Of a stretch of 64,000 nucleotides of DNA, positions 1-64,000 are shown in pieces (the first letter of the stretch is position 1; the number at the start of each line of letters is the position of its first letter). The stretch covers positions 1,433,001-1,497,000 of the forward strand of contig NZ_CP040813.1 in NCBI RefSeq assembly GCF_009498295.1, read 5' to 3'. The translations under genes were made by a program, and so were the position numbers. The stretch comes from Oceanihabitans sp. IOP_32. GTDB lineage: Bacteria; Bacteroidota; Bacteroidia; Flavobacteriales; Flavobacteriaceae. Below the pieces are notes generated by a model, which did no database searches, was not told the origin of the DNA, and saw nothing but the letters and a program-made list of their open reading frames with translations.

Positions 1-671
1 TTGTTTAAAAAATAATAAATTCCAGATGCCGCCATACTTCCTACTCCAGCTTGTAAGAAGACCAGGTCTATAGTTTTTATATCCATATTCTCTTCTAATT
101 CTTTAAACATTGTTAAATAACCTGCCATTATTAAACTGGGAATGTATGTATAATCTGCCCATGCGGTATCTTGAATTAATGTCCATTTATTAGCTTTACT
201 AGCGTCTTTAGCTTGTTGGCAAGCTTCATGGTAATTCCCATTTACTTGAATCACTTTAGCACCGTATTCCTCAATGGCTTTAATGCGTTCTGTTGTGGTG
301 TGCTTAGGCACAAAAATAACTGCCTTTTTCCCCGATCTTGTTGCCGACCAAGCTACTGCTCGTCCATGATTTCCATCTGTTGCTGTGCAAAATGTTACTA
401 TGCTATGATCTTTTTCTAAAGATTGATTTATGGCGTAAGATGCTCCCAAAACCTTAAAAGCATTTAATCCAAATCTATGAGATTCATCTTTTACATAAAT
501 ATTTCCCACTTGATATTTCTCAGATAAGTTTGGAAGCTGAACTAATGGAGTTGGCTTATAGCCATCTATAGATTTATGAAAATTAAGAGCATTATACTTT
601 TTGAGAACGCCAACTGTTTCGTCGTTTACAATAATATTATTTGGTGTGTTTTTATAATATCTCTCCGTCAT
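1..671 (-). CDS. Diaminopropionate ammonia-lyase-like PLP enzyme (partial)
   Basis: The reverse strand opens with ATG at 671 and stays open to the window edge, so about 223 N-terminal residues are visible and the C-terminus is missing. The stretch near residues 72-90 reads KDESHRFGLNAFKVLGASYA, which resembles the PLP-lysine region of diaminopropionate ammonia-lyase (fold-type II PLP enzymes that split 2,3-diaminopropionate to pyruvate and ammonia); the Lys in this motif would be the Schiff-base residue. A later ATDGNHGRAVAW stretch fits the phosphate-cradling loop of the same family. Serine/threonine dehydratase-like relatives are the main alternative. It is likely cytoplasmic. It is transcribed alone, with 320 bp of gene-free sequence upstream. 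Confidence 0.8.
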   Translation of the reverse strand, partial: MTERYYKNTPNNIIVNDETVGVLKKYNALNFHKSIDGYKPTPLVQLPNLSEKYQVGNIYVKDESHRFGLNAFKVLGASYAINQSLEKDHSIVTFCTATDGNHGRAVAWSATRSGKKAVIFVPKHTTTERIKAIEEYGAKVIQVNGNYHEACQQAKDASKANKWTLIQDTAWADYTYIPSLIMAGYLTMFKELEENMDIKTIDLVFLQAGVGSMAASGIYYFLN

Positions 672-991
672 AATTTGTTTCTTTTTTTTTAACTCCTTCA
701 AACTGCATCTTACATAAAAAACTGACTGCTAATATATTATAGCTAATATACAGGTTTTAAATAAATTTAATATGATTTACGCTTTTGAAAGTTTATTTGG
801 TCTACGGGTTATAATTTAAAAATAGTATGGCGATTTGATTCTATGTCGTTTAGGAACCTAATAATGACAAGAATTTTAAACAGTCTTAGGGATTAGAAGC
901 AGAGCAAAACAGGCCTAGTAGCCTATTGAGCGACCATAATTTAACAGGTTAAAAAATTGAAGCCCCAAAAACCTTAAAGATTTATTACTGT
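672..991. other. Gene-free spacer
   Basis: This AT-rich stretch lies between the ammonia-lyase-like start and the stop of the PL14-like lipoprotein gene. It should hold the promoter of the former, but I see no convincing TTG/TAnnTTTG pair. A tiny hairpin (AGGC/GCCT) lies near 930. There is no ORF of note. Confidence 0.5.
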
Positions 992-1771
992 TTACCATTT
1001 TATTTTTAAATCATCCATAAGAATATAGGTATCAAACTGAGAAGGCGTCGAACCGCCAATATAGGTGTCTAACCAAACAGATCTAATATGAACGGAGTTC
1101 TTATTTCTAAATTTCCATGAGTTAGAATGGTATATTTCATCTCCATCAACAGAAAAAATCAATATGCCATTGCTTTTATTTATCTCATTCATTTTAATAT
1201 AAAGCTTCAAGGTGTAAGTCTGCTCCTTGTTTAAAGAAAAATCGGGGTTTATAGTTGTTCCATAAGTCTCAGACATTCCGGGGTGATACACATATAATCC
1301 AATTGGTATATTCCCTTCATTGTTTTCACCAGCATGAGCAATTCTAACAGACCAACTATTTTGACTTGTAACTTTTCTTCCGCCCCAACCTGCACTTCGG
1401 TCGTAAATACCTTCAAAACCAGAAAATTTTCCAGCCTCATGATCCACTCCATTTTTTTGAAAATTTTCTGCTAACCAAATAGTAAATTCTATCTCCGCTT
1501 CATTGGGTTCGCCACCATTATTTTTAAACCAAAATTTCCGACCTAACCCCTTATGTTCATTAGCTTTAATAGGTGATTTAAGTTGCTCGTTTTCTAAATA
1601 AGAAGGGTCGTCTCCAAATGACGGTAGATCAATTAGCTGGGTCGAATCTTTAAAATCGAATTCTCTTAAATAATTATTTAAGCCATAAAGTCCGGTATCG
1701 GATTGATGAGCAGTTTTGTTACATCCAAATAAAAGAAACACAACCATAACTATAAATATTACATTTTTCAT
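992..1771 (-). CDS. PL14-like polysaccharide lyase family lipoprotein
   Basis: This 259-residue lipoprotein has a short hydrophobic signal and lipobox LLFGC (Cys17), so it is probably membrane-anchored and faces the periplasm or cell surface. The body has the pattern of the polysaccharide lyase 14-like beta-jelly-roll: AGKFSGFEG near 113-121, a Gly/Trp-rich WGG segment near 129, a YVYHPG strand near 160, and near 232 VWLDTYIGGS, matching the conserved late strand of that fold. By family analogy it would bind or cleave an acidic polysaccharide such as alginate, but the substrate is not visible here. It is a single gene flanked by spacers. The fold assignment is moderately sure; catalytic activity is only inferred. 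Confidence 0.65.
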   Translation of the reverse strand: MKNVIFIVMVVFLLFGCNKTAHQSDTGLYGLNNYLREFDFKDSTQLIDLPSFGDDPSYLENEQLKSPIKANEHKGLGRKFWFKNNGGEPNEAEIEFTIWLAENFQKNGVDHEAGKFSGFEGIYDRSAGWGGRKVTSQNSWSVRIAHAGENNEGNIPIGLYVYHPGMSETYGTTINPDFSLNKEQTYTLKLYIKMNEINKSNGILIFSVDGDEIYHSNSWKFRNKNSVHIRSVWLDTYIGGSTPSQFDTYILMDDLKIKW

Positions 1772-1825
1772 ATTGATTGCTGTTAAGGGTGTTTAAAAGA
1801 AAAGTAGGGTAGATGGATACCCCCT

Positions 1826-1871
1826 TATACCAAATTAACAATACGACATTTCAAAATTAAATTGGGATAAG
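1826..1871. repeat. Short palindrome, remnant of the 165-bp MITE-like family
   Basis: CTTATACCAAATTAA at 1826-1840 pairs with TTAAATTGGGATAAG at 1857-1871 (13 of 15 positions). Between them lies ACGACAT, as in the arms of the longer elements at 23384 and 43774. It looks like an internally deleted copy. It lies downstream of the VOC gene and may also act as its transcript end. Confidence 0.55.
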
Positions 1872-2007
1872 CCCACTAAATTTCGCAATACAGCAACTCG
1901 TTAAAAACAAAAACGCCCTAAAGAAGGCGAATTTGAAGTTTAATTCATGTAAATCTATGACTTTTGCAATGGATACCGATATTGCGCACAGTTTTGGCAT
2001 TCTGTTT

Positions 2008-2397
2008 TTACGATTGCGAATGCACTCCAAACATATTACCCTCAGTATCGTATGCCAAGACCATAAATCCGTGTTCACCAAGTGATTGTTTTGATTTAAA
2101 CACTTTTCCTCCCGCATTTTTTATTCGGCCTTCTTCGATAGCGCAGTCTTCGCTCCTAAAATAGACAATCGTAGAATTTCCACCTGCTTCAAATCCTTTC
2201 ATTTTTACCAAGGCTCCACTGGCACCATCCTGTTCCATTTCCATCGGGAAAGCCCACATCTCCACCTCATCTTTTATATCGGCTGGCATTGGCAATTCAG
2301 TCAATTTTATATCTAGTACGTGTTCATAGAAATGTTTCGCTCTATTTAGGTCGTTAATATGTATTTCAAACCAAACTACTGGATTTTTTGCTTTCAT
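2008..2397 (-). CDS. VOC (glyoxalase/bleomycin-resistance fold) family protein
   Basis: This is a 129-residue single-domain protein with the paired beta-alpha-beta-beta-beta layout of the vicinal oxygen chelate superfamily. The N-terminal half begins VVWFEIHINDLNRAKHFYEHV, and the second half ends YDTEGNMFGVHS, the usual D-x-x-G-N-x-F-G-L ending of this family. Candidate metal ligands are few, so it may not be a true glyoxalase. Substrate and reaction are unknown. It lies 77 bp downstream of the Crp-like regulator on the same strand and may be co-transcribed and controlled by it, which is an inference from position only. Confidence 0.85.
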   Translation of the reverse strand: MKAKNPVVWFEIHINDLNRAKHFYEHVLDIKLTELPMPADIKDEVEMWAFPMEMEQDGASGALVKMKGFEAGGNSTIVYFRSEDCAIEEGRIKNAGGKVFKSKQSLGEHGFMVLAYDTEGNMFGVHSQS

Positions 2398-2474
2398 GTT
2401 TTTATGATTTTTAATTATACCCCTTAAAATTAATCAGATTTATTATAAAAAATCTTGCCATATGACAGTAAAAA

Positions 2475-3053
2475 TTAATCGAAAAGAATTTCTTTTCGTA
2501 TTCGGCTCAATGAGGTATCTGTAATTCCCAAGTAGGAAGCCATATGCTTTATTGAGGCATGACGAAGGACTGCAGGTTTATCATTTATCAATGTGTTATA
2601 CCTTTGCGTTGCGTTTTGGGTTAGCATTTCCATTTTACGTTGCTTTAAAACAAATAATTGTCCAGACATCCACGCTCTTCCCCATTCTCGAAAGCCCTCT
2701 ATTTTATGAAACAGTTCTTGAAATTTATCGAATTCTATTTGCCAAGCCACTCCGTTAGTGAGTGCGACTATATTTTCTATAGTGGGCACCCTTTGAAATA
2801 GAGAAGACACCTCAATGGAAATTTCGTTTGTGCTGTAAAAATCAGTTGTAATTTCCTTTCCATTAAAATCGTGAACGTATGCTCTTACTAATCCTTTTTC
2901 AATTAAACCATATGAATTCGCCATTTTACCACTTTCCAAAAACAATCTGCCTTTTGAGAAATTAATTTTCTCGTGCGCATCCATAATTTCATTTAAGTCG
3001 TTTTTCGCAATTAATGGATGGTTGTAAATGGATTGAAAAAAGTTAATATTCAT
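2475..3053 (-). CDS. Crp/Fnr family transcriptional regulator
   Basis: The 192-residue protein has an N-terminal cyclic-nucleotide-binding-like beta-roll (about residues 25-115, with the typical LFLESGKMANSYGLIEKGLV segment). A C-terminal part, HMASYLGITDTSLSRIRKEI (about 168-188), fits the recognition helix of a winged HTH. This short form, lacking Fnr cysteines and with a degenerate phosphate cassette, is common in Bacteroidota, and most members have no known ligand. It lies upstream of the VOC gene in the same direction. Targets cannot be told from the sequence. Confidence 0.85.
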   Translation of the reverse strand: MNINFFQSIYNHPLIAKNDLNEIMDAHEKINFSKGRLFLESGKMANSYGLIEKGLVRAYVHDFNGKEITTDFYSTNEISIEVSSLFQRVPTIENIVALTNGVAWQIEFDKFQELFHKIEGFREWGRAWMSGQLFVLKQRKMEMLTQNATQRYNTLINDKPAVLRHASIKHMASYLGITDTSLSRIRKEILFD

Positions 3054-3868
3054 AATTTATGGTATCAAAATTTTTATTGTAGCTTTCTCACGAACTTAAA
3101 ATTAGTGTTTTATAATAACATTATCAGTTCATCCAAATTTATCAATTTGTTTTTATATTCTTTTAAGGACACCCATTTTCTTTTAGCTTCAGGCACAAAT
3201 AGCGTTCTAAATTTTATAATAAGCAATTCCTAATTTAAGCATTTTTAAAATATTAATCGCCAATATATAACCGTTAACATCCTAGAATTAACAAATAGAA
3301 CTATTCGGGAACTAGACTCGAGCGTTTATAAAGTATGTGGTTTATTCTTATTACTTTTTTTATTTTGAAGGGACTGCTACATAAAAAGCATAGGCATGTT
3401 TAACGTTTAAAAAGAAATTATTTTCTGGCGCGTAATATTCTAATGCTAAGGCACAAATTTCAGCTCAACCTCCATGATTTAAGCAGTCTAAAACCGTAGC
3501 CTTAAGTGGTTATTTGTAAAGTAAAAATAATCAGCGCTGATTTGTTGCAACATTCTGCCCAATCGCATCGCTTTGCTTAGACTAACTCAAAACATTGGTT
3601 TTGAATACTTTAAATGTAAATTAAAACATTACGGCAACAAAATATTACTTATACATTTAACAAGGAAACGCGTTTTTTAGTTTTTAGTCGATATTTTGAA
3701 AAATACAGTTGTTTGTTGGAGTGTTGTTTTTTGAATTTTTGATGGCTCGTAGAACAATAAAAGCCCATAAATAGTAGTACTACTGCTGATGATTTTATGC
3801 TATTAAAAAACGAGATTGAAGAAGCCCCAAATCAACACTTTCTATAGCTTTTTAGCTTTATAAGTTAA
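3054..3868. other. Gene-free region containing repeat copy 1
   Basis: This 815-bp stretch separates the regulator start from the stop of the barrel-protein gene. Its right half is repeat copy 1 (3479-3808). The left half is AT-rich and holds no ORF I would defend; it should include the regulator's promoter. Confidence 0.6.
3479..3808. repeat. Dispersed repeat, copy 1 of 3 (about 330 bp)
   Basis: Reading the three copies side by side shows long runs shared with 7976-8195 and 9155-9418. Landmarks are CAGTCTAAAACC near the left edge, GCTGATTTGTTGCAACATTC in the middle, and TAGTAGTACTACTGCTGATG near the right edge (shared with copy 3 only). No long ORF and no clear terminal inverted repeat were found. 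Copies 1 and 2 are in the same orientation and bracket the TonB-like/GLPGLI cassette. Confidence 0.85.
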
Positions 3869-6562
3869 TTACAGTTTATAGATGATTTTAAACATAATGA
3901 TTCTTGGTAAGACAAAGGTTTTACTATCGCTTATTAAAAAGCTGTTAAAAGAATTCTGTTGCTTAAATTTAATATTGAAAAGATTGGTGGCTTGAATTTC
4001 GAAACCCCAAGGATTGTTTTCGTTCTGATAAAATAAAGAGGCGTTTGCTGTATCGAATGCAGTATTAACACGGCTATTTTTATTTTTGTAATTATCAAAA
4101 CGATAATCAGCTTTAAAAATAAAATCCGTTAAAAAATCATACTCTAAATTTATAAAAAATCGATTGTTTTCAAATTTAGACATAGAATTAAGCGCTCGAT
4201 AACTGCTGTAATCTTTGGTATAACCGATTTCTATATTAGGATAATTTTTAAAAAATGTTTCTGCACTAATCGTTGCAGATATCGATTTAGAAATATTTTT
4301 ATTGATACTATTATTAAGTATTTGAAAGAAATCGCTATAAGAAAAATTGCTTTTTAACTTATACCGTATCTTATTAATTTTTTTTGCAACACTTCCGTTT
4401 ACAGACCAATTATCCTCAGGCTCATCAAATAAAACAGGTGTGCTAAATTGATTTATGCCATTTAAAACAGTAATATTTTTAAAATGTTTTATTTTTTTAT
4501 TGAAACTAACTCCAGTATGAATATTTAAGTTTTTAAATAAGCTAAACTTATAATAATTTAAACTTGCGCTGTGGTATAATTGGTTTTCTAGACTGGTATT
4601 ACCCTTAAAAACACTATTAAAGTTGTTTAGTATAAAATTATTTGCTAATCGCTGAGCATCAGGAAAACTAGCATTTAATTTATATTTGAAATTCAAAATT
4701 TCAGTATTACTAAATTCTATTTTTGTTGTAAACTGAGGTAATAGTAAAGCTTTGTAGTTTGAAAATTTGTCGTCAAACTGTTTGGTGTTCCAATTGTAAA
4801 AATGATAATACAACATGGGTTTGAAAGTAGCGATGCCTATTTGAAACTTATATTCTAAACCTAGAAAAGTGTCTATAAAATCATAGCCAAAATCGTTGCC
4901 AAAATTTGCAGTGCTAAAATTATTGATAGCTCCGTTGCTTAATTTTTGTAAATCTTCGTTGTAAAAATCGTTAAAAGCAGCGTTAAGCCCCATACTTGTA
5001 TATAAATGATTGAAATTATTGAGCACCCAATAATCCTTAATAATGGCATTAAAGGTATGTGCTTTAGATTTTTTGGTTTGAATGATATTGTAAATATCAT
5101 CATCTTCCAAAGGAATTAAACCTTGTAAAATTTGATTATTTGTTAACCACTCGGTTATGGGTTTATCATTCTGAAAATTATAGGTTGCTTCTAGAGTTGC
5201 TGTATGCTTTTTTGATAGTTTTCTACTGTAACTTATATGCTGTTTTACATTGAGGCCTTTAATGTTTGTAAGTGTATTAATGGTATTGTTATCCGAAGGA
5301 TTTATAGTCGTTATTAAACCGTTACTAATGTTAGTTGTAACTTTTACAAAACTATTATAAGTAAAATCTTCATTATAACTAGGTCTGTAATCTAATGTTA
5401 GTTTGGCTATAGTAAAATAATTGTCAAAATTATCAGAAACTGTTCTGTCTTCAACAAAGGGATTTGTTGTACTTAAATATTTATTTAAAGTATTACTATT
5501 TGTTTGAGTTTTACTTTTTGAGCTAATAATATACCCACTTAAATCTGTATAATTATTGAGTGCCTGCCTAATATTTAAAGCTCCAAATTGATTGGTATTT
5601 GCTGTATAGTCTTGATTATTTAAGTAGCGTGCAAAATCGCTTTTAAATAAACTAAAATAACTGCTAGCATCCCGCATTAACTTACCAAAACCTCCTTCAA
5701 ACTCTAAATAATCTCTAAACGAGAAGCTTTTAACACCTTGATTGTTTAAATCTCCTATAAAATTTACATTTGTTTTTGGGCTATAAAAAAATATATTGGG
5801 ATGTAGAACATATATATCTTCTATGCCTGCTCCAGCCTCAATGTCGCCAAAAACAAATTTCTTTTTATTGGCTTTCAATTTAATATTCATTGCCATATCT
5901 TCATTGTCCTCCAAACCTTTAAGCATAGCAACGTCATTGTAGTTGTCTAAAACCTCAATTTTGTCTACGGCATCGGCAGGAATATTATTTACTGCTAATT
6001 TACTATCGCCAGTAAAAAACATTTTATCCTCCACCAGTACTTTAGTCACTTTTTTTCCTTGCACAGTAACATTGCCGACTCGATCTACCTCAACCCCTGG
6101 TAATTTTTTTAATGCATCCCTTAGTTTGCGTTCTTCGCCAGTAACAAAACGGCTCACATCGTAAGTTATGGTGTCTTTTTTTACTATTACTGGAGGTGTG
6201 TAATTTAAAGTAATGACATCAAGCTTATTTAAAGCTTCTGAAAGTAAAAAGTTTTTATTAATATTTTGGGTTTTAGAAGTTATATTTATGGTTTGCGTTT
6301 TATAGCCTAAATAGCTAACCGTAACCTCATAGCTTTGATTTTTACTTAAACCCAGTTTGTATGTGCCATTATCTTGAGTACTTGCAAAGCGTACATTTTC
6401 AGTTTCACTTTTTGGTATAGCTAATATATTGGCATAAGCTAAAGGGTTTTCCAGAGTATCTGTAACTTTTCCAAATATGAGTATTTGCTGTGCGTAAGAC
6501 GAAGGGCTTATTAGCAGAAAGCTTAAAACAAAGAAATGTATAATTTTTTTTCTGTAGCCCAA
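3869..6562 (-). CDS. TonB-dependent-receptor-like outer-membrane beta-barrel protein
   Basis: The 897-residue protein has an N-terminal signal peptide ending SSYAQ. It is followed by a carboxypeptidase-regulatory-like beta-sandwich (about 28-110), a plug-like domain (about 125-230, with LRDALKKLPGVEVDRVGNV) and a long C-terminal stretch of alternating aromatic strands ending in a hydrophobic strand, as in outer-membrane barrels. It is the type of receptor often encoded next to GLPGLI proteins in Flavobacteria. Substrate is unknown. No ATG is available near the signal peptide: an in-frame TAA lies just upstream and the first usable codon is TTG at 6562. The gene starts 19 bp after the end of a GLPGLI pseudogene, suggesting they once formed one operon with the genes at 6918 and 7651. 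Confidence 0.85.
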   Translation of the reverse strand: MGYRKKIIHFFVLSFLLISPSSYAQQILIFGKVTDTLENPLAYANILAIPKSETENVRFASTQDNGTYKLGLSKNQSYEVTVSYLGYKTQTINITSKTQNINKNFLLSEALNKLDVITLNYTPPVIVKKDTITYDVSRFVTGEERKLRDALKKLPGVEVDRVGNVTVQGKKVTKVLVEDKMFFTGDSKLAVNNIPADAVDKIEVLDNYNDVAMLKGLEDNEDMAMNIKLKANKKKFVFGDIEAGAGIEDIYVLHPNIFFYSPKTNVNFIGDLNNQGVKSFSFRDYLEFEGGFGKLMRDASSYFSLFKSDFARYLNNQDYTANTNQFGALNIRQALNNYTDLSGYIISSKSKTQTNSNTLNKYLSTTNPFVEDRTVSDNFDNYFTIAKLTLDYRPSYNEDFTYNSFVKVTTNISNGLITTINPSDNNTINTLTNIKGLNVKQHISYSRKLSKKHTATLEATYNFQNDKPITEWLTNNQILQGLIPLEDDDIYNIIQTKKSKAHTFNAIIKDYWVLNNFNHLYTSMGLNAAFNDFYNEDLQKLSNGAINNFSTANFGNDFGYDFIDTFLGLEYKFQIGIATFKPMLYYHFYNWNTKQFDDKFSNYKALLLPQFTTKIEFSNTEILNFKYKLNASFPDAQRLANNFILNNFNSVFKGNTSLENQLYHSASLNYYKFSLFKNLNIHTGVSFNKKIKHFKNITVLNGINQFSTPVLFDEPEDNWSVNGSVAKKINKIRYKLKSNFSYSDFFQILNNSINKNISKSISATISAETFFKNYPNIEIGYTKDYSSYRALNSMSKFENNRFFINLEYDFLTDFIFKADYRFDNYKNKNSRVNTAFDTANASLFYQNENNPWGFEIQATNLFNIKFKQQNSFNSFLISDSKTFVLPRIIMFKIIYKL

Positions 6563-6581
6563 ATTTTAATTCAATTATTTC

Positions 6582-6905
6582 TTAAAAGCGCGACCTCATG
6601 GTAATAATAAATTTCTCTCCATTAGCTTTAGTAAAGCTATACTTTTCTTTTGTTTCTCTGTTCTCATTATATTCACTTTGAGTTCCAAAAAGTAAACCTG
6701 CAATTTTTAGCTTAAAATCAATTGTATTTAAAGCATTTAACACTCTAAATATTGATTTTTTCTAATTAAAAAGTAATTTAAATTCAATATTCTTAGACTT
6801 ATTTAAAGCTTCTTTAATCATATTTATTTCTGATCTCGCGTTTTTTTATCTGCTTTTTGAGTTGCACTTGACTCAACCTTAAATAATACGTTTGATTCGA
6901 TTTTT
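6582..6905 (-). pseudogene. Decayed GLPGLI-family gene
   Basis: Conceptual translation gives pieces that align in order with residues about 22-110 of the intact GLPGLI protein at 6918-7637. A first piece (VLFKVESSATQKADKKT...) runs from about 6892 to 6827 and loses frame before an ATG at 6821. The next piece, with IEFKLLFN, matches FEFELLFN of the intact gene and hits an in-frame TAG. The last piece runs KKSIFRVLNALNTID... to the TAA at 6582. So at least one frameshift and one nonsense codon are present, and the part that would carry the GLPGLI signature is gone. It sits between the intact paralogue and the barrel gene, as expected after tandem duplication and decay. Confidence 0.7.
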
Positions 6906-6917
6906 TAAAAAACTTCT

Positions 6918-7637
6918 TTAAAACCCAAACTCCTCAATTTTTTCCAAAACATAATCTTGAAATTCTGAAACCGTTATTTTTTTACCTTTCGTAGGTCTAA
7001 TAATTGTTATTGGTGCTTTAGAAAAACTTATCTTACTGGCATAATAAATAATGTCTTCCTCTTGAAGCTCTAAAATTAGTCCAGGTAGTCCGGCATAACC
7101 TTTAGGGCCCTGATTTAATGGAATATCTGGGCAAAACCACGCAGTAATTTTCCTGTCTTTTCTAATTGTTTTATCTTTTTTTAGCACAGCAGTCGCTTTA
7201 TAACATACATAACCCTCTATTGCTTTACGCTCTTTGGTTATATGCCATTCTATAGAGTTAAACCTTGAATGAATTAAAAAAAGTTCTCCTAAAAAAGGTC
7301 TTTCATTAATTTTTAAGTCTAATGTTTTATTTAAATAATACGTTTCTTCGGCTCCAGAAAACAATTTAGCAGACTTCGATGCGAATGTTTCTTCTTCGCC
7401 TACAAGTAAATTATCTTTTATTTTAAACAAAGATTCATTGTTTTGATTAAAAAGCAATTCAAATTCAAATTGCACAACATACTTAGCAGACTCATTAAGC
7501 ATGGCTCCCACCTTATTTACATCTTTTTTATTATAATCTGAATTTACATTTATTTTATATTCAATTATACCAGAATTGGCTTGTGAGTTCACTGCTAAAA
7601 CAAAAAAAACATAAATAAGAGAAAACCAATATTTCAT
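6918..7637 (-). CDS. GLPGLI family protein
   Basis: This secreted protein of 239 residues has a signal peptide ending near VNSQA (about residue 20). It carries the family-naming motif: YAGLPGLILEL at 181-191, preceded by AWFCPDIPLNQGPKGY, as in TIGR01200 members. These are Bacteroidota proteins of unknown biochemical role, usually encoded beside TonB-receptor-like barrels. Here the neighbours are a small secreted peptide 13 bp upstream (7651) and, downstream, a decayed paralogue and a barrel gene. That arrangement suggests a periplasmic or surface partner of the barrel. The C-terminus stops at EEFGF. Confidence 0.92.
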   Translation of the reverse strand: MKYWFSLIYVFFVLAVNSQANSGIIEYKINVNSDYNKKDVNKVGAMLNESAKYVVQFEFELLFNQNNESLFKIKDNLLVGEEETFASKSAKLFSGAEETYYLNKTLDLKINERPFLGELFLIHSRFNSIEWHITKERKAIEGYVCYKATAVLKKDKTIRKDRKITAWFCPDIPLNQGPKGYAGLPGLILELQEEDIIYYASKISFSKAPITIIRPTKGKKITVSEFQDYVLEKIEEFGF

Positions 7638-7650
7638 ATCAAAGTTAAAT

Positions 7651-7857
7651 TTACCAAGTTAAACAGTCATTATAGGCCCATATTGCCAGTTCCATAGCTC
7701 GTCCTGAATTACCGTGCCTTGACATACTTCCTTCATATACTGCACCAGCAAATTCATAACACTCGCTGTTTGGTATTTCTTCTTCACTCGCATTTAGACC
7801 ATAAGAACTACCCATTAAAAAAAACACTACCATAAAAATATTTAATACTTTTTTCAT
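7651..7857 (-). CDS. Small secreted peptide, unknown function
   Basis: This is a 68-residue ORF with an ATG start, a clear signal peptide (MKKVLNIFMVVFFLMGSSYG, cleavage near residues 20-24) and a mature part of about 45 residues with two Cys (in NSECYEFAG and YNDCLTW) that could form one disulfide. I do not recognise the family. It is only 13 bp upstream of the GLPGLI gene on the same strand and is probably its first operon gene. Repeat copy 2 begins about 120 bp upstream. The signal peptide and tight spacing make it likely real. Confidence 0.65.
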   Translation of the reverse strand: MKKVLNIFMVVFFLMGSSYGLNASEEEIPNSECYEFAGAVYEGSMSRHGNSGRAMELAIWAYNDCLTW

Positions 7858-7975
7858 AATTTCTAAAATTTTAAACCAGTTAAATTTGTTTTATAACCAG
7901 TTGGTTAAACTAAATAATCGCGGAGTCTAAGCAGTCTAAATTTTTAGTCTAATAATGTGAAGTCTATTTCCTAGC

Positions 7976-8195
7976 TTAAGCAGTCTAAAACCATAGCCTT
8001 AAGTGGTTATTTGTAAAGTAAAAATAATCAGCGCTGATTTGTTGCAACATTCTGCCCAATCCCATCACTCTGCCTAGACTAAAACAAAGCTCTGATTTTG
8101 AACACTTTAAATGTAAAAAAAAATATTAGGGCAGCAAAATATTTCTTATAAATTTTACAAGAAAACGTGTTTTTTTGTTTTTAATCGATATTTTT
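7976..8195. repeat. Dispersed repeat, copy 2 of 3 (about 220 bp)
   Basis: It matches the left two thirds of copy 1 in the same orientation, including CAGTCTAAAACC, AGTGGTTATTTGTAAAG and GCTGATTTGTTGCAAC. It loses similarity after about 8195, before the CTACTGCTGATG segment. It lies upstream of the small secreted peptide/GLPGLI cassette, so its 3' edge may contain that cassette's promoter. Confidence 0.85.
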
Positions 8196-8326
8196 GTAGA
8201 AAAATAGGACAGGCTTTTTTTTGTATCACAAAGACTTTTATCAAATGATAATCTGTCCATTTCGTTTTTAATGCCAACGTTTTGATATATGATATGAAAA
8301 GTAGCAGATTTATATTTGCTAATATT

Positions 8327-8400
8327 CGGTTTATAAATAAAGATAGCAGAAAAGAATCTAACTTTAAATTTGGCTCTTAACTGCTATTTTTTATAAACCG
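8327..8400. repeat. Long imperfect inverted repeat
   Basis: CGGTTTATAAATAAAGATAGCAG starts the left arm at 8327 and CTGCTATTTTTTATAAACCG is the right arm at 8381-8400, with about 30 bp between. The left arm has a few extra bases. It lies just downstream of the lipoprotein stop at 8419 on the minus strand. It could end that transcript, although no T-run follows, or be the footprint of a small element. Confidence 0.5.
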
Positions 8401-8418
8401 TGTTTTTGTAGGAAGTAT

Positions 8419-8757
8419 TTATAGCCCATATTCAATTTTTAATTTGCCTTTAGTTGCTTTGTAAGGTTCAAAAACCCAAATAATATTTTCAGTACCATAA
8501 TAATCACCATTTATTAGAGTGTCTATACTGCCAGATAAATTAATATCATAATATCCTTTTCTCTTTATTTTAATAGTGTCATTGGAAAAACCATTTACTT
8601 TAATATAAAACGAATTATAAATTTTCGAACTTAATGGCTTGAGGGTATCTATTCTTTCATTAGAAAAATCTGTTATTGTAAATTTTGAAATATCTTTATT
8701 ACGATTATTTTCACAAGAAAAAATTAAAAATAATATTATTAAAATTCTATTTTTCAT
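8419..8757 (-). CDS. Small lipoprotein, possible immunity partner
   Basis: This is a 112-residue lipoprotein with signal and lipobox LIFSC (Cys15), then a short beta-rich domain without a recognised family. It begins 8 bp after the stop of the DUF6973-like ORF, so the two are almost surely co-transcribed. A toxin-tail fragment followed directly by a small lipoprotein is the layout of an effector and its periplasmic immunity protein. That role is an inference from position; nothing in its own sequence proves it. Confidence 0.6.
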   Translation of the reverse strand: MKNRILIILFLIFSCENNRNKDISKFTITDFSNERIDTLKPLSSKIYNSFYIKVNGFSNDTIKIKRKGYYDINLSGSIDTLINGDYYGTENIIWVFEPYKATKGKLKIEYGL

Positions 8758-8765
8758 CTATTAGT

Positions 8766-9182
8766 TTAGCTTGTTGGTATTAATGAAGATGAATTTGTGG
8801 CTCTTCCACTATCTCCGCCTCCGAGTAAATTTGACAAAAATCTTAATTCACCATTGGTTATCGCATCTAAGATACTTTCACTTAAAGAACTGTAACCATT
8901 AGAAAACCAATTGCTTTTAGTTCTACCAACTTGATTGTTGAATAAATCCATTTGTTTTTCTTTAAAGTCATTTGCATAACTAGAAGGTTTATCTTCATGA
9001 GCAGCAGCCAAACTTGAAGCTAATGAGTCTCCAAGTAATATCACATTCAAGGCATTCCAGTAAGCGTGCCTGAAAGCATCTGCTCTACCATTATAAAGTG
9101 AATTTAGGAATAAATTTTCTGCTAGCCAAGTGGCTTTCTGAGCGTTAACCAAATAGCTGATTTGTTGCAACATTCTGCCCAA
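8766..9182 (-). CDS. DUF6973-like domain protein, 5'-truncated
   Basis: The reading frame gives about 138 residues with the conserved block NGRADAFRHAYWNALN (about 32-47), then AHED near 62 and QMDLFNNQVGR near 78. This is the His/Asp/Asn-rich pattern of a domain found at the C-terminus of Bacteroidota polymorphic-toxin and wall-associated proteins. No ATG opens the frame: the first codons (TTG at 9182) lie inside repeat copy 3, and an in-frame stop appears some 30 codons upstream. So this looks like the tail of a larger protein cut off by the repeat, or an orphan cassette. The biochemical activity of the domain is not known to me. Confidence 0.55.
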   Translation of the reverse strand: MGRMLQQISYLVNAQKATWLAENLFLNSLYNGRADAFRHAYWNALNVILLGDSLASSLAAAHEDKPSSYANDFKEKQMDLFNNQVGRTKSNWFSNGYSSLSESILDAITNGELRFLSNLLGGGDSGRATNSSSLIPTS

Positions 9183-9418
9183 TCCCGTCGCTCTGCCTAG
9201 ACTAAAACAAAGCCCTGGTTTTGAATACTTTAAATGTAAATTAAAACATTACGGCAACAAAATATTTCTTATACATTTAACATTAAAACGTGTTTTTTGG
9301 TTTTTAATCGATATTTTGAAAAAATACAGTTGTTTGTTGGAGTGTTGTTTTGTGAATTTTTGATGGCCTGTAGAACAATAAATAGTAGTACTACTGCTGA
9401 TGATTTTATGCTATTAAG
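9155..9418. repeat. Dispersed repeat, copy 3 of 3 (about 264 bp)
   Basis: It matches copy 1 from GCTGATTTGTTGCAACATTC to the CTACTGCTGATG segment, in the same orientation, but lacks the left 75 bp of copy 1. Its left edge runs straight into the DUF6973-like reading frame. A short plus-strand ORF inside it is not a gene. Confidence 0.85.
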
Positions 9419-9576
9419 AAGAATACCTACTTTTTATCATGCGAAAATTTTTGGGATCACGCCCATTTTCCCTCATGTTTATTTTATTGCTAATTACCTA
9501 GACTAATGGTGTGTTTACTTGTATAAAACTATACGTTTACACCATCAATCTTAATCAAACTCCAAGTTTTATGCAG
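9183..9576. other. Gene-free region, mostly repeat copy 3
   Basis: About 394 bp separate the truncated DUF6973-like ORF from the PBP1A stop. More than half is repeat copy 3. The remaining 150 bp next to PBP1A show no ORF and no clear terminator hairpin. Confidence 0.5.
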
Positions 9577-11922
9577 TTAATTAAAGTTCAAATCTTCTAG
9601 AACCTCATCGTCTTCATCATCTGTATTGGTCTCAACTTTAGAACAATCTACATTAATTGAAAGGTTTTTTGGGGCTTCAAATTCAGATTTCGATATATTT
9701 AAACTCTCATCGGCGTAGCAATTTTTCATATAAACACCCCAAATTGGCAATGCCATGGCTGCACCTTGCCCATATGTAATGCTTTTAAAATGTACTGCTC
9801 TGTCTTCTGCACCAACCCATACTCCAGTTACCAAATTTGGCACCATACCCATAAACCAACCATCACTTTGGTTTTGAGTAGTTCCCGTTTTTCCTGCTAT
9901 AGGGTTTTTAAATTCGTAAGGGTACCCCGTTATTATTTCGCGGTAATCGGCTCTGTAAGCATCAGCTCCCTTGGTTCTTAAACGCACGCCCGATCCAGAC
10001 TCTGTAACACCTTCCATAAGTTTTACTGTCACATAAGCTGTTTCTTCGCTTATCACATCGTTAGTCTCTGGTGTAAATTGGTATAAAATGGTGCCGTTTT
10101 TATCTTCTATACTGGTTACCATTACAGGTTTGGTATAGACACCCTTGTTAGCAAACGCCGCATAAGCCCCAACCATTTCATACAAACTTAAATCTGGAGT
10201 TCCCAAGGCGATAGAGGGTACTGGAGGAATATCAGACTCTATTCCCAACTTTCTGGCTAAATCTATAACAGATTGCGGCCCAACCTTATCAATTAATCGC
10301 GCCGTAACGGTATTTACCGAGTTTGCCAATGCATTTTTAAGTGTTCTTTTTCCGCCATAATTCGGACTCGAATTTTTTGGGCACCATTCCTCTGGATTTC
10401 CGTGCTTATTTGCTTCAATGCAAAAAGGCGTATCTGCAAATTCGTCGCAAGGTGATAGCTGTAATTGATCCATAGCGGTCGCATACACCAGAGGCTTAAT
10501 AGTCGAGCCTATTTGACGTTTCCCTTGTTTTACCATATCGTATTGAAAATGTCTGTAATTCATGCCGCCAACCCAAGCTTTTACATGACCTGTTTGTGGA
10601 TTCATAGACATTACTCCGGTTCTTAAAAAAGATTTATAATAGCGCATCGAATCCATGGGCGTCATTATTGTATCTCGTTCAGAGGGTTTCCCGTCTTTCC
10701 ATTCGAATACCGCCATCTTTACAGGCTCATAAAAGGATTTTTCTATTTCTTTATCCGATTTTTTTAAATCGTATTTCATATGTCGCCAGCGTTCAGACTG
10801 GCGCATAGCACGCTTTAATAAGGCATCAATATCACTTTTTGTTAGATCTAAAAACGGAGTTGTAGGATTCCTTTTAGGTGTATTTTGATGAAAAAACTCC
10901 GCCTGCAACCTAGGCATATGCTGTTGTACCGCATCTTCGGCATGTTTTTGCATACGCGAATCTATCGTGGTGTAAATGGTTAATCCATCGTTGTATAAAT
11001 TGTATAGTGAGCCGTCTGGTTTCGGATTGTTTTTAATCCAATCTTTCATAAAATTGGAAAGGTAAGCTCTAAAATATGTCGCCAAACCTTCGCGATGAGA
11101 CTCTGGAGAAAAATTTAAATTTAATTCCGTTTTTTGTAGCGAATCTTTAACTTGAGCATTTATGTACCCATACTTTTCCATTTGATACAACACCACGTTT
11201 CGCCTGTTCTTTACACCTACAGGATTTCTAGACGGTATAGGGTTATAAAAAGAAGAATTTTTAAACATGCCCACTAACATAGCCGATTCTTCTATATTTA
11301 AATCTTTGGGTTCTTTACTAAAATATATTCTTGAGGCACTTCTTATACCATCGGCATTATTTCCAAAATCATAAATATTAAAATATTGGGCTATAATTTC
11401 TTCTTTAGTGTATTGGCGCTCTAAACGTGTAGCGATAACCCATTCTTTAATTTTCTGTCCTATGGTTTCTACGATGTTTTTAGATCTAACACCAACAAAT
11501 AATTGCCTTGCTAATTGCTGTGAGATGGTACTCGCACCTCCTCTACTTCCAAGAAAGAAAAAGGCTCTTAATGTGCCCCTAGCATCGATACCAGAATGCT
11601 CATGAAAACGGGCATCTTCGGTGGCGATTAAGGCGTCTATTAAATGCGGCGATAAGTCTTCGTATGCCACAGGCGTTCTGTTATCGTTGAAATAAAATTT
11701 TCCTAAGGTTTCACCATCTGCCGATAAAATTTCGGTAGCGAGATTAGTACTCGGGTTTTCTAATTGCGTATGGTCGGGCATTTTACCAAATGCACCCCAA
11801 GAGGCTAATAAAAATATTAATACAACACTAAAAATGCCTAATGAAAAGAGTATCCAAAACCAACGAATATATTTAGAAAAATCTAAATTCTCTTTTTTCT
11901 GTTTGTTTTTTGCTTTTGCCAT
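9577..11922 (-). CDS. mrcA: Penicillin-binding protein 1A (transglycosylase/transpeptidase)
   Basis: This bifunctional class A PBP of 781 residues polymerises lipid II into glycan strands and cross-links the stem peptides. A cytoplasmic N-terminus and one membrane helix (about 22-41) precede the GT51 glycosyltransferase domain with catalytic EDARFHEHSG (102-111) and GGASTISQQLARQLF (128-142). The transpeptidase domain has the SxxK motif STIK (Ser473), SVN (535-537) and KTGTT (678-682). An acidic tail ends the protein. Length is normal for the family. It is the last gene of a ricT-gldH-PBP1A run on the minus strand, 56 bp after gldH. All catalytic motifs are intact. Confidence 0.96.
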   Translation of the reverse strand: MAKAKNKQKKENLDFSKYIRWFWILFSLGIFSVVLIFLLASWGAFGKMPDHTQLENPSTNLATEILSADGETLGKFYFNDNRTPVAYEDLSPHLIDALIATEDARFHEHSGIDARGTLRAFFFLGSRGGASTISQQLARQLFVGVRSKNIVETIGQKIKEWVIATRLERQYTKEEIIAQYFNIYDFGNNADGIRSASRIYFSKEPKDLNIEESAMLVGMFKNSSFYNPIPSRNPVGVKNRRNVVLYQMEKYGYINAQVKDSLQKTELNLNFSPESHREGLATYFRAYLSNFMKDWIKNNPKPDGSLYNLYNDGLTIYTTIDSRMQKHAEDAVQQHMPRLQAEFFHQNTPKRNPTTPFLDLTKSDIDALLKRAMRQSERWRHMKYDLKKSDKEIEKSFYEPVKMAVFEWKDGKPSERDTIMTPMDSMRYYKSFLRTGVMSMNPQTGHVKAWVGGMNYRHFQYDMVKQGKRQIGSTIKPLVYATAMDQLQLSPCDEFADTPFCIEANKHGNPEEWCPKNSSPNYGGKRTLKNALANSVNTVTARLIDKVGPQSVIDLARKLGIESDIPPVPSIALGTPDLSLYEMVGAYAAFANKGVYTKPVMVTSIEDKNGTILYQFTPETNDVISEETAYVTVKLMEGVTESGSGVRLRTKGADAYRADYREIITGYPYEFKNPIAGKTGTTQNQSDGWFMGMVPNLVTGVWVGAEDRAVHFKSITYGQGAAMALPIWGVYMKNCYADESLNISKSEFEAPKNLSINVDCSKVETNTDDEDDEVLEDLNFN

Positions 11923-11978
11923 TTAATTTTAAATATTAATTGCACTTAATATACGCGATAAGTGCAACTATTAGGTTT

Positions 11979-12473
11979 TTATTTTTCTGATGGTCTTTCT
12001 ATTCTAAACCCAATATCTGTAATACCTTCAAGCGCAATCACACCATTAACTTTGCCGTTTTCTCTCATGGCATGCTGGATATTAACCGTATATTCTCCGG
12101 CTTCACTAAATACCACTTCCTCTTTGTACCACAGCTTGTTTTCTTTAATTCCTGACGCCCCAGTCCCTAGTAGTGCCCCATTGGGATCTGCCATTTTATA
12201 CTCTAAAGTGTCTTTTAAAGTTTTACCATGCGGAAAAACCATCTCAACAATTAAAAACAAATTGTTAAATTTATAGTCGTTTGTATTTCTTAAATTAACA
12301 AACAAATTATACGTCTGTGTGGAATCTGGCGGTTTAATTTTAAAACTTACAATAGAGTCTTTATGCCAAGCATTGGGAATTGATTTATACGTGTCGAAAA
12401 CGCGTTTAGAATCGCATGATATGAATAGAAAAGAAAAAATTAAATAAAATAATAAGGCACTACTTGTTTTCAT
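11979..12473 (-). CDS. gldH: Gliding motility lipoprotein GldH
   Basis: This 164-residue lipoprotein has lipobox LFISC (Cys20), followed by the beta-rich GldH domain (FDTYKSIPNAWHKDS early; YTVNIQHAMREN late). GldH is required for gliding and for function of the type IX secretion/gliding apparatus in Flavobacterium johnsoniae. I chose the ATG at 12473 because it directly opens the lipoprotein signal; the longer upstream frame is a basic shadow of the ricT tail. The start overlaps the end of ricT by 14 bp, pointing to translational coupling. Confidence 0.92.
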   Translation of the reverse strand: MKTSSALLFYLIFSFLFISCDSKRVFDTYKSIPNAWHKDSIVSFKIKPPDSTQTYNLFVNLRNTNDYKFNNLFLIVEMVFPHGKTLKDTLEYKMADPNGALLGTGASGIKENKLWYKEEVVFSEAGEYTVNIQHAMRENGKVNGVIALEGITDIGFRIERPSEK

Positions 12474-13704
12474 TTTTATTTTTTTGAGGTTTCCTCTTGT
12501 AATTTTTATTTCTATTGTTTTTATTACTAGTTTGATTAGAGTTATTTGATTTCGCGTTTTTATTAACGGGGCTCGTTTTCTTTCTGTTGTTTTTACGCTT
12601 AGCATTACGCTTTGGGCTATCGAACCGCGTTAAACTATCTTGACCTACAACGTTCTCGAAGGCTACTTTAGTACTTTCAATTAAATCTGAAGCATACTGT
12701 TCCAAACTGGCTACTTTTTTATTCGCTTTGTTGGCCTCAATAATTTCGTTAGCTTGAGTGGTTGTTATTTTATGCCAATTCATCCATTCGCCTTCGTAGG
12801 CATACCACATGTGCCCGTTAAAAATATCTGTTTTCTGGCAAACCGCTATACCTTTTTCGGTTTTAAGTTTTATATCGGTTTTAGGAAATGCTTTTAAAGC
12901 ATCTAAATACGTATCGAGCTCATAATTTAAACAGCATTTTAATTTACCGCACTGCCCAGCTAGCTTTTGCGGATTTAAAGATAATTGCTGGTATCGTGCT
13001 GCCGATGTGCTAACCGACCTAAAATCTGTTAACCATGTCGAGCAGCATAATTCGCGTCCACAAGAGCCAATACCTCCAAGCCTTGCTGCTTCTTGCCGAA
13101 ACCCAACTTGCTTCATTTCTATTCGCGTTCTAAACTCCCGCGCAAATACTTTTATAAGTTCTCTAAAATCTACGCGTTCTTCGGCGGTATAATAAAAGGT
13201 AGCTTTACTGGCATCGCCTTGAAATTCGATGTCAGAAATTTTCATCTGTAACTTCAAATCGATTGCAAATTGGCGCGCTTTAACCTTCATCAATTCTTCT
13301 TTGTCGCGTGCCGCTTGCCAAATATCAATGTCTTTCTGACTCGCTTTTCGGTAAATTTTTAAAATGTCGTCACTTTTTTCCGAAATGTTTTTGCGTTTCA
13401 TTTGAATACGCACCAATTCCCCCGTAAGGGTAACCATACCAATATCATGACCAGATTTTGCCTGCGTGGCTACCACATCACCAATACTAAGCGTTAAGTT
13501 TTCGGTATTGTGGTAATAGTGTTTTCGTCCGTTTTTAAAACGGACTTCCACCCAGTTAAAAGGTTTTTCGCCATTGGGTAGCGACATATTCGCCAGCCAG
13601 TCAAAAACCGTTAATTTATTACAACTATCTGTGCCACAAGTGCCATTATTTTTACACCCTTTGGGTTGACCGTCTTTTCCAGTTGAACAACTGTTACAAG
13701 CCAT
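12460..13704 (-). CDS. ricT: PSP1-domain protein, RicT-like
   Basis: The 414-residue cytoplasmic protein has a Cys-rich N-terminus (MACNSCSTGKDGQPKGCKNN), a PSP1 domain (about 100-260) with Cys pairs in GSCGRELCCSTW and GQCGKLKCCLNYE, and a Lys/Asn-rich basic tail. In Bacillus, RicT with RicA and RicF forms an iron-sulfur complex that stimulates RNase Y processing and phosphorelay. The extra N-terminal cysteines and basic tail are typical of Bacteroidota versions, whose role is less clear. It is first in the run with gldH and the PBP1A gene. Confidence 0.88.
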   Translation of the reverse strand: MACNSCSTGKDGQPKGCKNNGTCGTDSCNKLTVFDWLANMSLPNGEKPFNWVEVRFKNGRKHYYHNTENLTLSIGDVVATQAKSGHDIGMVTLTGELVRIQMKRKNISEKSDDILKIYRKASQKDIDIWQAARDKEELMKVKARQFAIDLKLQMKISDIEFQGDASKATFYYTAEERVDFRELIKVFAREFRTRIEMKQVGFRQEAARLGGIGSCGRELCCSTWLTDFRSVSTSAARYQQLSLNPQKLAGQCGKLKCCLNYELDTYLDALKAFPKTDIKLKTEKGIAVCQKTDIFNGHMWYAYEGEWMNWHKITTTQANEIIEANKANKKVASLEQYASDLIESTKVAFENVVGQDSLTRFDSPKRNAKRKNNRKKTSPVNKNAKSNNSNQTSNKNNRNKNYKRKPQKNKNENK

Positions 13705-13820
13705 AGGTTTTATATATTGATTCTGACTAAAACAAGTGTTTTACCAGAAGAAGGTTGATAATTCTTTTTAAAAAGGTAAAGATAAGATTATTATAGCGAC
13801 TTTTAAAAAGCATCTTAAAT

Positions 13821-14051
13821 TTAAATATTCTTGACACTAATGATGTTTACAGGACATGCCCGAGCTGCTTTCTCACAAGGCTCTAAAATATCGTGATCTT
13901 TAGATTTTAAAGTGTAAAAGCCTTTTTTATCTTTGGCATGCAATAATACCGATTTGCCGTCCTTTTTAGACATTCTAAATTGCTCAGGAGCCAATTCTAC
14001 ACAATAATTACATCCAATACATTTGTTGCGCTGCAACGTAACAATCACCAT
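13821..14051 (-). CDS. Single-cluster 4Fe-4S ferredoxin
   Basis: The 76-residue ferredoxin has ligands C11, C14, C17 (CIGCNYC) and C66 (ACPVNI), which bind one [4Fe-4S] cluster; C59 is extra. It would be a small soluble electron carrier. Its ATG overlaps the TAA of the trhP-like gene (TAATG), so translation is coupled. The position suggests it may serve the iron-sulfur TrhP, or donate electrons to the TrhO route, but its redox partner is not established. Confidence 0.9.
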   Translation of the reverse strand: MVIVTLQRNKCIGCNYCVELAPEQFRMSKKDGKSVLLHAKDKKGFYTLKSKDHDILEPCEKAARACPVNIISVKNI

Positions 14052-15295
14052 TAAGCTTCTATTTTATTTTCTACAATTTTATACAATCGATCTGAAGGCC
14101 GAATTCTAAAGCTTAACGGAATGGTAACCGAATCGCCTTTAGAGGCTTTACTTAAATTCTCGTCGTTTACCAACATTTCGGTAAGCTCCATTTCCTGAAC
14201 TCCAGTGGTTGGACCCGTAATTAAAATGGTGTCTCCAATACTTAAATCGTAGGCTTCTATTTTAAACTCGCCAATACTTACTTTAGGAAAAAAATGCATG
14301 CCTTTGGCAATATAAACCTTTTTTTGTGTGGCATGAGAGCCTGCACCTTTGCTCCATTCTCCAAGTTTTTGACCCAAATAATAACCATTCCAAAACCCGC
14401 GATTGTACACTTTTTCGAGTTCTTTCATCCAAGCATTCACGGCTTCTGTATTGTACGTTCCATTAGCAACAGCATCTATAGCTTCGCGGTAGCATTTAAT
14501 AACTTTCGCTACATACTCTGGAGCACGACCACGACCTTCAATTTTTAAAACCTTAATTCCGGCATCGGCTACTTGGTCTAATATATCGATAGTACACAGG
14601 TCTTTTGGCGACATGATATATTCGTTGTCCAATTCCATTTCAAAACCAGAGTCTTGATCTATAACCGTGTATTTTTTTCTACAATTCTGTTTACAAGCGC
14701 CTCTATTAGCCGAAGAGTTATGCGCATGCAAGCTCATATAGCATTTGCCAGAAACCGCCATACATAAGGCCCCATGACCAAAAATTTCAATTTCCACCAA
14801 TTGTCCAGAAGGGCCTTTTATTTGCTCTTTTTCAATCTGTTCTGTAATTTTTTTTATTTGGCGTAAGCTTAATTCCCGACTTAATACCATAGTATCGGCA
14901 AACATCGCATAGAATTTTACCGTTTCGATGTTAGTGATATTAATTTGAGTAGAAATATGCACTTCCATACCAATTTCTCTGGCGGCCATAATAACCGCTT
15001 GATCCATAGCGATAACCGCCGTAATATTGGCTGCTTTTGCTTTGTTTAATAGGGTTTTTATAATGGATAAATCATGATCGTAAATAATAGTGTTTAAGGT
15101 AAGATAAGTACGTACATTTTTAGCCTGACAACGTTTTGAGATTTCTGGTAAATCATCTAAAGTGAAATTAATAGTTGCTCTAGCGCGCATGTTTAATTGT
15201 TCTACGCCAAAATATATTGAATTTGCACCATTATCTAAAGCCGCTTGAAGGGATTCAAAATTTCCCGCAGGAGCCATTAATTCTATGTTCTGCAT
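14051..15295 (-). CDS. trhP: U32-family tRNA hydroxylation protein TrhP-like
   Basis: The 414-residue protein has a TIM-barrel-like N-terminal U32 domain (LMAPAGNFESLQAALDNGAN at the start). The U32 signature around 169-187 (IEIFGHGALCMAVSGKC) has Cys178 and Cys185, and Cys201/205 and Cys234 follow, fitting a [4Fe-4S] cluster. A C-terminal beta-barrel comes from about 330. It aligns by eye with E. coli YegQ/TrhP, which makes 5-hydroxyuridine at tRNA wobble position 34 in a prephenate-dependent way. Other U32 proteins (UbiU/V, RlhA) differ in length. The neighbours are trhO upstream (10 bp) and a ferredoxin downstream. Confidence 0.85.
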   Translation of the reverse strand: MQNIELMAPAGNFESLQAALDNGANSIYFGVEQLNMRARATINFTLDDLPEISKRCQAKNVRTYLTLNTIIYDHDLSIIKTLLNKAKAANITAVIAMDQAVIMAAREIGMEVHISTQINITNIETVKFYAMFADTMVLSRELSLRQIKKITEQIEKEQIKGPSGQLVEIEIFGHGALCMAVSGKCYMSLHAHNSSANRGACKQNCRKKYTVIDQDSGFEMELDNEYIMSPKDLCTIDILDQVADAGIKVLKIEGRGRAPEYVAKVIKCYREAIDAVANGTYNTEAVNAWMKELEKVYNRGFWNGYYLGQKLGEWSKGAGSHATQKKVYIAKGMHFFPKVSIGEFKIEAYDLSIGDTILITGPTTGVQEMELTEMLVNDENLSKASKGDSVTIPLSFRIRPSDRLYKIVENKIEA

Positions 15296-15305
15296 GTTAA
15301 ATATG

Positions 15306-16379
15306 TTATTTTGTTTCGACTTTTAAAGTTTCGAAAATATTTCTTAAATCTTTTTTATACGGTAGGTGGTCTGCACGTCCCTTTTTAAAAATATCGTTAC
15401 TATTACCTTGTCCTTTACGGAGTTCTTTTTGTACCTCATAAGGTAAGGCGTGCATCTCTTTACATGCTGTAGAACAGCAATTATCCATCTCGGCTTTACA
15501 GGCGTCACATTGAATAAATAATAAATGACAGGCATCGTTTGCGCAATTGGTGTGCACATCGAAAGGCTTGCCACATTGGTGACAACTGGCAATAATATGG
15601 TCGCTAATTTTTTCGGCTCTTCGCTCATCAAAAACAAAATTCTTACCAATAAATTTGTTCTCTAATTGTTTCGCGTTTACCTGGCGCGTGTATTCAATTA
15701 TTCCGCCCTCAAGTTGATACACATTTTTAAAGCCCCTATGTTTAAAATAGGCACTGGCTTTCTCGCAGCGAATACCGCCAGTACAATACATGACCAGTTT
15801 TTTATCTTCTTTATGAGACTTCAAGCCTTCTTCTATAATGTCTAAAGATGCTCTAAACGTATCTACATCTGGTGTTAGGGCGTTTTTAAAATGACCAATT
15901 TCGCTTTCGTAGTGGTTGCGCATATCGACCAAAACGCTGTTATCGTCTTCAATAAGATTGTTAAATGTTTCGGCATTCACATGAATACCCTTGTTGCGCA
16001 CATCGAAAGTAGCATCGTTTAATCCATCGGCAACAATTTTGTCTCGTACTTTTACCTTTAACTTTAAAAACGATTTATTGTCTTGCTCAATAGCAACGTT
16101 TAACCGAATATTTTTTAAAAAATCAATGGTATCTAAATGGGATTTAAAGGCTGTAAAACGCTCTGCAGGAAGAGACAATTGCCCATTAATCCCTTCGTGT
16201 GCCACATAGATTCTTCCCAGAACATCCAAGGCATTCCAAGTTATAAATAGATGGTCTCTAAATTCTTGAGGATTGTTAATTTTAGCGTATTGATAAAAAG
16301 AGAGCGTTAATCGATCTTCTCCCGCTTTTTCGATTAGCTCTGCTCTTTCTTTAGCGCTTAATGTATTGTACAGTTGCAT
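15306..16379 (-). CDS. trhO: tRNA uridine(34) hydroxylase TrhO (rhodanese family)
   Basis: The 357-residue protein has an N-terminal acylphosphatase-like domain and a rhodanese domain (about 140-230) with active-site loop CTGGIRC (Cys199, Cys205). A Cys-rich tail (CHQCGKPFD, CDACKAEMDNCC) probably binds zinc. It matches TrhO/YceA, which hydroxylates U34 of tRNA with molecular oxygen. It is first of the trhO-trhP-ferredoxin run. Length fits the family. The older label is rhodanese-related sulfurtransferase. Confidence 0.93.
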   Translation of the reverse strand: MQLYNTLSAKERAELIEKAGEDRLTLSFYQYAKINNPQEFRDHLFITWNALDVLGRIYVAHEGINGQLSLPAERFTAFKSHLDTIDFLKNIRLNVAIEQDNKSFLKLKVKVRDKIVADGLNDATFDVRNKGIHVNAETFNNLIEDDNSVLVDMRNHYESEIGHFKNALTPDVDTFRASLDIIEEGLKSHKEDKKLVMYCTGGIRCEKASAYFKHRGFKNVYQLEGGIIEYTRQVNAKQLENKFIGKNFVFDERRAEKISDHIIASCHQCGKPFDVHTNCANDACHLLFIQCDACKAEMDNCCSTACKEMHALPYEVQKELRKGQGNSNDIFKKGRADHLPYKKDLRNIFETLKVETK

Positions 16380-16603
16380 GCTATACTAATATTTAAGGTT
16401 AAAAAAATATAATATGCAAAAGTAGAGCTTTTGTTTTTAGGCGGCACTAAATTTTATAAAAAACCCAGCTGTATATGAAAAAATTTGAGCAAACACCTCA
16501 ATTTTTGTGGTGTTTTAAGTCTTAGTGAGTTGAATGTTGACTGAAAAATTTTCACCTATTGTAATAAAATTTCAAAAACTATTGAAAAGTTTAAGTTTAT
16601 GGC

Positions 16604-16909
16604 TTAATACAAAACCACATCATAAACATCAAAATGTTCAGGATAAATTTTATCCGTGGTACAAACTAGCATTGACGATTTCTCTCTAGTTTTAAATTGA
16701 ATTTTTAAGTTGGGCTCCTTAAAAACCTTAGGAAGTGTCGCTGTTATAATAGAGTCTTTTTCGTTTAATTTTATAATAAAAACGGGTTCAAGACCGCCAG
16801 TACAAGTTGTTTGGTTTAGTACAATTCCGGTTTTATATAATTGCGCTTCATCTTGATCGCTACAAGAAAAAAGAATAATCACTAAAAAGACGATTAAAAC
16901 CTTAGGCAT
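16604..16909 (-). CDS. Small lipoprotein, unknown function
   Basis: A 101-residue lipoprotein with signal and lipobox LFSC (Cys16). It is followed by a short beta-rich domain with two further Cys (TTCTGG, LVCTTD). It resembles no family I can name. It is monocistronic and divergent from recA, with a 123-bp shared upstream region. Confidence 0.6.
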   Translation of the reverse strand: MPKVLIVFLVIILFSCSDQDEAQLYKTGIVLNQTTCTGGLEPVFIIKLNEKDSIITATLPKVFKEPNLKIQFKTREKSSMLVCTTDKIYPEHFDVYDVVLY

Positions 16910-16972
16910 ATTAAAAAAAACAATCTGTTTGTCTTAAAAATTAAATTTACAAAAAAAGGGGAAGCAATAAAA

Positions 16973-17003
16973 TTGTATCGTGAAAAAACTTATAGTATTT
17001 TAG
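16973..17003 (+). promoter_or_regulatory. Putative recA promoter
   Basis: TTG at 16973 and TATTTTAG at 16996-17003 are 20 bp apart and fit the Bacteroidota form TTG-N18-20-TAnnTTTG with one mismatch. The ATG of recA follows 29 bp later. No LexA-type palindrome was recognised. Confidence 0.45.
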
Positions 17004-17032
17004 CAGCAATTACTTCAGAAAAATAATAGAAG

Positions 17033-18049
17033 ATGAGCAAAGAAAATAGTAAAGAAAAAGATGCCAAATTAAAAGCACTACAATTAACTCTAGATAAATT
17101 AGACAAAGCCTACGGAAAAGGTACGGTAATGAAAATGAGTGATGCCGCTGTAGTCGATGTAGAAGCGATCCCTTCTGGGTCTTTAGGTTTAGATATTGCC
17201 TTGGGTGTTGGCGGCTATCCGCGTGGTCGCGTGGTAGAAATTTATGGACCAGAATCTTCTGGTAAAACCACACTAACCTTACACGCTATAGCCGAAGCCC
17301 AAAAAATGGGAGGTATTGCAGCCTTTATTGACGCCGAACATGCTTTTGATAGAACTTACGCCGAAAAACTAGGAATTGATATAGACAATTTAATTATCTC
17401 GCAACCCGATAATGGGGAGCAAGCTTTAGAGATTGCCGATAATTTAATACGCTCTGGGGCTATAGATATTGTAGTAGTCGATTCTGTGGCCGCCTTAACC
17501 CCAAAGAGTGAAATTGAAGGTGAAATGGGAGATTCTAAAATGGGACTTCATGCCCGTTTAATGTCTCAAGCCTTAAGAAAATTAACGGGATCGATAAGTA
17601 AAACCAACTGTACGGTTATTTTTATTAACCAACTACGTGAAAAAATTGGCGTAATGTTTGGTAACCCCGAAACGACAACAGGTGGTAATGCCCTAAAGTT
17701 TTACGCTTCGGTAAGATTAGATATTAGACGTTCTACACAAATAAAAGATAGCAACGGTGAAGTTTTAGGGAACAAGACACGTGTTAAGGTCGTGAAAAAC
17801 AAAGTCGCTCCGCCCTTTAAACAGGCAGAGTTTGATATTATGTATGGCGAAGGCGTGAGCAAAGTAGGCGAGATTTTAGATGTGGCCGTAGAACTTGAAA
17901 TTGTAAAAAAGAGTGGCTCATGGTTTAGCTATCAAGATACGAAGTTAGGCCAAGGGCGAGATGCTGTAAAAGCCATTATTAAAGACAATCCGGAACTCAT
18001 GGAGGAGCTGGAAGAGAAAATTAGGACCGCTTTAAAAACAGCAGAATAA
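17033..18049 (+). CDS. recA: Recombinase RecA
   Basis: The 338-residue RecA forms ATP-dependent filaments on single-stranded DNA, catalyses strand exchange, and activates the SOS response where one exists. Walker A is GPESSGKT (72-79). The ATP-binding core, the DNA-binding loop regions (including [22 protein letters not shown]) and the C-terminal domain are all present at normal length. It is transcribed alone, with its own promoter-like site upstream and a strong terminator at 18055. Confidence 0.98.
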
Positions 18050-18054
18050 ATATA

Positions 18055-18079
18055 AATCCCGAGCAATCGGGATTTTTTT
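18055..18079 (+). terminator. Rho-independent terminator after recA
   Basis: The perfect 8-bp stem AATCCCGA/TCGGGATT has a GCAA loop and a run of T, 5 bp after the recA stop codon. Confidence 0.9.
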
Positions 18080-18162
18080 ATGCTCTTAATATTAAAAGTA
18101 CACGCAACCTTTTTATTTGTTTAGCATCTATAAAATAGAAAAACAAGTAAAAAATATTTACA

Positions 18163-18573
18163 ATGAAAAAATTTATTGTGTTAAGTTTAGCACTATTTGT
18201 GTTAGCATCATGCAGTCTTGATGACGACAGGCAAAACTATAGATCTGTATTTTTACCAATTGAAAGTGTAGATATTCCAGATGAGTTTACTTTAGGCAAA
18301 ACCTACCCGATAACGGTTTCCTACTTAAAGCCATCCACATGCCATGCCTTTAAAGAGTTTTATTATTTAAAAAAAAACAACCAGCGAACAGTTGCCGTTA
18401 TTAATTATGAATATGAAAACAATAGGTGCGACACCCTTACAAATAAACTGGTAGAAGCAACATTTAACTTTGTTGTTACCAGTAACGGATCATATATATT
18501 TAAGTTTTGGCAAGAAAAAGACTCGACTGGAGAAGACCAATACCTAACCATAGAAGTCCCTGTTACAAACTAA
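18163..18573 (+). CDS. Lipoprotein, unknown function
   Basis: A 136-residue lipoprotein with lipobox LASC (Cys17), then an Asp-rich linker and a beta-sandwich-like domain (YPITVSYLKPSTCHAFKEFYY in the middle, YIFKFWQEKD late) with two more Cys. Similar small proteins are common in Flavobacteria, but I know no function. It sits between the recA terminator and the ECF sigma gene. Confidence 0.7.
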   Translation: MKKFIVLSLALFVLASCSLDDDRQNYRSVFLPIESVDIPDEFTLGKTYPITVSYLKPSTCHAFKEFYYLKKNNQRTVAVINYEYENNRCDTLTNKLVEATFNFVVTSNGSYIFKFWQEKDSTGEDQYLTIEVPVTN

Positions 18574-18621
18574 GTTTAAATAGTGTCCTGAGTGCAAACA
18601 GACAATGTACGTCCAGGCTAA

Positions 18622-19188
18622 GTGTTAATAAATACGAGTTTAAAATTGGGGTTAAACCAACTCATAGAAAATTGTAAAATTAATGATACTAAAGCCCAAG
18701 GAGAATTATATAAACTCTTTTCGAGTAAACTATTCTCTATATGCTTAAAGTATTCAAGAAACTATGCCGAAGCCGAAGATAATTTACAAGACGCATTTTT
18801 AACAATTTTTAATAAAATAGAACATTATAAAAACAAAGGTTCTTTTGAAGGTTGGTTAAAACGAATAACCATAAACACCGCTTTACAACGCTACCGATCT
18901 GAAAAAAAATTTGATCTTATACATGAAAACATACAAGATGAGGCTGAAATAGAGATTTGCCAAGACCCTATTCCGTTAGATTATCTCTTAAAAATAATAC
19001 AAGAATTGCCAGATCGCTACAGGTTAGTATTTAACCTTTATGTTTTAGATGGTTATTCGCATAAAGAAATAGCAAACATGTTAAACATAAACATAGGAAC
19101 CTCAAAATCTAATTTGTTTCGAGCTAGGCAAACTTTAAAAGACACTATAGAAAACCATAAAAAAACACAGCGTTTACAATCTTTATAA
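18622..19188 (+). CDS. ECF-type RNA polymerase sigma factor
   Basis: The 188-residue protein has a sigma region 2 (AEAEDNLQDAFLTIFNKIEH, then FEGWLKRITINTALQRYR) and a region 4 HTH (LDGYSHKEIANMLNINIGTSKSNLFRAR). No ATG precedes region 2. GTG at 18622 gives a full-length product; a TTG some 20 bp later is possible. The stop is followed directly by the ATG of the next gene, so the downstream membrane protein is very likely its regulator. Confidence 0.9.
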   Translation: MLINTSLKLGLNQLIENCKINDTKAQGELYKLFSSKLFSICLKYSRNYAEAEDNLQDAFLTIFNKIEHYKNKGSFEGWLKRITINTALQRYRSEKKFDLIHENIQDEAEIEICQDPIPLDYLLKIIQELPDRYRLVFNLYVLDGYSHKEIANMLNINIGTSKSNLFRARQTLKDTIENHKKTQRLQSL

Positions 19189-20706
19189 ATGAGCAATAAA
19201 AAACATATAGACAGATTGTTCCAGGAGCGTTTTAAAAACTTTGAAGCAACTCCCAGCGATACTGTTTGGAATAATATTAGAGCCGAACTTGATACGAAAA
19301 AGAAGAAACGGCGGATTATCGCTATTTGGTGGCGTTACGCAGGTATTGCGGCTTTACTTGCGCTTTTAATAACTGCTGGTGCTTTGTTTTTTAATGATGC
19401 GGATACAGTTATAACAAATCAAGTTGGAGATACCGAAAATTTAGATTCAGAGGAATTAAAAACCAGAGGTAGCGACCCATCAATCGATTCACATCCAAAA
19501 ACCTCAAACACAAACGATGCTGTTGTTGAATCTAATTCGGGAAAAAACGCTTTGGAAAAAACAACCCAAAACACTATTAAAAAAGACTCAGATGCAGTTA
19601 TGCCTTCAACCAAAACATCAATTACGGGAAATGCATCTTCAAAACATAAAAATGAAAGCCGCTTAAAAACCCATCAGAATCCAGATGAAAATTCGAAGCT
19701 CCCTAGAGCTATTATAAAAACGGACCGCACTCTTCTAGCTGTTCAAAACTCAGAAAACAACACAAAAGAAAAAAACAATAAGCCCATCCAAAATAAAAAT
19801 AAATTGGCTCAATTTGAAACCAATAAAGAAAGCGAAATAATTAACAATCCAACAAAAAGCAATACCGTAATTGCGGAAACAGAACAGGAAAAAAAAACAG
19901 AAATTATAGCTGAAAACACAAAGGAAAACACACTTACTATTGAGGAAGCGTTAGATAAAAACAACGACATTTTTGAAGAAGAAGAAAAAGGAGATTTAAA
20001 CCGTTGGAGTATTACCCCAAACGCGGCACCCGTTTATTTTAGCAGTTTAGGAAATGGCTCTTCAATAGATCCACAATTTAAAAATAACCCACAAAGCGGC
20101 GAAATCAATATGAGTTATGGTATTAAAGCGCGTTATGCTATCAATAAAAAATTAAGTATTAGAACAGGCATAAGTAAAGTTAATTTGGGTTACCACATTA
20201 ATAATGTCATCGTATTTCAATCTATTAATTCTGACCCTAATCCATTACAGAATGTAAATTTTAATACTGTGACCACCAATAGCGTTTCTTTTGTTAGTGG
20301 TGATAATTTGAGCGCTTTAGGCGCGGAAACATTTACCGAAAATCGAAAAACTTCTATTGATCAAGACATGGGTTATCTTGAAGTGCCTTTAGAAATCCAG
20401 TATGCGCTATCAAACAAAAATTTTGGCATTAATCTTATTGGTGGGTTTAGCGCTCTGTTTTTAAATAAAAATGAGATTTTTTCAGAAATTGATGGGTATC
20501 GAACGCTTTTAGGCAAAGCCAATAATATAAATAAAGTGAGCTATAGTGCTAATTTTGGACTAGGGTTAAATTATAAAATTTTTAAAAAAATAGATTTGAA
20601 TTTTGAGCCTATGTTCAAATATCAAATCAATACGTTTAATAATACTTCTGGTAATTTTAAACCTTATTTTATTGGGGTTTACACTGGTTTTTCTATTAAG
20701 TTTTAG
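19189..20706 (+). CDS. Anti-sigma-like membrane protein with outer-membrane-barrel-like C-terminus
   Basis: A 505-residue protein in four parts. A cytoplasmic N-terminus (1-45) contains ATPSDTVWNNIRAEL, as in small anti-sigma-like proteins. One membrane helix follows (about 46-68). A long low-complexity Lys/Asn/Glu/Thr-rich segment runs to about 265. The C-terminal domain (about 275-505) of alternating strands ends in GVYTGFSIKF, like PorT/OmpA-type barrels. It begins directly after the sigma factor stop. If both end domains fold as predicted, one chain would reach from cytoplasm to outer membrane. No proteolysis site is evident. Confidence 0.75.
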   Translation: MSNKKHIDRLFQERFKNFEATPSDTVWNNIRAELDTKKKKRRIIAIWWRYAGIAALLALLITAGALFFNDADTVITNQVGDTENLDSEELKTRGSDPSIDSHPKTSNTNDAVVESNSGKNALEKTTQNTIKKDSDAVMPSTKTSITGNASSKHKNESRLKTHQNPDENSKLPRAIIKTDRTLLAVQNSENNTKEKNNKPIQNKNKLAQFETNKESEIINNPTKSNTVIAETEQEKKTEIIAENTKENTLTIEEALDKNNDIFEEEEKGDLNRWSITPNAAPVYFSSLGNGSSIDPQFKNNPQSGEINMSYGIKARYAINKKLSIRTGISKVNLGYHINNVIVFQSINSDPNPLQNVNFNTVTTNSVSFVSGDNLSALGAETFTENRKTSIDQDMGYLEVPLEIQYALSNKNFGINLIGGFSALFLNKNEIFSEIDGYRTLLGKANNINKVSYSANFGLGLNYKIFKKIDLNFEPMFKYQINTFNNTSGNFKPYFIGVYTGFSIKF

Positions 20707-20760
20707 ATTTTTGGTTAGATCTGGATACGGGTTTCTTTAATCTTGGGAATCCTTATCAAA

Positions 20761-20788
20761 AAAAACTGCCTTCACATGGGCAGTTTTT
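20761..20788. terminator. Bidirectional terminator
   Basis: AAAAACTGCC and GGCAGTTTTT flank a short loop between the convergent ends of the barrel gene and the acyltransferase gene. A-tract and T-tract lie on both sides, so it can serve both strands. Confidence 0.85.
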
Positions 20789-21525
20789 TATACCTCTAAC
20801 TTTTCAAGTTGATTTAAAATAACCGCTCTGGATCGATCGTTTAAAGCTTGAGTATCGTCTATGGTTAAGCTCTGGGTAGGAATAAATTTATGCATAATAA
20901 CCCGCATGCGTCCTGGACCTCCGCTAAAAAAAGTGTAAGAGAAACGCCTTTTATTATCAGCAAAAGTTAAAGGTACAACAGGTGTTCCATGTTTAATGGC
21001 TAAACGAAACGCCCCGTTTTTAAATTCGTCTAACATAATATGCTCTTCGGGTACACCGCCTTCAGGAAAGATGCAAATACTTAAACCTGTTTTTAATCGG
21101 CGTTGTGCCGCTAAAAAAACGGCTTGCCTACTTTTTGCAGAATTTCTATCCACTAAAATACAAGTTCTTTTATAAAAAAAACCAAAAAGCGGAATGTTAG
21201 CCAATTCTTTTTTTCCAACAAAAACAAATGGGTTTTTAACCGAAACCAACATTAACATAATATCTGCCATTGAGGTATGGTTGGCAATAAACATATAACT
21301 TTTGTGCTTTTCTGGTTTTTGCTCGTATAGTATAATCGGCCTAAAACCCATGCCAAATAAAATAAAGCGCGCCCAAAATCGAGCCAATTTAAAAAAGTAA
21401 GGATACCACGATTCTTTTAAAATTGAAATTATTAAAATAGGCATAAGAATAAGAATGGGTAATGCCACTAATATGTAAAACCACACTCGGTAAAATATCC
21501 AAAAAATGTATTTTAAAAGCTTCAT
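20788..21525 (-). CDS. plsC: 1-acyl-sn-glycerol-3-phosphate acyltransferase (PlsC family)
   Basis: A 245-residue membrane-associated acyltransferase that acylates lysophosphatidate in phospholipid synthesis. N-terminal membrane helices (about 8-40) come first, then the catalytic block NHTSMAD (His and Asp) and, about 70 residues later, FPEGG, both family hallmarks. I prefer the ATG at 21525 to the TTG 9 bp upstream. It is divergent from trpS. Confidence 0.92.
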   Translation of the reverse strand: MKLLKYIFWIFYRVWFYILVALPILILMPILIISILKESWYPYFFKLARFWARFILFGMGFRPIILYEQKPEKHKSYMFIANHTSMADIMLMLVSVKNPFVFVGKKELANIPLFGFFYKRTCILVDRNSAKSRQAVFLAAQRRLKTGLSICIFPEGGVPEEHIMLDEFKNGAFRLAIKHGTPVVPLTFADNKRRFSYTFFSGGPGRMRVIMHKFIPTQSLTIDDTQALNDRSRAVILNQLEKLEV

Positions 21526-21549
21526 AAGTGTCAAAAATACATAAATGTA

Positions 21550-21580
21550 TTGAGCAATTCTATTAAAAAATTTACCTTTG
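21550..21580 (+). promoter_or_regulatory. Putative trpS promoter
   Basis: TTG at 21550-21552 and TACCTTTG at 21573-21580 with a 20-bp gap fit the Bacteroidota consensus. A transcript from here would have a leader of about 40 nt that includes the hairpin at 21605. Confidence 0.6.
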
Positions 21581-21604
21581 CTTCTTTAGTTTAATTTAAA
21601 ATCG

Positions 21605-21620
21605 TTCCGCTTTCGCGGAA
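21605..21620 (+). promoter_or_regulatory. Hairpin in trpS leader
   Basis: TTCCGCTTTCGCGGAA is a perfect 6-bp stem with a four-base loop, ending 7 bp before the trpS ATG. There is no T-run. It could mask the start region, or be a stray copy of a short intergenic palindrome. Confidence 0.6.
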
Positions 21621-21627
21621 GACAAAC

Positions 21628-22596
21628 ATGGCGAGAATACTTACAGGCATACAAAGTACAGGGACACCACATTTAGGTAATATTTTGGGCGCTATTTGTC
21701 CGGCAATAGACATGGCAAACAATCCAGAAAATGATTCGTTTTTATTTATAGCCAACCTGCATACCTTAACTCAAATAAAAAACTCAGAAATATTACGTTA
21801 CAACACCTATTCTACAGCTGCAACTTGGCTTGCTTTTGGTTTAGATACAGAAAAAACGGTGTTTTACAGACAAAGTGACATTCCTCAAACCACAGAATTA
21901 TCGTGGTATTTAAGTTGCTTTTTTCCATTCCAACGTTTAACTCTAGCCCATAGTTTTAAAGATAAAGCAGACCGCCTAGAAGATGTTAATTCTGGGTTAT
22001 TTACATACCCTATGCTCATGGCTGCAGATATTTTATTGTACGATGCCCAAATTATTCCTGTAGGTAAAGACCAGTTACAGCATATAGAAATGACTCGCGA
22101 TGTGGCCTCACGTTTTCACGCTAAAATGGGTGAAACGTTTGTGTTGCCAGAAGGCAAAATTCAAGAAAACACCATGCTTGTTCCAGGCACAGATGGTGAA
22201 AAAATGAGTAAAAGTAGAAATAACCATATCAATATTTTTTTAGACGATAAAAAACTGCGCAAGCAAATTATGAGTATCCAAACCGATAGCACTGCGCTTG
22301 AAGATCCTAAAGATTGGAGTACCTGCAATTGTTTTGCGCTCTATAACTTATTAGCTTCTCAAGACCAAATAGAAACCATGAAAGCCAATTACGAAAATGG
22401 CAATTATGGATACGGTCATGCCAAACAAGCTTTATTTGAACTTATTGTTGAAAAATTTGCCATTCCACGCGAACGCTATAATTATTACATGAATAATCTA
22501 GGTGAAATAGATCGTATTCTGGCCATTGGTGCAGAAAAAGCGTCGGTGGTGGCTAACGAGGTTTTAAATAGGGTAAGAGCGCGCTTAGGTTATTAA
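21628..22596 (+). CDS. trpS: Tryptophanyl-tRNA synthetase
   Basis: This 322-residue class I aminoacyl-tRNA synthetase joins Trp to its tRNA. The HIGH-type motif is TPHLGN (13-18) and the KMSKS motif is intact at 192-196. The length is normal for the bacterial dimeric enzyme. It starts 7 bp after a leader hairpin and is followed by the DUF1853 gene on the same strand. Confidence 0.97.
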   Translation: MARILTGIQSTGTPHLGNILGAICPAIDMANNPENDSFLFIANLHTLTQIKNSEILRYNTYSTAATWLAFGLDTEKTVFYRQSDIPQTTELSWYLSCFFPFQRLTLAHSFKDKADRLEDVNSGLFTYPMLMAADILLYDAQIIPVGKDQLQHIEMTRDVASRFHAKMGETFVLPEGKIQENTMLVPGTDGEKMSKSRNNHINIFLDDKKLRKQIMSIQTDSTALEDPKDWSTCNCFALYNLLASQDQIETMKANYENGNYGYGHAKQALFELIVEKFAIPRERYNYYMNNLGEIDRILAIGAEKASVVANEVLNRVRARLGY

Positions 22597-22682
22597 TACC
22601 AAGTTGTTTTTTTCTGAACAACTCGTTAAACAAAGTGGACACCTAGCTTTATTGAATTGATTTTTGTGTTTATTTTTAGGCC

Positions 22683-23444
22683 ATGTACCAAAACACAAAA
22701 GACATTCAAAAGCGTTATGATGGTTTTTTAAACACCTCTTTTTTATGGACTAACAAAGGGGTGTTTAACTTGCATCAGTTTGAAATTGAATCTAACTCCG
22801 AAAAAATCAATATTGAAATAGAAGACCATTTACCACTTGGCAAATATATAGAGCGCTTAGTATCCTTCGAATTAAACTCACAAAAATCGATTTCTGTCTT
22901 GTATGAAAACATTCAAGTACAAGACCAAAAAGTAACTTTAGGCGAATTAGATTGTATTCTGTTAAAAGACGATAAACCTATTCATTTAGAAATTGTATAC
23001 AAGTTCTACTTATACGATGATACCGTAGGCCACTCTGAAATTGAACATTGTATTGGCCCTAATAAAAAAGATACCTTAGTTGAAAAATTAAACAAACTTA
23101 GCAAAAAACAACTACCGCTGTTATACACCGTCGAAGCCAAAAAATACTTAAAAAATTTAAAAGTAGCCGAGATAGAGCAGCAGGTCTATTTTAAAGCGCA
23201 ATTATTTATTCCTTTTCAGAAAAAAATTTGCTTACACACCTTAAACAACGACTGTATTGTAGGGTTTTATTTGGCTAGAAAAGATATGCAGCAATTCGCC
23301 GACTGTAAATTTTTTATCCCAAAGAAAATAGACTGGATTATAAGGCCTCATACAAACGTTAATTGGTTGAATTTTGAGACGTTTAATACCAATTTAGTTT
23401 TGCAATGTCGTATTATTAATTTGAATTATTTTTTGTTCAGATGA
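22683..23444 (+). CDS. DUF1853 family protein
   Basis: A 253-residue protein with the DUF1853 pattern, including LGELDCILLKDDKPIHLEIVYKFYLY-like strands (about 82-107) that recall a PD-(D/E)xK nuclease core (D...E-x-K/Y). Activity has not been shown to my knowledge. It follows trpS by 86 bp. The last 20 or so residues (from NTNLVLQCRII) are encoded inside a 165-bp MITE-like element starting at 23384, so the original C-terminus was probably different. Confidence 0.75.
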   Translation: MYQNTKDIQKRYDGFLNTSFLWTNKGVFNLHQFEIESNSEKINIEIEDHLPLGKYIERLVSFELNSQKSISVLYENIQVQDQKVTLGELDCILLKDDKPIHLEIVYKFYLYDDTVGHSEIEHCIGPNKKDTLVEKLNKLSKKQLPLLYTVEAKKYLKNLKVAEIEQQVYFKAQLFIPFQKKICLHTLNNDCIVGFYLARKDMQQFADCKFFIPKKIDWIIRPHTNVNWLNFETFNTNLVLQCRIINLNYFLFR

Positions 23445-23549
23445 GATAGAAAATCAAAGCATAGCCTGAGTTATGGTTTTATTTTATACCGAAATATGGG
23501 CGAAAAAGAAACGAATTATATGCGGCATGACATGACTAATTTGGTATAA
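23384..23549. repeat. MITE-like element, copy B (about 166 bp)
   Basis: The ends are inverted: TAATACCAATTTAGT at 23384 and ACTAATTTGGTATAA ending about 23549. The interior aligns over its whole length with the reverse complement of 43774-43938, including GAATTATTTTTTG and GCATAGC. It carries no ORF of its own, and its left arm supplies the end of the DUF1853 gene. Confidence 0.75.
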
Positions 23550-23657
23550 GACAACCGTTCAACCTTATTTAACCGCTCATTTCTCGCCACTTTGCTGGAT
23601 AAAATTCTCCAATGGCATACTAAAAAAATTCTTTTTAATTTGGTGGTAAGAATATGG

Positions 23658-24761
23658 TTATATCATCTCAAATAATTTCCCAGGTAAGGGCCTAACCAAG
23701 CCTTTTAACTCCATAGCTAACAATACACTGGCGACTTTAAAAGTAGGTAATTGGCAATTTATGGCAATAACATCGAGAAGTTGTTGGTTATTTTCTTTAA
23801 GGTAGTTATAAATTATTTTCTCGGTCGCATCCAGCTCCACGAACAATTGCTTTTGTACGGCAGGTTTTTTGTAATCTTCAAGTTGCCAGTTTAAAATGTA
23901 CGGGACGTCTAAGGGCGTTGAAAGCATGTGGGCTTTTTGGTGTTTAATCAAATTATTACAACCTACACTTTGAGAATCTGTGGTACGACCTGGAACGGCA
24001 AAAACATCACGATTATAGGAGTTAGCAATATCGGCAGTAACCAGACTGCCCCCTTTTACGGCAGATTCTATAACAATTGTAGCTTCGCTTAAACCGGCAA
24101 TCACGCGGTTTCGTTTTAAAAAATTATTTCTGTTAAAGGTATCGCTGCTCCAAAAATCGGTAAGAAATCCGCCATTTTTTTCAATATCGACCATGTATCT
24201 TTTATGCGCTTTAGGATAAATAGTATGCAAGCCATGGGCTAAACATCCTATAGTTTGCAAATTGTGTTTTAACGCTGCTTTATGTGCAGTAATATCGGTG
24301 CCATAAGCAAAACCAGAGACAATTATTGGGTTATACGGTACAAGAGCCTCCACTAAACTCTCACAAAAAGCCATACCATTTGTTGTAATTTTTCTGGTTC
24401 CCACAATACTCACAATAGGTTGCGCACTTAAATTAATATTACCCGATTGAAACAGTAAAATAGGACCATCGATACAATGTTTTAACTTCTCTGGATAATG
24501 GTCATCTTTAAAAAAAAGCACTTCAATATTGTGCTCTTGAATAAATTTAATTTCCTGTTCTGCTTCTTTTAAATTTTGCGTTTTAAACAGTTCGTCTAAT
24601 ATAACACGGCCCACACCATCTATCGCACTAAGTTTATGCTTTTTTTCTTTAAAAACAGCTTGTGCAGAACCACAATGGCCTATTAGTTTTTTTGCAGTAA
24701 TATCGCCAATATTCGGTACATGCTGCAAGGCTAGGGTATAGAGCAATTCAGTTTCTGTCAT
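23658..24761 (-). CDS. dprA: DNA-processing protein DprA (Smf)
   Basis: The 367-residue DprA binds incoming single-stranded DNA and loads RecA during natural transformation. A SAM/HhH-like N-terminus precedes the Rossmann-type core with VGTRKITTNG and VSGFAYGTDITAHKAAL, the conserved phosphate-binding segment. A small winged-helix-like C-terminal domain (DML1-type) ends in LKGLVRPLPGKLFEMI. It is transcribed alone and convergent with the DUF1853 gene. The presence of dprA does not by itself prove competence. Confidence 0.96.
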   Translation of the reverse strand: MTETELLYTLALQHVPNIGDITAKKLIGHCGSAQAVFKEKKHKLSAIDGVGRVILDELFKTQNLKEAEQEIKFIQEHNIEVLFFKDDHYPEKLKHCIDGPILLFQSGNINLSAQPIVSIVGTRKITTNGMAFCESLVEALVPYNPIIVSGFAYGTDITAHKAALKHNLQTIGCLAHGLHTIYPKAHKRYMVDIEKNGGFLTDFWSSDTFNRNNFLKRNRVIAGLSEATIVIESAVKGGSLVTADIANSYNRDVFAVPGRTTDSQSVGCNNLIKHQKAHMLSTPLDVPYILNWQLEDYKKPAVQKQLFVELDATEKIIYNYLKENNQQLLDVIAINCQLPTFKVASVLLAMELKGLVRPLPGKLFEMI

Positions 24762-24935
24762 TGTAATCCTTTGAGATAAAGATACAAAAAAGAATTTCTC
24801 ATTAAATTTTAAAAGCTAACTAGCAGCCATCACATAGCAAGAAGTTCGTTGCTTAGTATGGTGAAACGGACATCCATTTTAACATATTCAACAAAAATAG
24901 TTGTCTTAAAGATTTTAACTCATAGTTTATTTTAT

Positions 24936-24943
24936 TAACTTTG
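24936..24943 (+). promoter_or_regulatory. Putative -7 element of the HU/SPOR gene
   Basis: TAACTTTG fits TAnnTTTG. The ATG follows only 5 bp later, so a transcript from here would be leaderless or nearly so. No good TTG lies 18-20 bp upstream. Confidence 0.35.
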
Positions 24944-24948
24944 TTTTT

Positions 24949-25884
24949 ATGCAACTAGAGACTTACATAAGCGATTTATTATACAGATATGAATGTGTTA
25001 CGATTCCTGAATTTGGATCTTTTATTACGCATCGTGTATCGGCAAGTATAAACGAAACCACACATACGTTTTACCCGCCTAAAAAAGCGGTGTCCTTTAA
25101 TGAGCAAATTCAACATACTGATGGTTTATTAGCACATTATATTGCTGATTTAGAGAAAATTCCTTTTGAGGTTGCCGCAAAAAAAATTGCGAAACGGGTT
25201 AGCACGCTAAAATTATTTTTACTGCAAGGCAAAACCGTAACATTTAATAATATTGGTGAATTACGCTATAATAGTGAGGGCAAAATTTTATTTGAACCTA
25301 CTTACAAGCTCAATTATTTAACCGATGCCTTTGGTTTATCTCCTTTTGAAGCTCCGGCCATAATTCGGGAAATGCATAAGAAAAAAGTTGAGCAATTAGA
25401 ACAAGTAATTCCGCTGAATATTACGCCTGAAAAACGCAAATCGAGACCTTATTTTAAATATGCTGCTGTAGCGGTTATAGCCATGACTATTGGTGGCTTT
25501 TCTGCCTCAAACTATTACACTAATAAAATTGAAACATACAACGAATTAGCCCAAGAAGAAGCCACAAAACAATTAGATACCAAGATACAACAAGCCACGT
25601 TTAGTTTAAATCCGCTTCCAGCGATTACCCTAAATGTTACCAAGCAATCGGGCAATTACCACATCATTGCAGGGGCTTTTAGAGTTGAAGAAAATTGTAA
25701 TAAAACAATTACTCAATTAAGAAAAGCTGGTTTTAATGCGCGACATATTGGTAAAAACAAATACGGTTTATATCAAGTGGCTTATGGGAGTTATGAGAGT
25801 GGTAAAGAAGCCTTAAAGGCCATTCGCGAGATTAGAAAAACACACAATAAAAATGCTTGGTTGTTGGTTAAAAAACTAGATTAA
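24949..25884 (+). CDS. HU-CCDC81 and SPOR domain protein
   Basis: A 311-residue protein. Two tandem HU-like (CCDC81-type) domains occupy the N-terminal half (YRYECVTIPEFGSFIT early; FNNIGELRYNSEGKILFEP near 102-120). One membrane helix follows (about 170-187), then a periplasmic SPOR domain (about 230-311, YHIIAGAFRVEENCNK). SPOR domains bind denuded septal peptidoglycan. The HU-like part could contact DNA or protein in the cytoplasm, so the layout would link the two compartments at the division site. Function is unproven; the architecture is typical of Bacteroidota. Confidence 0.88.
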   Translation: MQLETYISDLLYRYECVTIPEFGSFITHRVSASINETTHTFYPPKKAVSFNEQIQHTDGLLAHYIADLEKIPFEVAAKKIAKRVSTLKLFLLQGKTVTFNNIGELRYNSEGKILFEPTYKLNYLTDAFGLSPFEAPAIIREMHKKKVEQLEQVIPLNITPEKRKSRPYFKYAAVAVIAMTIGGFSASNYYTNKIETYNELAQEEATKQLDTKIQQATFSLNPLPAITLNVTKQSGNYHIIAGAFRVEENCNKTITQLRKAGFNARHIGKNKYGLYQVAYGSYESGKEALKAIREIRKTHNKNAWLLVKKLD

Positions 25885-25967
25885 AATCTAAAATTCTTTC
25901 GATAAATCTAGTGTAATTCTACGATAAAGTGTACTGTATTAATAATAGTACATTTAAAACAAAAGCG

Positions 25968-26477
25968 ATGCCAATTAAAACACCCGAACAGTCTAAAACA
26001 ACACTCACCGATATGGTTTTACCTGGTGAAACCAATCCCTTAAACAACTTATTTGGTGGCGAATTATTAGCGCGTATGGATCGTGCCGCTAGTATTGCTG
26101 CTAGACGCCACAGCAGGCGCATCGTGGTTACCGCCTCGGTAAATCATGTAGCTTTTAGTAAAGCCGTACCTTTGGGTAGTGTGGTCACGGTAGAGGCTAA
26201 AGTATCTCGCGCCTTTAAAACCTCTATGGAAGTGTTTATTGATGTTTGGATTGAAGACCGTGAGTCTGGTGAAAAATCGAAAGCCAACGAGGCTATTTAT
26301 ACTTTTGTTGCTGTAGACGATACAGGTAGACCTGTTGCTGTGCCAGAAGTGCATCCAGAGACCAAATTAGAAAAAGAACGCTTTGAAGCCGCCTTACGTC
26401 GTAAACAATTAAGCCTACTATTAGCTGGTAAAATAAAACCCGATCAAGCCACAGAACTTAAAGCGCTGTTTGAATAA
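25968..26477 (+). CDS. Acyl-CoA thioesterase (hotdog fold, YciA-like)
   Basis: A 169-residue single hotdog-domain protein with the acyl-CoA thioesterase pattern MVLPGETNPLNNLFGGELLA and a later ASVNHVAFSKAVPLG. It would hydrolyse acyl-CoA to free acid and CoA; chain-length preference is not visible. I chose the ATG at 25968; the frame extends to a GTG at 25929, but the added residues are not family-like. It is convergent with the EnvC-like gene, 19 bp apart. Confidence 0.9.
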   Translation: MPIKTPEQSKTTLTDMVLPGETNPLNNLFGGELLARMDRAASIAARRHSRRIVVTASVNHVAFSKAVPLGSVVTVEAKVSRAFKTSMEVFIDVWIEDRESGEKSKANEAIYTFVAVDDTGRPVAVPEVHPETKLEKERFEAALRRKQLSLLLAGKIKPDQATELKALFE

Positions 26478-26496
26478 TCTCCCTTTTTAAATCGCC

Positions 26497-27723
26497 CTAC
26501 ATTTTATAAATCCAAGAGGCGGGATTTTGAGTTGCGCTCTCCTTCGAGATACTAAAACTCAAGATGGTTTCGCCAGTTATTCTATTGGTGAAAACTTCAC
26601 CAATTTCTTGCTTAGTCGTTACTTTATCACCCTCTTTCACATAGACTTTCGAAAGGTTTTTATAAGTGGTGATGTAATTTCCATGACGAATCATTACTAA
26701 CGGATTTATATTTCTCATATTAACCACTGCTATAACTTCACCATTAAAAACAGCTTTTACTTTAGCATTTTTTTCAGTAGCGATTCTAACCCCATTACTT
26801 TTAATTTTTAGCGACCTATTAATAGGATGGGGTTGTGTGCCATAACGCACTTTTACCACACCTTTATCAACTGGCCAACCCAATTTCCCTTTGTTCGATT
26901 CGAAATTCTTAGCAAGCGCTCTGCCAGCCGGCGTTAAAGCAAAAGTAGTTGCACTTGAAGATTTTCCAGCCTTTTTATTCGATCTGGCAATAGCTTCTCG
27001 TATAAGCTTCTTTATTTCTGCATCAATTCTATTGGCCTCACGCTCACGCTGATTAATTTGAGCGGTATAACGATTAATATTTTCTTTTATAGACGCCATT
27101 AAAACCCTTTGTTGTTTACGCTCGGCTTCTAAAGATTTTTGAGTGACTCTGTTCTCGGCAATAAGCTTTTGTTTATCTTCCTTTTGCTTTAACAATTTAG
27201 CGTTAATTTGCTGCAGCTCGGTTGTTTTTGCCTTTATAGTTTCACCTTGTTGCTTTTGGTAATCGCTGTATTGTTTAATGTATTGTAAGCGCTTATACGC
27301 CTGCTTAAAATCGTTTGAAGACAACAGGAACATTATTCTACTTTGTTCATTTTTGCTCTTGTAAGATTTAACAATCATCTCGGCATACTCGGCTTTTAAA
27401 TGGGTTAAATCCTCCCGTAATTTGGTTATTTTTTTTTGATTAGAATTTATTTCTCTAGTAATTAAATTGGCTTGTTGATTGGTGACCTTAATTAAATTAT
27501 TTAAGACTCCAATTTTGTAATTAAAATCTTCAATTAAGGATAATTGCGACTTTTGCTTCGATTGATTTTCTAAACGTAATTCGTTAATTTTTTTAATCTC
27601 ACGGCGTAATTCTTGACGGCGTGTTTCTAAAGCTTTCTGTTTGCTATCTTGAGAAAAACTAAACGTGGTGCACAAGCAGAAGCACAGTAGCAGTAAAACT
27701 TTATATGTCTTTTTTCTATCCAC
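26497..27723 (-). CDS. EnvC-like murein hydrolase activator (degenerate M23)
   Basis: A 408-residue secreted protein: signal peptide (ends FSFSQ), long coiled coil (about 28-250) and a C-terminal LytM/M23 domain (about 285-405). The metal motifs of active M23 enzymes are lost: the usual His/Asp site reads PHPINRSLK, and the HxH site reads TYKNL after RHGNYI. This fits EnvC-type activators of amidases in cell separation. The start is GTG, 2 bp after the DUF4292 stop. It is last in the flippase-to-EnvC run. Confidence 0.88.
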   Translation of the reverse strand: MDRKKTYKVLLLLCFCLCTTFSFSQDSKQKALETRRQELRREIKKINELRLENQSKQKSQLSLIEDFNYKIGVLNNLIKVTNQQANLITREINSNQKKITKLREDLTHLKAEYAEMIVKSYKSKNEQSRIMFLLSSNDFKQAYKRLQYIKQYSDYQKQQGETIKAKTTELQQINAKLLKQKEDKQKLIAENRVTQKSLEAERKQQRVLMASIKENINRYTAQINQREREANRIDAEIKKLIREAIARSNKKAGKSSSATTFALTPAGRALAKNFESNKGKLGWPVDKGVVKVRYGTQPHPINRSLKIKSNGVRIATEKNAKVKAVFNGEVIAVVNMRNINPLVMIRHGNYITTYKNLSKVYVKEGDKVTTKQEIGEVFTNRITGETILSFSISKESATQNPASWIYKM

Positions 27724-27725
27724 AG

Positions 27726-28493
27726 TTACAGCTCAATTTTATTAAAACCAGATGGTATTTTAAACGGAAAACGCAAGGTTTCATTTAACGAAACATTTCT
27801 AAATTCTAATTTTATAATGGTTTCTTCAGTACCCTCAACGGCATTTATCTTTATATGTTTTGGTACAGATTCGTGATTTACTTCTTGATATGCCAAATAA
27901 TCAACCTGAAAATGTTTAAATGTTTTTGGTTGGGTAAACTGCTGCGACTTGACTTTAAAATGCCTAGGGTCTAATAAAAAAAACACTTCCAGTAGATCTG
28001 GTTGTTTTTTGGGATGTAACACATAAAGCCCCTCGTTAACATGAGACGCATAACCATTGGCTTTAAGGTCTAATAAGGCCTCTCCAAACAATAAATTTTG
28101 AAGCTTTTGAAAATCTAAAGGAGTACCTAAAACCTCACTCAAATAGTTGTAATCGCCTTCAAAATAAGTATTGTCTAGCTTGTTGTAAAAACTCACCTTT
28201 TGTGGCGTAATTTTAGCTCTAATCACAGAGAATGTAGCACTCAACCACATTATCTCGTCCTTTTTAGCTCTAAAAGACACCGTGTGTGTTTGTTCCTTAT
28301 CGTTTTTTAAATAGCTTACTCTTAGTTTAGCTTGTAAGGTTTTAAAACTAGCTTTTTGTTTTTCATTTGCTTTAACTAACTGTCTGGTAGACAGGCTATA
28401 ATTTGCTTTGGTATCGCTAGGGCTTTTCGCCGACTTACAACTAAAAACAACCATTAGTATAAGCGATAAAATGATATATTTAGGTGTATTCAT
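27726..28493 (-). CDS. DUF4292 lipoprotein
   Basis: A 255-residue lipoprotein with lipobox VFSC (Cys19). The body has the DUF4292 pattern (LRVSYLKNDKEQTHTVSFRAKKDE, then IMWLSATFSVIRAKITPQKV), an open beta-barrel reminiscent of LolA/LolB, so it may move lipoproteins or lipid; that is inference. Its ATG overlaps the TAA of the TPR gene (TAATG), and the EnvC-like gene follows 2 bp later. Confidence 0.85.
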   Translation of the reverse strand: MNTPKYIILSLILMVVFSCKSAKSPSDTKANYSLSTRQLVKANEKQKASFKTLQAKLRVSYLKNDKEQTHTVSFRAKKDEIMWLSATFSVIRAKITPQKVSFYNKLDNTYFEGDYNYLSEVLGTPLDFQKLQNLLFGEALLDLKANGYASHVNEGLYVLHPKKQPDLLEVFFLLDPRHFKVKSQQFTQPKTFKHFQVDYLAYQEVNHESVPKHIKINAVEGTEETIIKLEFRNVSLNETLRFPFKIPSGFNKIEL

Positions 28494-29854
28494 TAATTTG
28501 AACTTTGTAACTGTTTAGCCTTATCACTAAACGTTTTTGCTTTGTCGGTATTGTTTAACAAATAATGTGCCTTACTTAATTGATTGTAAAAGTCGGCTTC
28601 CATTTTCGTATCATCAATTATAAAATCTAATCCAGACTCCAAAATTTCAATCGCCTTTTGCGGTTTATTTAACCGGTTTAAAGTTACCGCATTTATTAAA
28701 TAAAATATAGGTTGAGAAGGGTACTTTTCTAGAGCTTTAGTGCTTTTATTTAAAGCTAAGTCGTACTGCTCTAATTCCATATAAAGCAATAACACATTTC
28801 GAAGAATTCGAAAATTATTCGATTCTAAAACTAGTGCTTCTTCATAATATTTAAGCGCTTTTTCTTTTTGGTTTCGCTTTAAATAATACTGTGCTAACTC
28901 TATCAAAGTTTTGCTGTTATTACTATCGCCAACCAAAGCTGTTACTTCTAGTAAATCGTCTTCGTACTGCGGATTAGCATGTACAAAACTAATGAAATCT
29001 GATAGTACCTTAAGTTTTGCCTCCGGTTTTATTTGGGTGCTTTTTAAAACGATTTTCATCGATTCAATAGCTTTTTCGGTGTTGTTATCGTCTAAATAAA
29101 ACTTGTATAAAGCTAAGTGAACTATTTGCGATTCTGGATTAATAGAAAGTAGTTTCTTTGCGGTTTCAAAGGCCTTTTCTTTGTCGTTGTTTTCGCTGTA
29201 GCGGAAAATAAGGGCAATGTAATTAGACTCTTTCTCCGGATTATTATCCACACGAGATTTAAGGTTTTGTATCTGATCTTTTTTACGCCCAGTTACTTTG
29301 TAAATACCATTTCGAAGCACATCTCTACTTTTAGATATCCCATACTCGCTATCTAGTTCGTCTAAAATTTTTAAAGCCTGTTTATACTTTTTTATTTGTA
29401 CGTATAGTTCTGCTAAATCTTCTTTGTAGTCGGGACGATATCTTATTAGTTGTCTTAATATTTTTATAGCCTTATCAAATTCGTTTTGCTCTTTATAGAA
29501 AACATACAACGCCTGTAAATACCATGGGTTATCTGGTTTAATTTTAACAGCGGTTTTAAAGGCTCGCTCTGCAGCACCAAAGTTTTTTAGGATATTATAG
29601 TTTTTACCCAACTCAAAATACAACACCGCAACTTTATCATTTATGTCTATACATTTTAAAAGGGCATCAACCGAGCGGTCGTAATTAGCCATCGCTTTTT
29701 GTTTTAGAGCTTCGTAAAACAATTCTTGAAATTTATCGTTTACTTGTCCTAAATCATCATTGGGTTTGCTATTAAAATCGACTTGGGCATACGTTATCTT
29801 CGGAAAGAGCATCCATCCGAAAAGGAAAACCAATATGTATAACTTCTGTTTCAC
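28493..29854 (-). CDS. TPR repeat protein, secreted
   Basis: A 453-residue protein from the GTG at 29854 (VKQKLYILVFLFGW...), which opens a signal peptide ending TYAQ. An ATG at 29899 would add 15 hydrophilic residues before the signal, so I prefer GTG. The rest is TPR helices in tandem (for example VLYFELGKNYNILKNFGAAERAFKTAV and ALKYYEEALVLESNNFRILR). It is likely a periplasmic scaffold. Its place with DUF4292 and an EnvC-like gene suggests an envelope-assembly role. Confidence 0.85.
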   Translation of the reverse strand: MKQKLYILVFLFGWMLFPKITYAQVDFNSKPNDDLGQVNDKFQELFYEALKQKAMANYDRSVDALLKCIDINDKVAVLYFELGKNYNILKNFGAAERAFKTAVKIKPDNPWYLQALYVFYKEQNEFDKAIKILRQLIRYRPDYKEDLAELYVQIKKYKQALKILDELDSEYGISKSRDVLRNGIYKVTGRKKDQIQNLKSRVDNNPEKESNYIALIFRYSENNDKEKAFETAKKLLSINPESQIVHLALYKFYLDDNNTEKAIESMKIVLKSTQIKPEAKLKVLSDFISFVHANPQYEDDLLEVTALVGDSNNSKTLIELAQYYLKRNQKEKALKYYEEALVLESNNFRILRNVLLLYMELEQYDLALNKSTKALEKYPSQPIFYLINAVTLNRLNKPQKAIEILESGLDFIIDDTKMEADFYNQLSKAHYLLNNTDKAKTFSDKAKQLQSSN

Positions 29855-30033
29855 GTCTTTATATTTATTGTTTGGTCGTCGGTGACAGGCATCATCCATT
29901 TAATCATTTCCCTGGACATCAAGTTTTAATAATGGACGTTTCATAAAATAATAGGTTCTAACTCGCCTTTAAACGCAATATAATCAGAATTGTTTTTAAA
30001 AACCCTTTTTTAAAAGTTTGAGAGCACAGAAAT

Positions 30034-31053
30034 TTATTCTAAAACCGAATAATCACCAATACTAATGCTGGTAAAATTACCATTAAATTTTACATGGTTA
30101 CCAATCATAGCTTGATCTAAATTACCATTTTTAATGGTGCTGTGCGTTTGAATTAAGCTATTTTTAACAGTTGTATTTTCAATACTACTATGGTCTCCAA
30201 TCGAGACAAATGGCCCTACCGTACTGTTTTTAAGTACAACATGCTCGCCTATAAAACAGGGTTCTATGATGTTGGAGTTCTCTAATGTAACCGATGGAGA
30301 CACTAATTGCGCTTCGCCATCTGCCTTTAAAAATCCCAACATGCGCTTGTTGGTTTCTATGGTTATGGCCTTATTACCGCAGTCCATCCATTCGTCGACT
30401 GTTCCTGTTTTAAATATGTTCCCATCGGCCATCATGCGTTTTATACCGTCGTTAATTTGGTATTCACCGCCATTCTTAATGTTTTCATCAAGAATTTCTT
30501 GTAATTTCTCTTTTAAAACCCCAACTTCTTTAAAATAATAAATCCCGATAACGGCTTGGTTACTCACAAAGTGTTTTGGTTTTTCAACAAGCTCGATAAT
30601 CTCATGATTCTCGTTTAATTTTACGACACCATAAGCCTCTGGATTATCGACTTCTTTGGTCCAAATAACGGCATCGGCTTTTTGATCTAAGTCAAACTGA
30701 GCCCTTATTAGAGTATCGGCATAGGCTATAACGGCAGGGCCAGACAGTGATGGCTTGGCGCACATAATGGCATGACCTGTACCTAAAGGTAAGTCTTGGC
30801 GATAAATAGAGGCTTTAGCTCCTAAACTTGCCGCTAATGCTTTCAAACTGTTTACAACATCGTCGCCAAACCAAGCGGGATCGCCCAGTACAAATGCTAT
30901 TTCTTCGATTGGCTGTTTTAAAACTTTCGCAATATCTGTAACCAAACGATGCACAATAGGTTGTCCTGCAACGGGAATTAACGGTTTTGGTACGGTTAAA
31001 CTGTGTGGGCGTAAACGAGAACCTCGTCCCGCCATAGGTACTATTATTTTCAT
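30034..31053 (-). CDS. Sugar-phosphate nucleotidyltransferase
   Basis: A 339-residue nucleotidyltransferase. The N-terminal Rossmann-like domain opens MKIIVPMAGRGSRLRPHSLT (the G-x-G-x-R-x-x-P loop), with KPLIPVAGQPI following. A C-terminal left-handed beta-helix-like part has hexapeptide-style repeats (IGEHVVLKNSTVGPFVSIGD). It makes an NDP-sugar from NTP and sugar-1-phosphate; glucose or mannose are possible and the sequence does not decide. I use the ATG at 31053; a TTG 15 bp upstream also fits. The neighbours are envelope genes. Confidence 0.88.
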   Translation of the reverse strand: MKIIVPMAGRGSRLRPHSLTVPKPLIPVAGQPIVHRLVTDIAKVLKQPIEEIAFVLGDPAWFGDDVVNSLKALAASLGAKASIYRQDLPLGTGHAIMCAKPSLSGPAVIAYADTLIRAQFDLDQKADAVIWTKEVDNPEAYGVVKLNENHEIIELVEKPKHFVSNQAVIGIYYFKEVGVLKEKLQEILDENIKNGGEYQINDGIKRMMADGNIFKTGTVDEWMDCGNKAITIETNKRMLGFLKADGEAQLVSPSVTLENSNIIEPCFIGEHVVLKNSTVGPFVSIGDHSSIENTTVKNSLIQTHSTIKNGNLDQAMIGNHVKFNGNFTSISIGDYSVLE

Positions 31054-31531
31054 ATCTGCGCCTGACAAAGCAGGTATCTTTTTGATTAAAATTTAGTCGT
31101 GTTTAAAACAAAACTATGGTTTTGCTCATTTATATGTTTGTTATAATATAAGCTTTTATTTGTGCTCAAATCGGATTAGCTAACACATCCATGTCGAGAG
31201 ATTGTTCTATCGATTACGCAGACTTTACAGGTTTTTGAAACCAGTTAGGTCAATATTATGACGTAAATTGATAATTATCAGTGCTCTAAATTGATTTTTG
31301 CTTTACGGTTAAACAAACGTTTTTAAAGCCTTCAAAATATGTGGCCTTATCACCATTTTACTTCGCGCTACATGATTCTAGAACTGTCTTTAATTTAAGT
31401 GTTTAAACACTTTCATTAATGCTATTTGTAGCTTCAACACACCACACACCTTCCTTTTTACTCGTCGTGATGTAAAACACAGCAAAGGTTCACGCCTTTT
31501 GATTTTAAGGCTCATGTGATTGTGAAACCAA
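31054..31531. other. Gene-free region
   Basis: This 478-bp stretch separates the nucleotidyltransferase start from the dut stop. I see no ORF worth reporting and no clear hairpin. It probably carries the promoter of the nucleotidyltransferase-to-EnvC run. Confidence 0.5.
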
Positions 31532-31966
31532 TTACTTCACCCCTGTACTTCCAAACCCTCCGGCACCTCTAGCAGTATCCGAAAGTTTTTCGACTTGTTT
31601 CCACTGGGCACGCTCGTGTTTTGCGATAACTAATTGAGCGATGCGCTCGCCATTATTAATTACAAAATCTTTGTTAGATAAATTTACCAAAATAACACCT
31701 ATTTCACCTCTATAATCGGCATCAATAGTTCCTGGGGCATTTAATAAAGTAATACCGTGCTTGGCGGCTAAACCACTTCTTGGTCGTACCTGGGCTTCGT
31801 ACCCTATAGGTAATTCTATAAATAAACCAGTGCCTACGATACTCCTTTCTAAAGGTTTTAAAGTTCTCGATTCTGATATGTTTGCTCGTAAATCCATACC
31901 TGCAGAGGCCATGGTTTCATAATGCGGTAACTCATGATTCGATTTGTTTATTATTCTTATTTGCAT
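31532..31966 (-). CDS. dut: dUTP diphosphatase
   Basis: This 144-residue trimeric dUTPase hydrolyses dUTP to dUMP, keeping uracil out of DNA and feeding dTMP synthesis. The five family motifs are in order: [29 protein letters not shown] and the Gly-rich GAGGFGSTG tail. Its start is 1 bp from the flippase stop, so the two are co-transcribed. Confidence 0.97.
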
Positions 31967-31967
31967 G

Positions 31968-33431
31968 TTAGCGGTTTAAAAGGTTTTTAATTTGATTTTT
32001 TTCTGAAAGATATACAATGATCAAAAATACGATTAAGAACGTTATTCCGATGAAATAATTCTCTCGAAATTGATAAAAGGACACGATTGATAAACCCACA
32101 GAAAGCGATAAATACAATCCGATTTTTTTTAGATTATACGGAATGGGGTAATATTTTCTTCCAAAACCATAAGACAAAATCATCATGGTCGCATAGGCTG
32201 TTAAAGTTGCAATAGCAGAGCCTTTATAACTTATTATTGGTATGAGCCAAAAGTTTAAAACCAATGTCACCATAGCACCAGCAACCGAAATATAGGCGCC
32301 GTATTTTGTTCTATCGGTAATTTTATACCAGACCGAAAGGTTGTGATAAATCCCTAAACAAAAATTTGCAAGTAGTAAAACGGGAACCACCCACATGGCT
32401 TCCCAATAGGCTTCGTTAGGAATAAATATCATTTTTAAAACATCGGCAAAAACCACAACACCTAAAAAAATTAAGGCTCCTAAAATAACAAAGAACTCCA
32501 TTATTGTAGCATAGTTTTTTTGCGGATTCTTACTCTTGGCATGACTAAAAAAATAAGGCTCAATGCCCAGTCTATATGCCGTTGCAAACAGCGTCATGAA
32601 CAAAGCTAATTTATAACAGGCAGAGTACATGCCTATTTGTGTTTTTGCAATATTTTCTGGTAGTAGTTCATCCAATAAAAACCTATCGAAGGCCTCATTA
32701 ATTGAAAAAGCAATACCAGCAACAAGCACTGGAAATGCGTAACGCAGCATTTTTTTGTATAATTCCAGATTAAAGACATACTTAATTCTGGTATAATAAG
32801 GAATTAACAATATAAAGGTAATGGCACTAGCCATTAAATTAGCAATGAATATGTAGTTAATTTCAAAATTAGGTCTGTAAATCGCATTGAAAAAAGAATG
32901 GCTTTCCGCAAGATTTTGTAGTGCAAACAAGAAAAATAGATTTAATCCCACATTTACAGCGACGTTTAAAATCTTAAGAACCGCATATCGCACAGGCTTT
33001 TCGTTGGCTCTTAACCATGCAAAAGGAATAATAACTAAAGCATCTAAAAACAATACCCAAATAACGAGGTTTATATATTCTGCTTTAAGATTTGCTAAAT
33101 GGGCTATTTCATTTTTAAAAATTAAAGCAAATATTAAGAATAGTAAAGAAGAACTTATTAAACTAATTGAGCTTGTGCCTACAACCTTATCTTTATCCTC
33201 TTCTTTGTGAAAAAACCTGAAGAATGCTGTTTCCATGCCATAGGCCAAAACAACATTTAAAACAATAAAAACAGAATAGATTATGGAGACCTCACCATAA
33301 TCGGCAACGCTATCTAAAACACCTTCTTTGGTATGAATCCAGACCAACAAGAAGCTTAACATTCTGGGTAGCACAGTCGCTAAGCCGTAAATAAAGGTTT
33401 GTTTAAAAAGAGATTTTAGTCCGCTCAACAC
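31968..33431 (-). CDS. Lipopolysaccharide/oligosaccharide flippase family (Wzx-like)
   Basis: A 487-residue protein with about 12-14 hydrophobic helices across its whole length and the MATE/MVF-type pattern of polysaccharide exporters. It would flip an undecaprenyl-linked glycan or lipid; the substrate is unknown. The start is GTG (or the next codon, TTG). It is first in a run with dut and then the envelope genes. Relatives in other Flavobacteria occupy the same position before dut. Confidence 0.88.
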
Positions 33432-33525
33432 TAGGTTATTTAAAGCGTTAAAAATACGTTTTTAGCTCATGCTAACCAAAGAATAAGCTACTGCTTATTA
33501 GCTTCGAAAAAATCTTAGATGATGC

Positions 33526-33996
33526 TTATTTTTCAAAAAGGTTTGGAATTTTATAATACTTTACGGTATTTCCTTCTTTATAACTAATAACGCAAGCATT
33601 AGCTTCCAGTTTAAAAGGTTGTGTTTTAGGACGTTCAGGTAATGCGTTTTTAAACTCTGCTATAGGGTCGCTACTCATAATAACATCCTTGTTTTTAGGA
33701 ATTTGAAAACGACCAACATAAAGCCTATTGTCCGATGTTTGCAACTTAGACTGTTTTCCTCTAAAAAAAACGCTGTCTAAGGCAATATTTAAAGGATTTG
33801 AAACTACAGGAATATATACATCAATGTTAGAATAATCGTACGCTTCATCTGTAATTATATGCTGATAGTAAACTTTGCCCAATTTGAAAGGTAGGCCTTG
33901 CTGAAGCGTTTTAGAAGTTGAACAGCCAGAAAATTCAAGAACAACTAAACATAGAAATACGGTGTTTAATAAATTTTTAAAAGCCTTCATAGCCAT
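33526..33996 (-). CDS. Lipoprotein, unknown function
   Basis: A 156-residue lipoprotein from the ATG at 33996 (a second ATG is two codons on). Signal, then lipobox FSGC, then a beta-rich domain without a recognised family. The longer frame up to 34071 runs through a terminator hairpin and is not a real extension. It lies between the flippase gene and the end of the ATP synthase operon. Confidence 0.65.
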   Translation of the reverse strand: MAMKAFKNLLNTVFLCLVVLEFSGCSTSKTLQQGLPFKLGKVYYQHIITDEAYDYSNIDVYIPVVSNPLNIALDSVFFRGKQSKLQTSDNRLYVGRFQIPKNKDVIMSSDPIAEFKNALPERPKTQPFKLEANACVISYKEGNTVKYYKIPNLFEK

Positions 33997-34040
33997 ATTA
34001 TTAATTACTATAAAGCTACCATTTACAAAATGGATGCCAT

Positions 34041-34067
34041 AAAAAAAGCCCCACGACTTGTGAGGCT
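34041..34067 (-). terminator. Terminator downstream of the atpG-tail repeats
   Basis: AGCCCCAC at 34047-34054 pairs with GTGAGGCT at 34060-34067, with one mismatch; on the minus strand a T-run follows. It can end transcripts that read through the 52-bp repeats from atpG. Confidence 0.75.
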
Positions 34068-34126
34068 CCATATTGTATAACTGAAAATAAATTCAGTAGA
34101 AAATTATTTGTTTCACGCTACAACTT

Positions 34127-34594
34127 GATTGAAAATTTGACTCGCTCTGCGTCGTCTAATTGTTCAACGCCTCAGCTTGATTGAAAATTTGACTCGCTAC
34201 GCGTCGTCTAATTGTTCAACGCCTCCGATTGATTGAAAATTTGACTCGCTCTGCGTCGTCTAATTGTTCAACGCCTCAGCTTGATTGAAAATTTGACTCG
34301 CTCTGCGTCGTCTAATTGTTCAACGCCTCCGATTGATTGAAAATTTGACTCGCTCTGCGTCGTCTAATTGTTCAACGCTTCCGCTTGATTGAAAATTTGA
34401 CCCGCTCTGCTTCGTCTAATTGTTCAACGCCTCAGCTTGATTGAAAATTTGACTCGCTACGCGTCGTCTAATTGTTCAACGCTTCTGTTTGATTGAAAAT
34501 TTGACTCGCTCTGCGTCGTCTAATTGTTCAACGCCTCCGATTGATTGAAAATTTGACTCGCTCCGCGTCGTCTAATTGTTCAACGCTTCCGCAC
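34127..34594. repeat. Nine 52-bp tandem repeats copying the atpG 3' end
   Basis: Units start at 34127, 34179, 34231, 34283, 34335, 34387, 34439, 34491 and 34543, always 52 bp apart and differing at a few positions. The last unit overlaps the end of atpG: each copy contains, on the minus strand, GCGTTGAACAATTAG, the final codons and stop of atpG, plus about 30 bp of 3' sequence. There are no unique spacers, so it is not a CRISPR array. Confidence 0.95.
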
Positions 34595-35444
34595 CACCAA
34601 CAATTTCTAAAATTTCGTTGGTAATTGCGGCCTGACGCGCTTTATTATAGGTTAATTTAAGTTCGTCTCTTAAATCTGTGGCGTTATCGGTGGCCTTGTG
34701 CATGGCCGTCATACGTGCGCCATGTTCACTTGCAAAACTATCTCTAATCCCTTTATACAAAAGTATTTTTAAGGATTTCGGAATTAATTGCTCAACGATT
34801 TCATTTTTTGAAGGCTCAAAAATATATTCAGTTTCTTCAATGGCTATTTCATCATCTTTTACCTCAGGAACTGGTAGCGGTAAAAACTGCTCTGTCATCA
34901 CAATTTGGGTGGCCGCATTTTTAAATTTGTTGTAAACGATTTCAATTTTATCAAACTCGCCTTCAACAAATTTTTCCATCAGCATTTCGGCTATTTCTGA
35001 TACATTTTCAAACGTTAAATCATCAAAAACCCCACTTTTATTGGCAATTACACGCCCTGTTTTAGATAAGGCATCATTGGCTTTTTTACCAATCGCAAGA
35101 AAAGACACTTCTTGGTCTACGTAAGTTTCTGTTGTTAACTTACTAACTTGCTTTAATATATTCGAGTTAAAAGCACCACATAGGCCCCTATTAGAGGTAA
35201 TAGCTACAATTAAAACGTTTTTGACTTCTCTTTGCGCGGCAAATTTATTTTCGGTTTTAGCGTCTAAAGTAGCGCTAATTATTTCCAAAAGCTCAGTTAA
35301 CTTCTCAGCATAAGGACGCATTGCCGTAATAGCATCTTGCGCTTTCTTTAACTTAGCAGCAGACACCATTTTCATGGCACTTGTAATCTGCATCGTTGAA
35401 GACACGGATGATATTCTACTACGTATTTCTTTTAAGTTTGCCAT
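34572..35444 (-). CDS. atpG: ATP synthase gamma subunit
   Basis: The 290-residue F1 central-stalk subunit. The N-terminal helix (MANLKEIRSRISSVSSTMQITSAMKMVSAAKLKKAQ) and the C-terminal helix (MTAMHKATDNATDLRDELKLTYNKARQAAITNEILEIVGGAEAL) are the conserved parts that form the rotating shaft. It is last of the atp run on the minus strand. Its final codons are amplified in the downstream 52-bp repeats. A 142-bp gap separates it from atpA. Confidence 0.97.
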   Translation of the reverse strand: MANLKEIRSRISSVSSTMQITSAMKMVSAAKLKKAQDAITAMRPYAEKLTELLEIISATLDAKTENKFAAQREVKNVLIVAITSNRGLCGAFNSNILKQVSKLTTETYVDQEVSFLAIGKKANDALSKTGRVIANKSGVFDDLTFENVSEIAEMLMEKFVEGEFDKIEIVYNKFKNAATQIVMTEQFLPLPVPEVKDDEIAIEETEYIFEPSKNEIVEQLIPKSLKILLYKGIRDSFASEHGARMTAMHKATDNATDLRDELKLTYNKARQAAITNEILEIVGGAEALNN

Positions 35445-35499
35445 TTATTTTAGTATTAAGTTTTTAGTTTCAAGTATTAAAGACTAAAAAACGACTTAC

Positions 35500-35590
35500 T
35501 ACTTTGAAACTTGTGCTTTGTACTTACTACTTTGTACTTTGATCTTTGTACTTTGTACTTACTACTTTGTTCTTTGTACTTTGTACTTAT
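35500..35590. repeat. Low-complexity ACTTTGTACTT repeats
   Basis: Degenerate short units (TACTTTGTACTT and TACTACTTTG) fill most of the gap between atpA and atpG. Similar microsatellite-like runs are common in Flavobacteria. They split an otherwise compact operon. Confidence 0.8.
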
Positions 35591-37173
35591 TCCTGTGTTT
35601 TAAATTTCTCTGCTACCTCTTTAGCCACATTCGTTAACGTGTCTGTTGCTTCATCGGTTAATTTACCTGCCTTTAAAGTATCTAAAACATCTCTATGCTT
35701 AACGTTTAAAAACTCAAGATAATCACGCTCAAACGCTCTCACTTTATCTACAGGCACCTCTTTCAATAAATTTTTAGATCCGGCGTAAATAATAGCAATT
35801 TGATCTTCAACCGTAAACGGATCGTTTTGAGCTTGCTTTAAAATTTCAACGTTACGCTTACCTTTCTCAATTACATTTAAAGTAACGGCGTCTAAATCTG
35901 AACCAAACTTAGCAAAAGCCTCTAATTCGCGGTATTGCGCTTGGTCTAATTTTAAGGTTCCAGAAACTTTTTTCATTGATTTAATCTGTGCATTACCACC
36001 AACACGAGATACAGAAATACCCACGTTAATAGCTGGTCGAACACCCGAATTAAACAAATCACCATCCAAGAAAATTTGACCATCGGTAATAGAGATCACG
36101 TTTGTTGGAATATAGGCCGAAACGTCACCAGCTTGTGTTTCAATAATAGGCAAAGCTGTTAAAGAACCTCCTCCTTTAACCAACGGTTTTAACGATTCTG
36201 GAAGGTCTTCCATTTGTTTAGCAATGTCATCATCGTTAATAATTTTTGCAGCACGCTCTAATAATCTAGAGTGCAAATAGAACACGTCTCCTGGATACGC
36301 TTCACGTCCTGGTGGACGACGTAATAATAAAGAAACCTCACGATATGCTACGGCTTGTTTAGATAAATCGTCGTATACAATTAAAGCTGGTCGCCCAGTA
36401 TCTCTAAAAAACTCCCCTATAGAGGCTCCGGTAAACGGTGCATACACCTGCATTGCCGCTGGATCTGAAGCATTTGCCGCCACAATAGTTGTATAGGCTA
36501 AAGCCCCTCTTTCTTCCAGGGTTTTGGCAATAAGTGCTACTGTTGAAGCTTTTTGACCCACAGCAACATATACACAATACACCGGTTCTCCTGCATCGTA
36601 AAATTCTTTTTGATTTAAAATGGTATCAATACAAACCGCCGTTTTTCCCGTTTGTCGATCTCCAATAACCAACTCACGCTGTCCACGACCTACTGGAATC
36701 ATGGCGTCGATAGACTTAATTCCGGTTTGTAAAGGTTCGGTAACTGGTTCACGATAGATAACACCAGGTGCTTTACGCTCTAATGGCATCTCGTACGTTT
36801 TACCTGCAATAGGACCTTTACCATCTATAGGATTCCCTAAAGTATCTACAACACGGCCAACAATACCTTCACCAACATTAACAGAAGCAATACGAGAGGT
36901 ACGTTTTACAGTAGAACCTTCTCTTACACCAACCGATTCACCAAGTAATACTATACCTACGTTGTCTTCTTCAAGGTTTAGTATAATACCTTCTAGTCCG
37001 CCTTCAAACTCAACTAACTCACCATATTGCGCGTTAGATAATCCGTAAGCACGTACAATACCATCACCTACAGTTAGCACTGTTCCCACTTCGTTTAATG
37101 AAGCACTAGCTTCAAACCCTTGTAGTTGTTCTTTTAAGATTGCTGAAATCTCAGCCGGTTTTACTGCTGCCAT
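35587..37173 (-). CDS. atpA: ATP synthase alpha subunit
   Basis: The 528-residue F1 alpha subunit with Walker A GDRQTGKT (171-178), a non-catalytic nucleotide-binding site at the interface with beta. The late [20 protein letters not shown] region and the DFLNVKH-like tail are conserved. Length is normal. It starts 6 bp after atpH. Confidence 0.98.
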
Positions 37174-37179
37174 TTTATT

Positions 37180-37716
37180 TTAATTTAAAGTAAATTCTCT
37201 TTTTAATTCGCTTAACTTATTTGCAATACTCGCATTATATTGAATATCGCCAACTCTTAAAATGAAACCACCTAAAATGCTTTCATCAATAATATTTTCT
37301 AATTCTGCACTTTTACCTGTTAGTGCTTTAATTTTATCTGTAATTTTTGTTTCTAAAGCCTCGTTTATAGGCACAGCGGTTGTAACTGTTGCTAATTGTA
37401 GGCCTATGTGTGCATTGTATAGCTTCGTATACTCTAAAGCCACCTGCTCTAAAAGTGGTAGGCGGTTATTCTCACTTAAAACATGAATTAAATTAACCGT
37501 TAATGCACTAGAATCTTTAAAAATCTGTAATAACGATGCGGTTATAACTGGCCTACTGATGTTAGGCGTTTTTAAAAAATTGGCTAAGTCTTCACTTTCT
37601 GCAATCGTCTTGGCATATAACTCCATATCGTTGGCTACCGCCTTTGTCGAATCTTGATCGATTGCTAAACTTAACAACGCTTTTGCGTATCGTATTGCTG
37701 CTCTTTCTAATGCCAT
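37180..37716 (-). CDS. atpH: ATP synthase delta subunit
   Basis: The 178-residue delta (OSCP) subunit connects the F1 head to the peripheral stalk. An N-terminal helical bundle (AIRYAKALLSLA) and the C-terminal signature ILGGFILRVGDIQYNASI are present. The ATG at 37716 (MALERAA...) is preferred over an upstream frame that adds six residues. Confidence 0.96.
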   Translation of the reverse strand: MALERAAIRYAKALLSLAIDQDSTKAVANDMELYAKTIAESEDLANFLKTPNISRPVITASLLQIFKDSSALTVNLIHVLSENNRLPLLEQVALEYTKLYNAHIGLQLATVTTAVPINEALETKITDKIKALTGKSAELENIIDESILGGFILRVGDIQYNASIANKLSELKREFTLN

Positions 37717-37781
37717 GGTTTTATAGACTAACACCTTTTTTATAACCGCGAGAGGTCATAAGGCTTAGGTGTTGGTTAAAC

Positions 37782-38282
37782 TTAATTTAATTTTGCTTCA
37801 GTTAACATAGAATCTACTAATTCTATCTGCTTGTTTTTATCAGACAATTCCTGACGCAACACTTTTTCTGATATCTCTAAAGATAAATTTGCCACCTGAT
37901 TTTTCAACTCATCCATCGCCGCAATTTTCTCTTGTTTAATGGCCAACTGCGCTTGCTCAATCATGGCATCGGTTTGCTCTTGTGCTTCCTCTTTAGCTGA
38001 AGCTATCATATCGTCCTTCATCTGGCGTGCTTCCTTTAGCATCGCATCTCTTTCGCTACGCGCTTCCTGAAGTAATTTTTCGTTTGAAGCTTTAAGATTC
38101 GCCATCTCTAACTTCGCTTTTTCTGCAGCATCCAACGCATTTTGGATACCGTCTTCTCTAGACTCTAATGCATCTAAAATTGGTTTCCATGCAAATTTTT
38201 TCATTAAAAAAATGATGATCACTAAAATAGCGAACTGCATAAAAAACAAACCTACCGAAAAATCGTTTAATAAAACATCCAT
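37782..38282 (-). CDS. atpF: ATP synthase b subunit
   Basis: A 166-residue subunit with one N-terminal membrane helix (about 10-28) and a long charged Ala/Glu-rich helix that dimerises as the peripheral stalk. It lies 95 bp after atpE with a strong hairpin between. Confidence 0.96.
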   Translation of the reverse strand: MDVLLNDFSVGLFFMQFAILVIIIFLMKKFAWKPILDALESREDGIQNALDAAEKAKLEMANLKASNEKLLQEARSERDAMLKEARQMKDDMIASAKEEAQEQTDAMIEQAQLAIKQEKIAAMDELKNQVANLSLEISEKVLRQELSDKNKQIELVDSMLTEAKLN

Positions 38283-38323
38283 ATTATATCGATTACTTAA
38301 ATTCTTTTTTTGTTTAATTTAAA

Positions 38324-38357
38324 ACAGGCTCTACAACCAACCGTTGTAGAAACCTGT
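38324..38357. promoter_or_regulatory. Hairpin between atpE and atpF
   Basis: CTCTACAAC and GTTGTAGA form the core of a stem, extended by ACAGG/CCTGT, around a short loop. On the minus strand it is followed by TTTTAAATT, a weak T-run. It could end or protect part of the atpE transcripts, matching the need for many c-subunits per complex. Confidence 0.7.
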
Positions 38358-38377
38358 CTTTTTTTTCTAGGAATTTC

Positions 38378-38566
38378 TTATTTCCCTAAGATTAAAGCAC
38401 CAAATGCTAAACCTTCCACTAGAGCTCCAATAATAATCATCGCGGTTTGGATCTTTCCTGCTGCTTCTGGTTGACGAGCGATACCCTCCAACGCTTTAGC
38501 GCCAATGTGACCTAAACTGAAACCTGCTCCGATTACGATAATTCCTGCTGCAAATAAATTGTACAT
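38378..38566 (-). CDS. atpE: ATP synthase c subunit
   Basis: A 62-residue hairpin of two membrane helices joined by a polar loop with Arg31-Gln32-Pro33. The ion-binding carboxylate is Glu51 (ALVEGLAFG). There is no obvious sodium motif (Gln in helix 1 with Glu-Ser/Thr in helix 2), so proton use is likely. It is short relative to enterobacterial c but usual for Flavobacteria. Confidence 0.95.
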   Translation of the reverse strand: MYNLFAAGIIVIGAGFSLGHIGAKALEGIARQPEAAGKIQTAMIIIGALVEGLAFGALILGK

Positions 38567-38671
38567 ACTAATTTGGTTTTATAAATATTAATTAAACAAA
38601 TTCTTCTTTCTAACTAAAGCGTTTTAAACCTACGCCTTAGTGTTAATCATGCTTTACAAGCACCTTCTTTT

Positions 38672-39778
38672 TTAGTGATCGTCGTGATCTGCAACAGACA
38701 TCCCTATAAATAAAGACGATAGCATCGTAAATATATAGGCCTGTAAAAACGCTACCAACAACTCAATCATGGCAATAAACAACGACAATACTAAAGACAA
38801 TCCTGTTGATGCCACAGGGCCAAAAGCAGCTTTCATAGACACCATTAGAGCCATTAAACTCATAAATATAAAGTGTCCTGCTGTTATGTTTGCAAATAAA
38901 CGAATTAATAACGAAAAGGGCTTAATAAGCAAAAACCCTGCTAGCTCAATAATAGCTAACAGCGGCCTAATTAAATAAGGCACTCCAGGCATCCATAAGG
39001 TATGTGCCCAAAAATCTTTAGTCCCACTAAACATATACACCAACATGGTGAAAAAAGCGAGACAGGTAGTCACGGCGATTTGCCCGGTCACGTTAAATCC
39101 TAGTGGGGTTAAACCTAATATATTTAATATCCAAATAAAGAAAAATACGGTAAGGAGAAAACCCATAAACTTTCTATATTTCTTTTCTCCAATATTTGGT
39201 ATCGCAATCTCATCACGAACGTAAATTACAAGCGGCTCTAAAGCCCTAGAAAACCCTTTAGGTATAGTATTTCCTTTTTTATACTGTCTCGCCAAACCGC
39301 CAAATGCCAAAAGCATTATTAGTCCGGCTAAAAGCATACCCAGAACACTTTTAGTAATCGATAAATCGAGAACTCTTTTTGCATTTGCTGGTTTTTGAGC
39401 TTCGTTTAATTCCAGTGCCGTGGCTCCTGGTTCTAGTTCGTATATTTTAGTGTGATATTTTACTAATTGCGTGCCATCTTTATTGACAACCACCTCACCT
39501 TCATCGTTGTGCTTAAACTCTGAAGACATAAAGGTTTTTAATCCGTTACTTGTCCAAACAATTACAGGTAAGGAAAACCCGTAATGCACCCCGGTAGCAT
39601 TATTCGTAAAAAGATGAAAATCGTGAGCGTCTTTAAGATGATGAGCAATATATGCATTTATCTCTTCGGGCGTGTTTACTAAATTATCGTCTTTAGCATC
39701 GTCCTGAGCAAATGTTGGAAATGTTACTAGAGCTAAAACGAATACTACTAAAAACTTGATAGATTTTGTCGCTACCAT
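38672..39778 (-). CDS. atpB: ATP synthase a subunit
   Basis: A 368-residue membrane stator subunit. It begins with a signal-peptide-like segment (ends FPTFAQ) and a hydrophilic extension of about 110 residues, which is usual in Bacteroidota. The channel part follows, with the essential Arg (Arg293 in LIRLFANITAGH). A His-rich tail DHDDH ends the protein. It is first of the F0F1 genes proper, with a promoter-like site 50 bp upstream. Confidence 0.96.
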   Translation of the reverse strand: MVATKSIKFLVVFVLALVTFPTFAQDDAKDDNLVNTPEEINAYIAHHLKDAHDFHLFTNNATGVHYGFSLPVIVWTSNGLKTFMSSEFKHNDEGEVVVNKDGTQLVKYHTKIYELEPGATALELNEAQKPANAKRVLDLSITKSVLGMLLAGLIMLLAFGGLARQYKKGNTIPKGFSRALEPLVIYVRDEIAIPNIGEKKYRKFMGFLLTVFFFIWILNILGLTPLGFNVTGQIAVTTCLAFFTMLVYMFSGTKDFWAHTLWMPGVPYLIRPLLAIIELAGFLLIKPFSLLIRLFANITAGHFIFMSLMALMVSMKAAFGPVASTGLSLVLSLFIAMIELLVAFLQAYIFTMLSSLFIGMSVADHDDH

Positions 39779-39823
39779 AATGCTTTATCTGAATAATGAA
39801 ATTTATGTCTTACAAATTTTGTG

Positions 39824-39831
39824 CAAATCTA
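39824..39831 (-). promoter_or_regulatory. Putative -7 element upstream of atpB
   Basis: On the minus strand this reads TAGATTTG, fitting TAnnTTTG, about 45 bp before the atpB ATG. No clear TTG sits at the usual distance. It could give the ATP synthase genes a transcript separate from sprE and bactofilin. Confidence 0.4.
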
Positions 39832-39918
39832 ATGAATAATTTGAAATCGACAGCTTTTTTTTAAATAGATTTTAGCTAAATGCAAAAGTGCTAAAAAAAC
39901 GAACAAAATCATCAATAA

Positions 39919-40290
39919 CTACTTACTGTTTAACAACTTACCTACGCCCGTTATTTCTGCGATTAAAAAAACGAATAAGGGCACCACCAAACTTATGCGT
40001 TCAGGCTGAGATAAATTGTCGTTGTCGAATACAGGTTCTTTAAACAATAAGAAGAATATACCAAATTTAAAAAACAGTAATCCCAAGTAAACAAAACCAG
40101 CAAAACTCAATAAATTTAATGCAACTAACTCAACACAAACGTATAGCACTATGGCTGCTATGGCATGAAAAATATAAACCTTGAGTAAAGAGTAAGCCAA
40201 TCCAGAGCCCATTAAATAATTATTTAAGCTAAAACTAATCGCAAATAATACTGCAACGGCTAGTATAAAATATAAGATACGTGTAATCAT
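39919..40290 (-). CDS. DUF6168 family membrane protein
   Basis: A 123-residue protein with four hydrophobic helices. It matches the small membrane protein encoded between atpZ and atpB in Flavobacteria (DUF6168). By position it may take the place of AtpI in assembly of the c-ring, but that is only inference. Confidence 0.75.
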   Translation of the reverse strand: MITRILYFILAVAVLFAISFSLNNYLMGSGLAYSLLKVYIFHAIAAIVLYVCVELVALNLLSFAGFVYLGLLFFKFGIFFLLFKEPVFDNDNLSQPERISLVVPLFVFLIAEITGVGKLLNSK

Positions 40291-40321
40291 TAATTAATGT
40301 AAAATAACTGTTAATGTAATT

Positions 40322-40567
40322 TCAATCTTTATTGGTTAGGTTAGTAACCTGCCTAATTACCGAAAAAATAGCAATAAACACCGCACTCAAAGAAACAATT
40401 TTATAATACAATTGATTTTGATTATTAAATTTCACGTCGAGCCAGGCCCCTAATTCGCTACCTAAATAAATGGTAAGGCCCATTTGTAGGGCTATAGAGC
40501 TAAATTGAAGAAAAGGATTAGGCCGTTTTTTTGGTTTTCGAGTCACCTTGCATACTTTTTTCGGCAC
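40322..40567 (-). CDS. AtpZ/AtpI family protein
   Basis: An 81-residue protein with two membrane helices (IALQMGLTIYLGSELGAWLD, then YYKIVSLSAVFIAIFSVIR), the AtpZ pattern. Relatives pair with AtpI and affect Mg2+/Ca2+ or c-ring assembly. The start is uncertain: GTG at 40567 gives a 50-bp overlap with the bactofilin gene, GTG at 40546 a shorter one. No ATG exists before helix 1. Confidence 0.88.
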   Translation of the reverse strand: MPKKVCKVTRKPKKRPNPFLQFSSIALQMGLTIYLGSELGAWLDVKFNNQNQLYYKIVSLSAVFIAIFSVIRQVTNLTNKD

Positions 40568-40922
40568 CTTTCATATTACAGGTTACGTTAAATGTTGCCC
40601 CTGGTTCTACGGCCAATTTACCCGCTACCACTTCGCCTTCAATATGTGCAGATGCTTTTAATGTAAGGGTACCAGATAGCGCTAATTTACCAGAAAATTT
40701 ACCTTCAAAATACGCATCGGTGCCCTCTAGCGTACCGTTAATAAAGCCAGATTTACCCACAACTACTTTTCCTGTAGTTATAACATTTCCTTCTATAATA
40801 CCATCAATTCTAAAATCGCCTTCACTGTTAAGGTCTCCTAAAATTTTTGTGCCTTGAGAAATAATATTTTGACTTGATGCTCCTTCTGTCATGTGTTTGT
40901 TTTTTTTGTTATCAGAAAACAT
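40518..40922 (-). CDS. Bactofilin (polymer-forming cytoskeletal protein)
   Basis: A 134-residue protein with a central right-handed beta-helix of Gly/Val/Ile-rich repeats (GTKILGDLNSEGDFRIDGII, GNVITTGKVVVGKSGFING), the bactofilin signature, and short disordered ends. Bactofilins polymerise without nucleotide and position cell-wall or envelope machinery. It lies 8 bp after the sprE stop and overlaps atpZ. Confidence 0.93.
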   Translation of the reverse strand: MFSDNKKNKHMTEGASSQNIISQGTKILGDLNSEGDFRIDGIIEGNVITTGKVVVGKSGFINGTLEGTDAYFEGKFSGKLALSGTLTLKASAHIEGEVVAGKLAVEPGATFNVTCNMKGAEKSMQGDSKTKKTA

Positions 40923-40930
40923 AATTGCTG

Positions 40931-43525
40931 TTATTTATTGTTAATATTTAAATACGACTCTAAATTTTTATGAATTTGAACTTTTTTATAGTTTGCAGAT
41001 GAAATTGCAAAATAAGGTTCTTTAATTTTTTTATAGTCTTCTTCCGAAAATAATTGATCGAATGTTTTTGCCACCTGCGCATTATTTAGCCCGTGAACTA
41101 CAACAAATTTAGTATGGGGTTTATAGACGTCTAACGAGGTTTTTAAATTGTAATACCTGAGATTCTTTAAAATCGAATCTAAGGTTTCTTTAAAACTCTC
41201 TATACTAGCGTCATCTGCGTCATTAAACCTAAAAACCACCTTATAAGGGGCTGAAACCTCTTGAGCTTCGATGTTAAAATCGCTATGCGCTATTTTTGGT
41301 AATACCTCGTTTTTAATCTTTTCTGCTTGCCGCCCTTCTGGGGTATTTGCAAAAGTTACAGCCACATAATTTATCGCTTTTTCATAAGCATCAAAACCCA
41401 ATAACCTACCCATAGCTGTGGCTTTTAAAAGTTCAAATTTAGGCACGATATAAGTGCCCTCAAACCTATTTATATAGGCCTCACTTTTAGCTATTACTTG
41501 GGCGTATTCTTGGTTTTCGTGCAAAGCGTAAACTCTTTCGTAAAGAGCATCTGGGCTATCCTTATCTTTTTGATTTACCGATTCTGGATTGTTTAAAATA
41601 AGGGCATACCGCGATTCTGGATATTTATTTATTATTTCGTTTTTAGCCATTGCGGCTTCGTCTTTTTGTCCTAACAATTCGTAAATTTTGTACAAATTAT
41701 ATTTTGAAGGCACAATTAAGCGTTCTTCTGGATTACTCTTTAATACCTTTAAAAATTTACTTTTTGATAAGGGATACGCTTTAAACTTCTCCATATAAAT
41801 AAGGCCCAATTGATAATTGGCGAAATTCCGCGCTTTTAAAATACTGTCAATAACCCTTTCTTCGGAAGGAATTTTGGAGATATAATACTGTGGGTTATAG
41901 CGTTCTTCATCTGGCACTTGAGCTATAATAGTATGCCCTCTTGTGTTATTTGATGGCACCAATGTACCCTGGTTAGACCACCTCCAATTATCTTGTAAGG
42001 TTCTACTACCCCAGATTTTTAAAAACTCGTTTTTTCCATAAGCCACTGTTGTAGGATTGTAAAAATAAAATGTGGCCACTTGGTTTTGAGAGGTCTTATT
42101 CGATGTCTGGCTGTTCATGGGACTAGTAGCTCTTGCTATCCCAGTGTTAGATTTTGGTACTTGCTGTTTATCTTTATCCGCTTCTGCTTTAACTTTTAAA
42201 TTCTCTACATAAGTATTAAAATATGCTGAGCGTTCTGTTTCAGAAAAATTGACCAATTGTAAAACGCTGTCGCTTACCCGCTCGACGTTTTCGTAATAAA
42301 TAACGTCTTCTAAATTATCGCGCTTACGTTTTATAACGCGATATGGTTTCGAATTTAATGCCAAATTAGTCATTGTACTGTCGTAATAATAGCCTGCGGT
42401 TTCATAATTTGATTTCTCAAAATTCATATCGCCTATTATTAGATAATTTTCGGCTTTTAACAATTGGTCTTGAGAATTGGTTCGCAAGGACTTATTGTAA
42501 TACACAAGAGCTAAAGAGTCGGCTTCATTTTTTAAATAATAATTTCCTATTTGATGATATATTTTATCCAAATACGGTCTGTTTTCTCTATTTTTCTCTA
42601 GATTTCTAAGGTGTTCTAGCAAGGCCAGCTTATCACCAGTTTCATAATCAAAATTTTTAATCTTTTCGATATGAGCACTAATCATATAAATTCTAGGTGT
42701 CTTTCTGTTGAGTTCTATAACTTTATCAAAGGCTATATTTGCACTGTCTTTATACCCTAAAGTATTGTAGAGTTGCCCTTGAATAAAACGAAAACGTCCG
42801 CGCTCGTCGTTACTTTTTGTGGCTTTTGCAGCGATTTCTAATTGTGTAATCGCACTATCAACAGACTTCGTGTTTAAATAGGCTTGCGCTAACATAGAAG
42901 TGGCATCGGCCAAATCTTGATCTTCTAAAGTGACATCTTGTAATAAGCGTTTTAGTTTTTTTATCGCAATTTCATTATTATCTAAACGAATATTCGCTTT
43001 TTCACGCCATATTTTAACCTGATTTATCTTATCGCTAGTTGGGTATTTATTAAGAATATTGTTAAACGCCGCCAGTGCCGGTACAAAACGCTGATCGTAA
43101 TAGCGTGCTTTACCTAGCAACAAATACGCTTCGTCCATTTGAGGGTTTTTTTCTCGACCCTTAATATTCATACTGTGTTTTTGTATCGCTTTAACCGCTT
43201 TTTCTTCAGCTCTTCTAAAATTTTCGTTTTCAAACTGACTTGCTAAGACCACTTCTTCTCGAACCTCCAAACGTTCAATAGGAAGCACCTCCCAATAATT
43301 ATCGGTATAATTTTCGTTTAAAATTTCCCTGCCTGTCTCTAAAGCTAGATATCCGTTGTACAGCGTATTAAATTCCGCAGTTACCGCATGGAAATTTCTG
43401 TTCACAAATTTGTCCTTTTTTCTAGAACAACTTGTAAGCAAAATTATAGCCAGTACAATAATTATTAAGGCTTTTGTAGGTGTTTTCAATCTTGGTTTTT
43501 TGTCGGTTAAATAACTGAAACCCAC
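40931..43525 (-). CDS. sprE: Type IX secretion/gliding TPR lipoprotein SprE (PorW)
   Basis: An 864-residue TPR-rich lipoprotein; lipobox LLTSC. The opening after the Cys (KDKFVNRNFHAVTAEFNTLYNGY) and the repeated helical pairs fit SprE/PorW, needed for type IX secretion and gliding in Flavobacterium and Porphyromonas. The start is GTG at 43525; TTG at 43489 gives a cleaner lipoprotein signal and should be considered. It heads a compact run with bactofilin, atpZ, DUF6168 and the atp genes. Confidence 0.9.
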   Translation of the reverse strand: MGFSYLTDKKPRLKTPTKALIIIVLAIILLTSCSRKKDKFVNRNFHAVTAEFNTLYNGYLALETGREILNENYTDNYWEVLPIERLEVREEVVLASQFENENFRRAEEKAVKAIQKHSMNIKGREKNPQMDEAYLLLGKARYYDQRFVPALAAFNNILNKYPTSDKINQVKIWREKANIRLDNNEIAIKKLKRLLQDVTLEDQDLADATSMLAQAYLNTKSVDSAITQLEIAAKATKSNDERGRFRFIQGQLYNTLGYKDSANIAFDKVIELNRKTPRIYMISAHIEKIKNFDYETGDKLALLEHLRNLEKNRENRPYLDKIYHQIGNYYLKNEADSLALVYYNKSLRTNSQDQLLKAENYLIIGDMNFEKSNYETAGYYYDSTMTNLALNSKPYRVIKRKRDNLEDVIYYENVERVSDSVLQLVNFSETERSAYFNTYVENLKVKAEADKDKQQVPKSNTGIARATSPMNSQTSNKTSQNQVATFYFYNPTTVAYGKNEFLKIWGSRTLQDNWRWSNQGTLVPSNNTRGHTIIAQVPDEERYNPQYYISKIPSEERVIDSILKARNFANYQLGLIYMEKFKAYPLSKSKFLKVLKSNPEERLIVPSKYNLYKIYELLGQKDEAAMAKNEIINKYPESRYALILNNPESVNQKDKDSPDALYERVYALHENQEYAQVIAKSEAYINRFEGTYIVPKFELLKATAMGRLLGFDAYEKAINYVAVTFANTPEGRQAEKIKNEVLPKIAHSDFNIEAQEVSAPYKVVFRFNDADDASIESFKETLDSILKNLRYYNLKTSLDVYKPHTKFVVVHGLNNAQVAKTFDQLFSEEDYKKIKEPYFAISSANYKKVQIHKNLESYLNINNK

Positions 43526-43957
43526 AGCTATTATTATATAAAAATGTAAAAATAAGCATCTTTTTGGATTTAGCTACTTATTCGCCTTACAAAATACCCT
43601 CTCGATACTTTTGAGAATTTTATTTGTTGTTACGCGGAGATGCTCAGAGTTTGCACAGAGATGCGCTGAGAAAAATATTGGTTGTGCGTTTTTAGCGGGC
43701 AAAGCGGAAAAGGCGCGAAGTTTTCAGCGGAAACTAAACGGGGCTTTTCACAGGGATATACTGATTTTCTTGGTAATGCCAATTTAACCATATAATGTCG
43801 TAACAAATAGTTTCTTTTTTGTTTACTTTTCATCAAAAATAATTACCGTAACAATGCTATGCTATTTATTTTTCATTTCAATTAATCAAAAAATAATTCA
43901 ATTTATTTACACGACATTACAAAGTTAATTTGGTATCACTTACAGAATAAAAGAGAT
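43526..43957. other. Gene-free region with a MITE-like element
   Basis: 432 bp between the sprE start and the ABC gene. The left part (about 43630-43755) has alternating short words such as GCGGAGATGC, GCACAGAGATGC and AAGCGGAAAAGGCGCGAAG, a degenerate repeat-rich stretch with higher GC than its surroundings. The right part is the 165-bp element at 43774. A minus-strand ORF here is not a gene. Confidence 0.6.
43774..43938. repeat. MITE-like element, copy A (165 bp)
   Basis: Arms of about 30 bp are inverted repeats (TAATGCCAATTTAAC at the left; GTTAATTTGGTATCA at the right), each followed inward by a form of AATGTCGT. The interior is AT-rich with no ORF. The whole element aligns with copy B (23384-23549) in reverse complement. 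Confidence 0.75.
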
Positions 43958-44671
43958 TTAATTTGGTAGTGCTTCAGTACCAGAAAAATAGGCTTCAAGC
44001 TCTTTTAGTGTGGCTTCACTGGTTTTTAGATCTTTTACAATTTCGCCTTTTTCTAAAACTACAATTCGCTCACAAACCTCGGTAACATGAGTTAAATCAT
44101 GACTAGAAATTAAAACGGTAACCGTCCGTTTTTCGGTGAGACTTTTAATAATGCCCTTTAATCGAATTTGAGTGGTGGGATCTAAATTAGCAAAAGGCTC
44201 ATCTAAAATAATGACTTCTGGATTGCCAATAAGCGCTGCTACAATACCCACTTTTTTCTGATTACCCTTACTTAAATCACGTAAATATTTTTTTTGTCCT
44301 AAAATTTCTCCGTGAAAAAAATCTTTAAATTGATACAATAAAGCATTGACATCGGCCTTATTTTGTTGCCTTAATTCACCAATAAAGTAAAAATACTCCT
44401 CTGGTGTTAAGTAGCCTATTAAAAAACTCTCGTCGATAAAAGCCGAGGTAAAGGGTTTCCAATCTTCGCTCTTATGAACCGAAATTCCATTGTTTTTTAT
44501 AGCCCCTGTGGTGGGTTGGATTAAATCGAGTAGCAAACTAAAATAGGTGGTTTTTCCAGCACCATTATTTCCTACTAAGCCAAAACTTTGCCCTTTAGGA
44601 ATCTCAAGCTCTTCGACATTTAAAACCAGATTATTATTGTATTTCTTAGATAGGTTTGATGTGGTAATCAT
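43958..44671 (-). CDS. ABC transporter ATP-binding protein
   Basis: A 237-residue ATPase with Walker A GNNGAGKT (34-41), signature LSKGNQ, Walker B VIILDEPF and a His in ISSHD. It energises transport by the membrane protein encoded 12 bp upstream (DUF5687). The substrate is unknown. Confidence 0.95.
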   Translation of the reverse strand: MITTSNLSKKYNNNLVLNVEELEIPKGQSFGLVGNNGAGKTTYFSLLLDLIQPTTGAIKNNGISVHKSEDWKPFTSAFIDESFLIGYLTPEEYFYFIGELRQQNKADVNALLYQFKDFFHGEILGQKKYLRDLSKGNQKKVGIVAALIGNPEVIILDEPFANLDPTTQIRLKGIIKSLTEKRTVTVLISSHDLTHVTEVCERIVVLEKGEIVKDLKTSEATLKELEAYFSGTEALPN

Positions 44672-44683
44672 AATTTTTAAATT

Positions 44684-46162
44684 TTAATTATCTTGATTAA
44701 AGGCACTAATCATTTTATATTTTGAGGCTTTATAAGACTTTGTAATCGACTTAATTAGTTTTTTATGAAAACCAATTCCTATCACACCCAACGCAATAAG
44801 TGTTAAACAGGCCATTTCGAAACTTATTAAGAAATTAAGAATAGCAAATATAAGCATAGGAAAAACTAAAAGCGGAATACCAATAAGCCATTGCACTGTA
44901 CCCGTACCTTGGTAATTAAAGGCGGCTTTCTGACTTAAATTTATTTTTTTTCGATTAAAAGAGCCTCCGTACAAAATAACATGTGTATTCACCCCAATAT
45001 TATAAATAGCGGCAGCAAAATGTGCTAACAGAATTTTCCAACCAAAAAACACATAGGGGATGCCCAGAATAAACAAAACGATTACACTTATTGCCATTAA
45101 GGTGAATTTCGATTTTAAATAATCTTCGTATTTAATGTTTTGACTCATTAGCAACTTGTAATAGCTGCTATCCCAAGCTGGGATAAACTGCCCGAAATTC
45201 ATTAAAAAGATCCCGGTGGAAAACACGCCAATAAACATGAAGAACCAATACATTTCGAGGTACATGGGTTGGGTATAAAAAAACAGACCATACAACAAGC
45301 CTAAAACCAACATCCAAACGGAAGATTTTGTACGCTTATTTCGCCAAATTAGTTTTAAATCTAATTGTAGAAATGGCGCCATGCTTCCAAAGTTTTTTGT
45401 CCACTCCAAATTCGATGTGCTTACTTCTTTGGTGTGTGTTTTTAATCCGCTATCTAAAAACAACTTTTGCCTTAATATTTTAAAGTTGTACGCATATAAA
45501 ACCATTAGTATTACCACAGGAACCAGTAATAGTATAGGCTGTTCTGTAATTGATTTGATACCCTTTGAAAGGACACCAGCCACGTTTAAAATATTAAAAT
45601 AATTTAAGGCAAACAGCGATCCCAAAAGCAACATTATGGGTAAAAAAGATAATTCTGTTTTAGTCGATAAACTTTCTATAATAAAATTTAAAAAATTATT
45701 TATTAGTGTGATAAGCACCATAATACAAAGCCAAACTAAAACAGATGTCGCATTATAATTAGTCGCTATCAGTTTAATAGCAAATGGCACTACAGCAAAT
45801 AGGGGTAAAAAATTAAAAAATGATAAAATCGATTTGGCCAGAACAAAATTCACAATAGATTTTCGTTTAATTGGCAGTGTTAAAAGCGGCTTCACACTCA
45901 TCACTGGTAGTTTCTGGAAGAAGAATCTAAATATTAAATCGCCTATTATCCAAAAAAACAAAAGATTGTTAAACGCTGTTAAAGGATCTAAGTCTGGATA
46001 CAATTCTTTTAATAGGGTATCTAATACAAAACCCATCCCTAAAAACAACAGCATGAAATACAGCGCCAAAAAACCCATTAGTATTTTTATAGCCAAACTT
46101 TTACCAAAACTAGCCGACCTAAAAAACGCCTTCCACTCTAAATCTATAAAATGTCTAATCAT
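44684..46162 (-). CDS. DUF5687 ABC-type permease
   Basis: A 492-residue polytopic membrane protein with about 12 hydrophobic helices and a short cytoplasmic N-terminus (MIRHFIDLEWKAFFRSASFG). It matches DUF5687, the membrane partner of ABC-2-type exporters in Bacteroidota. It is paired with the ATPase downstream. The substrate is unknown. Confidence 0.88.
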   Translation of the reverse strand: MIRHFIDLEWKAFFRSASFGKSLAIKILMGFLALYFMLLFLGMGFVLDTLLKELYPDLDPLTAFNNLLFFWIIGDLIFRFFFQKLPVMSVKPLLTLPIKRKSIVNFVLAKSILSFFNFLPLFAVVPFAIKLIATNYNATSVLVWLCIMVLITLINNFLNFIIESLSTKTELSFLPIMLLLGSLFALNYFNILNVAGVLSKGIKSITEQPILLLVPVVILMVLYAYNFKILRQKLFLDSGLKTHTKEVSTSNLEWTKNFGSMAPFLQLDLKLIWRNKRTKSSVWMLVLGLLYGLFFYTQPMYLEMYWFFMFIGVFSTGIFLMNFGQFIPAWDSSYYKLLMSQNIKYEDYLKSKFTLMAISVIVLFILGIPYVFFGWKILLAHFAAAIYNIGVNTHVILYGGSFNRKKINLSQKAAFNYQGTGTVQWLIGIPLLVFPMLIFAILNFLISFEMACLTLIALGVIGIGFHKKLIKSITKSYKASKYKMISAFNQDN

Positions 46163-46240
46163 TATTATATATGTTTCAATTATTTGTATCCTCTACAAAT
46201 AATGTTGTGAATAAAAGTAAAAATTAAAAATCAACTTCAC

Positions 46241-46248
46241 TATTTTTG
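46241..46248 (+). promoter_or_regulatory. Putative -7 element of the reductase gene
   Basis: TATTTTTG fits TAnnTTTG and ends 13 bp before the ATG at 46262. No TTG at the usual distance was found. Confidence 0.4.
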
Positions 46249-46261
46249 TTAAAAAAATTAT

Positions 46262-47317
46262 ATGTCTTCATTTTACAAACTCAGCATAAAAGATATAAAA
46301 CGAGAAACTAACAAGGCGATAAGCCTTAGTTTTAAAGTGCCAGAATCATTAAAAGACCAATTTACTTTTAAAGCTGGACAATATCTTACATTAAAAACCA
46401 TAATTAACGGCAAGGAAGTACGCCGCGATTATTCGCTGTGTTCATCGCCTAAAAGTGGTGTCTTAAAAGTGGCCATTAAAGCCGTTGAAGAGGGTCTCTT
46501 TTCAGCTTATGCAAACACGACTTTAAAAGCAGGAGACACCTTAGAAGTAGCTCCGCCAAGAGGTCGTTTTATTTTCGAACCTAACGATAAAACCACTAAA
46601 AATATAGAAGCCTTTGCTGCAGGAAGTGGGATAACCCCCATTTTAAGTATTATAAAATGTGCTTTAGAGGAAGAAGAACAGAGTAAAGTCATTCTGGTCT
46701 ATGGTAATAAAACACCCGAAGACACCATGTTTTTAGATGAACTTCTAGAGCTTCAGCGTGTCTATAAAGATCGGTTTTCAATTCAATTTGTATTTAGTCA
46801 AGTGGATGAGGACGATGCCATTTTTGGTCGTATAGAAAAAAGTACGGTAAATTTCGTAACTAAAAACAAGTATAAAAATATTGATGTTGATGCTTATTAC
46901 CTCTGTGGTCCTGAAGCGATGATTAATACCGTAAAATCGGTTTTAATTGAAAATAATATTGATGAAAACCGCATTCATTTTGAACTTTTTAAGACGTCTA
47001 AACCTGTTCAAATTGAAGAAAACGCCCCGTCTAGCGGAAAAACAAAAATTACTGTTGTGGTTGATGACGAATCCACCACTTTCGAAATGTCTTCTAAACA
47101 AACCATTCTTGAAGCAGCTTTAGACAAAGATATAGATGCGCCATACTCCTGCCAAGGTGGTATTTGTAGTAGCTGCCTAGCGCGAATAACTGAGGGGGAA
47201 GCAACTATGCGACAAAACAATATTTTAACCGAAAGTGAAGTTGCTGAAGGTTTAATTTTAACCTGTCAAGCAGAGCCAAAATCGGAGACTATTGTTGTCG
47301 ATTATGATGATGTTTAG
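46262..47317 (+). CDS. PaaE-like ferredoxin-NAD(P) reductase with 2Fe-2S domain
   Basis: A 351-residue flavoenzyme: an FAD domain (RRDYSLCSSP near 59-68), an NAD(P)-binding domain (AAGSGITPILSII near 119-131) and a C-terminal plant-type [2Fe-2S] domain with CQGGICSSC and a distant fourth Cys in LTCQAEP. It moves electrons from NAD(P)H through FAD and the cluster to an oxygenase or similar partner. Relatives include PaaE of phenylacetyl-CoA epoxidase, but no paa genes are nearby, so the partner is unknown. Array 1 begins about 25 bp after its stop. Confidence 0.9.
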   Translation: MSSFYKLSIKDIKRETNKAISLSFKVPESLKDQFTFKAGQYLTLKTIINGKEVRRDYSLCSSPKSGVLKVAIKAVEEGLFSAYANTTLKAGDTLEVAPPRGRFIFEPNDKTTKNIEAFAAGSGITPILSIIKCALEEEEQSKVILVYGNKTPEDTMFLDELLELQRVYKDRFSIQFVFSQVDEDDAIFGRIEKSTVNFVTKNKYKNIDVDAYYLCGPEAMINTVKSVLIENNIDENRIHFELFKTSKPVQIEENAPSSGKTKITVVVDDESTTFEMSSKQTILEAALDKDIDAPYSCQGGICSSCLARITEGEATMRQNNILTESEVAEGLILTCQAEPKSETIVVDYDDV

Positions 47318-48686
47318 GAATTGTGTAATAGTCCTTATAACGAAATAAACCGTCACTGCGAGGACGTAGGACGCGGCAGTCTTTCAATTTGAAACCGCCT
47401 TTTAAAAAATAATTCTATTCGAAAGATGACTTCCCTCGTGCCTCGCTCGTCATGACGTAATCCATTGTACTGCGCCCTTCATGACGTACAAAACCGTCAC
47501 TGCGAGGACGAAGGACGAAGCAGTCTTTCAATTTAAACCGCCTTTTAAAAACTAGTTCTATTCAAAAGATGACTTCGCTCGTGCCTCGCTCGTCATGACG
47601 TACAAAACCGTCACTGCGAGGACAAAGGACGAAGCAGTCTTTAAATTGAAACTCACTTTTAAAAAATAATTCTATTCAAAAGATGACTTCGTTCGTGCCT
47701 CGCTCGTCATGACGTACAAAACCGTCACTGCGAGGACGTAGGACGCGGCAGTCTTTTAATTGAAACCGCCTTTTAAAAACTAGTTCTATTCAAAAGATGA
47801 CTTCCCTCGTGCCTCGCTCGTCATGACGTAATCCATTGTGCCGCGCTCGTCATGACGCACAAAACCGTCACTGCGAGGACGCAGGACGCGGCAGTCTTTT
47901 AGTTGAAACTCACTTTTAAATACTAGTTCTATTCGAAAGATGACTTCCCTCGTGCCTCGCTCGTCATGACGTAATCCATTGTACTGCGCTCGTCATGACG
48001 TTATCAATTGTGCCGAGCTCGCCATGACGTACATAACCGTCACTGCGAGGACGAAGGACGCGGCAGTCTTTAAATTGAAACTGCATTTTAAACTTAATTC
48101 TATTCAAAAGATGACTTCCCTCGTGCCTCGCTCGTCATGACGTAATCCATTGTACTGAGCTCGTCATGACGTAATCCATTGTACTGCGCTCGTTATGACG
48201 CACATAACCGTCACTGCGAGGACGCAGGACGAAGCAGTCTTTAAATTTGAAACTGCCTTTTAAAAACTAGTTCTATTCAAAAGATGACTTCGCTCGTGCC
48301 TCGCTCGTCATGACGTAATCCATTGTACTGAGCTCGTCATGACGCATAAAACCGTCACTGCGAGGACGTAGGACGCGGCAGTCTTTTAGTTGAAACTCAC
48401 TTTTAAAAACTAGTTCTATCCGAAAGATGACTTCCCTCGTGCCGCACTCGTCATGACGTACAAAACCGTCACTGCGAGGACGCAGAACGAAGCAGTCTTT
48501 TAATTGAAACCGCCTTTTAAAAACTAATTCTATTCAAAAGATGACTTCGCTCGTGCCTCGCTCGTCATGACGTACAAAACCGTCACTGCGAGGACGTAGG
48601 ACGCGGCAGTCTTTTAATTGAAACCGCCTTTTAAAAACTAGTTCTATTCAAAAGATGACTTCCCTCGTGCCTCGCTCGTCATGACG

Positions 48687-48986
48687 TTAATCAAAATAAA
48701 AAAGCCAACCATCAGATAAATCGTCCCAATTAGGATTTTGGACATTAATTAGATCTTCTTTGCGTTTTCTATTCCCAGACTTTAATATTTTTTCTCTTGA
48801 TATCGCTTGTTTAATATCGTTAAATTCTTCATAATAAACCAGTTTATCACAGTTATATCTGTGTGTAAATCCTTTTCTAATTTTAGCTTTATGTTCGTAA
48901 ACCCTTTTTAGTAAATTAGAGGTTACACCAATATAAACTACTGAATTATTTTTATTTGTCAAGAAGTAAACATAGGACTTTTGCAT
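48687..48986 (-). CDS. GIY-YIG endonuclease-domain protein, copy 1
   Basis: A 99-residue single-domain protein of the GIY-YIG/URI superfamily: YVYFLTN and YIGVTSNLLKRVYEH give the catalytic Tyr and Arg/His positions, and REKILKSG carries the catalytic Glu. It would make a nick or cut in DNA using one metal ion. It is embedded in array 1, and its TAA stop is followed at once by the arm CGTCATGACGAGC of a repeat unit. It is nearly identical to copy 2 (one residue, Val/Ile), so both were duplicated recently. Confidence 0.9.
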   Translation of the reverse strand: MQKSYVYFLTNKNNSVVYIGVTSNLLKRVYEHKAKIRKGFTHRYNCDKLVYYEEFNDIKQAISREKILKSGNRKRKEDLINVQNPNWDDLSDGWLFYFD

Positions 48987-51101
48987 ATTTAAAAATACAC
49001 ATTTTTATCTTCATGGTGAATGTTGAGGGGAAATGACGAAATAACCCGTCACTGCGAGGACGCAGGACGCGGCAGTCTTTCAATTTGAAACCGCCTTTTA
49101 AAAACTAGTTCTATTCAAAAGATGACTTCGCTCGTGCCTCGCTCGTCATGACTCTATCCATTGTGACGCACTGACCATGACGCACAAACCCGTCACTGCG
49201 AGGACGTAGGACGCGGCAGTCTTTTAATTGAAACTCACTTTTAAAAACTAATTCTATCCGAAAGATGACTTCGCTCGTGCCTCGCTCGTCATGACGTAAT
49301 CCATTGTACTGAGCTCGTCATGACGCATAAAACCGTCACTGCGAGGACGTAGGACGAAGCAGTCTTTAAATTTGAAACTGCATTTTAAAAACTAGTTCTA
49401 TTCAAAAGATGACTTCCCTCGTGCCTCGCTCGTCATGACGTAATCCATTGTACTGCGCCCTTCATGACGTAATCCATTGTGCCGAGCTCGTCATGACGCA
49501 TAAAACCGTCACTGCGAGGACGTAGGACGCGGCAGTCTTTTAATTTAAACCGCCTTTTAAAAACTAGTTCTATTCAAAAGATGACTTCGCTCGTGCCTCG
49601 CTCGTCATGACGTAATCCATTGTACTGAGCTCGTCATGACGCATAAAACCGTCACTGCGAGGACGTAGGACGAAGCAGTCTTTAAATTTGAAACTGCATT
49701 TTAAAAACTAGTTCTATTCAAAAGATGACTTCCCTCGTGCCTCGCTCGTCATGACGTAATCCATTGTACTGCGCTCGTCATGACGTAATCCATTGTGCCG
49801 AGCTCGTCATGACGCATAAAACCGTCACTGCGAGGACGTAGGACGCGGCAGTCTTTTAATTTAAACCGCCTTTTAAAAACTAGTTCTATTCAAAAGATGA
49901 CTTCGCTCGTGCCTCGCTCGTCATGACGTAATCCATTGTACTGCGCCCTTCATGACGTACAAAACCGTCACTGCGAGGACAAAGGACGAAGCAGTCTTTA
50001 AATTGAAACCGCCTTTTAAAAACTAGTTCTATTCAAAAGATGACTTCCCTCGTGCCTCGCTCGTCATGACGTAATCCATTGTACTGCGCTCGTCATGACG
50101 TAATCCATTGTGCCGAGCTCGTCATGACGCATAAAACCGTCACTGCGAGGACAAAGGACGAAGCAGTCTTTCAATTTAAACCGCCTTTTAAAAACTAATT
50201 CTATTCAAAAGATGACTTCCCTCGTGCCTCGCTCGTCATGACGTTATCAATTGTGCTGCGCTCTTCATGACACACAAAACAGTCATTGCGAGGACGTAGG
50301 ACGACGCAGTCTTTTAATTGAAACCACCTTTTAAAAAATAATTCTATTCAAAAGATGACTTCCCTCGTGCTTCGCTCGTCATGACGTAATCCATTGTACT
50401 GCGCTCGTCATGACGCACAAAACCGTCACTGCGAGGACAAAGGACGAAGCAGTCTTTAAATTGAAACCGCCTTTTAAAAAATAATTCTATTCAAAAGATG
50501 ACTTCCCTCGTGCCTCGCTCGTCATGACGTAATCCATTGTACTGCGCTCGTCATGACGTACAAAACCGTCACTGCTAGGACAAAGGACGAAGCAGTCTTT
50601 TAATTGAAACCGCCTTTTAAAAAATAATTCTATTCGAAAGATGACTTCCCTCGTGCCTCGCTCGTCATGACGTAATCCATTGTACTGCGCTCTTCATAAC
50701 GAAATAACCCGTCACTGCGAGGACGCAGGACGCGGCAGTCTTTCAATTTAAACCGCCTTTTAAAAAATAATTCTATTCGAAAGATGACTTCCCTCGTGCC
50801 TCGCTCGTCATGACGTAATCCATTGTACTGAGCTAGTGATGACGAAATAACCCGTCACTGCTAGGACAAAGGACGAAGCAGTCTTTTAATTGAAACCGCC
50901 TTTTAAAAAATAATTCTATTCGAAAGATGACTTCGCTCGTGCCTCGCTCGTCATGACGTAATCCATTGCACTGCGCTGGCAATGACGCACATAACCGTCA
51001 CTGCGAGGACAAAGGACGAAGCAGTCTTTTAATTGAAACCACCTTTTAAAAACTAGTTCTATTCGAAAGATGACTTCCCTCGTGCCTCGCTCGTCATGAC
51101 G

Positions 51102-51401
51102 TTAATCAAAATAAAAGAGCCAACCATCAGATAAATCGTCCCAATTAGGATTTTGGATATTAATTAGATCTTCTTTGCGTTTTCTATTCCCAGACTTTAA
51201 TATTTTTTCTCTTGATATCGCTTGTTTAATATCGTTAAATTCTTCATAATAAACCAGTTTATCACAGTTATATCTGTGTGTAAATCCTTTTCTAATTTTA
51301 GCTTTATGTTCGTAAACCCTTTTTAGTAAATTAGAGGTTACACCAATATAAACTACTGAATTATTTTTATTTGTCAAGAAGTAAACATAGGACTTTTGCA
51401 T
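51102..51401 (-). CDS. GIY-YIG endonuclease-domain protein, copy 2
   Basis: A 99-residue near-duplicate of copy 1, 2,415 bp away in the same orientation. From about 40 bp before the ATG to the stop I count about three base differences, only one changing a residue (Ile for Val). All GIY-YIG motif residues are intact. The stop again abuts a repeat arm. The gene and flanks were evidently copied together with neighbouring repeat units. Confidence 0.9.
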   Translation of the reverse strand: MQKSYVYFLTNKNNSVVYIGVTSNLLKRVYEHKAKIRKGFTHRYNCDKLVYYEEFNDIKQAISREKILKSGNRKRKEDLINIQNPNWDDLSDGWLFYFD

Positions 51402-51799
51402 ATTTAAAAATACACATTTTTATTTTCATGGTGAATGTTGAGGGGAAATGACGAAATAACCCGTCACTGCGAGGACGCAGAACGAAGCAGTCTTTTAATT
51501 GAAACTACATTTTAAAAACTAGTTCTATTCAAAAGATGACTTCCCTCGTGCCTCGCTCGTCATGACGTAATCCATTGTGCCTCGATCGTGATGACGAAAT
51601 AACCCGTCACTGCGAGGACAAAGGACGAAGCAGTCTTTTAATTTGAAACCGCCTTTTAAAAAATAATTCTATTCGAAAGATGACTTCGCTCGTGCCTCGC
51701 TCGTCATGACCTAATCCACTGTACTGCGCTCTTCATGACGTTATCCATTGTGGCACGCTGGCCATACCGAACAGGACTCTTACTGAACGCCTAATACTG

Positions 51800-52822
51800 T
51801 TAAAGAATAGCATTAATCTTTTCCATAACCGTCTCAATAGAAATTGTTCCTGCAACAGTTTTATAATCCACCGGATACTTATTCCCATAAACCGAAGTTG
51901 GTATTTTTGGGTATTGATTTCTATCGGGTAGCAGCGCATAATCATCAGGTTGATTAAAAGGTGCAAAACCGGCAAACGGATGTGTAACACCCCAAATGGT
52001 CACAACTTTTATACCTAACATCGCCGCCATATGTGCGTTTCCAGAATCCATGGCTAACATCAAATCTAAATTTGATATCACATCCAATTCTTCATCTAAA
52101 CTTAATTCACCCGCCAAATTAGTAACATGATCAAATTGACTGGCCATGCGGTTTAACTTACTAATTTCGGCTGTGCCACCACCAAATAAGACAATTTCAT
52201 AAGTATTGGATAGCCTTTCAATAAGCTGTGTCATCAACTCTAAGGGATACATTTTCCCAGCATGGGCAGCAAAAGGGGCAATACCAATTCTTTTTTTTGA
52301 GCTTTCCCCTATAAGGCTTTGGAGTTTTGAGTTTAAAACCACTTTTTTAGGAAATTGGGGCTTCGATAAATCTATTGGGAAACCAAGGGCTTCAAAAACA
52401 TCGGCGTAGCGTTGGTGCGTTGTTTTAAGCTGTTCAAAACGTTTGCCCTTAGTTAATAAACCTTTTTCTTTTCGCCCTTTATCAATAGATACAAAACGCT
52501 TTGTCTTTAAAAAGGTTTTTAAAATTTTACTTCTTAAAACGTTATGCAAATCGGCAACAGCATAAAAGCAATGGTTTCTTTCGAGTTGTTTGGCCAGTTT
52601 AAAAAGACCGTAAACCCCTTTATGCGCCCCTTTAAGATCGGCATTAAATACCGTAGTCTGTTTTAAATCTCGAAAAAAAGGAGTGAAGAACCCTTTGGTT
52701 AATAGTGTAACTTTAATATCGGGATATTGCTGCTCTAAAGCGCGTAACACGGGTACAACCATAGCCACATCGCCCATAGCAGAGAGGCGTATAACAAGAA
52801 TGTGTTTAGACGTGCTTTGCAT
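51800..52822 (-). CDS. Glycosyltransferase family 9 (heptosyltransferase-like)
   Basis: A 340-residue GT-B-fold enzyme. The N-terminal ILVIRLSAMGDVAMVVPVL and a late IAPFAAHAGKMYPLELM segment fit ADP-heptose:LPS heptosyltransferases. The donor-binding region ends with LMLAMDSGNAHMAAMLG and VTIWGVTHP. It likely extends lipopolysaccharide core on the cytoplasmic face. The next gene upstream is DUF4254, a common Bacteroidota neighbour of this enzyme. Confidence 0.92.
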   Translation of the reverse strand: MQSTSKHILVIRLSAMGDVAMVVPVLRALEQQYPDIKVTLLTKGFFTPFFRDLKQTTVFNADLKGAHKGVYGLFKLAKQLERNHCFYAVADLHNVLRSKILKTFLKTKRFVSIDKGRKEKGLLTKGKRFEQLKTTHQRYADVFEALGFPIDLSKPQFPKKVVLNSKLQSLIGESSKKRIGIAPFAAHAGKMYPLELMTQLIERLSNTYEIVLFGGGTAEISKLNRMASQFDHVTNLAGELSLDEELDVISNLDLMLAMDSGNAHMAAMLGIKVVTIWGVTHPFAGFAPFNQPDDYALLPDRNQYPKIPTSVYGNKYPVDYKTVAGTISIETVMEKINAIL

Positions 52823-53008
52823 GCCCTTTTCATTTTAAGTTTTTGAAAAGTATATCAGCTCGAGTGCTTACATCAAGTAGCACACAATAGGTTTGTATCG
52901 TGACATCATAGTAAACCATATCGCTGTAAGATGCGAGGGCTACCTTAGTGTGTCACTCGAGCTGACATTGAGATGGATCCAAATTTAAAAGGCACCATTT
53001 GGACTAAT
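52823..53008. other. Spacer with a perfect 12-bp inverted repeat pair
   Basis: TCAGCTCGAGTG at 52855-52866 and CACTCGAGCTGA at 52954-52965 are exact inverted copies 87 bp apart. Next to them lie weaker matching words (GTAGCACAC and AGTGTGTCAC), so the pair probably bounds a degenerate palindromic element of about 110 bp. No ORF is present. Confidence 0.7.
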
Positions 53009-53617
53009 TTATTTTTGTGAGCGCAATACTGGATTCAGCTCATCATCGTTGTACATTTTCATTTGCTTGTACACTTTCATGTATTTATCGCCTTTTTCAA
53101 TATCGGCTAAAAGCGTATCGATAGCTGTCGATAAATCAACGCGTTGCTCCAATAAAATATCCAGTTTTTTCTGGCATGCCGCTCTATGAGCTTCCGAAGC
53201 ATCGGGTCTGGTAGCTTCCTCATGCATATGGTACACTTTTAACGCTAAAATAGACAATCTGTCAATACCCCAAGCTGGACTTTCAGTATTAATAGTCGCA
53301 TTATCTTTTACAGTAACATCTTTATATTTTTCAAGAAAATAGCTATCAATATATTCTACCATATCGGTTCTATCTTGATTCGATGCATCAATTTTACGCT
53401 TTAAGGTTAAGGCCGCAACAGGATCAATTTGTGGATCGCGAATAATGTCTTCATAATGCCATTGTACGGTATCGATCCAACACTTTCTGTATAACAAATG
53501 TTCTATTAATTGCGAGTCTTTATTGTACGGATTTTCAAAAGCTTGATCGACCGAATTAACCACGTGATATTTCTCAATAACGTCTTGAAAAATTGTATTT
53601 GCTTTACTTGTAAACAT
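53009..53617 (-). CDS. DUF4254 family protein
   Basis: A 202-residue helical cytoplasmic protein that matches DUF4254 (WHYEDIIRDPQIDPVAALTLKRKID, then SPAWGIDRLSILALKVYHM). Function unknown. It is regularly encoded beside heptosyltransferase-like GT9 genes, as here, suggesting a role in core or lipid A assembly. It is divergent from upp. Confidence 0.88.
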   Translation of the reverse strand: MFTSKANTIFQDVIEKYHVVNSVDQAFENPYNKDSQLIEHLLYRKCWIDTVQWHYEDIIRDPQIDPVAALTLKRKIDASNQDRTDMVEYIDSYFLEKYKDVTVKDNATINTESPAWGIDRLSILALKVYHMHEEATRPDASEAHRAACQKKLDILLEQRVDLSTAIDTLLADIEKGDKYMKVYKQMKMYNDDELNPVLRSQK

Positions 53618-53690
53618 AATCTCTAAATTTAAAAAGGTAAATATAGTTCTAAATAATTAACTTTACTATTTGAAAACAACAAAAACAACT

Positions 53691-54350
53691 ATGCACATTC
53701 ATAATCTATCGCTTCAAAACTCTGTACTAAACAACTATATAGCCGAAATGCGAGACTTCTCCATTCAAAAAGACCGTATGCGCTTTAGACGAAATATTGA
53801 ACGGGTAGGAGAGATTTTAGCTTACGAAATGAGTAAAACCTTAAGCTATAAAAGCAGCAGCATTACAACACCTTTAGACCGTTGCGATATGGATTTAATG
53901 GCCAACGACATGGTTCTGTGTTCTATTTTAAGAGCGGGAGTTCCCCTACACAACGGTTTACTCAATTATTTTGACCAAGCTGAAAATGCTTTTATATCGG
54001 CTTACAGACACCATAAAGACCAACAGGAGAGCTTTGAAATTATTGTTGAATACTTGGCCTGCCCGAGTTTAGAAAACAAAACCTTAATTCTAGCCGACCC
54101 CATGTTAGCCACGGGACAATCTATGGTGGCCACTTTCGAAGCCTTAAAACCTTTTGGAACACCCAAAGAGATACATTTAGTAAGTGTCATTGGTGCGGAA
54201 GCAGGTGTTGCTTATGTTAAAAAACACTTTAATGAAAACACCCATTTATGGATTGCAACCATAGACCCCGATTTAAACGATAAAGGTTATATTATTCCGG
54301 GTCTTGGTGATGCTGGCGATTTGGCTTTTGGAGAAAAACTACAGCATTAA
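53691..54350 (+). CDS. upp: Uracil phosphoribosyltransferase
   Basis: A 219-residue salvage enzyme that makes UMP from uracil and PRPP. The PRPP motif LADPMLATGQSM is intact (about 141-152) and the C-terminal IATIDPDLNDKGYIIPGLGDAGD binds uracil. The ATG at 53691 is chosen; the frame opens at a TTG 21 bp earlier. Its last 12 bp overlap the end of the convergent DUF6427 gene. Confidence 0.95.
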   Translation: MHIHNLSLQNSVLNNYIAEMRDFSIQKDRMRFRRNIERVGEILAYEMSKTLSYKSSSITTPLDRCDMDLMANDMVLCSILRAGVPLHNGLLNYFDQAENAFISAYRHHKDQQESFEIIVEYLACPSLENKTLILADPMLATGQSMVATFEALKPFGTPKEIHLVSVIGAEAGVAYVKKHFNENTHLWIATIDPDLNDKGYIIPGLGDAGDLAFGEKLQH

Positions 54351-55262
54351 CAGTATAAAAGACAAGACAAGAAGCACCGAAATAAAAAGCTCTTTAAACC
54401 ATTTTTCCTGTATAATTTCTATATAACTGGCAATAACAACTGCCAGCGGAGCGAGTATGAATAAAAACTCACTCCCATTTTTATGAGGCGCTACCACGAT
54501 AATTAAAAACCCGATAAACACAGCAAATAATACCGCATAAAATACTGGTTTCACAGATTTCTTCTTATGTCTTGTATTTTTAAGATAAAAAATAGAAGCC
54601 CATAGACCAAAAGAGAACAACAGGGTTATAAAGATAATGGCGCTTGTGGTATTGTACGAACTAAAGTTATAGCTCACTTCGGGAAAAGCTCCAAATAGCT
54701 CAAAAAAACTATCGTAACGCACTAAAGACACCGTTACGGTGAGCACAAAAACAGCCAACACTCCAATAAACGGAATAAACCAATGCTTAATATTGTTATT
54801 TACATATAAGATGAGCATAAAAATAATCAGTAAGAAAAATAATAGCGACCAAAAATAAAATAGGGATGCTATACTAAACCAAAAGGCGGCGTCGAACAGT
54901 TTTTTACTTACATGAGCCTGAGTATGTAAGCTGGCCACTCTTCTGCATCCCAAGAGCACAAAAAAGTTGGCATAAATAATATTGGAATCACTTAATATTT
55001 GAGGGAATGCGAGCAAAAACAAACAATAACATATAATCTCGTAATTAGTATTTTGTGTTAAACTGTTTTTTTCTACAATAAAACTAATCAGAAAAACAGA
55101 CAGATAAATAACAAAAAGTAGAAATATTTGATTTGCAATAAAACCAAAGTTTGGCACTATGTCAGCATACTTTATATTAAGCACTAAAAAGGCTAAAAGT
55201 GTCATAAAAAATGCAATCGCAAAATTTATGGGTTTCGAATTATTAAAAACACTAGAAATCAT
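54339..55262 (-). CDS. DUF6427 family membrane protein
   Basis: A 307-residue protein with about nine hydrophobic helices spread over its length. It matches the DUF6427 family of Flavobacteria, found beside upp. Function unknown. It overlaps upp tail-to-tail by 12 bp and is divergent from the DUF6341 gene. Confidence 0.82.
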   Translation of the reverse strand: MISSVFNNSKPINFAIAFFMTLLAFLVLNIKYADIVPNFGFIANQIFLLFVIYLSVFLISFIVEKNSLTQNTNYEIICYCLFLLAFPQILSDSNIIYANFFVLLGCRRVASLHTQAHVSKKLFDAAFWFSIASLFYFWSLLFFLLIIFMLILYVNNNIKHWFIPFIGVLAVFVLTVTVSLVRYDSFFELFGAFPEVSYNFSSYNTTSAIIFITLLFSFGLWASIFYLKNTRHKKKSVKPVFYAVLFAVFIGFLIIVVAPHKNGSEFLFILAPLAVVIASYIEIIQEKWFKELFISVLLVLSFILLML

Positions 55263-55280
55263 TAACTGTTTTTTGTATTT

Positions 55281-55309
55281 TTGTTAAGTAAAGATACTAA
55301 CTATATTTG
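55281..55309 (+). promoter_or_regulatory. Putative promoter of the DUF6341 gene
   Basis: TTG at 55281-55283 and TATATTTG at 55302-55309 are 18 bp apart, a full match to TAnnTTTG. The ATG follows 23 bp later. Confidence 0.65.
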
Positions 55310-55332
55310 GTTAGGCACTAAAACCATACCCT

Positions 55333-55557
55333 ATGAAAGATTTTTTCAATGCCATAGAAGATTTATTTGATGTTCTTTTTATTCCTTTTGATACGTTGGC
55401 GGAGCTAGAGCTAGAAAATTGGTTTGCTGCCAATGCCGTATCGTGGCTTTTTATTCTTATTGGTTTTGCTGCCTTGGTGTATTGGATGCTTCAGCTTAAA
55501 AAATATAGCGCTACCGATAAGGAAGACAAAAGCATTACGGCACATTCATATTTGTAA
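55333..55557 (+). CDS. DUF6341 family small membrane protein
   Basis: A 74-residue protein with an amphipathic acidic start (MKDFFNAIEDLFDVLFIPFD), one membrane helix (about 38-55) and a short charged tail. It matches DUF6341, which is kept next to DUF6427/upp in Flavobacteria. Function unknown. A good promoter precedes it and a terminator follows. Confidence 0.78.
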   Translation: MKDFFNAIEDLFDVLFIPFDTLAELELENWFAANAVSWLFILIGFAALVYWMLQLKKYSATDKEDKSITAHSYL

Positions 55558-55604
55558 ACCCAAATGCATTTTAAACAGCGATACTACCGCTGAGGGTATA
55601 AAAC

Positions 55605-55626
55605 ACCAAAATAGCCTTGGTTTTTT
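55605..55626 (+). terminator. Terminator after the DUF6341 gene
   Basis: ACCAA and TTGGT flank a seven-base loop, followed by TTTTTT. Another small hairpin (CAGCG/CGCTG) lies 15 bp upstream. Confidence 0.7.
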
Positions 55627-55673
55627 ACATCGTTTCAAAATTAAACTGGTATTACACTCCTAAAAACAAATTG

Positions 55674-55718
55674 AAAAAAAGGATTTAGGAAATTATGTAG
55701 TTCCTAAAACCCTTTTTT
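55674..55718. terminator. Bidirectional terminator between DUF6341 and purD
   Basis: A stem of AAAAAAAGG-ATTTAGGAA against TTCCTAAAACCCTTTTTT with a 10-base loop. A- and T-tracts on both sides allow it to stop transcripts from either strand. Confidence 0.8.
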
Positions 55719-55819
55719 AAAGGTTCGAAAATCAGTACTCCTTGGAGTAAACAATCGAACCGTAGACAACTTCTTCTTTTAAAAAGTCGGCATAAAGGCC
55801 AAAGACCTTAACCAAGGTA

Positions 55820-57091
55820 CTATAAATCGAAACCAATATCTTTTCGGTAGTTCATCTTATCGAAATGTATTTTATTAATACTTTGGTACGATTTTTTAAT
55901 GGCTTCCTGGTAGGTATCTCCATACGATGTTATGGCCATAACACGACCGCCAGAAGTGATAATTTTATCATTTTGCACGCTCGCTCCAGCATGAAAAACA
56001 ATGGAATCTTCAATAGCATTAAGACCAGTAATTTCTTTTCCTTTTTCGTAAGCTTCAGGATAACCACCAGACACCAACATGATAGTTGTAGCGGCGCGCT
56101 CGTCTATTTCAATATCTATTTTATCTAAGGTTTGGTTAGACATGGCTTGTAATAGCTCGACAAAATCATTTTTTATACGCGGCAAAACAACCTCGGTTTC
56201 TGGGTCGCCCATTCTAACATTATACTCGATAACTTTTGGATCGTCTCCCACTTTAATCAGCCCTATAAATACAAAACCAACATAAGGTAAATCGTCTTTT
56301 TTAAAGCCTTCTATTGTTGGTTTAACAATACGCTGTTCTATTTTATCTAAAAACGCTTCGGTAGCAAAGGGCACCGGAGACACCGCTCCCATACCACCAG
56401 TATTTAAACCCGTATCGCCTTCGCCAATACGTTTATAATCTTTAGCTGTAGGTAAAATTTTATAATGTTTACCATCGGTTAGTACAAAACAGCTCAATTC
56501 GATACCCTCTAGAAACTCTTCGATAACCACTTTTGTACTGGCTGCTCCAAACTTAGCATCCACAAGCATGCTTTTTAATTCGGTTTTCGCCTCCTGCAAA
56601 TCCTCAAGAATAACAACGCCCTTTCCTGCAGCCAAACCATCGGCCTTTAACACATAGGGAGGCTTTAAGGTTTCTAAAAAGGCATAGCCTTCTTCTACGG
56701 TAGCTTTTGTAAAACTCTGATATGCTGCTGTTGGTATATGATGACGAAATAGAAACTCTTTAGCAAACTCCTTACTACCTTCTAGCTCGGCAGCCTTTTG
56801 TTGCGGCCCTATAACTGTAACAGCTTTTAAACTCTCGTCTTTTAAAAAGAAATCGTGAATACCTTTTACCAAGGGATCTTCTGGCCCTACCACAACCATA
56901 CTAATATTGTTATCTAAGACCAAGGTTTTAATGGCCTCGAAATCGGTAACACTTATATCTACGTTCGTCGCTATTGCCGCGGTTCCAGAATTTCCTGGAG
57001 CCACATATAAGTTTTTACATAAAGGGCTTTGCGCGATTTTCCATGCAAAGGTATGTTCTCTTCCACCAGAGCCTAAAACTAAAATATTCAT
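55820..57091 (-). CDS. purD: Phosphoribosylamine-glycine ligase
   Basis: A 423-residue ATP-grasp enzyme of purine synthesis that joins phosphoribosylamine and glycine. MNILVLGSGGREHTFAWKIA at the start, the ATP-grasp core (PPYVLKADGLAAGKGV about 126-141) and the Mg2+-binding YNVRMGDPETEVVLPR (about 280-295) are intact. The ATG at 57091 is preferred to a frame with nine extra residues. It is transcribed alone from the promoter at 57116. Confidence 0.97.
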   Translation of the reverse strand: MNILVLGSGGREHTFAWKIAQSPLCKNLYVAPGNSGTAAIATNVDISVTDFEAIKTLVLDNNISMVVVGPEDPLVKGIHDFFLKDESLKAVTVIGPQQKAAELEGSKEFAKEFLFRHHIPTAAYQSFTKATVEEGYAFLETLKPPYVLKADGLAAGKGVVILEDLQEAKTELKSMLVDAKFGAASTKVVIEEFLEGIELSCFVLTDGKHYKILPTAKDYKRIGEGDTGLNTGGMGAVSPVPFATEAFLDKIEQRIVKPTIEGFKKDDLPYVGFVFIGLIKVGDDPKVIEYNVRMGDPETEVVLPRIKNDFVELLQAMSNQTLDKIDIEIDERAATTIMLVSGGYPEAYEKGKEITGLNAIEDSIVFHAGASVQNDKIITSGGRVMAITSYGDTYQEAIKKSYQSINKIHFDKMNYRKDIGFDL

Positions 57092-57115
57092 GATTGTATG
57101 GTTTTTTGTAAAACA

Positions 57116-57144
57116 CAAAAATAAAACTAATGCTTAGAATACAA
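57116..57144 (-). promoter_or_regulatory. Putative purD promoter
   Basis: On the minus strand TTG (57144-57142) and TATTTTTG (57123-57116) are 18 bp apart, a full match to the Bacteroidota form. The ATG follows 24 bp later. Confidence 0.65.
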
Positions 57145-57330
57145 GACTATTTTTTATTTACTTTTAAAACTTGGCTAATGCAGTAAAAAGGCGCCTGTAT
57201 GTGTTGTGTTTTTTAATTTAATAATGCTCTAATGGAATTGTTAATAATTTTATCCTTTTGCAAACATAAGATGACAGGCTTCGCTTTGAATGATAGGATT
57301 CGTTATAAACAACTACATACATCAATAACC

Positions 57331-59890
57331 CGTCATGGCGAGGAAGCATGACGACGCCATCTTTTGATTGAAAGGGCAAGTAAAACCATGAGATTCTTCG
57401 CTACGCTCTGAATGACAGGCTGCTCTGAATGATAGGGTAGGTTGATTGACGGCACACCATAACAACCCGTCATGGCGAGGAAGCATGACAACGCCATCTT
57501 TCCATTAAAACGACAAGTAAAACCATGAGATTCTTCACTGTGCTCTGAATGACAGGCTGCTATGAACAAGATAACACCGCAAAAATCCGTCATGGCGAGG
57601 AGGTACGACGAAGCAATCTTTCCATTAAAACGACAAGTAAAATCATGAGATTCTTCCCTGGGCTCTGAATGACAGGCTGCTATGAACAACATAACACCGC
57701 AAAAATCCGTCATTGCGAGGAGGTACGACGACGCCATCTTTTCAATAAAAACAGCAAGTAAAACCGTGAGATTCTTCGCTGTGCTCTGAATGACAGGATT
57801 CGTTATAAACAACTACACACAGTGGTGTTCCGTCATGGCGAGGAAGCATGACGAAGCCATCTTTTGATTGAAAAGGCAAGTAAAAATCATGAGATTCTTC
57901 GCTGTGCTCTGAATGACAGGCTGCTTTGAATAATCCACGTCTGTCATTCAGAAGGAGGAACGACTGAAGAATCTTTTATATCTCTTCATCTAAAAACAAC
58001 CATGATGGATTGACATTTGAAACCAAATTTTCTTTTTTTGATCTGCTCCACCCCTTAATTTGTTTTTCTCTTTTAATAGCATCTTCAATGTGAAAGAAAT
58101 GTTCGTAGTAAATTAAATAGTAGCATTTATATTTTGTTGTAAATGCTTTAGAAAAAGGAAGTGGATTTTTATGAAAATACAATCGGTCTTTTAAGTTATT
58201 TGTGACGCCCGTGTAAAGTACCGTTTTATTTTTATTGGTAAGTATATAAACATAATATTTATGTGATGTTTTTCGTTTCATCTAACTAAAATAAATAAAT
58301 ATATGATTTGTTTTTTAGATTCTTCGCTGCGCTCTGAATGACAGAATTCGCTGAATTACAGGCTGCTTTGAATGACAGGGTTGGTTGATTGACGGCACAC
58401 CATAACAATACGTCATGGCGAGAAAGCATGACGACGCCATCTTTTGATTGAAAACAGCAAGTAAAACCATGAGATTCTTCGCTGGGCTCTGAATGACAGA
58501 CTTCGTTATAAACAACTACACACATTGGTGTTCCGTCATGGCGAGGAAGCATGACGAAGCCATCTTTTGATTAAAAGGACAGATAGAATCATGAGATTCT
58601 TCGCTTTGCTCTGAATGACAGGCTGCTATGAATGACAGGGTAGGTTGATTGACGGCACACCATAACAATACGTCATGGCGAGGAAGCATGACAACGCCAT
58701 CTTTTGATTGAAAGGGCAAGTAAAACCATGAGATTCTTCGCTGTGCTCTGAATGACAGGCTTCGCTTTGAATAATCCACGTCTGTCATTCAGAAGGAGGA
58801 ACGACTGAAGAATCTTTATAATGGGTTATGCTAAGCTTATAGAGAAAGAGATTCTTCGCTTTGCTCTGAATGACAGAATTCGCTGAATTACAGGCTGCTT
58901 TGAATGACAGGGTAGGTTGATTGACGGCACACCATAACAACCCGTCATAGCGAGGAGGTACGACGACGCCATCTTTTGATTAAAAGGGCAAGTAAAAACC
59001 ATGAGATTCTTCGCTGCGCTCTGAATGACAGAATTCGCTGAATTACAGGCTGCTTTGAATGACAGGGTAGGTTTATTGACGGCACACCATAACAATACGT
59101 CATGGCGAGAAAGCATGACGACGCCATCTTTTGATTGAAAACAGCAAGTAAAACCATGAGATTATTCGCTGTACTCTGAATGACAGGCTGCTATGAACAA
59201 GATAACACCGCAAAAATCCGTCATGGCGAGGAAGCATGACGACGCCATCTTTCCAATGAAAACTACAAGTAAAACCATGAGATTCTGCGCTGTGATCTGA
59301 ATGACAGGCTGCTCTGAATGACAGGCTGCTTTGAATAATCCACGTCTGTCATTCAGAAGGAGGAACGACTGAAGAATCTTTATAATGGATTATGCTAAGT
59401 TTATAGAGAAAGAGATTCTTCGCTATGCTCTGAATGACAGGCTGCTATGAATGACAGGGTAGGTTGATTGACGGCACACCATAACAATACGTCATGGCGA
59501 GGAAGCATGACAACGCCATCTTTTGATTGAAAGGGCAAGTAAAACCATGAGATTCTTCGCTGTGCTCTGAATGACAGGCTTCGCTTTGAATAATCCACGT
59601 CTGTCATTCAGAAGGAGGAACGACTGAAGAATCTTTATAATGGGTTATGCTAAGTTTATAGAGAAAGAGATTCTTCGCTGCGCTCTGAATGACAGGCTGC
59701 TTTGAATGACAGGGTAGGTTTATTGACAGCACACCATAATAACCCGTCATGGCGAGGAAGCATGACGAAGCCATCTTTTGATTAAAAGGGCAAGTAAAAC
59801 CGTGAGATTCTTCGCTGTGCTCTGAATGACAGACTGATCTGAATGACAGGCTGCTCTGAATGACAGGCTTCGCTGGATAACAGGCTGCAC
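57331..59890. repeat. Array 2: palindromic repeats with one GIY-YIG gene
   Basis: Two word families alternate. One begins CGTCATGGCGAGGAAGC (or a variant), with 13 copies. The other is AGATTCTTCGCTGTGCTC followed by TGAATGACAGG, together with its inverted partner TGTCATTCAGAAGGAGGAAC ... GAAGAATCTTT (near 57940, 58780, 59345 and 59600). Links such as GGCACACCATAACAA recur. The many short minus-strand frames here translate to repeated SEESHGFT- or QSAAKNL-type strings and are not genes. Confidence 0.95.
57976..58281 (-). CDS. GIY-YIG endonuclease-domain protein, divergent copy
   Basis: A 101-residue single-domain GIY-YIG protein: YYVYILTN and YTGVTNNLKDRLYFH at the front, REKQIKGW with the catalytic Glu later. 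It is clearly related to but far from the pair in array 1. It lies inside array 2: the TAA stop is followed directly by the arm AAGATTCTTCAGTC, and the opposite arm AGATTCTTCGCTGCGC begins about 35 bp upstream of the ATG. So it sits between two facing repeat arms. Confidence 0.9.
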   Translation of the reverse strand: MKRKTSHKYYVYILTNKNKTVLYTGVTNNLKDRLYFHKNPLPFSKAFTTKYKCYYLIYYEHFFHIEDAIKREKQIKGWSRSKKENLVSNVNPSWLFLDEEI

Positions 59891-59899
59891 CTGACATGT

Positions 59900-61252
59900 C
59901 TAATAAGCCTTCTCTTCGCCTTTTACTGCATTTAAGAAGGTCTGTACCACAAGCTTTACATCCAGCACCAACGACCAGTTTTCAATATAAAAAATATCGT
60001 ATTTCACTCGGTTAATCATATCGACATCGGTCTCAATTTCGCCTCTACAGCCTTTTGTTTGTGCCAAACCGGTAATCCCTGGTTTTACAAAGTGGCGCAC
60101 CATAAACTTGTCTACCTTTTTGGCGTATAAATCGGTGTGATAAACCATATGAGGTCGCGGCCCCACAACAGACATATCGCCAAAGAGCACATTAAAAAAT
60201 TGAGGTAGCTCATCTATACTTGTTTTTCGCATAAATTCACCCACTTTTGTAATTCGCTGGTCGCCTTTTGTAGCCTGATGCAGGTTCGCCTTTGTATTAG
60301 GCGTCATAGACCTAAATTTGTAGCAATTAAATTCTTTGTACTTAATGCCGTTTCGTTTTTGTTTAAAAAACACAGGCCCTCTAGATTCCAGTTTTATTAA
60401 AACAGCCATGATAGGAATTAACCAAGAGAGTAGCCCAAAAATAATGACTAGGGAGAATGCCATATCGAATACCCGTTTTAGAAATTTATTTAAGGGTTCT
60501 TGAAGTGGAATTTCCCGTAGGGATAAAATGGGAATATAATCGTAATACTCGTAAGTGAGTTTTTTAGTGAAAATATCTTTATTATCGGGAATAAATTTTA
60601 ACTCTCTTAAGTTATTATCGGCGAAATTTACCAAATCGTTTATTTGCTTGTTACAGAGCTCGGCAATAGAAAAATAGATTTCGTCAATATCGTTTTCAAT
60701 CACATAATCGAAGCAATCTTGCATAGAAAAACCTTCCTTTTTGGTATTAAACTGCTTTTTGAATTTATAACCAAAATCTAATCTCGAATTAAAAATATCT
60801 ATTAATTGTCGGGTTTTTTCGTTTTTACCAATAACCACCACATTTCTAATATTTCCTTTTAAGGCCGAGCGGTACTTTCTAAGTAAAATAAAGGTTAAGA
60901 TTTTCACAAAAGAAATGAGCACAAAAACAGTACCTAAATATTCTGCTAAGGCCCACCTGCTAATATTAGGTTGTTTAAATACACCAATATAAGTGTACAA
61001 GATTATCGCAAAAAAGAACATTTGCCGGAACAATAATATAATAACCTGTACGATTTTAGTATGTCTTTGGACTTCGTAAAAATGATTTTTAAAAGAAATC
61101 ACTATCCATAGTACCGAGAGGTAACTTACAAACAGATAGGTATTACTCATGTTTATTGGAAAGAAAAAAACAGTCGCAATTATGATACTTAAATCAATTA
61201 AACCAAATAGAGGTTTCATAAAACCTGAATATCGCCTCCCCTTATAATCCAT
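59900..61252 (-). CDS. Polyprenyl glycosylphosphotransferase (exopolysaccharide initiation)
   Basis: A 450-residue protein with an N-terminal block of about four membrane helices (about 12-130), a CoA-binding-like middle domain (about 140-250) and a C-terminal bacterial sugar transferase domain (about 258-445: KRVFDMAFSLVII, FRSMTPNTK, DELPQFFNVLFGDMSVVGPRPH). It would load a sugar phosphate onto undecaprenyl phosphate to begin a glycan repeat. It is last of the run with the UDP-sugar genes. Confidence 0.94.
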   Translation of the reverse strand: MDYKGRRYSGFMKPLFGLIDLSIIIATVFFFPINMSNTYLFVSYLSVLWIVISFKNHFYEVQRHTKIVQVIILLFRQMFFFAIILYTYIGVFKQPNISRWALAEYLGTVFVLISFVKILTFILLRKYRSALKGNIRNVVVIGKNEKTRQLIDIFNSRLDFGYKFKKQFNTKKEGFSMQDCFDYVIENDIDEIYFSIAELCNKQINDLVNFADNNLRELKFIPDNKDIFTKKLTYEYYDYIPILSLREIPLQEPLNKFLKRVFDMAFSLVIIFGLLSWLIPIMAVLIKLESRGPVFFKQKRNGIKYKEFNCYKFRSMTPNTKANLHQATKGDQRITKVGEFMRKTSIDELPQFFNVLFGDMSVVGPRPHMVYHTDLYAKKVDKFMVRHFVKPGITGLAQTKGCRGEIETDVDMINRVKYDIFYIENWSLVLDVKLVVQTFLNAVKGEEKAY

Positions 61253-61254
61253 AA

Positions 61255-62241
61255 CTATTTATTAATAAACCTCGAAAAATCTTTATGCGCACTTTTGTAC
61301 AATTCTTCCTCTGTAAGTGATTTAAAATAGTTAAAAGTTTTTTGCATGCCTTCGGCCCTTCCAACTTTTGGTTCCCAATCTAATAGTTTTTTTGCTAAAG
61401 TTATATCTGGTTGCCGTTGCATAGGATCGCCTAAGGGTAAATCTTTATACACTATTTTTTGTGTTGTTCCTGTGAGTTTAATTATTTCTTCAGCAAAATC
61501 TTTAATCGTAATTTCGTTGGGGTTCCCTATATTAACAGGATAGACATAATCACTTAATAATAATCTATAAATGCCTTCTACTTGATCGCTCACATAACAA
61601 AACGATCGAGTTTGCAACCCGTCGCCAAATATAGTTAAATTTTCGCCTCTTAAAGCTTGTCCCATAAATGCGGGGATAACTCTACCATCGTTAAGTCGCA
61701 TTCGTGGTCCGTAGGTGTTAAATATACGCACTATTCGCGTTTCTAGACTATGGTATCTGTGGTAAGCCATAGTTATAGACTCTTGAAAACGCTTGGCCTC
61801 ATCGTAAACCCCACGTGGTCCAATGGTATTTACATTACCAAAATAATCTTCGGTTTGTGGGTGTACTAAAGGGTCGCCATAAACCTCGGAGGTTGATGCA
61901 ATAAGTATGCGTGCTTTTTTAGCTTTTGCCAAGCCTAACAAGTTATGCGTGCCTAAAGACCCCACTTTTAGGGTTTGGATGGGTATTTTTAAATAATCGA
62001 TAGGACTTGCTGGCGAGGCAAAATGCAAGATATAATCTAAGTCGCCATCAATTTTAATAAACTCGGTAACATCGTGCTCTATAAACTCGAAATTGGCATG
62101 ATTCTCTAAATGTTTAAGGTTCTTTTTATCGCCAGTAATAAAGTTATCCATCCCGATAACGCGATAGCCTTCGGCAATAAAGCGATCGCATAAATGCGAG
62201 CCTAAAAATCCCGCAGCACCTGTTATTAAAACCGTTTTCAT
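61255..62241 (-). CDS. UDP-glucuronate decarboxylase (UDP-xylose synthase)
   Basis: A 328-residue short-chain dehydrogenase/reductase-fold enzyme: NAD loop GAAGFLGSH (8-16) and catalytic YDEAK (Tyr146, Lys150). The sequence around [28 protein letters not shown] fits the UXS subgroup rather than 4-epimerases. It converts UDP-glucuronate to UDP-xylose. It starts 207 bp after the dehydrogenase that would make its substrate, and ends 2 bp before the glycosylphosphotransferase. Confidence 0.9.
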
Positions 62242-62448
62242 GTGTTCAAGTTTATTGTTTTTTATCGGTCACATGTAACATCCATATAATCATTTCCAGA
62301 GGTATCACGTTTTAGTTATGGCTGTTTCATGTGTTTATCTGTCTTGTTTTGTTATCGGCAAACGTTGCAAGTTACCAATTTATACGGCAAACAAGTCGAT
62401 GATGCCCTTGGGGAATTTTACTTGTAATAGGCTCGATTCGTACTTCTT

Positions 62449-63849
62449 TTAATATCCGCTTCCAATTTTATAATAGGTAAACCCGATCTTTTCCATAAGT
62501 TTTTTATCTAAAACCCCTCTACCGTCGAATAAAAAGGCTGGTTTTTGCATGTTTTCGTAAATACGTGTCCAATCGTAGGTTTTAAATTCGTCCCACTCGG
62601 TTAAAATAGCAATAGCATGGGCGTTTTTACAAGCCTCATAAGGATTGTTATGCACACTTAAAGCAGCTCTATTCGCTTCGGAAGTTCGGGTATTTAAATG
62701 ATCGATATCCATGTACATTCTTTCGGAGGTCACTTTAGGATCGAACACCGCAATTTTTGCTTGCTCGCTTAACAAATTATCGGCCACATGAATGGCTGGC
62801 GACATGCGGGTATCGTTCGTATCTTTTTTAAAGGCCCAACCTAAAAAGGCTATTTTCTTTCCCGAAACAGTATTGTACAGGGTAGTGACAATATGATCTG
62901 AAAATCGATTTTTTTGATGGTCGTTCATAATAATAACCTGCTCCCAATAATTGGCTACCTCGTATAAATTATAACTTCTAGCAATATACACCAGATTTAA
63001 AATATCTTTCTGAAAGCAAGAACCGCCAAAGCCCACAGAGGCATTTAAAAATTTGGGGCCTATTCGAGAATCCATTCCAATAGCTTTAGACACCTCTGTA
63101 ATATCGGCACCTGTTTTTTCACAGATTTCCGACATGGCATTTATAGACGAAACCCGTTGGGCTAAAAAGGCATTGGCCGTTAGTTTTGATAGTTCTGATG
63201 ACCACAGATTGGTGGTTAAAATTTGTGCTTTAGGAATCCAATGGGTATAAATATCGACTAGGGCATTTACTGCGGATTCTCCAGTTGCAGTCGAGGTATC
63301 GCCACCAATTAATACCCGATCTGGATTTAATAAATCTTGAACAGCGGTACCCTCGGCCAAAAATTCTGGATTAGATAAAATTTGAAAATTAACACCATTA
63401 CCCACATGGTCTAAAATGTTTTTTATGGCCGATGCGGTGCGTACAGGTAGGGTAGATTTCTCGACCACTATTTTATCTTGTTTCGCAACTCTGGCGATTT
63501 GTCTGGCACATAGCTCGATGTATTTTAAATCGGCTGCCATGCCTTTCCCTTTACCGTAGGTTTTAGTAGGTGTATTTACCGAAATAAAAATCATCTCGGC
63601 CTCGTCTATAGCCTTGTCAATATCGGTAGAAAAGAACAGGTTCTTACCTCGGGTTGCTTTAACAATATCTGCTAAGCCAGGCTCGAATATAGGGAGCTCG
63701 TCGAAATTTTCGCTGTTCCAAGCGGCTATTCTATCGGCATTAATATCGACAACCGTAATTTTTATATGTGGGCACTTACTGGCGATTACCGCCATGGTGG
63801 GACCGCCTACGTAACCTGCGCCTATGCAACAGATGGTTTTAATTTTCAT
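62449..63849 (-). CDS. ugd: UDP-glucose 6-dehydrogenase
   Basis: A 466-residue enzyme that oxidises UDP-glucose to UDP-glucuronate with two NAD+. NAD-binding [10 protein letters not shown] (10-19) and the catalytic Cys278 in [10 protein letters not shown] are intact. It is longer than many bacterial Ugd proteins and resembles the animal-type form. With the decarboxylase downstream it makes UDP-xylose from UDP-glucose. Confidence 0.95.
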
Positions 63850-63872
63850 TTGATGAAATTATAATTTTAAGC

Positions 63873-64000
63873 TTAAAAGTTGTTTTCTAAATTATTTTCT
63901 TTTTTAAATACAAATATTGAAAACATAATCAAAAAGAATGAAAAAGAAATAATTCCCCATTGCCTATTTAGCATTGACTCCGTAACAAAACCAATCGAAA
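63873..64000 (-). CDS. C-terminal end of a membrane protein (partial)
   Basis: The frame is open from the window edge to the TAA at 63873; about 41 residues are visible. They include one strongly hydrophobic helix (WGIISFSFFLIMFSIFVF) and a polar tail (KKENNLENNF). Position before ugd in the same direction suggests a glycan-export or polymerase protein of the same locus, but family cannot be told. Confidence 0.5.
   Translation of the reverse strand, partial: SIGFVTESMLNRQWGIISFSFFLIMFSIFVFKKENNLENNF

Follow-up and report, generated by a model that had tools for sequence, protein, structure and literature searches.

The tandem units described here are best read as pairs of tagged hairpins, 5'-[C/T]GTC-hairpin-TC[C/T]...GA-hairpin-GAC[G/A]-3', that carry a cognate stand-alone GIY-YIG endonuclease. 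With a probability of roughly 0.6, we regard this nuclease as the REP-associated enzyme of the CGTC/TGTC superfamily, which would cut and mobilise its repeats. The assignment is made because gene and REPs are linked across phyla and co-diversify, because the gene is under selection, and because sites with and without the unit exist.

Array 2 and its gene-bearing unit

The window, i.e., the whole stretch of 64,000 nt analysed, corresponds to G000:C1:1433001-1497000 and lies within a 3.48-Mb single-contig genome, which, judged by its genes, apparently belongs to a flavobacterium-like Bacteroidota. Its array 2 is flanked by purD and a sugar-transferase gene (names by ORF inspection). The following features are referred to throughout.

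57331..59831, + strand, one orientation throughout: array 2, 17 tandem head-to-head REP pairs (pattern scan)
57942..57976, + strand: left arm of the gene-bearing unit, a TGTC-tagged REP of type B, identical to three other copies
57976..58281, - strand: stand-alone GIY-YIG nuclease gene, 101 aa (Pfam PF01541, E 1.7e-16; catalytic residues intact)
58317..58343, + strand: right arm of the gene-bearing unit, TGTC tag on the reverse complement (pattern scan)
58783..58875, + strand: gene-less type-B unit with 31-bp spacer
59347..59439, + strand: gene-less type-B unit with 31-bp spacer
59602..59694, + strand: gene-less type-B unit with 31-bp spacer
48687..48986, - strand: 99-aa GIY-YIG gene, second in the window; it interrupts an inter-unit REP of array 1
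51102..51401, - strand: 99-aa GIY-YIG gene, third in the window, nearly identical to the second and with the same junctions

In each unit of array 2, a spacer separates a left from a right arm. Thirteen units have a left arm of type A (CGTCATGGCGAGG...GCCATCTTT, related to type B) and four have one of type B, whose 35 nt are 100% identical in all four copies (starts at 57942, 58783, 59347, and 59602). The right arm (27 nt) is a single sequence, AGATTCTTCGCTGTGCTCTGAATGACA, with at most two mismatches across the array; in the type-B units it starts at 58317, 58849, 59413, and 59668. Complementarity between left and right arm is partial: it covers 11 outer and 9 inner bases, and the middles differ.

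A first-pass annotation had reported the same facing arms with and without the nuclease, one pair bracketing the gene and three enclosing about 30 bp. Base-level comparison bears this out, with four identical 35-nt left arms and one 27-nt right arm. The interior of one type-B unit measures 340 bp and includes the GIY-YIG gene, and the other three enclose 31 bp, ATAATGGRTTATGCTAAGYTTATAGAGAAAG. Four exact 35-mers with a common partner arm cannot be chance. The gene occupies exactly the spacer position of the sister units, its stop codon starting in the final base of the left arm. Arms and outer context are common to gene-bearing and gene-less copies: the 23 nt upstream equal those of the unit at 59347, and the downstream sequence resembles, with few differences, that of the unit with its right arm at 58849.

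The annotation had further interpreted these loci as autonomous and deleted forms of one element, the short units being internally shortened copies. Arms and outer context match as such a relationship predicts, and the pairing of units with and without a gene recurs elsewhere, yet the 31-bp spacer resembles neither the gene nor its flanks. As a gene remnant it was rejected, 299 of 500 shuffles aligning to the gene region equally well. A search for the spacer version elsewhere in the genome, which the annotation had advised, revealed about 23 near-identical gene-less copies (at least 75 nt, at least 92% identity) against one copy of the array-2 gene. They lie in five islands around 1.491, 1.514, 1.532, 2.191, and 2.445 Mb, and more diverged copies occur elsewhere. 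Since the spacer aligns no better than shuffles and gene-less copies abound in islands, internal deletion is unsupported in the window. In other genomes, too, gene-less pairs enclose spacers unrelated to the gene. A literal internal-deletion series does hold at one locus (L040) of the relative G019, where one of three tandem units has the full gene and two have the same internal deletion of about 146 bp. The cleanest description is one type of unit whose interior is either spacer or gene. The "terminal inverted repeats" of the annotation are better described as two CGTC-tagged REP hairpins arranged head to head.

With the 94-nt unit as query, 193 matches were obtained in the own genome, to which the type-B pair of the window is nearly private. 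The window contains other repeats as well, namely a tandem array of about a dozen copies of a 52-bp repeat (34001-34695) and three dispersed 219-nt repeats of 73-89% identity (3479-3697, 7976-8194, and 9099-9317).

Correspondence of the arms to CGTC/TGTC-tagged REPs

Prokaryotic REPs are divided into a GTAG-tagged superfamily, accompanied by RAYT transposases, and a CGTC/TGTC-tagged superfamily (Di Nocera et al. 2013, PMC3733652). Members of the latter carry a TGTC tag in many cases, have A-T first stem pairs and form head-to-head dimers; Neisseria dRS3 and Rickettsia RPE-4/RPE-6 belong to them (Di Nocera et al. 2013, PMC3733652). They "apparently lack a dedicated transposase", and no tyrosine transposase flanked by CGTC REPs was found (Di Nocera et al. 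2013, PMC3733652). REPs are intergenic and mostly located downstream of coding regions (PMC3733652).

The arms of the window start with TGTC or CGTC. Flanking inverted arms of many sequences were found at 77 small GIY-YIG genes of relatives from the same order, and most high-scoring ones open outward with GTC(A), followed by a palindrome. An A stands directly after GTC in 114 of 135 arms. At least 7 of 8 stem bases are paired in 47% of these 135 arms, compared with 3% when halves are swapped, and 26 different stems occur. Stem sequences thus vary widely while keeping their internal pairing (covariation). Many copies and head-to-head dimers are seen in the 193 matches of the own genome and in the dimers of other genomes. 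Judged by sequence, the arms appear to fit the description of CGTC/TGTC-tagged REPs in head-to-head pairs. Compared with the 8-9 bp stem and CCA tail of the superfamily, stems in the window are shorter, pairing only ATTC/GAAT at the stem base, and the tail is CT(TT); CCA is found in most proteobacterial arms.

Small GIY-YIG genes and their products

The window holds two further genes of this kind in array 1 (47194-51747, about 24 units of another CGTC REP pair). Both sit at the same position of the inter-unit REP, between GTTAATC and AATGACG. The catalytic Tyr, Tyr, Arg, Glu, and Asn of the GIY-YIG domain are present, and the active-site residues are invariant. The small genes are under purifying selection, as dN/dS amounts to 0.05-0.13 (gene pairs with estimable dS). 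For an AlphaFold model of the 101-aa protein (pLDDT 92), the nearest folds are those of UPF0213 BH0048, of Slx1, which is a structure-specific nuclease, and of the nuclease domain of UvrC. This predicted likeness fits, but does not prove, an action on branched or hairpin DNA.

Some loci deserve separate mention. One small GIY-YIG gene of the same genome (G000:C1:2476062-2476331) is situated amid apparent trp operon genes, and the hairpins flanking it have no GTC tag (TTTTTCACTCCCTCGAAGGAGGGAATC). Another (G000:C1:847291) adjoins an apparent tRNA gene; downstream, the end of the tRNA and the start of the GIY-YIG gene are partially duplicated. In G006, where a GIY-YIG pseudogene (C11:2652-2918) has six stops, one exact REP pattern is still present in 15 copies, which gives the impression that the REPs have outlasted their gene.

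Linkage of gene and REPs across genomes

Linkage was assessed with two definitions of arms. When hairpins were defined strictly, with 6/6 or 7/8 paired stem positions, outward pairs stood on both sides of 6 of 72 GIY-YIG genes and of none of 334 control ORFs. This definition misses most Bacteroidota arms, and a motif-blind test was therefore applied there. An inverted-pair score of at least 15 was reached by 28 of 72 small GIY-YIG genes vs 6 of the 334 ORFs (OR 35, p 4e-18; like all linkage p-values given here, this one ignores phylogenetic non-independence). The 334 ORFs belong to 20-kb segments drawn from 20 of the genomes with tested GIY-YIG genes; same-genome ORFs served as control because random cross-locus pairing is distorted by the consensus common to the arms. 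At a cut-off of 14, the ratio is 34 of 72 GIY-YIG genes vs 2 of 61 short control ORFs.

For the tag test, 80 named genomes were picked by protein similarity only. In 67 of the 80 loci, an outward GTCA-tagged hairpin lies within 250 bp of the gene. Outward tags on both sides were observed in 36 loci for GTCA and in none for GTAG, GTAG hairpins near the genes being limited to two outward and five inward loci. The other tags tried gave lower counts than GTCA, mostly far lower. The density of tagged REPs is 0.635 per 100 bp at the gene vs approximately 0.025 beyond 700 bp, i.e., about 25-fold greater beside the gene than 1 kb off.

Pairs around the gene were identified in 40 of 79 named genomes. 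High-scoring ones are dispersed over Alpha-, Beta- and Deltaproteobacteria, Nitrospirae, Omnitrophota, and Bacteroidetes, and a lower-scoring one surrounds the gene in the gammaproteobacterium Kangiella. Among the genera are Azospirillum, Novosphingobium, Sphingobium, Shinella, Rhizobium, Sinorhizobium, Neisseria, and Spirosoma; further cases are located on plasmids, among them Neisseria with its dRS3-like arms. About half of the small GIY-YIG genes, however, have no recognisable straddling pair, which counts against the preferred reading; decay is a possible cause.

Between genomes, the more similar the proteins, the more similar the arms (Mantel r 0.32 in Bacteroidota and 0.41 overall, 0 of 5000 permutations), and genes within one genome have arms no more alike than background. 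In these sequence comparisons, arms go with the gene clade rather than the genome, and gene and REP pair co-diversify. Within one bacterial family (145 genomes), an exact REP occurs in 19 of 27 gene-positive vs 18 of 118 gene-negative genomes (OR 13, p 4e-8, ancestry ignored). One REP type was detected in 9 of 60 relatives, all nine of which have a small GIY-YIG gene (p 0.002, ancestry ignored). Against the preferred reading, 18 of the 37 REP-bearing genomes of the family are without a detectable gene, some of them with 20-48 REP copies.

Presence and absence of units at defined sites

Units are gained or lost at defined sites. Azospirillum lipoferum 4B reveals the order REP-REP-gene-REP-REP between sufB and sufC, and the unit is absent in three species compared at this site, which are approximately 94-95% identical there. 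The fnrL site of Sphingobium occurs in three states, depending on the strain: REP-gene-REP, a single symmetric REP, or none. In TomTYG74 and TomTYG64, a lone palindrome with tags at both ends (CGTC...GACG) occupies the position of the REP-gene-REP of sister strains; it may represent the scar of an excision or an ancestral target. In Shinella, the unit is present in some genomes and absent in others. The genome of an Undibacterium (G060) contains the gene unit and gene-less pairs with the same arms in unrelated places and with unrelated spacers. A supposed empty site in Sinorhizobium K101 turned out to be a 5'-truncated gene and was rejected.

No target-site duplication is visible at the Azospirillum, Sphingobium and Shinella sites, where intergenic DNA is too diverged for base-exact reading. 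For the same reason, base-exact insertion boundaries were not obtained in Azospirillum and Shinella, which counts against the preferred reading.

Proposed mechanism and alternative explanations

The nuclease would recognise tag and hairpin, either single-stranded or as a cruciform, and would nick or cut DNA at the tagged hairpin. Repair or re-integration could then insert a copy of the gene into a different REP or pair of REPs, in a homing-like manner and with the arms as homology. Alternatively, these processes may spread gene-less pairs as non-autonomous elements, comparable to the role proposed for RAYT transposases with GTAG REPs.

Similar patterns might arise if another agent spread the REPs and a free-standing GIY-YIG homing endonuclease parasitised them, using REP halves as homology arms. 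The array 1 genes, which interrupt a REP between GTTAATC and AATGACG, are what such a parasite would leave, as are the lone Sphingobium REP at a site of REP-gene-REP in other strains and the window gene, which stands in place of a spacer between unaltered arms and in the same outer context; genomes rich in REPs but lacking the gene, and weak profile matches to GIY-YIG homing endonucleases, point the same way. The gene, however, mostly lies between two complete matched REPs and not within one, the arms track the gene clade, and G002 has only the two arms of the gene unit plus one gene-less pair of this same REP, as if the unit had brought the REPs. We consider this explanation unlikely, albeit one to be taken seriously. 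The model of the first-pass annotation, an autonomous inverted-repeat transposon with internally deleted MITE-like copies, accounts for arms common to units with and without the gene and for the real deletion series in G019. We judge it improbable: spacers in the window and in gene-less pairs elsewhere are unrelated to the gene, the sole gene of the unit is GIY-YIG with neither a DDE nor an HUH transposase, short copies other than those of G019 L040 are not internal deletions, and no target duplication was seen at the sites compared, where intergenic DNA is diverged.

REPs might also collect passively around any gene that is small, of recent acquisition or weakly expressed, in line with their intergenic location, mostly downstream of coding regions (PMC3733652). 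The low yield of short control ORFs (2 of 61, against 34 of 72 GIY-YIG genes at the same cut-off), the REP peak centred on the gene and the co-diversification of arms and gene make this very improbable. Hardly any weight remains for a scheme in which RAYT (Y1/HUH) transposases move the REPs, with the GIY-YIG gene as a bystander. Two Y1_Tnp genes do exist in the own genome, but one has no tagged pair, and the other, a RAYT-like gene at G000:C1:818794, is flanked by a strong inverted pair (CCCCCGCTAGCGCGAGCGTCACGCTCGTGCC) that bears no relation to the arrays; on this ground it was rejected as mover of the array REPs. Moreover, no tyrosine transposase flanked by CGTC REPs was found by Di Nocera et al. 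(PMC3733652).

Relation to known systems

The preferred reading, a nuclease dedicated to CGTC/TGTC-tagged REPs, places the units beside several known systems. With the CGTC-tagged superfamily they have in common the C/TGTC tag and the head-to-head pairs, and apparently the A-T first stem pair, the hairpin and a short tail; the superfamily was reported without an enzyme, whereas here many pair types hold a matching GIY-YIG gene in some copies. Like GTAG REPs/REPINs and RAYTs, they combine high-copy hairpin pairs with a single-domain nuclease gene in the same hairpins, and arms co-vary with the enzyme. In contrast to that system, neither a GTAG tag nor an HUH Y1 transposase is found inside the pairs, the tag being different and the GIY-YIG fold unrelated. 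Free-standing GIY-YIG homing endonucleases (phage seg-type, intron I-TevI type) are alike in catalytic domain and in possible copying into a gene-less target, but the proteins described here have approximately 95 aa, no separate DNA-binding domain, and palindromic repeats at their flanks. The small proteins of UPF0213/COG2827 (BH0048, YhbQ) correspond in size and fold and are the closest solved structures.

In open-access papers, with preprints and subscription papers outside the scope, we found no report of a link between GIY-YIG genes and REPs, and priority cannot be claimed. REPs with a dedicated nuclease are a known kind of system; the enzyme fold differs here. Non-coding repeats of the CGTC REP type are widespread in bacteria, and their mechanism of spreading has been open since at least 2013. 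Our findings suggest that one of the commonest bacterial palindromic repeat families has its long-missing partner in this nuclease. The wider proposition, for which we see about even chances, is that stand-alone GIY-YIG nucleases of about 95 aa recognise and disperse tagged hairpins as a widespread class of mobile elements, and would be both the missing enzyme of CGTC REPs and a non-homologous counterpart of the RAYT/REPIN system. With a candidate enzyme of approximately 100 aa and a defined cognate DNA, the question becomes directly testable. If true, two unrelated nuclease folds would have evolved the same lifestyle with tagged DNA hairpins.
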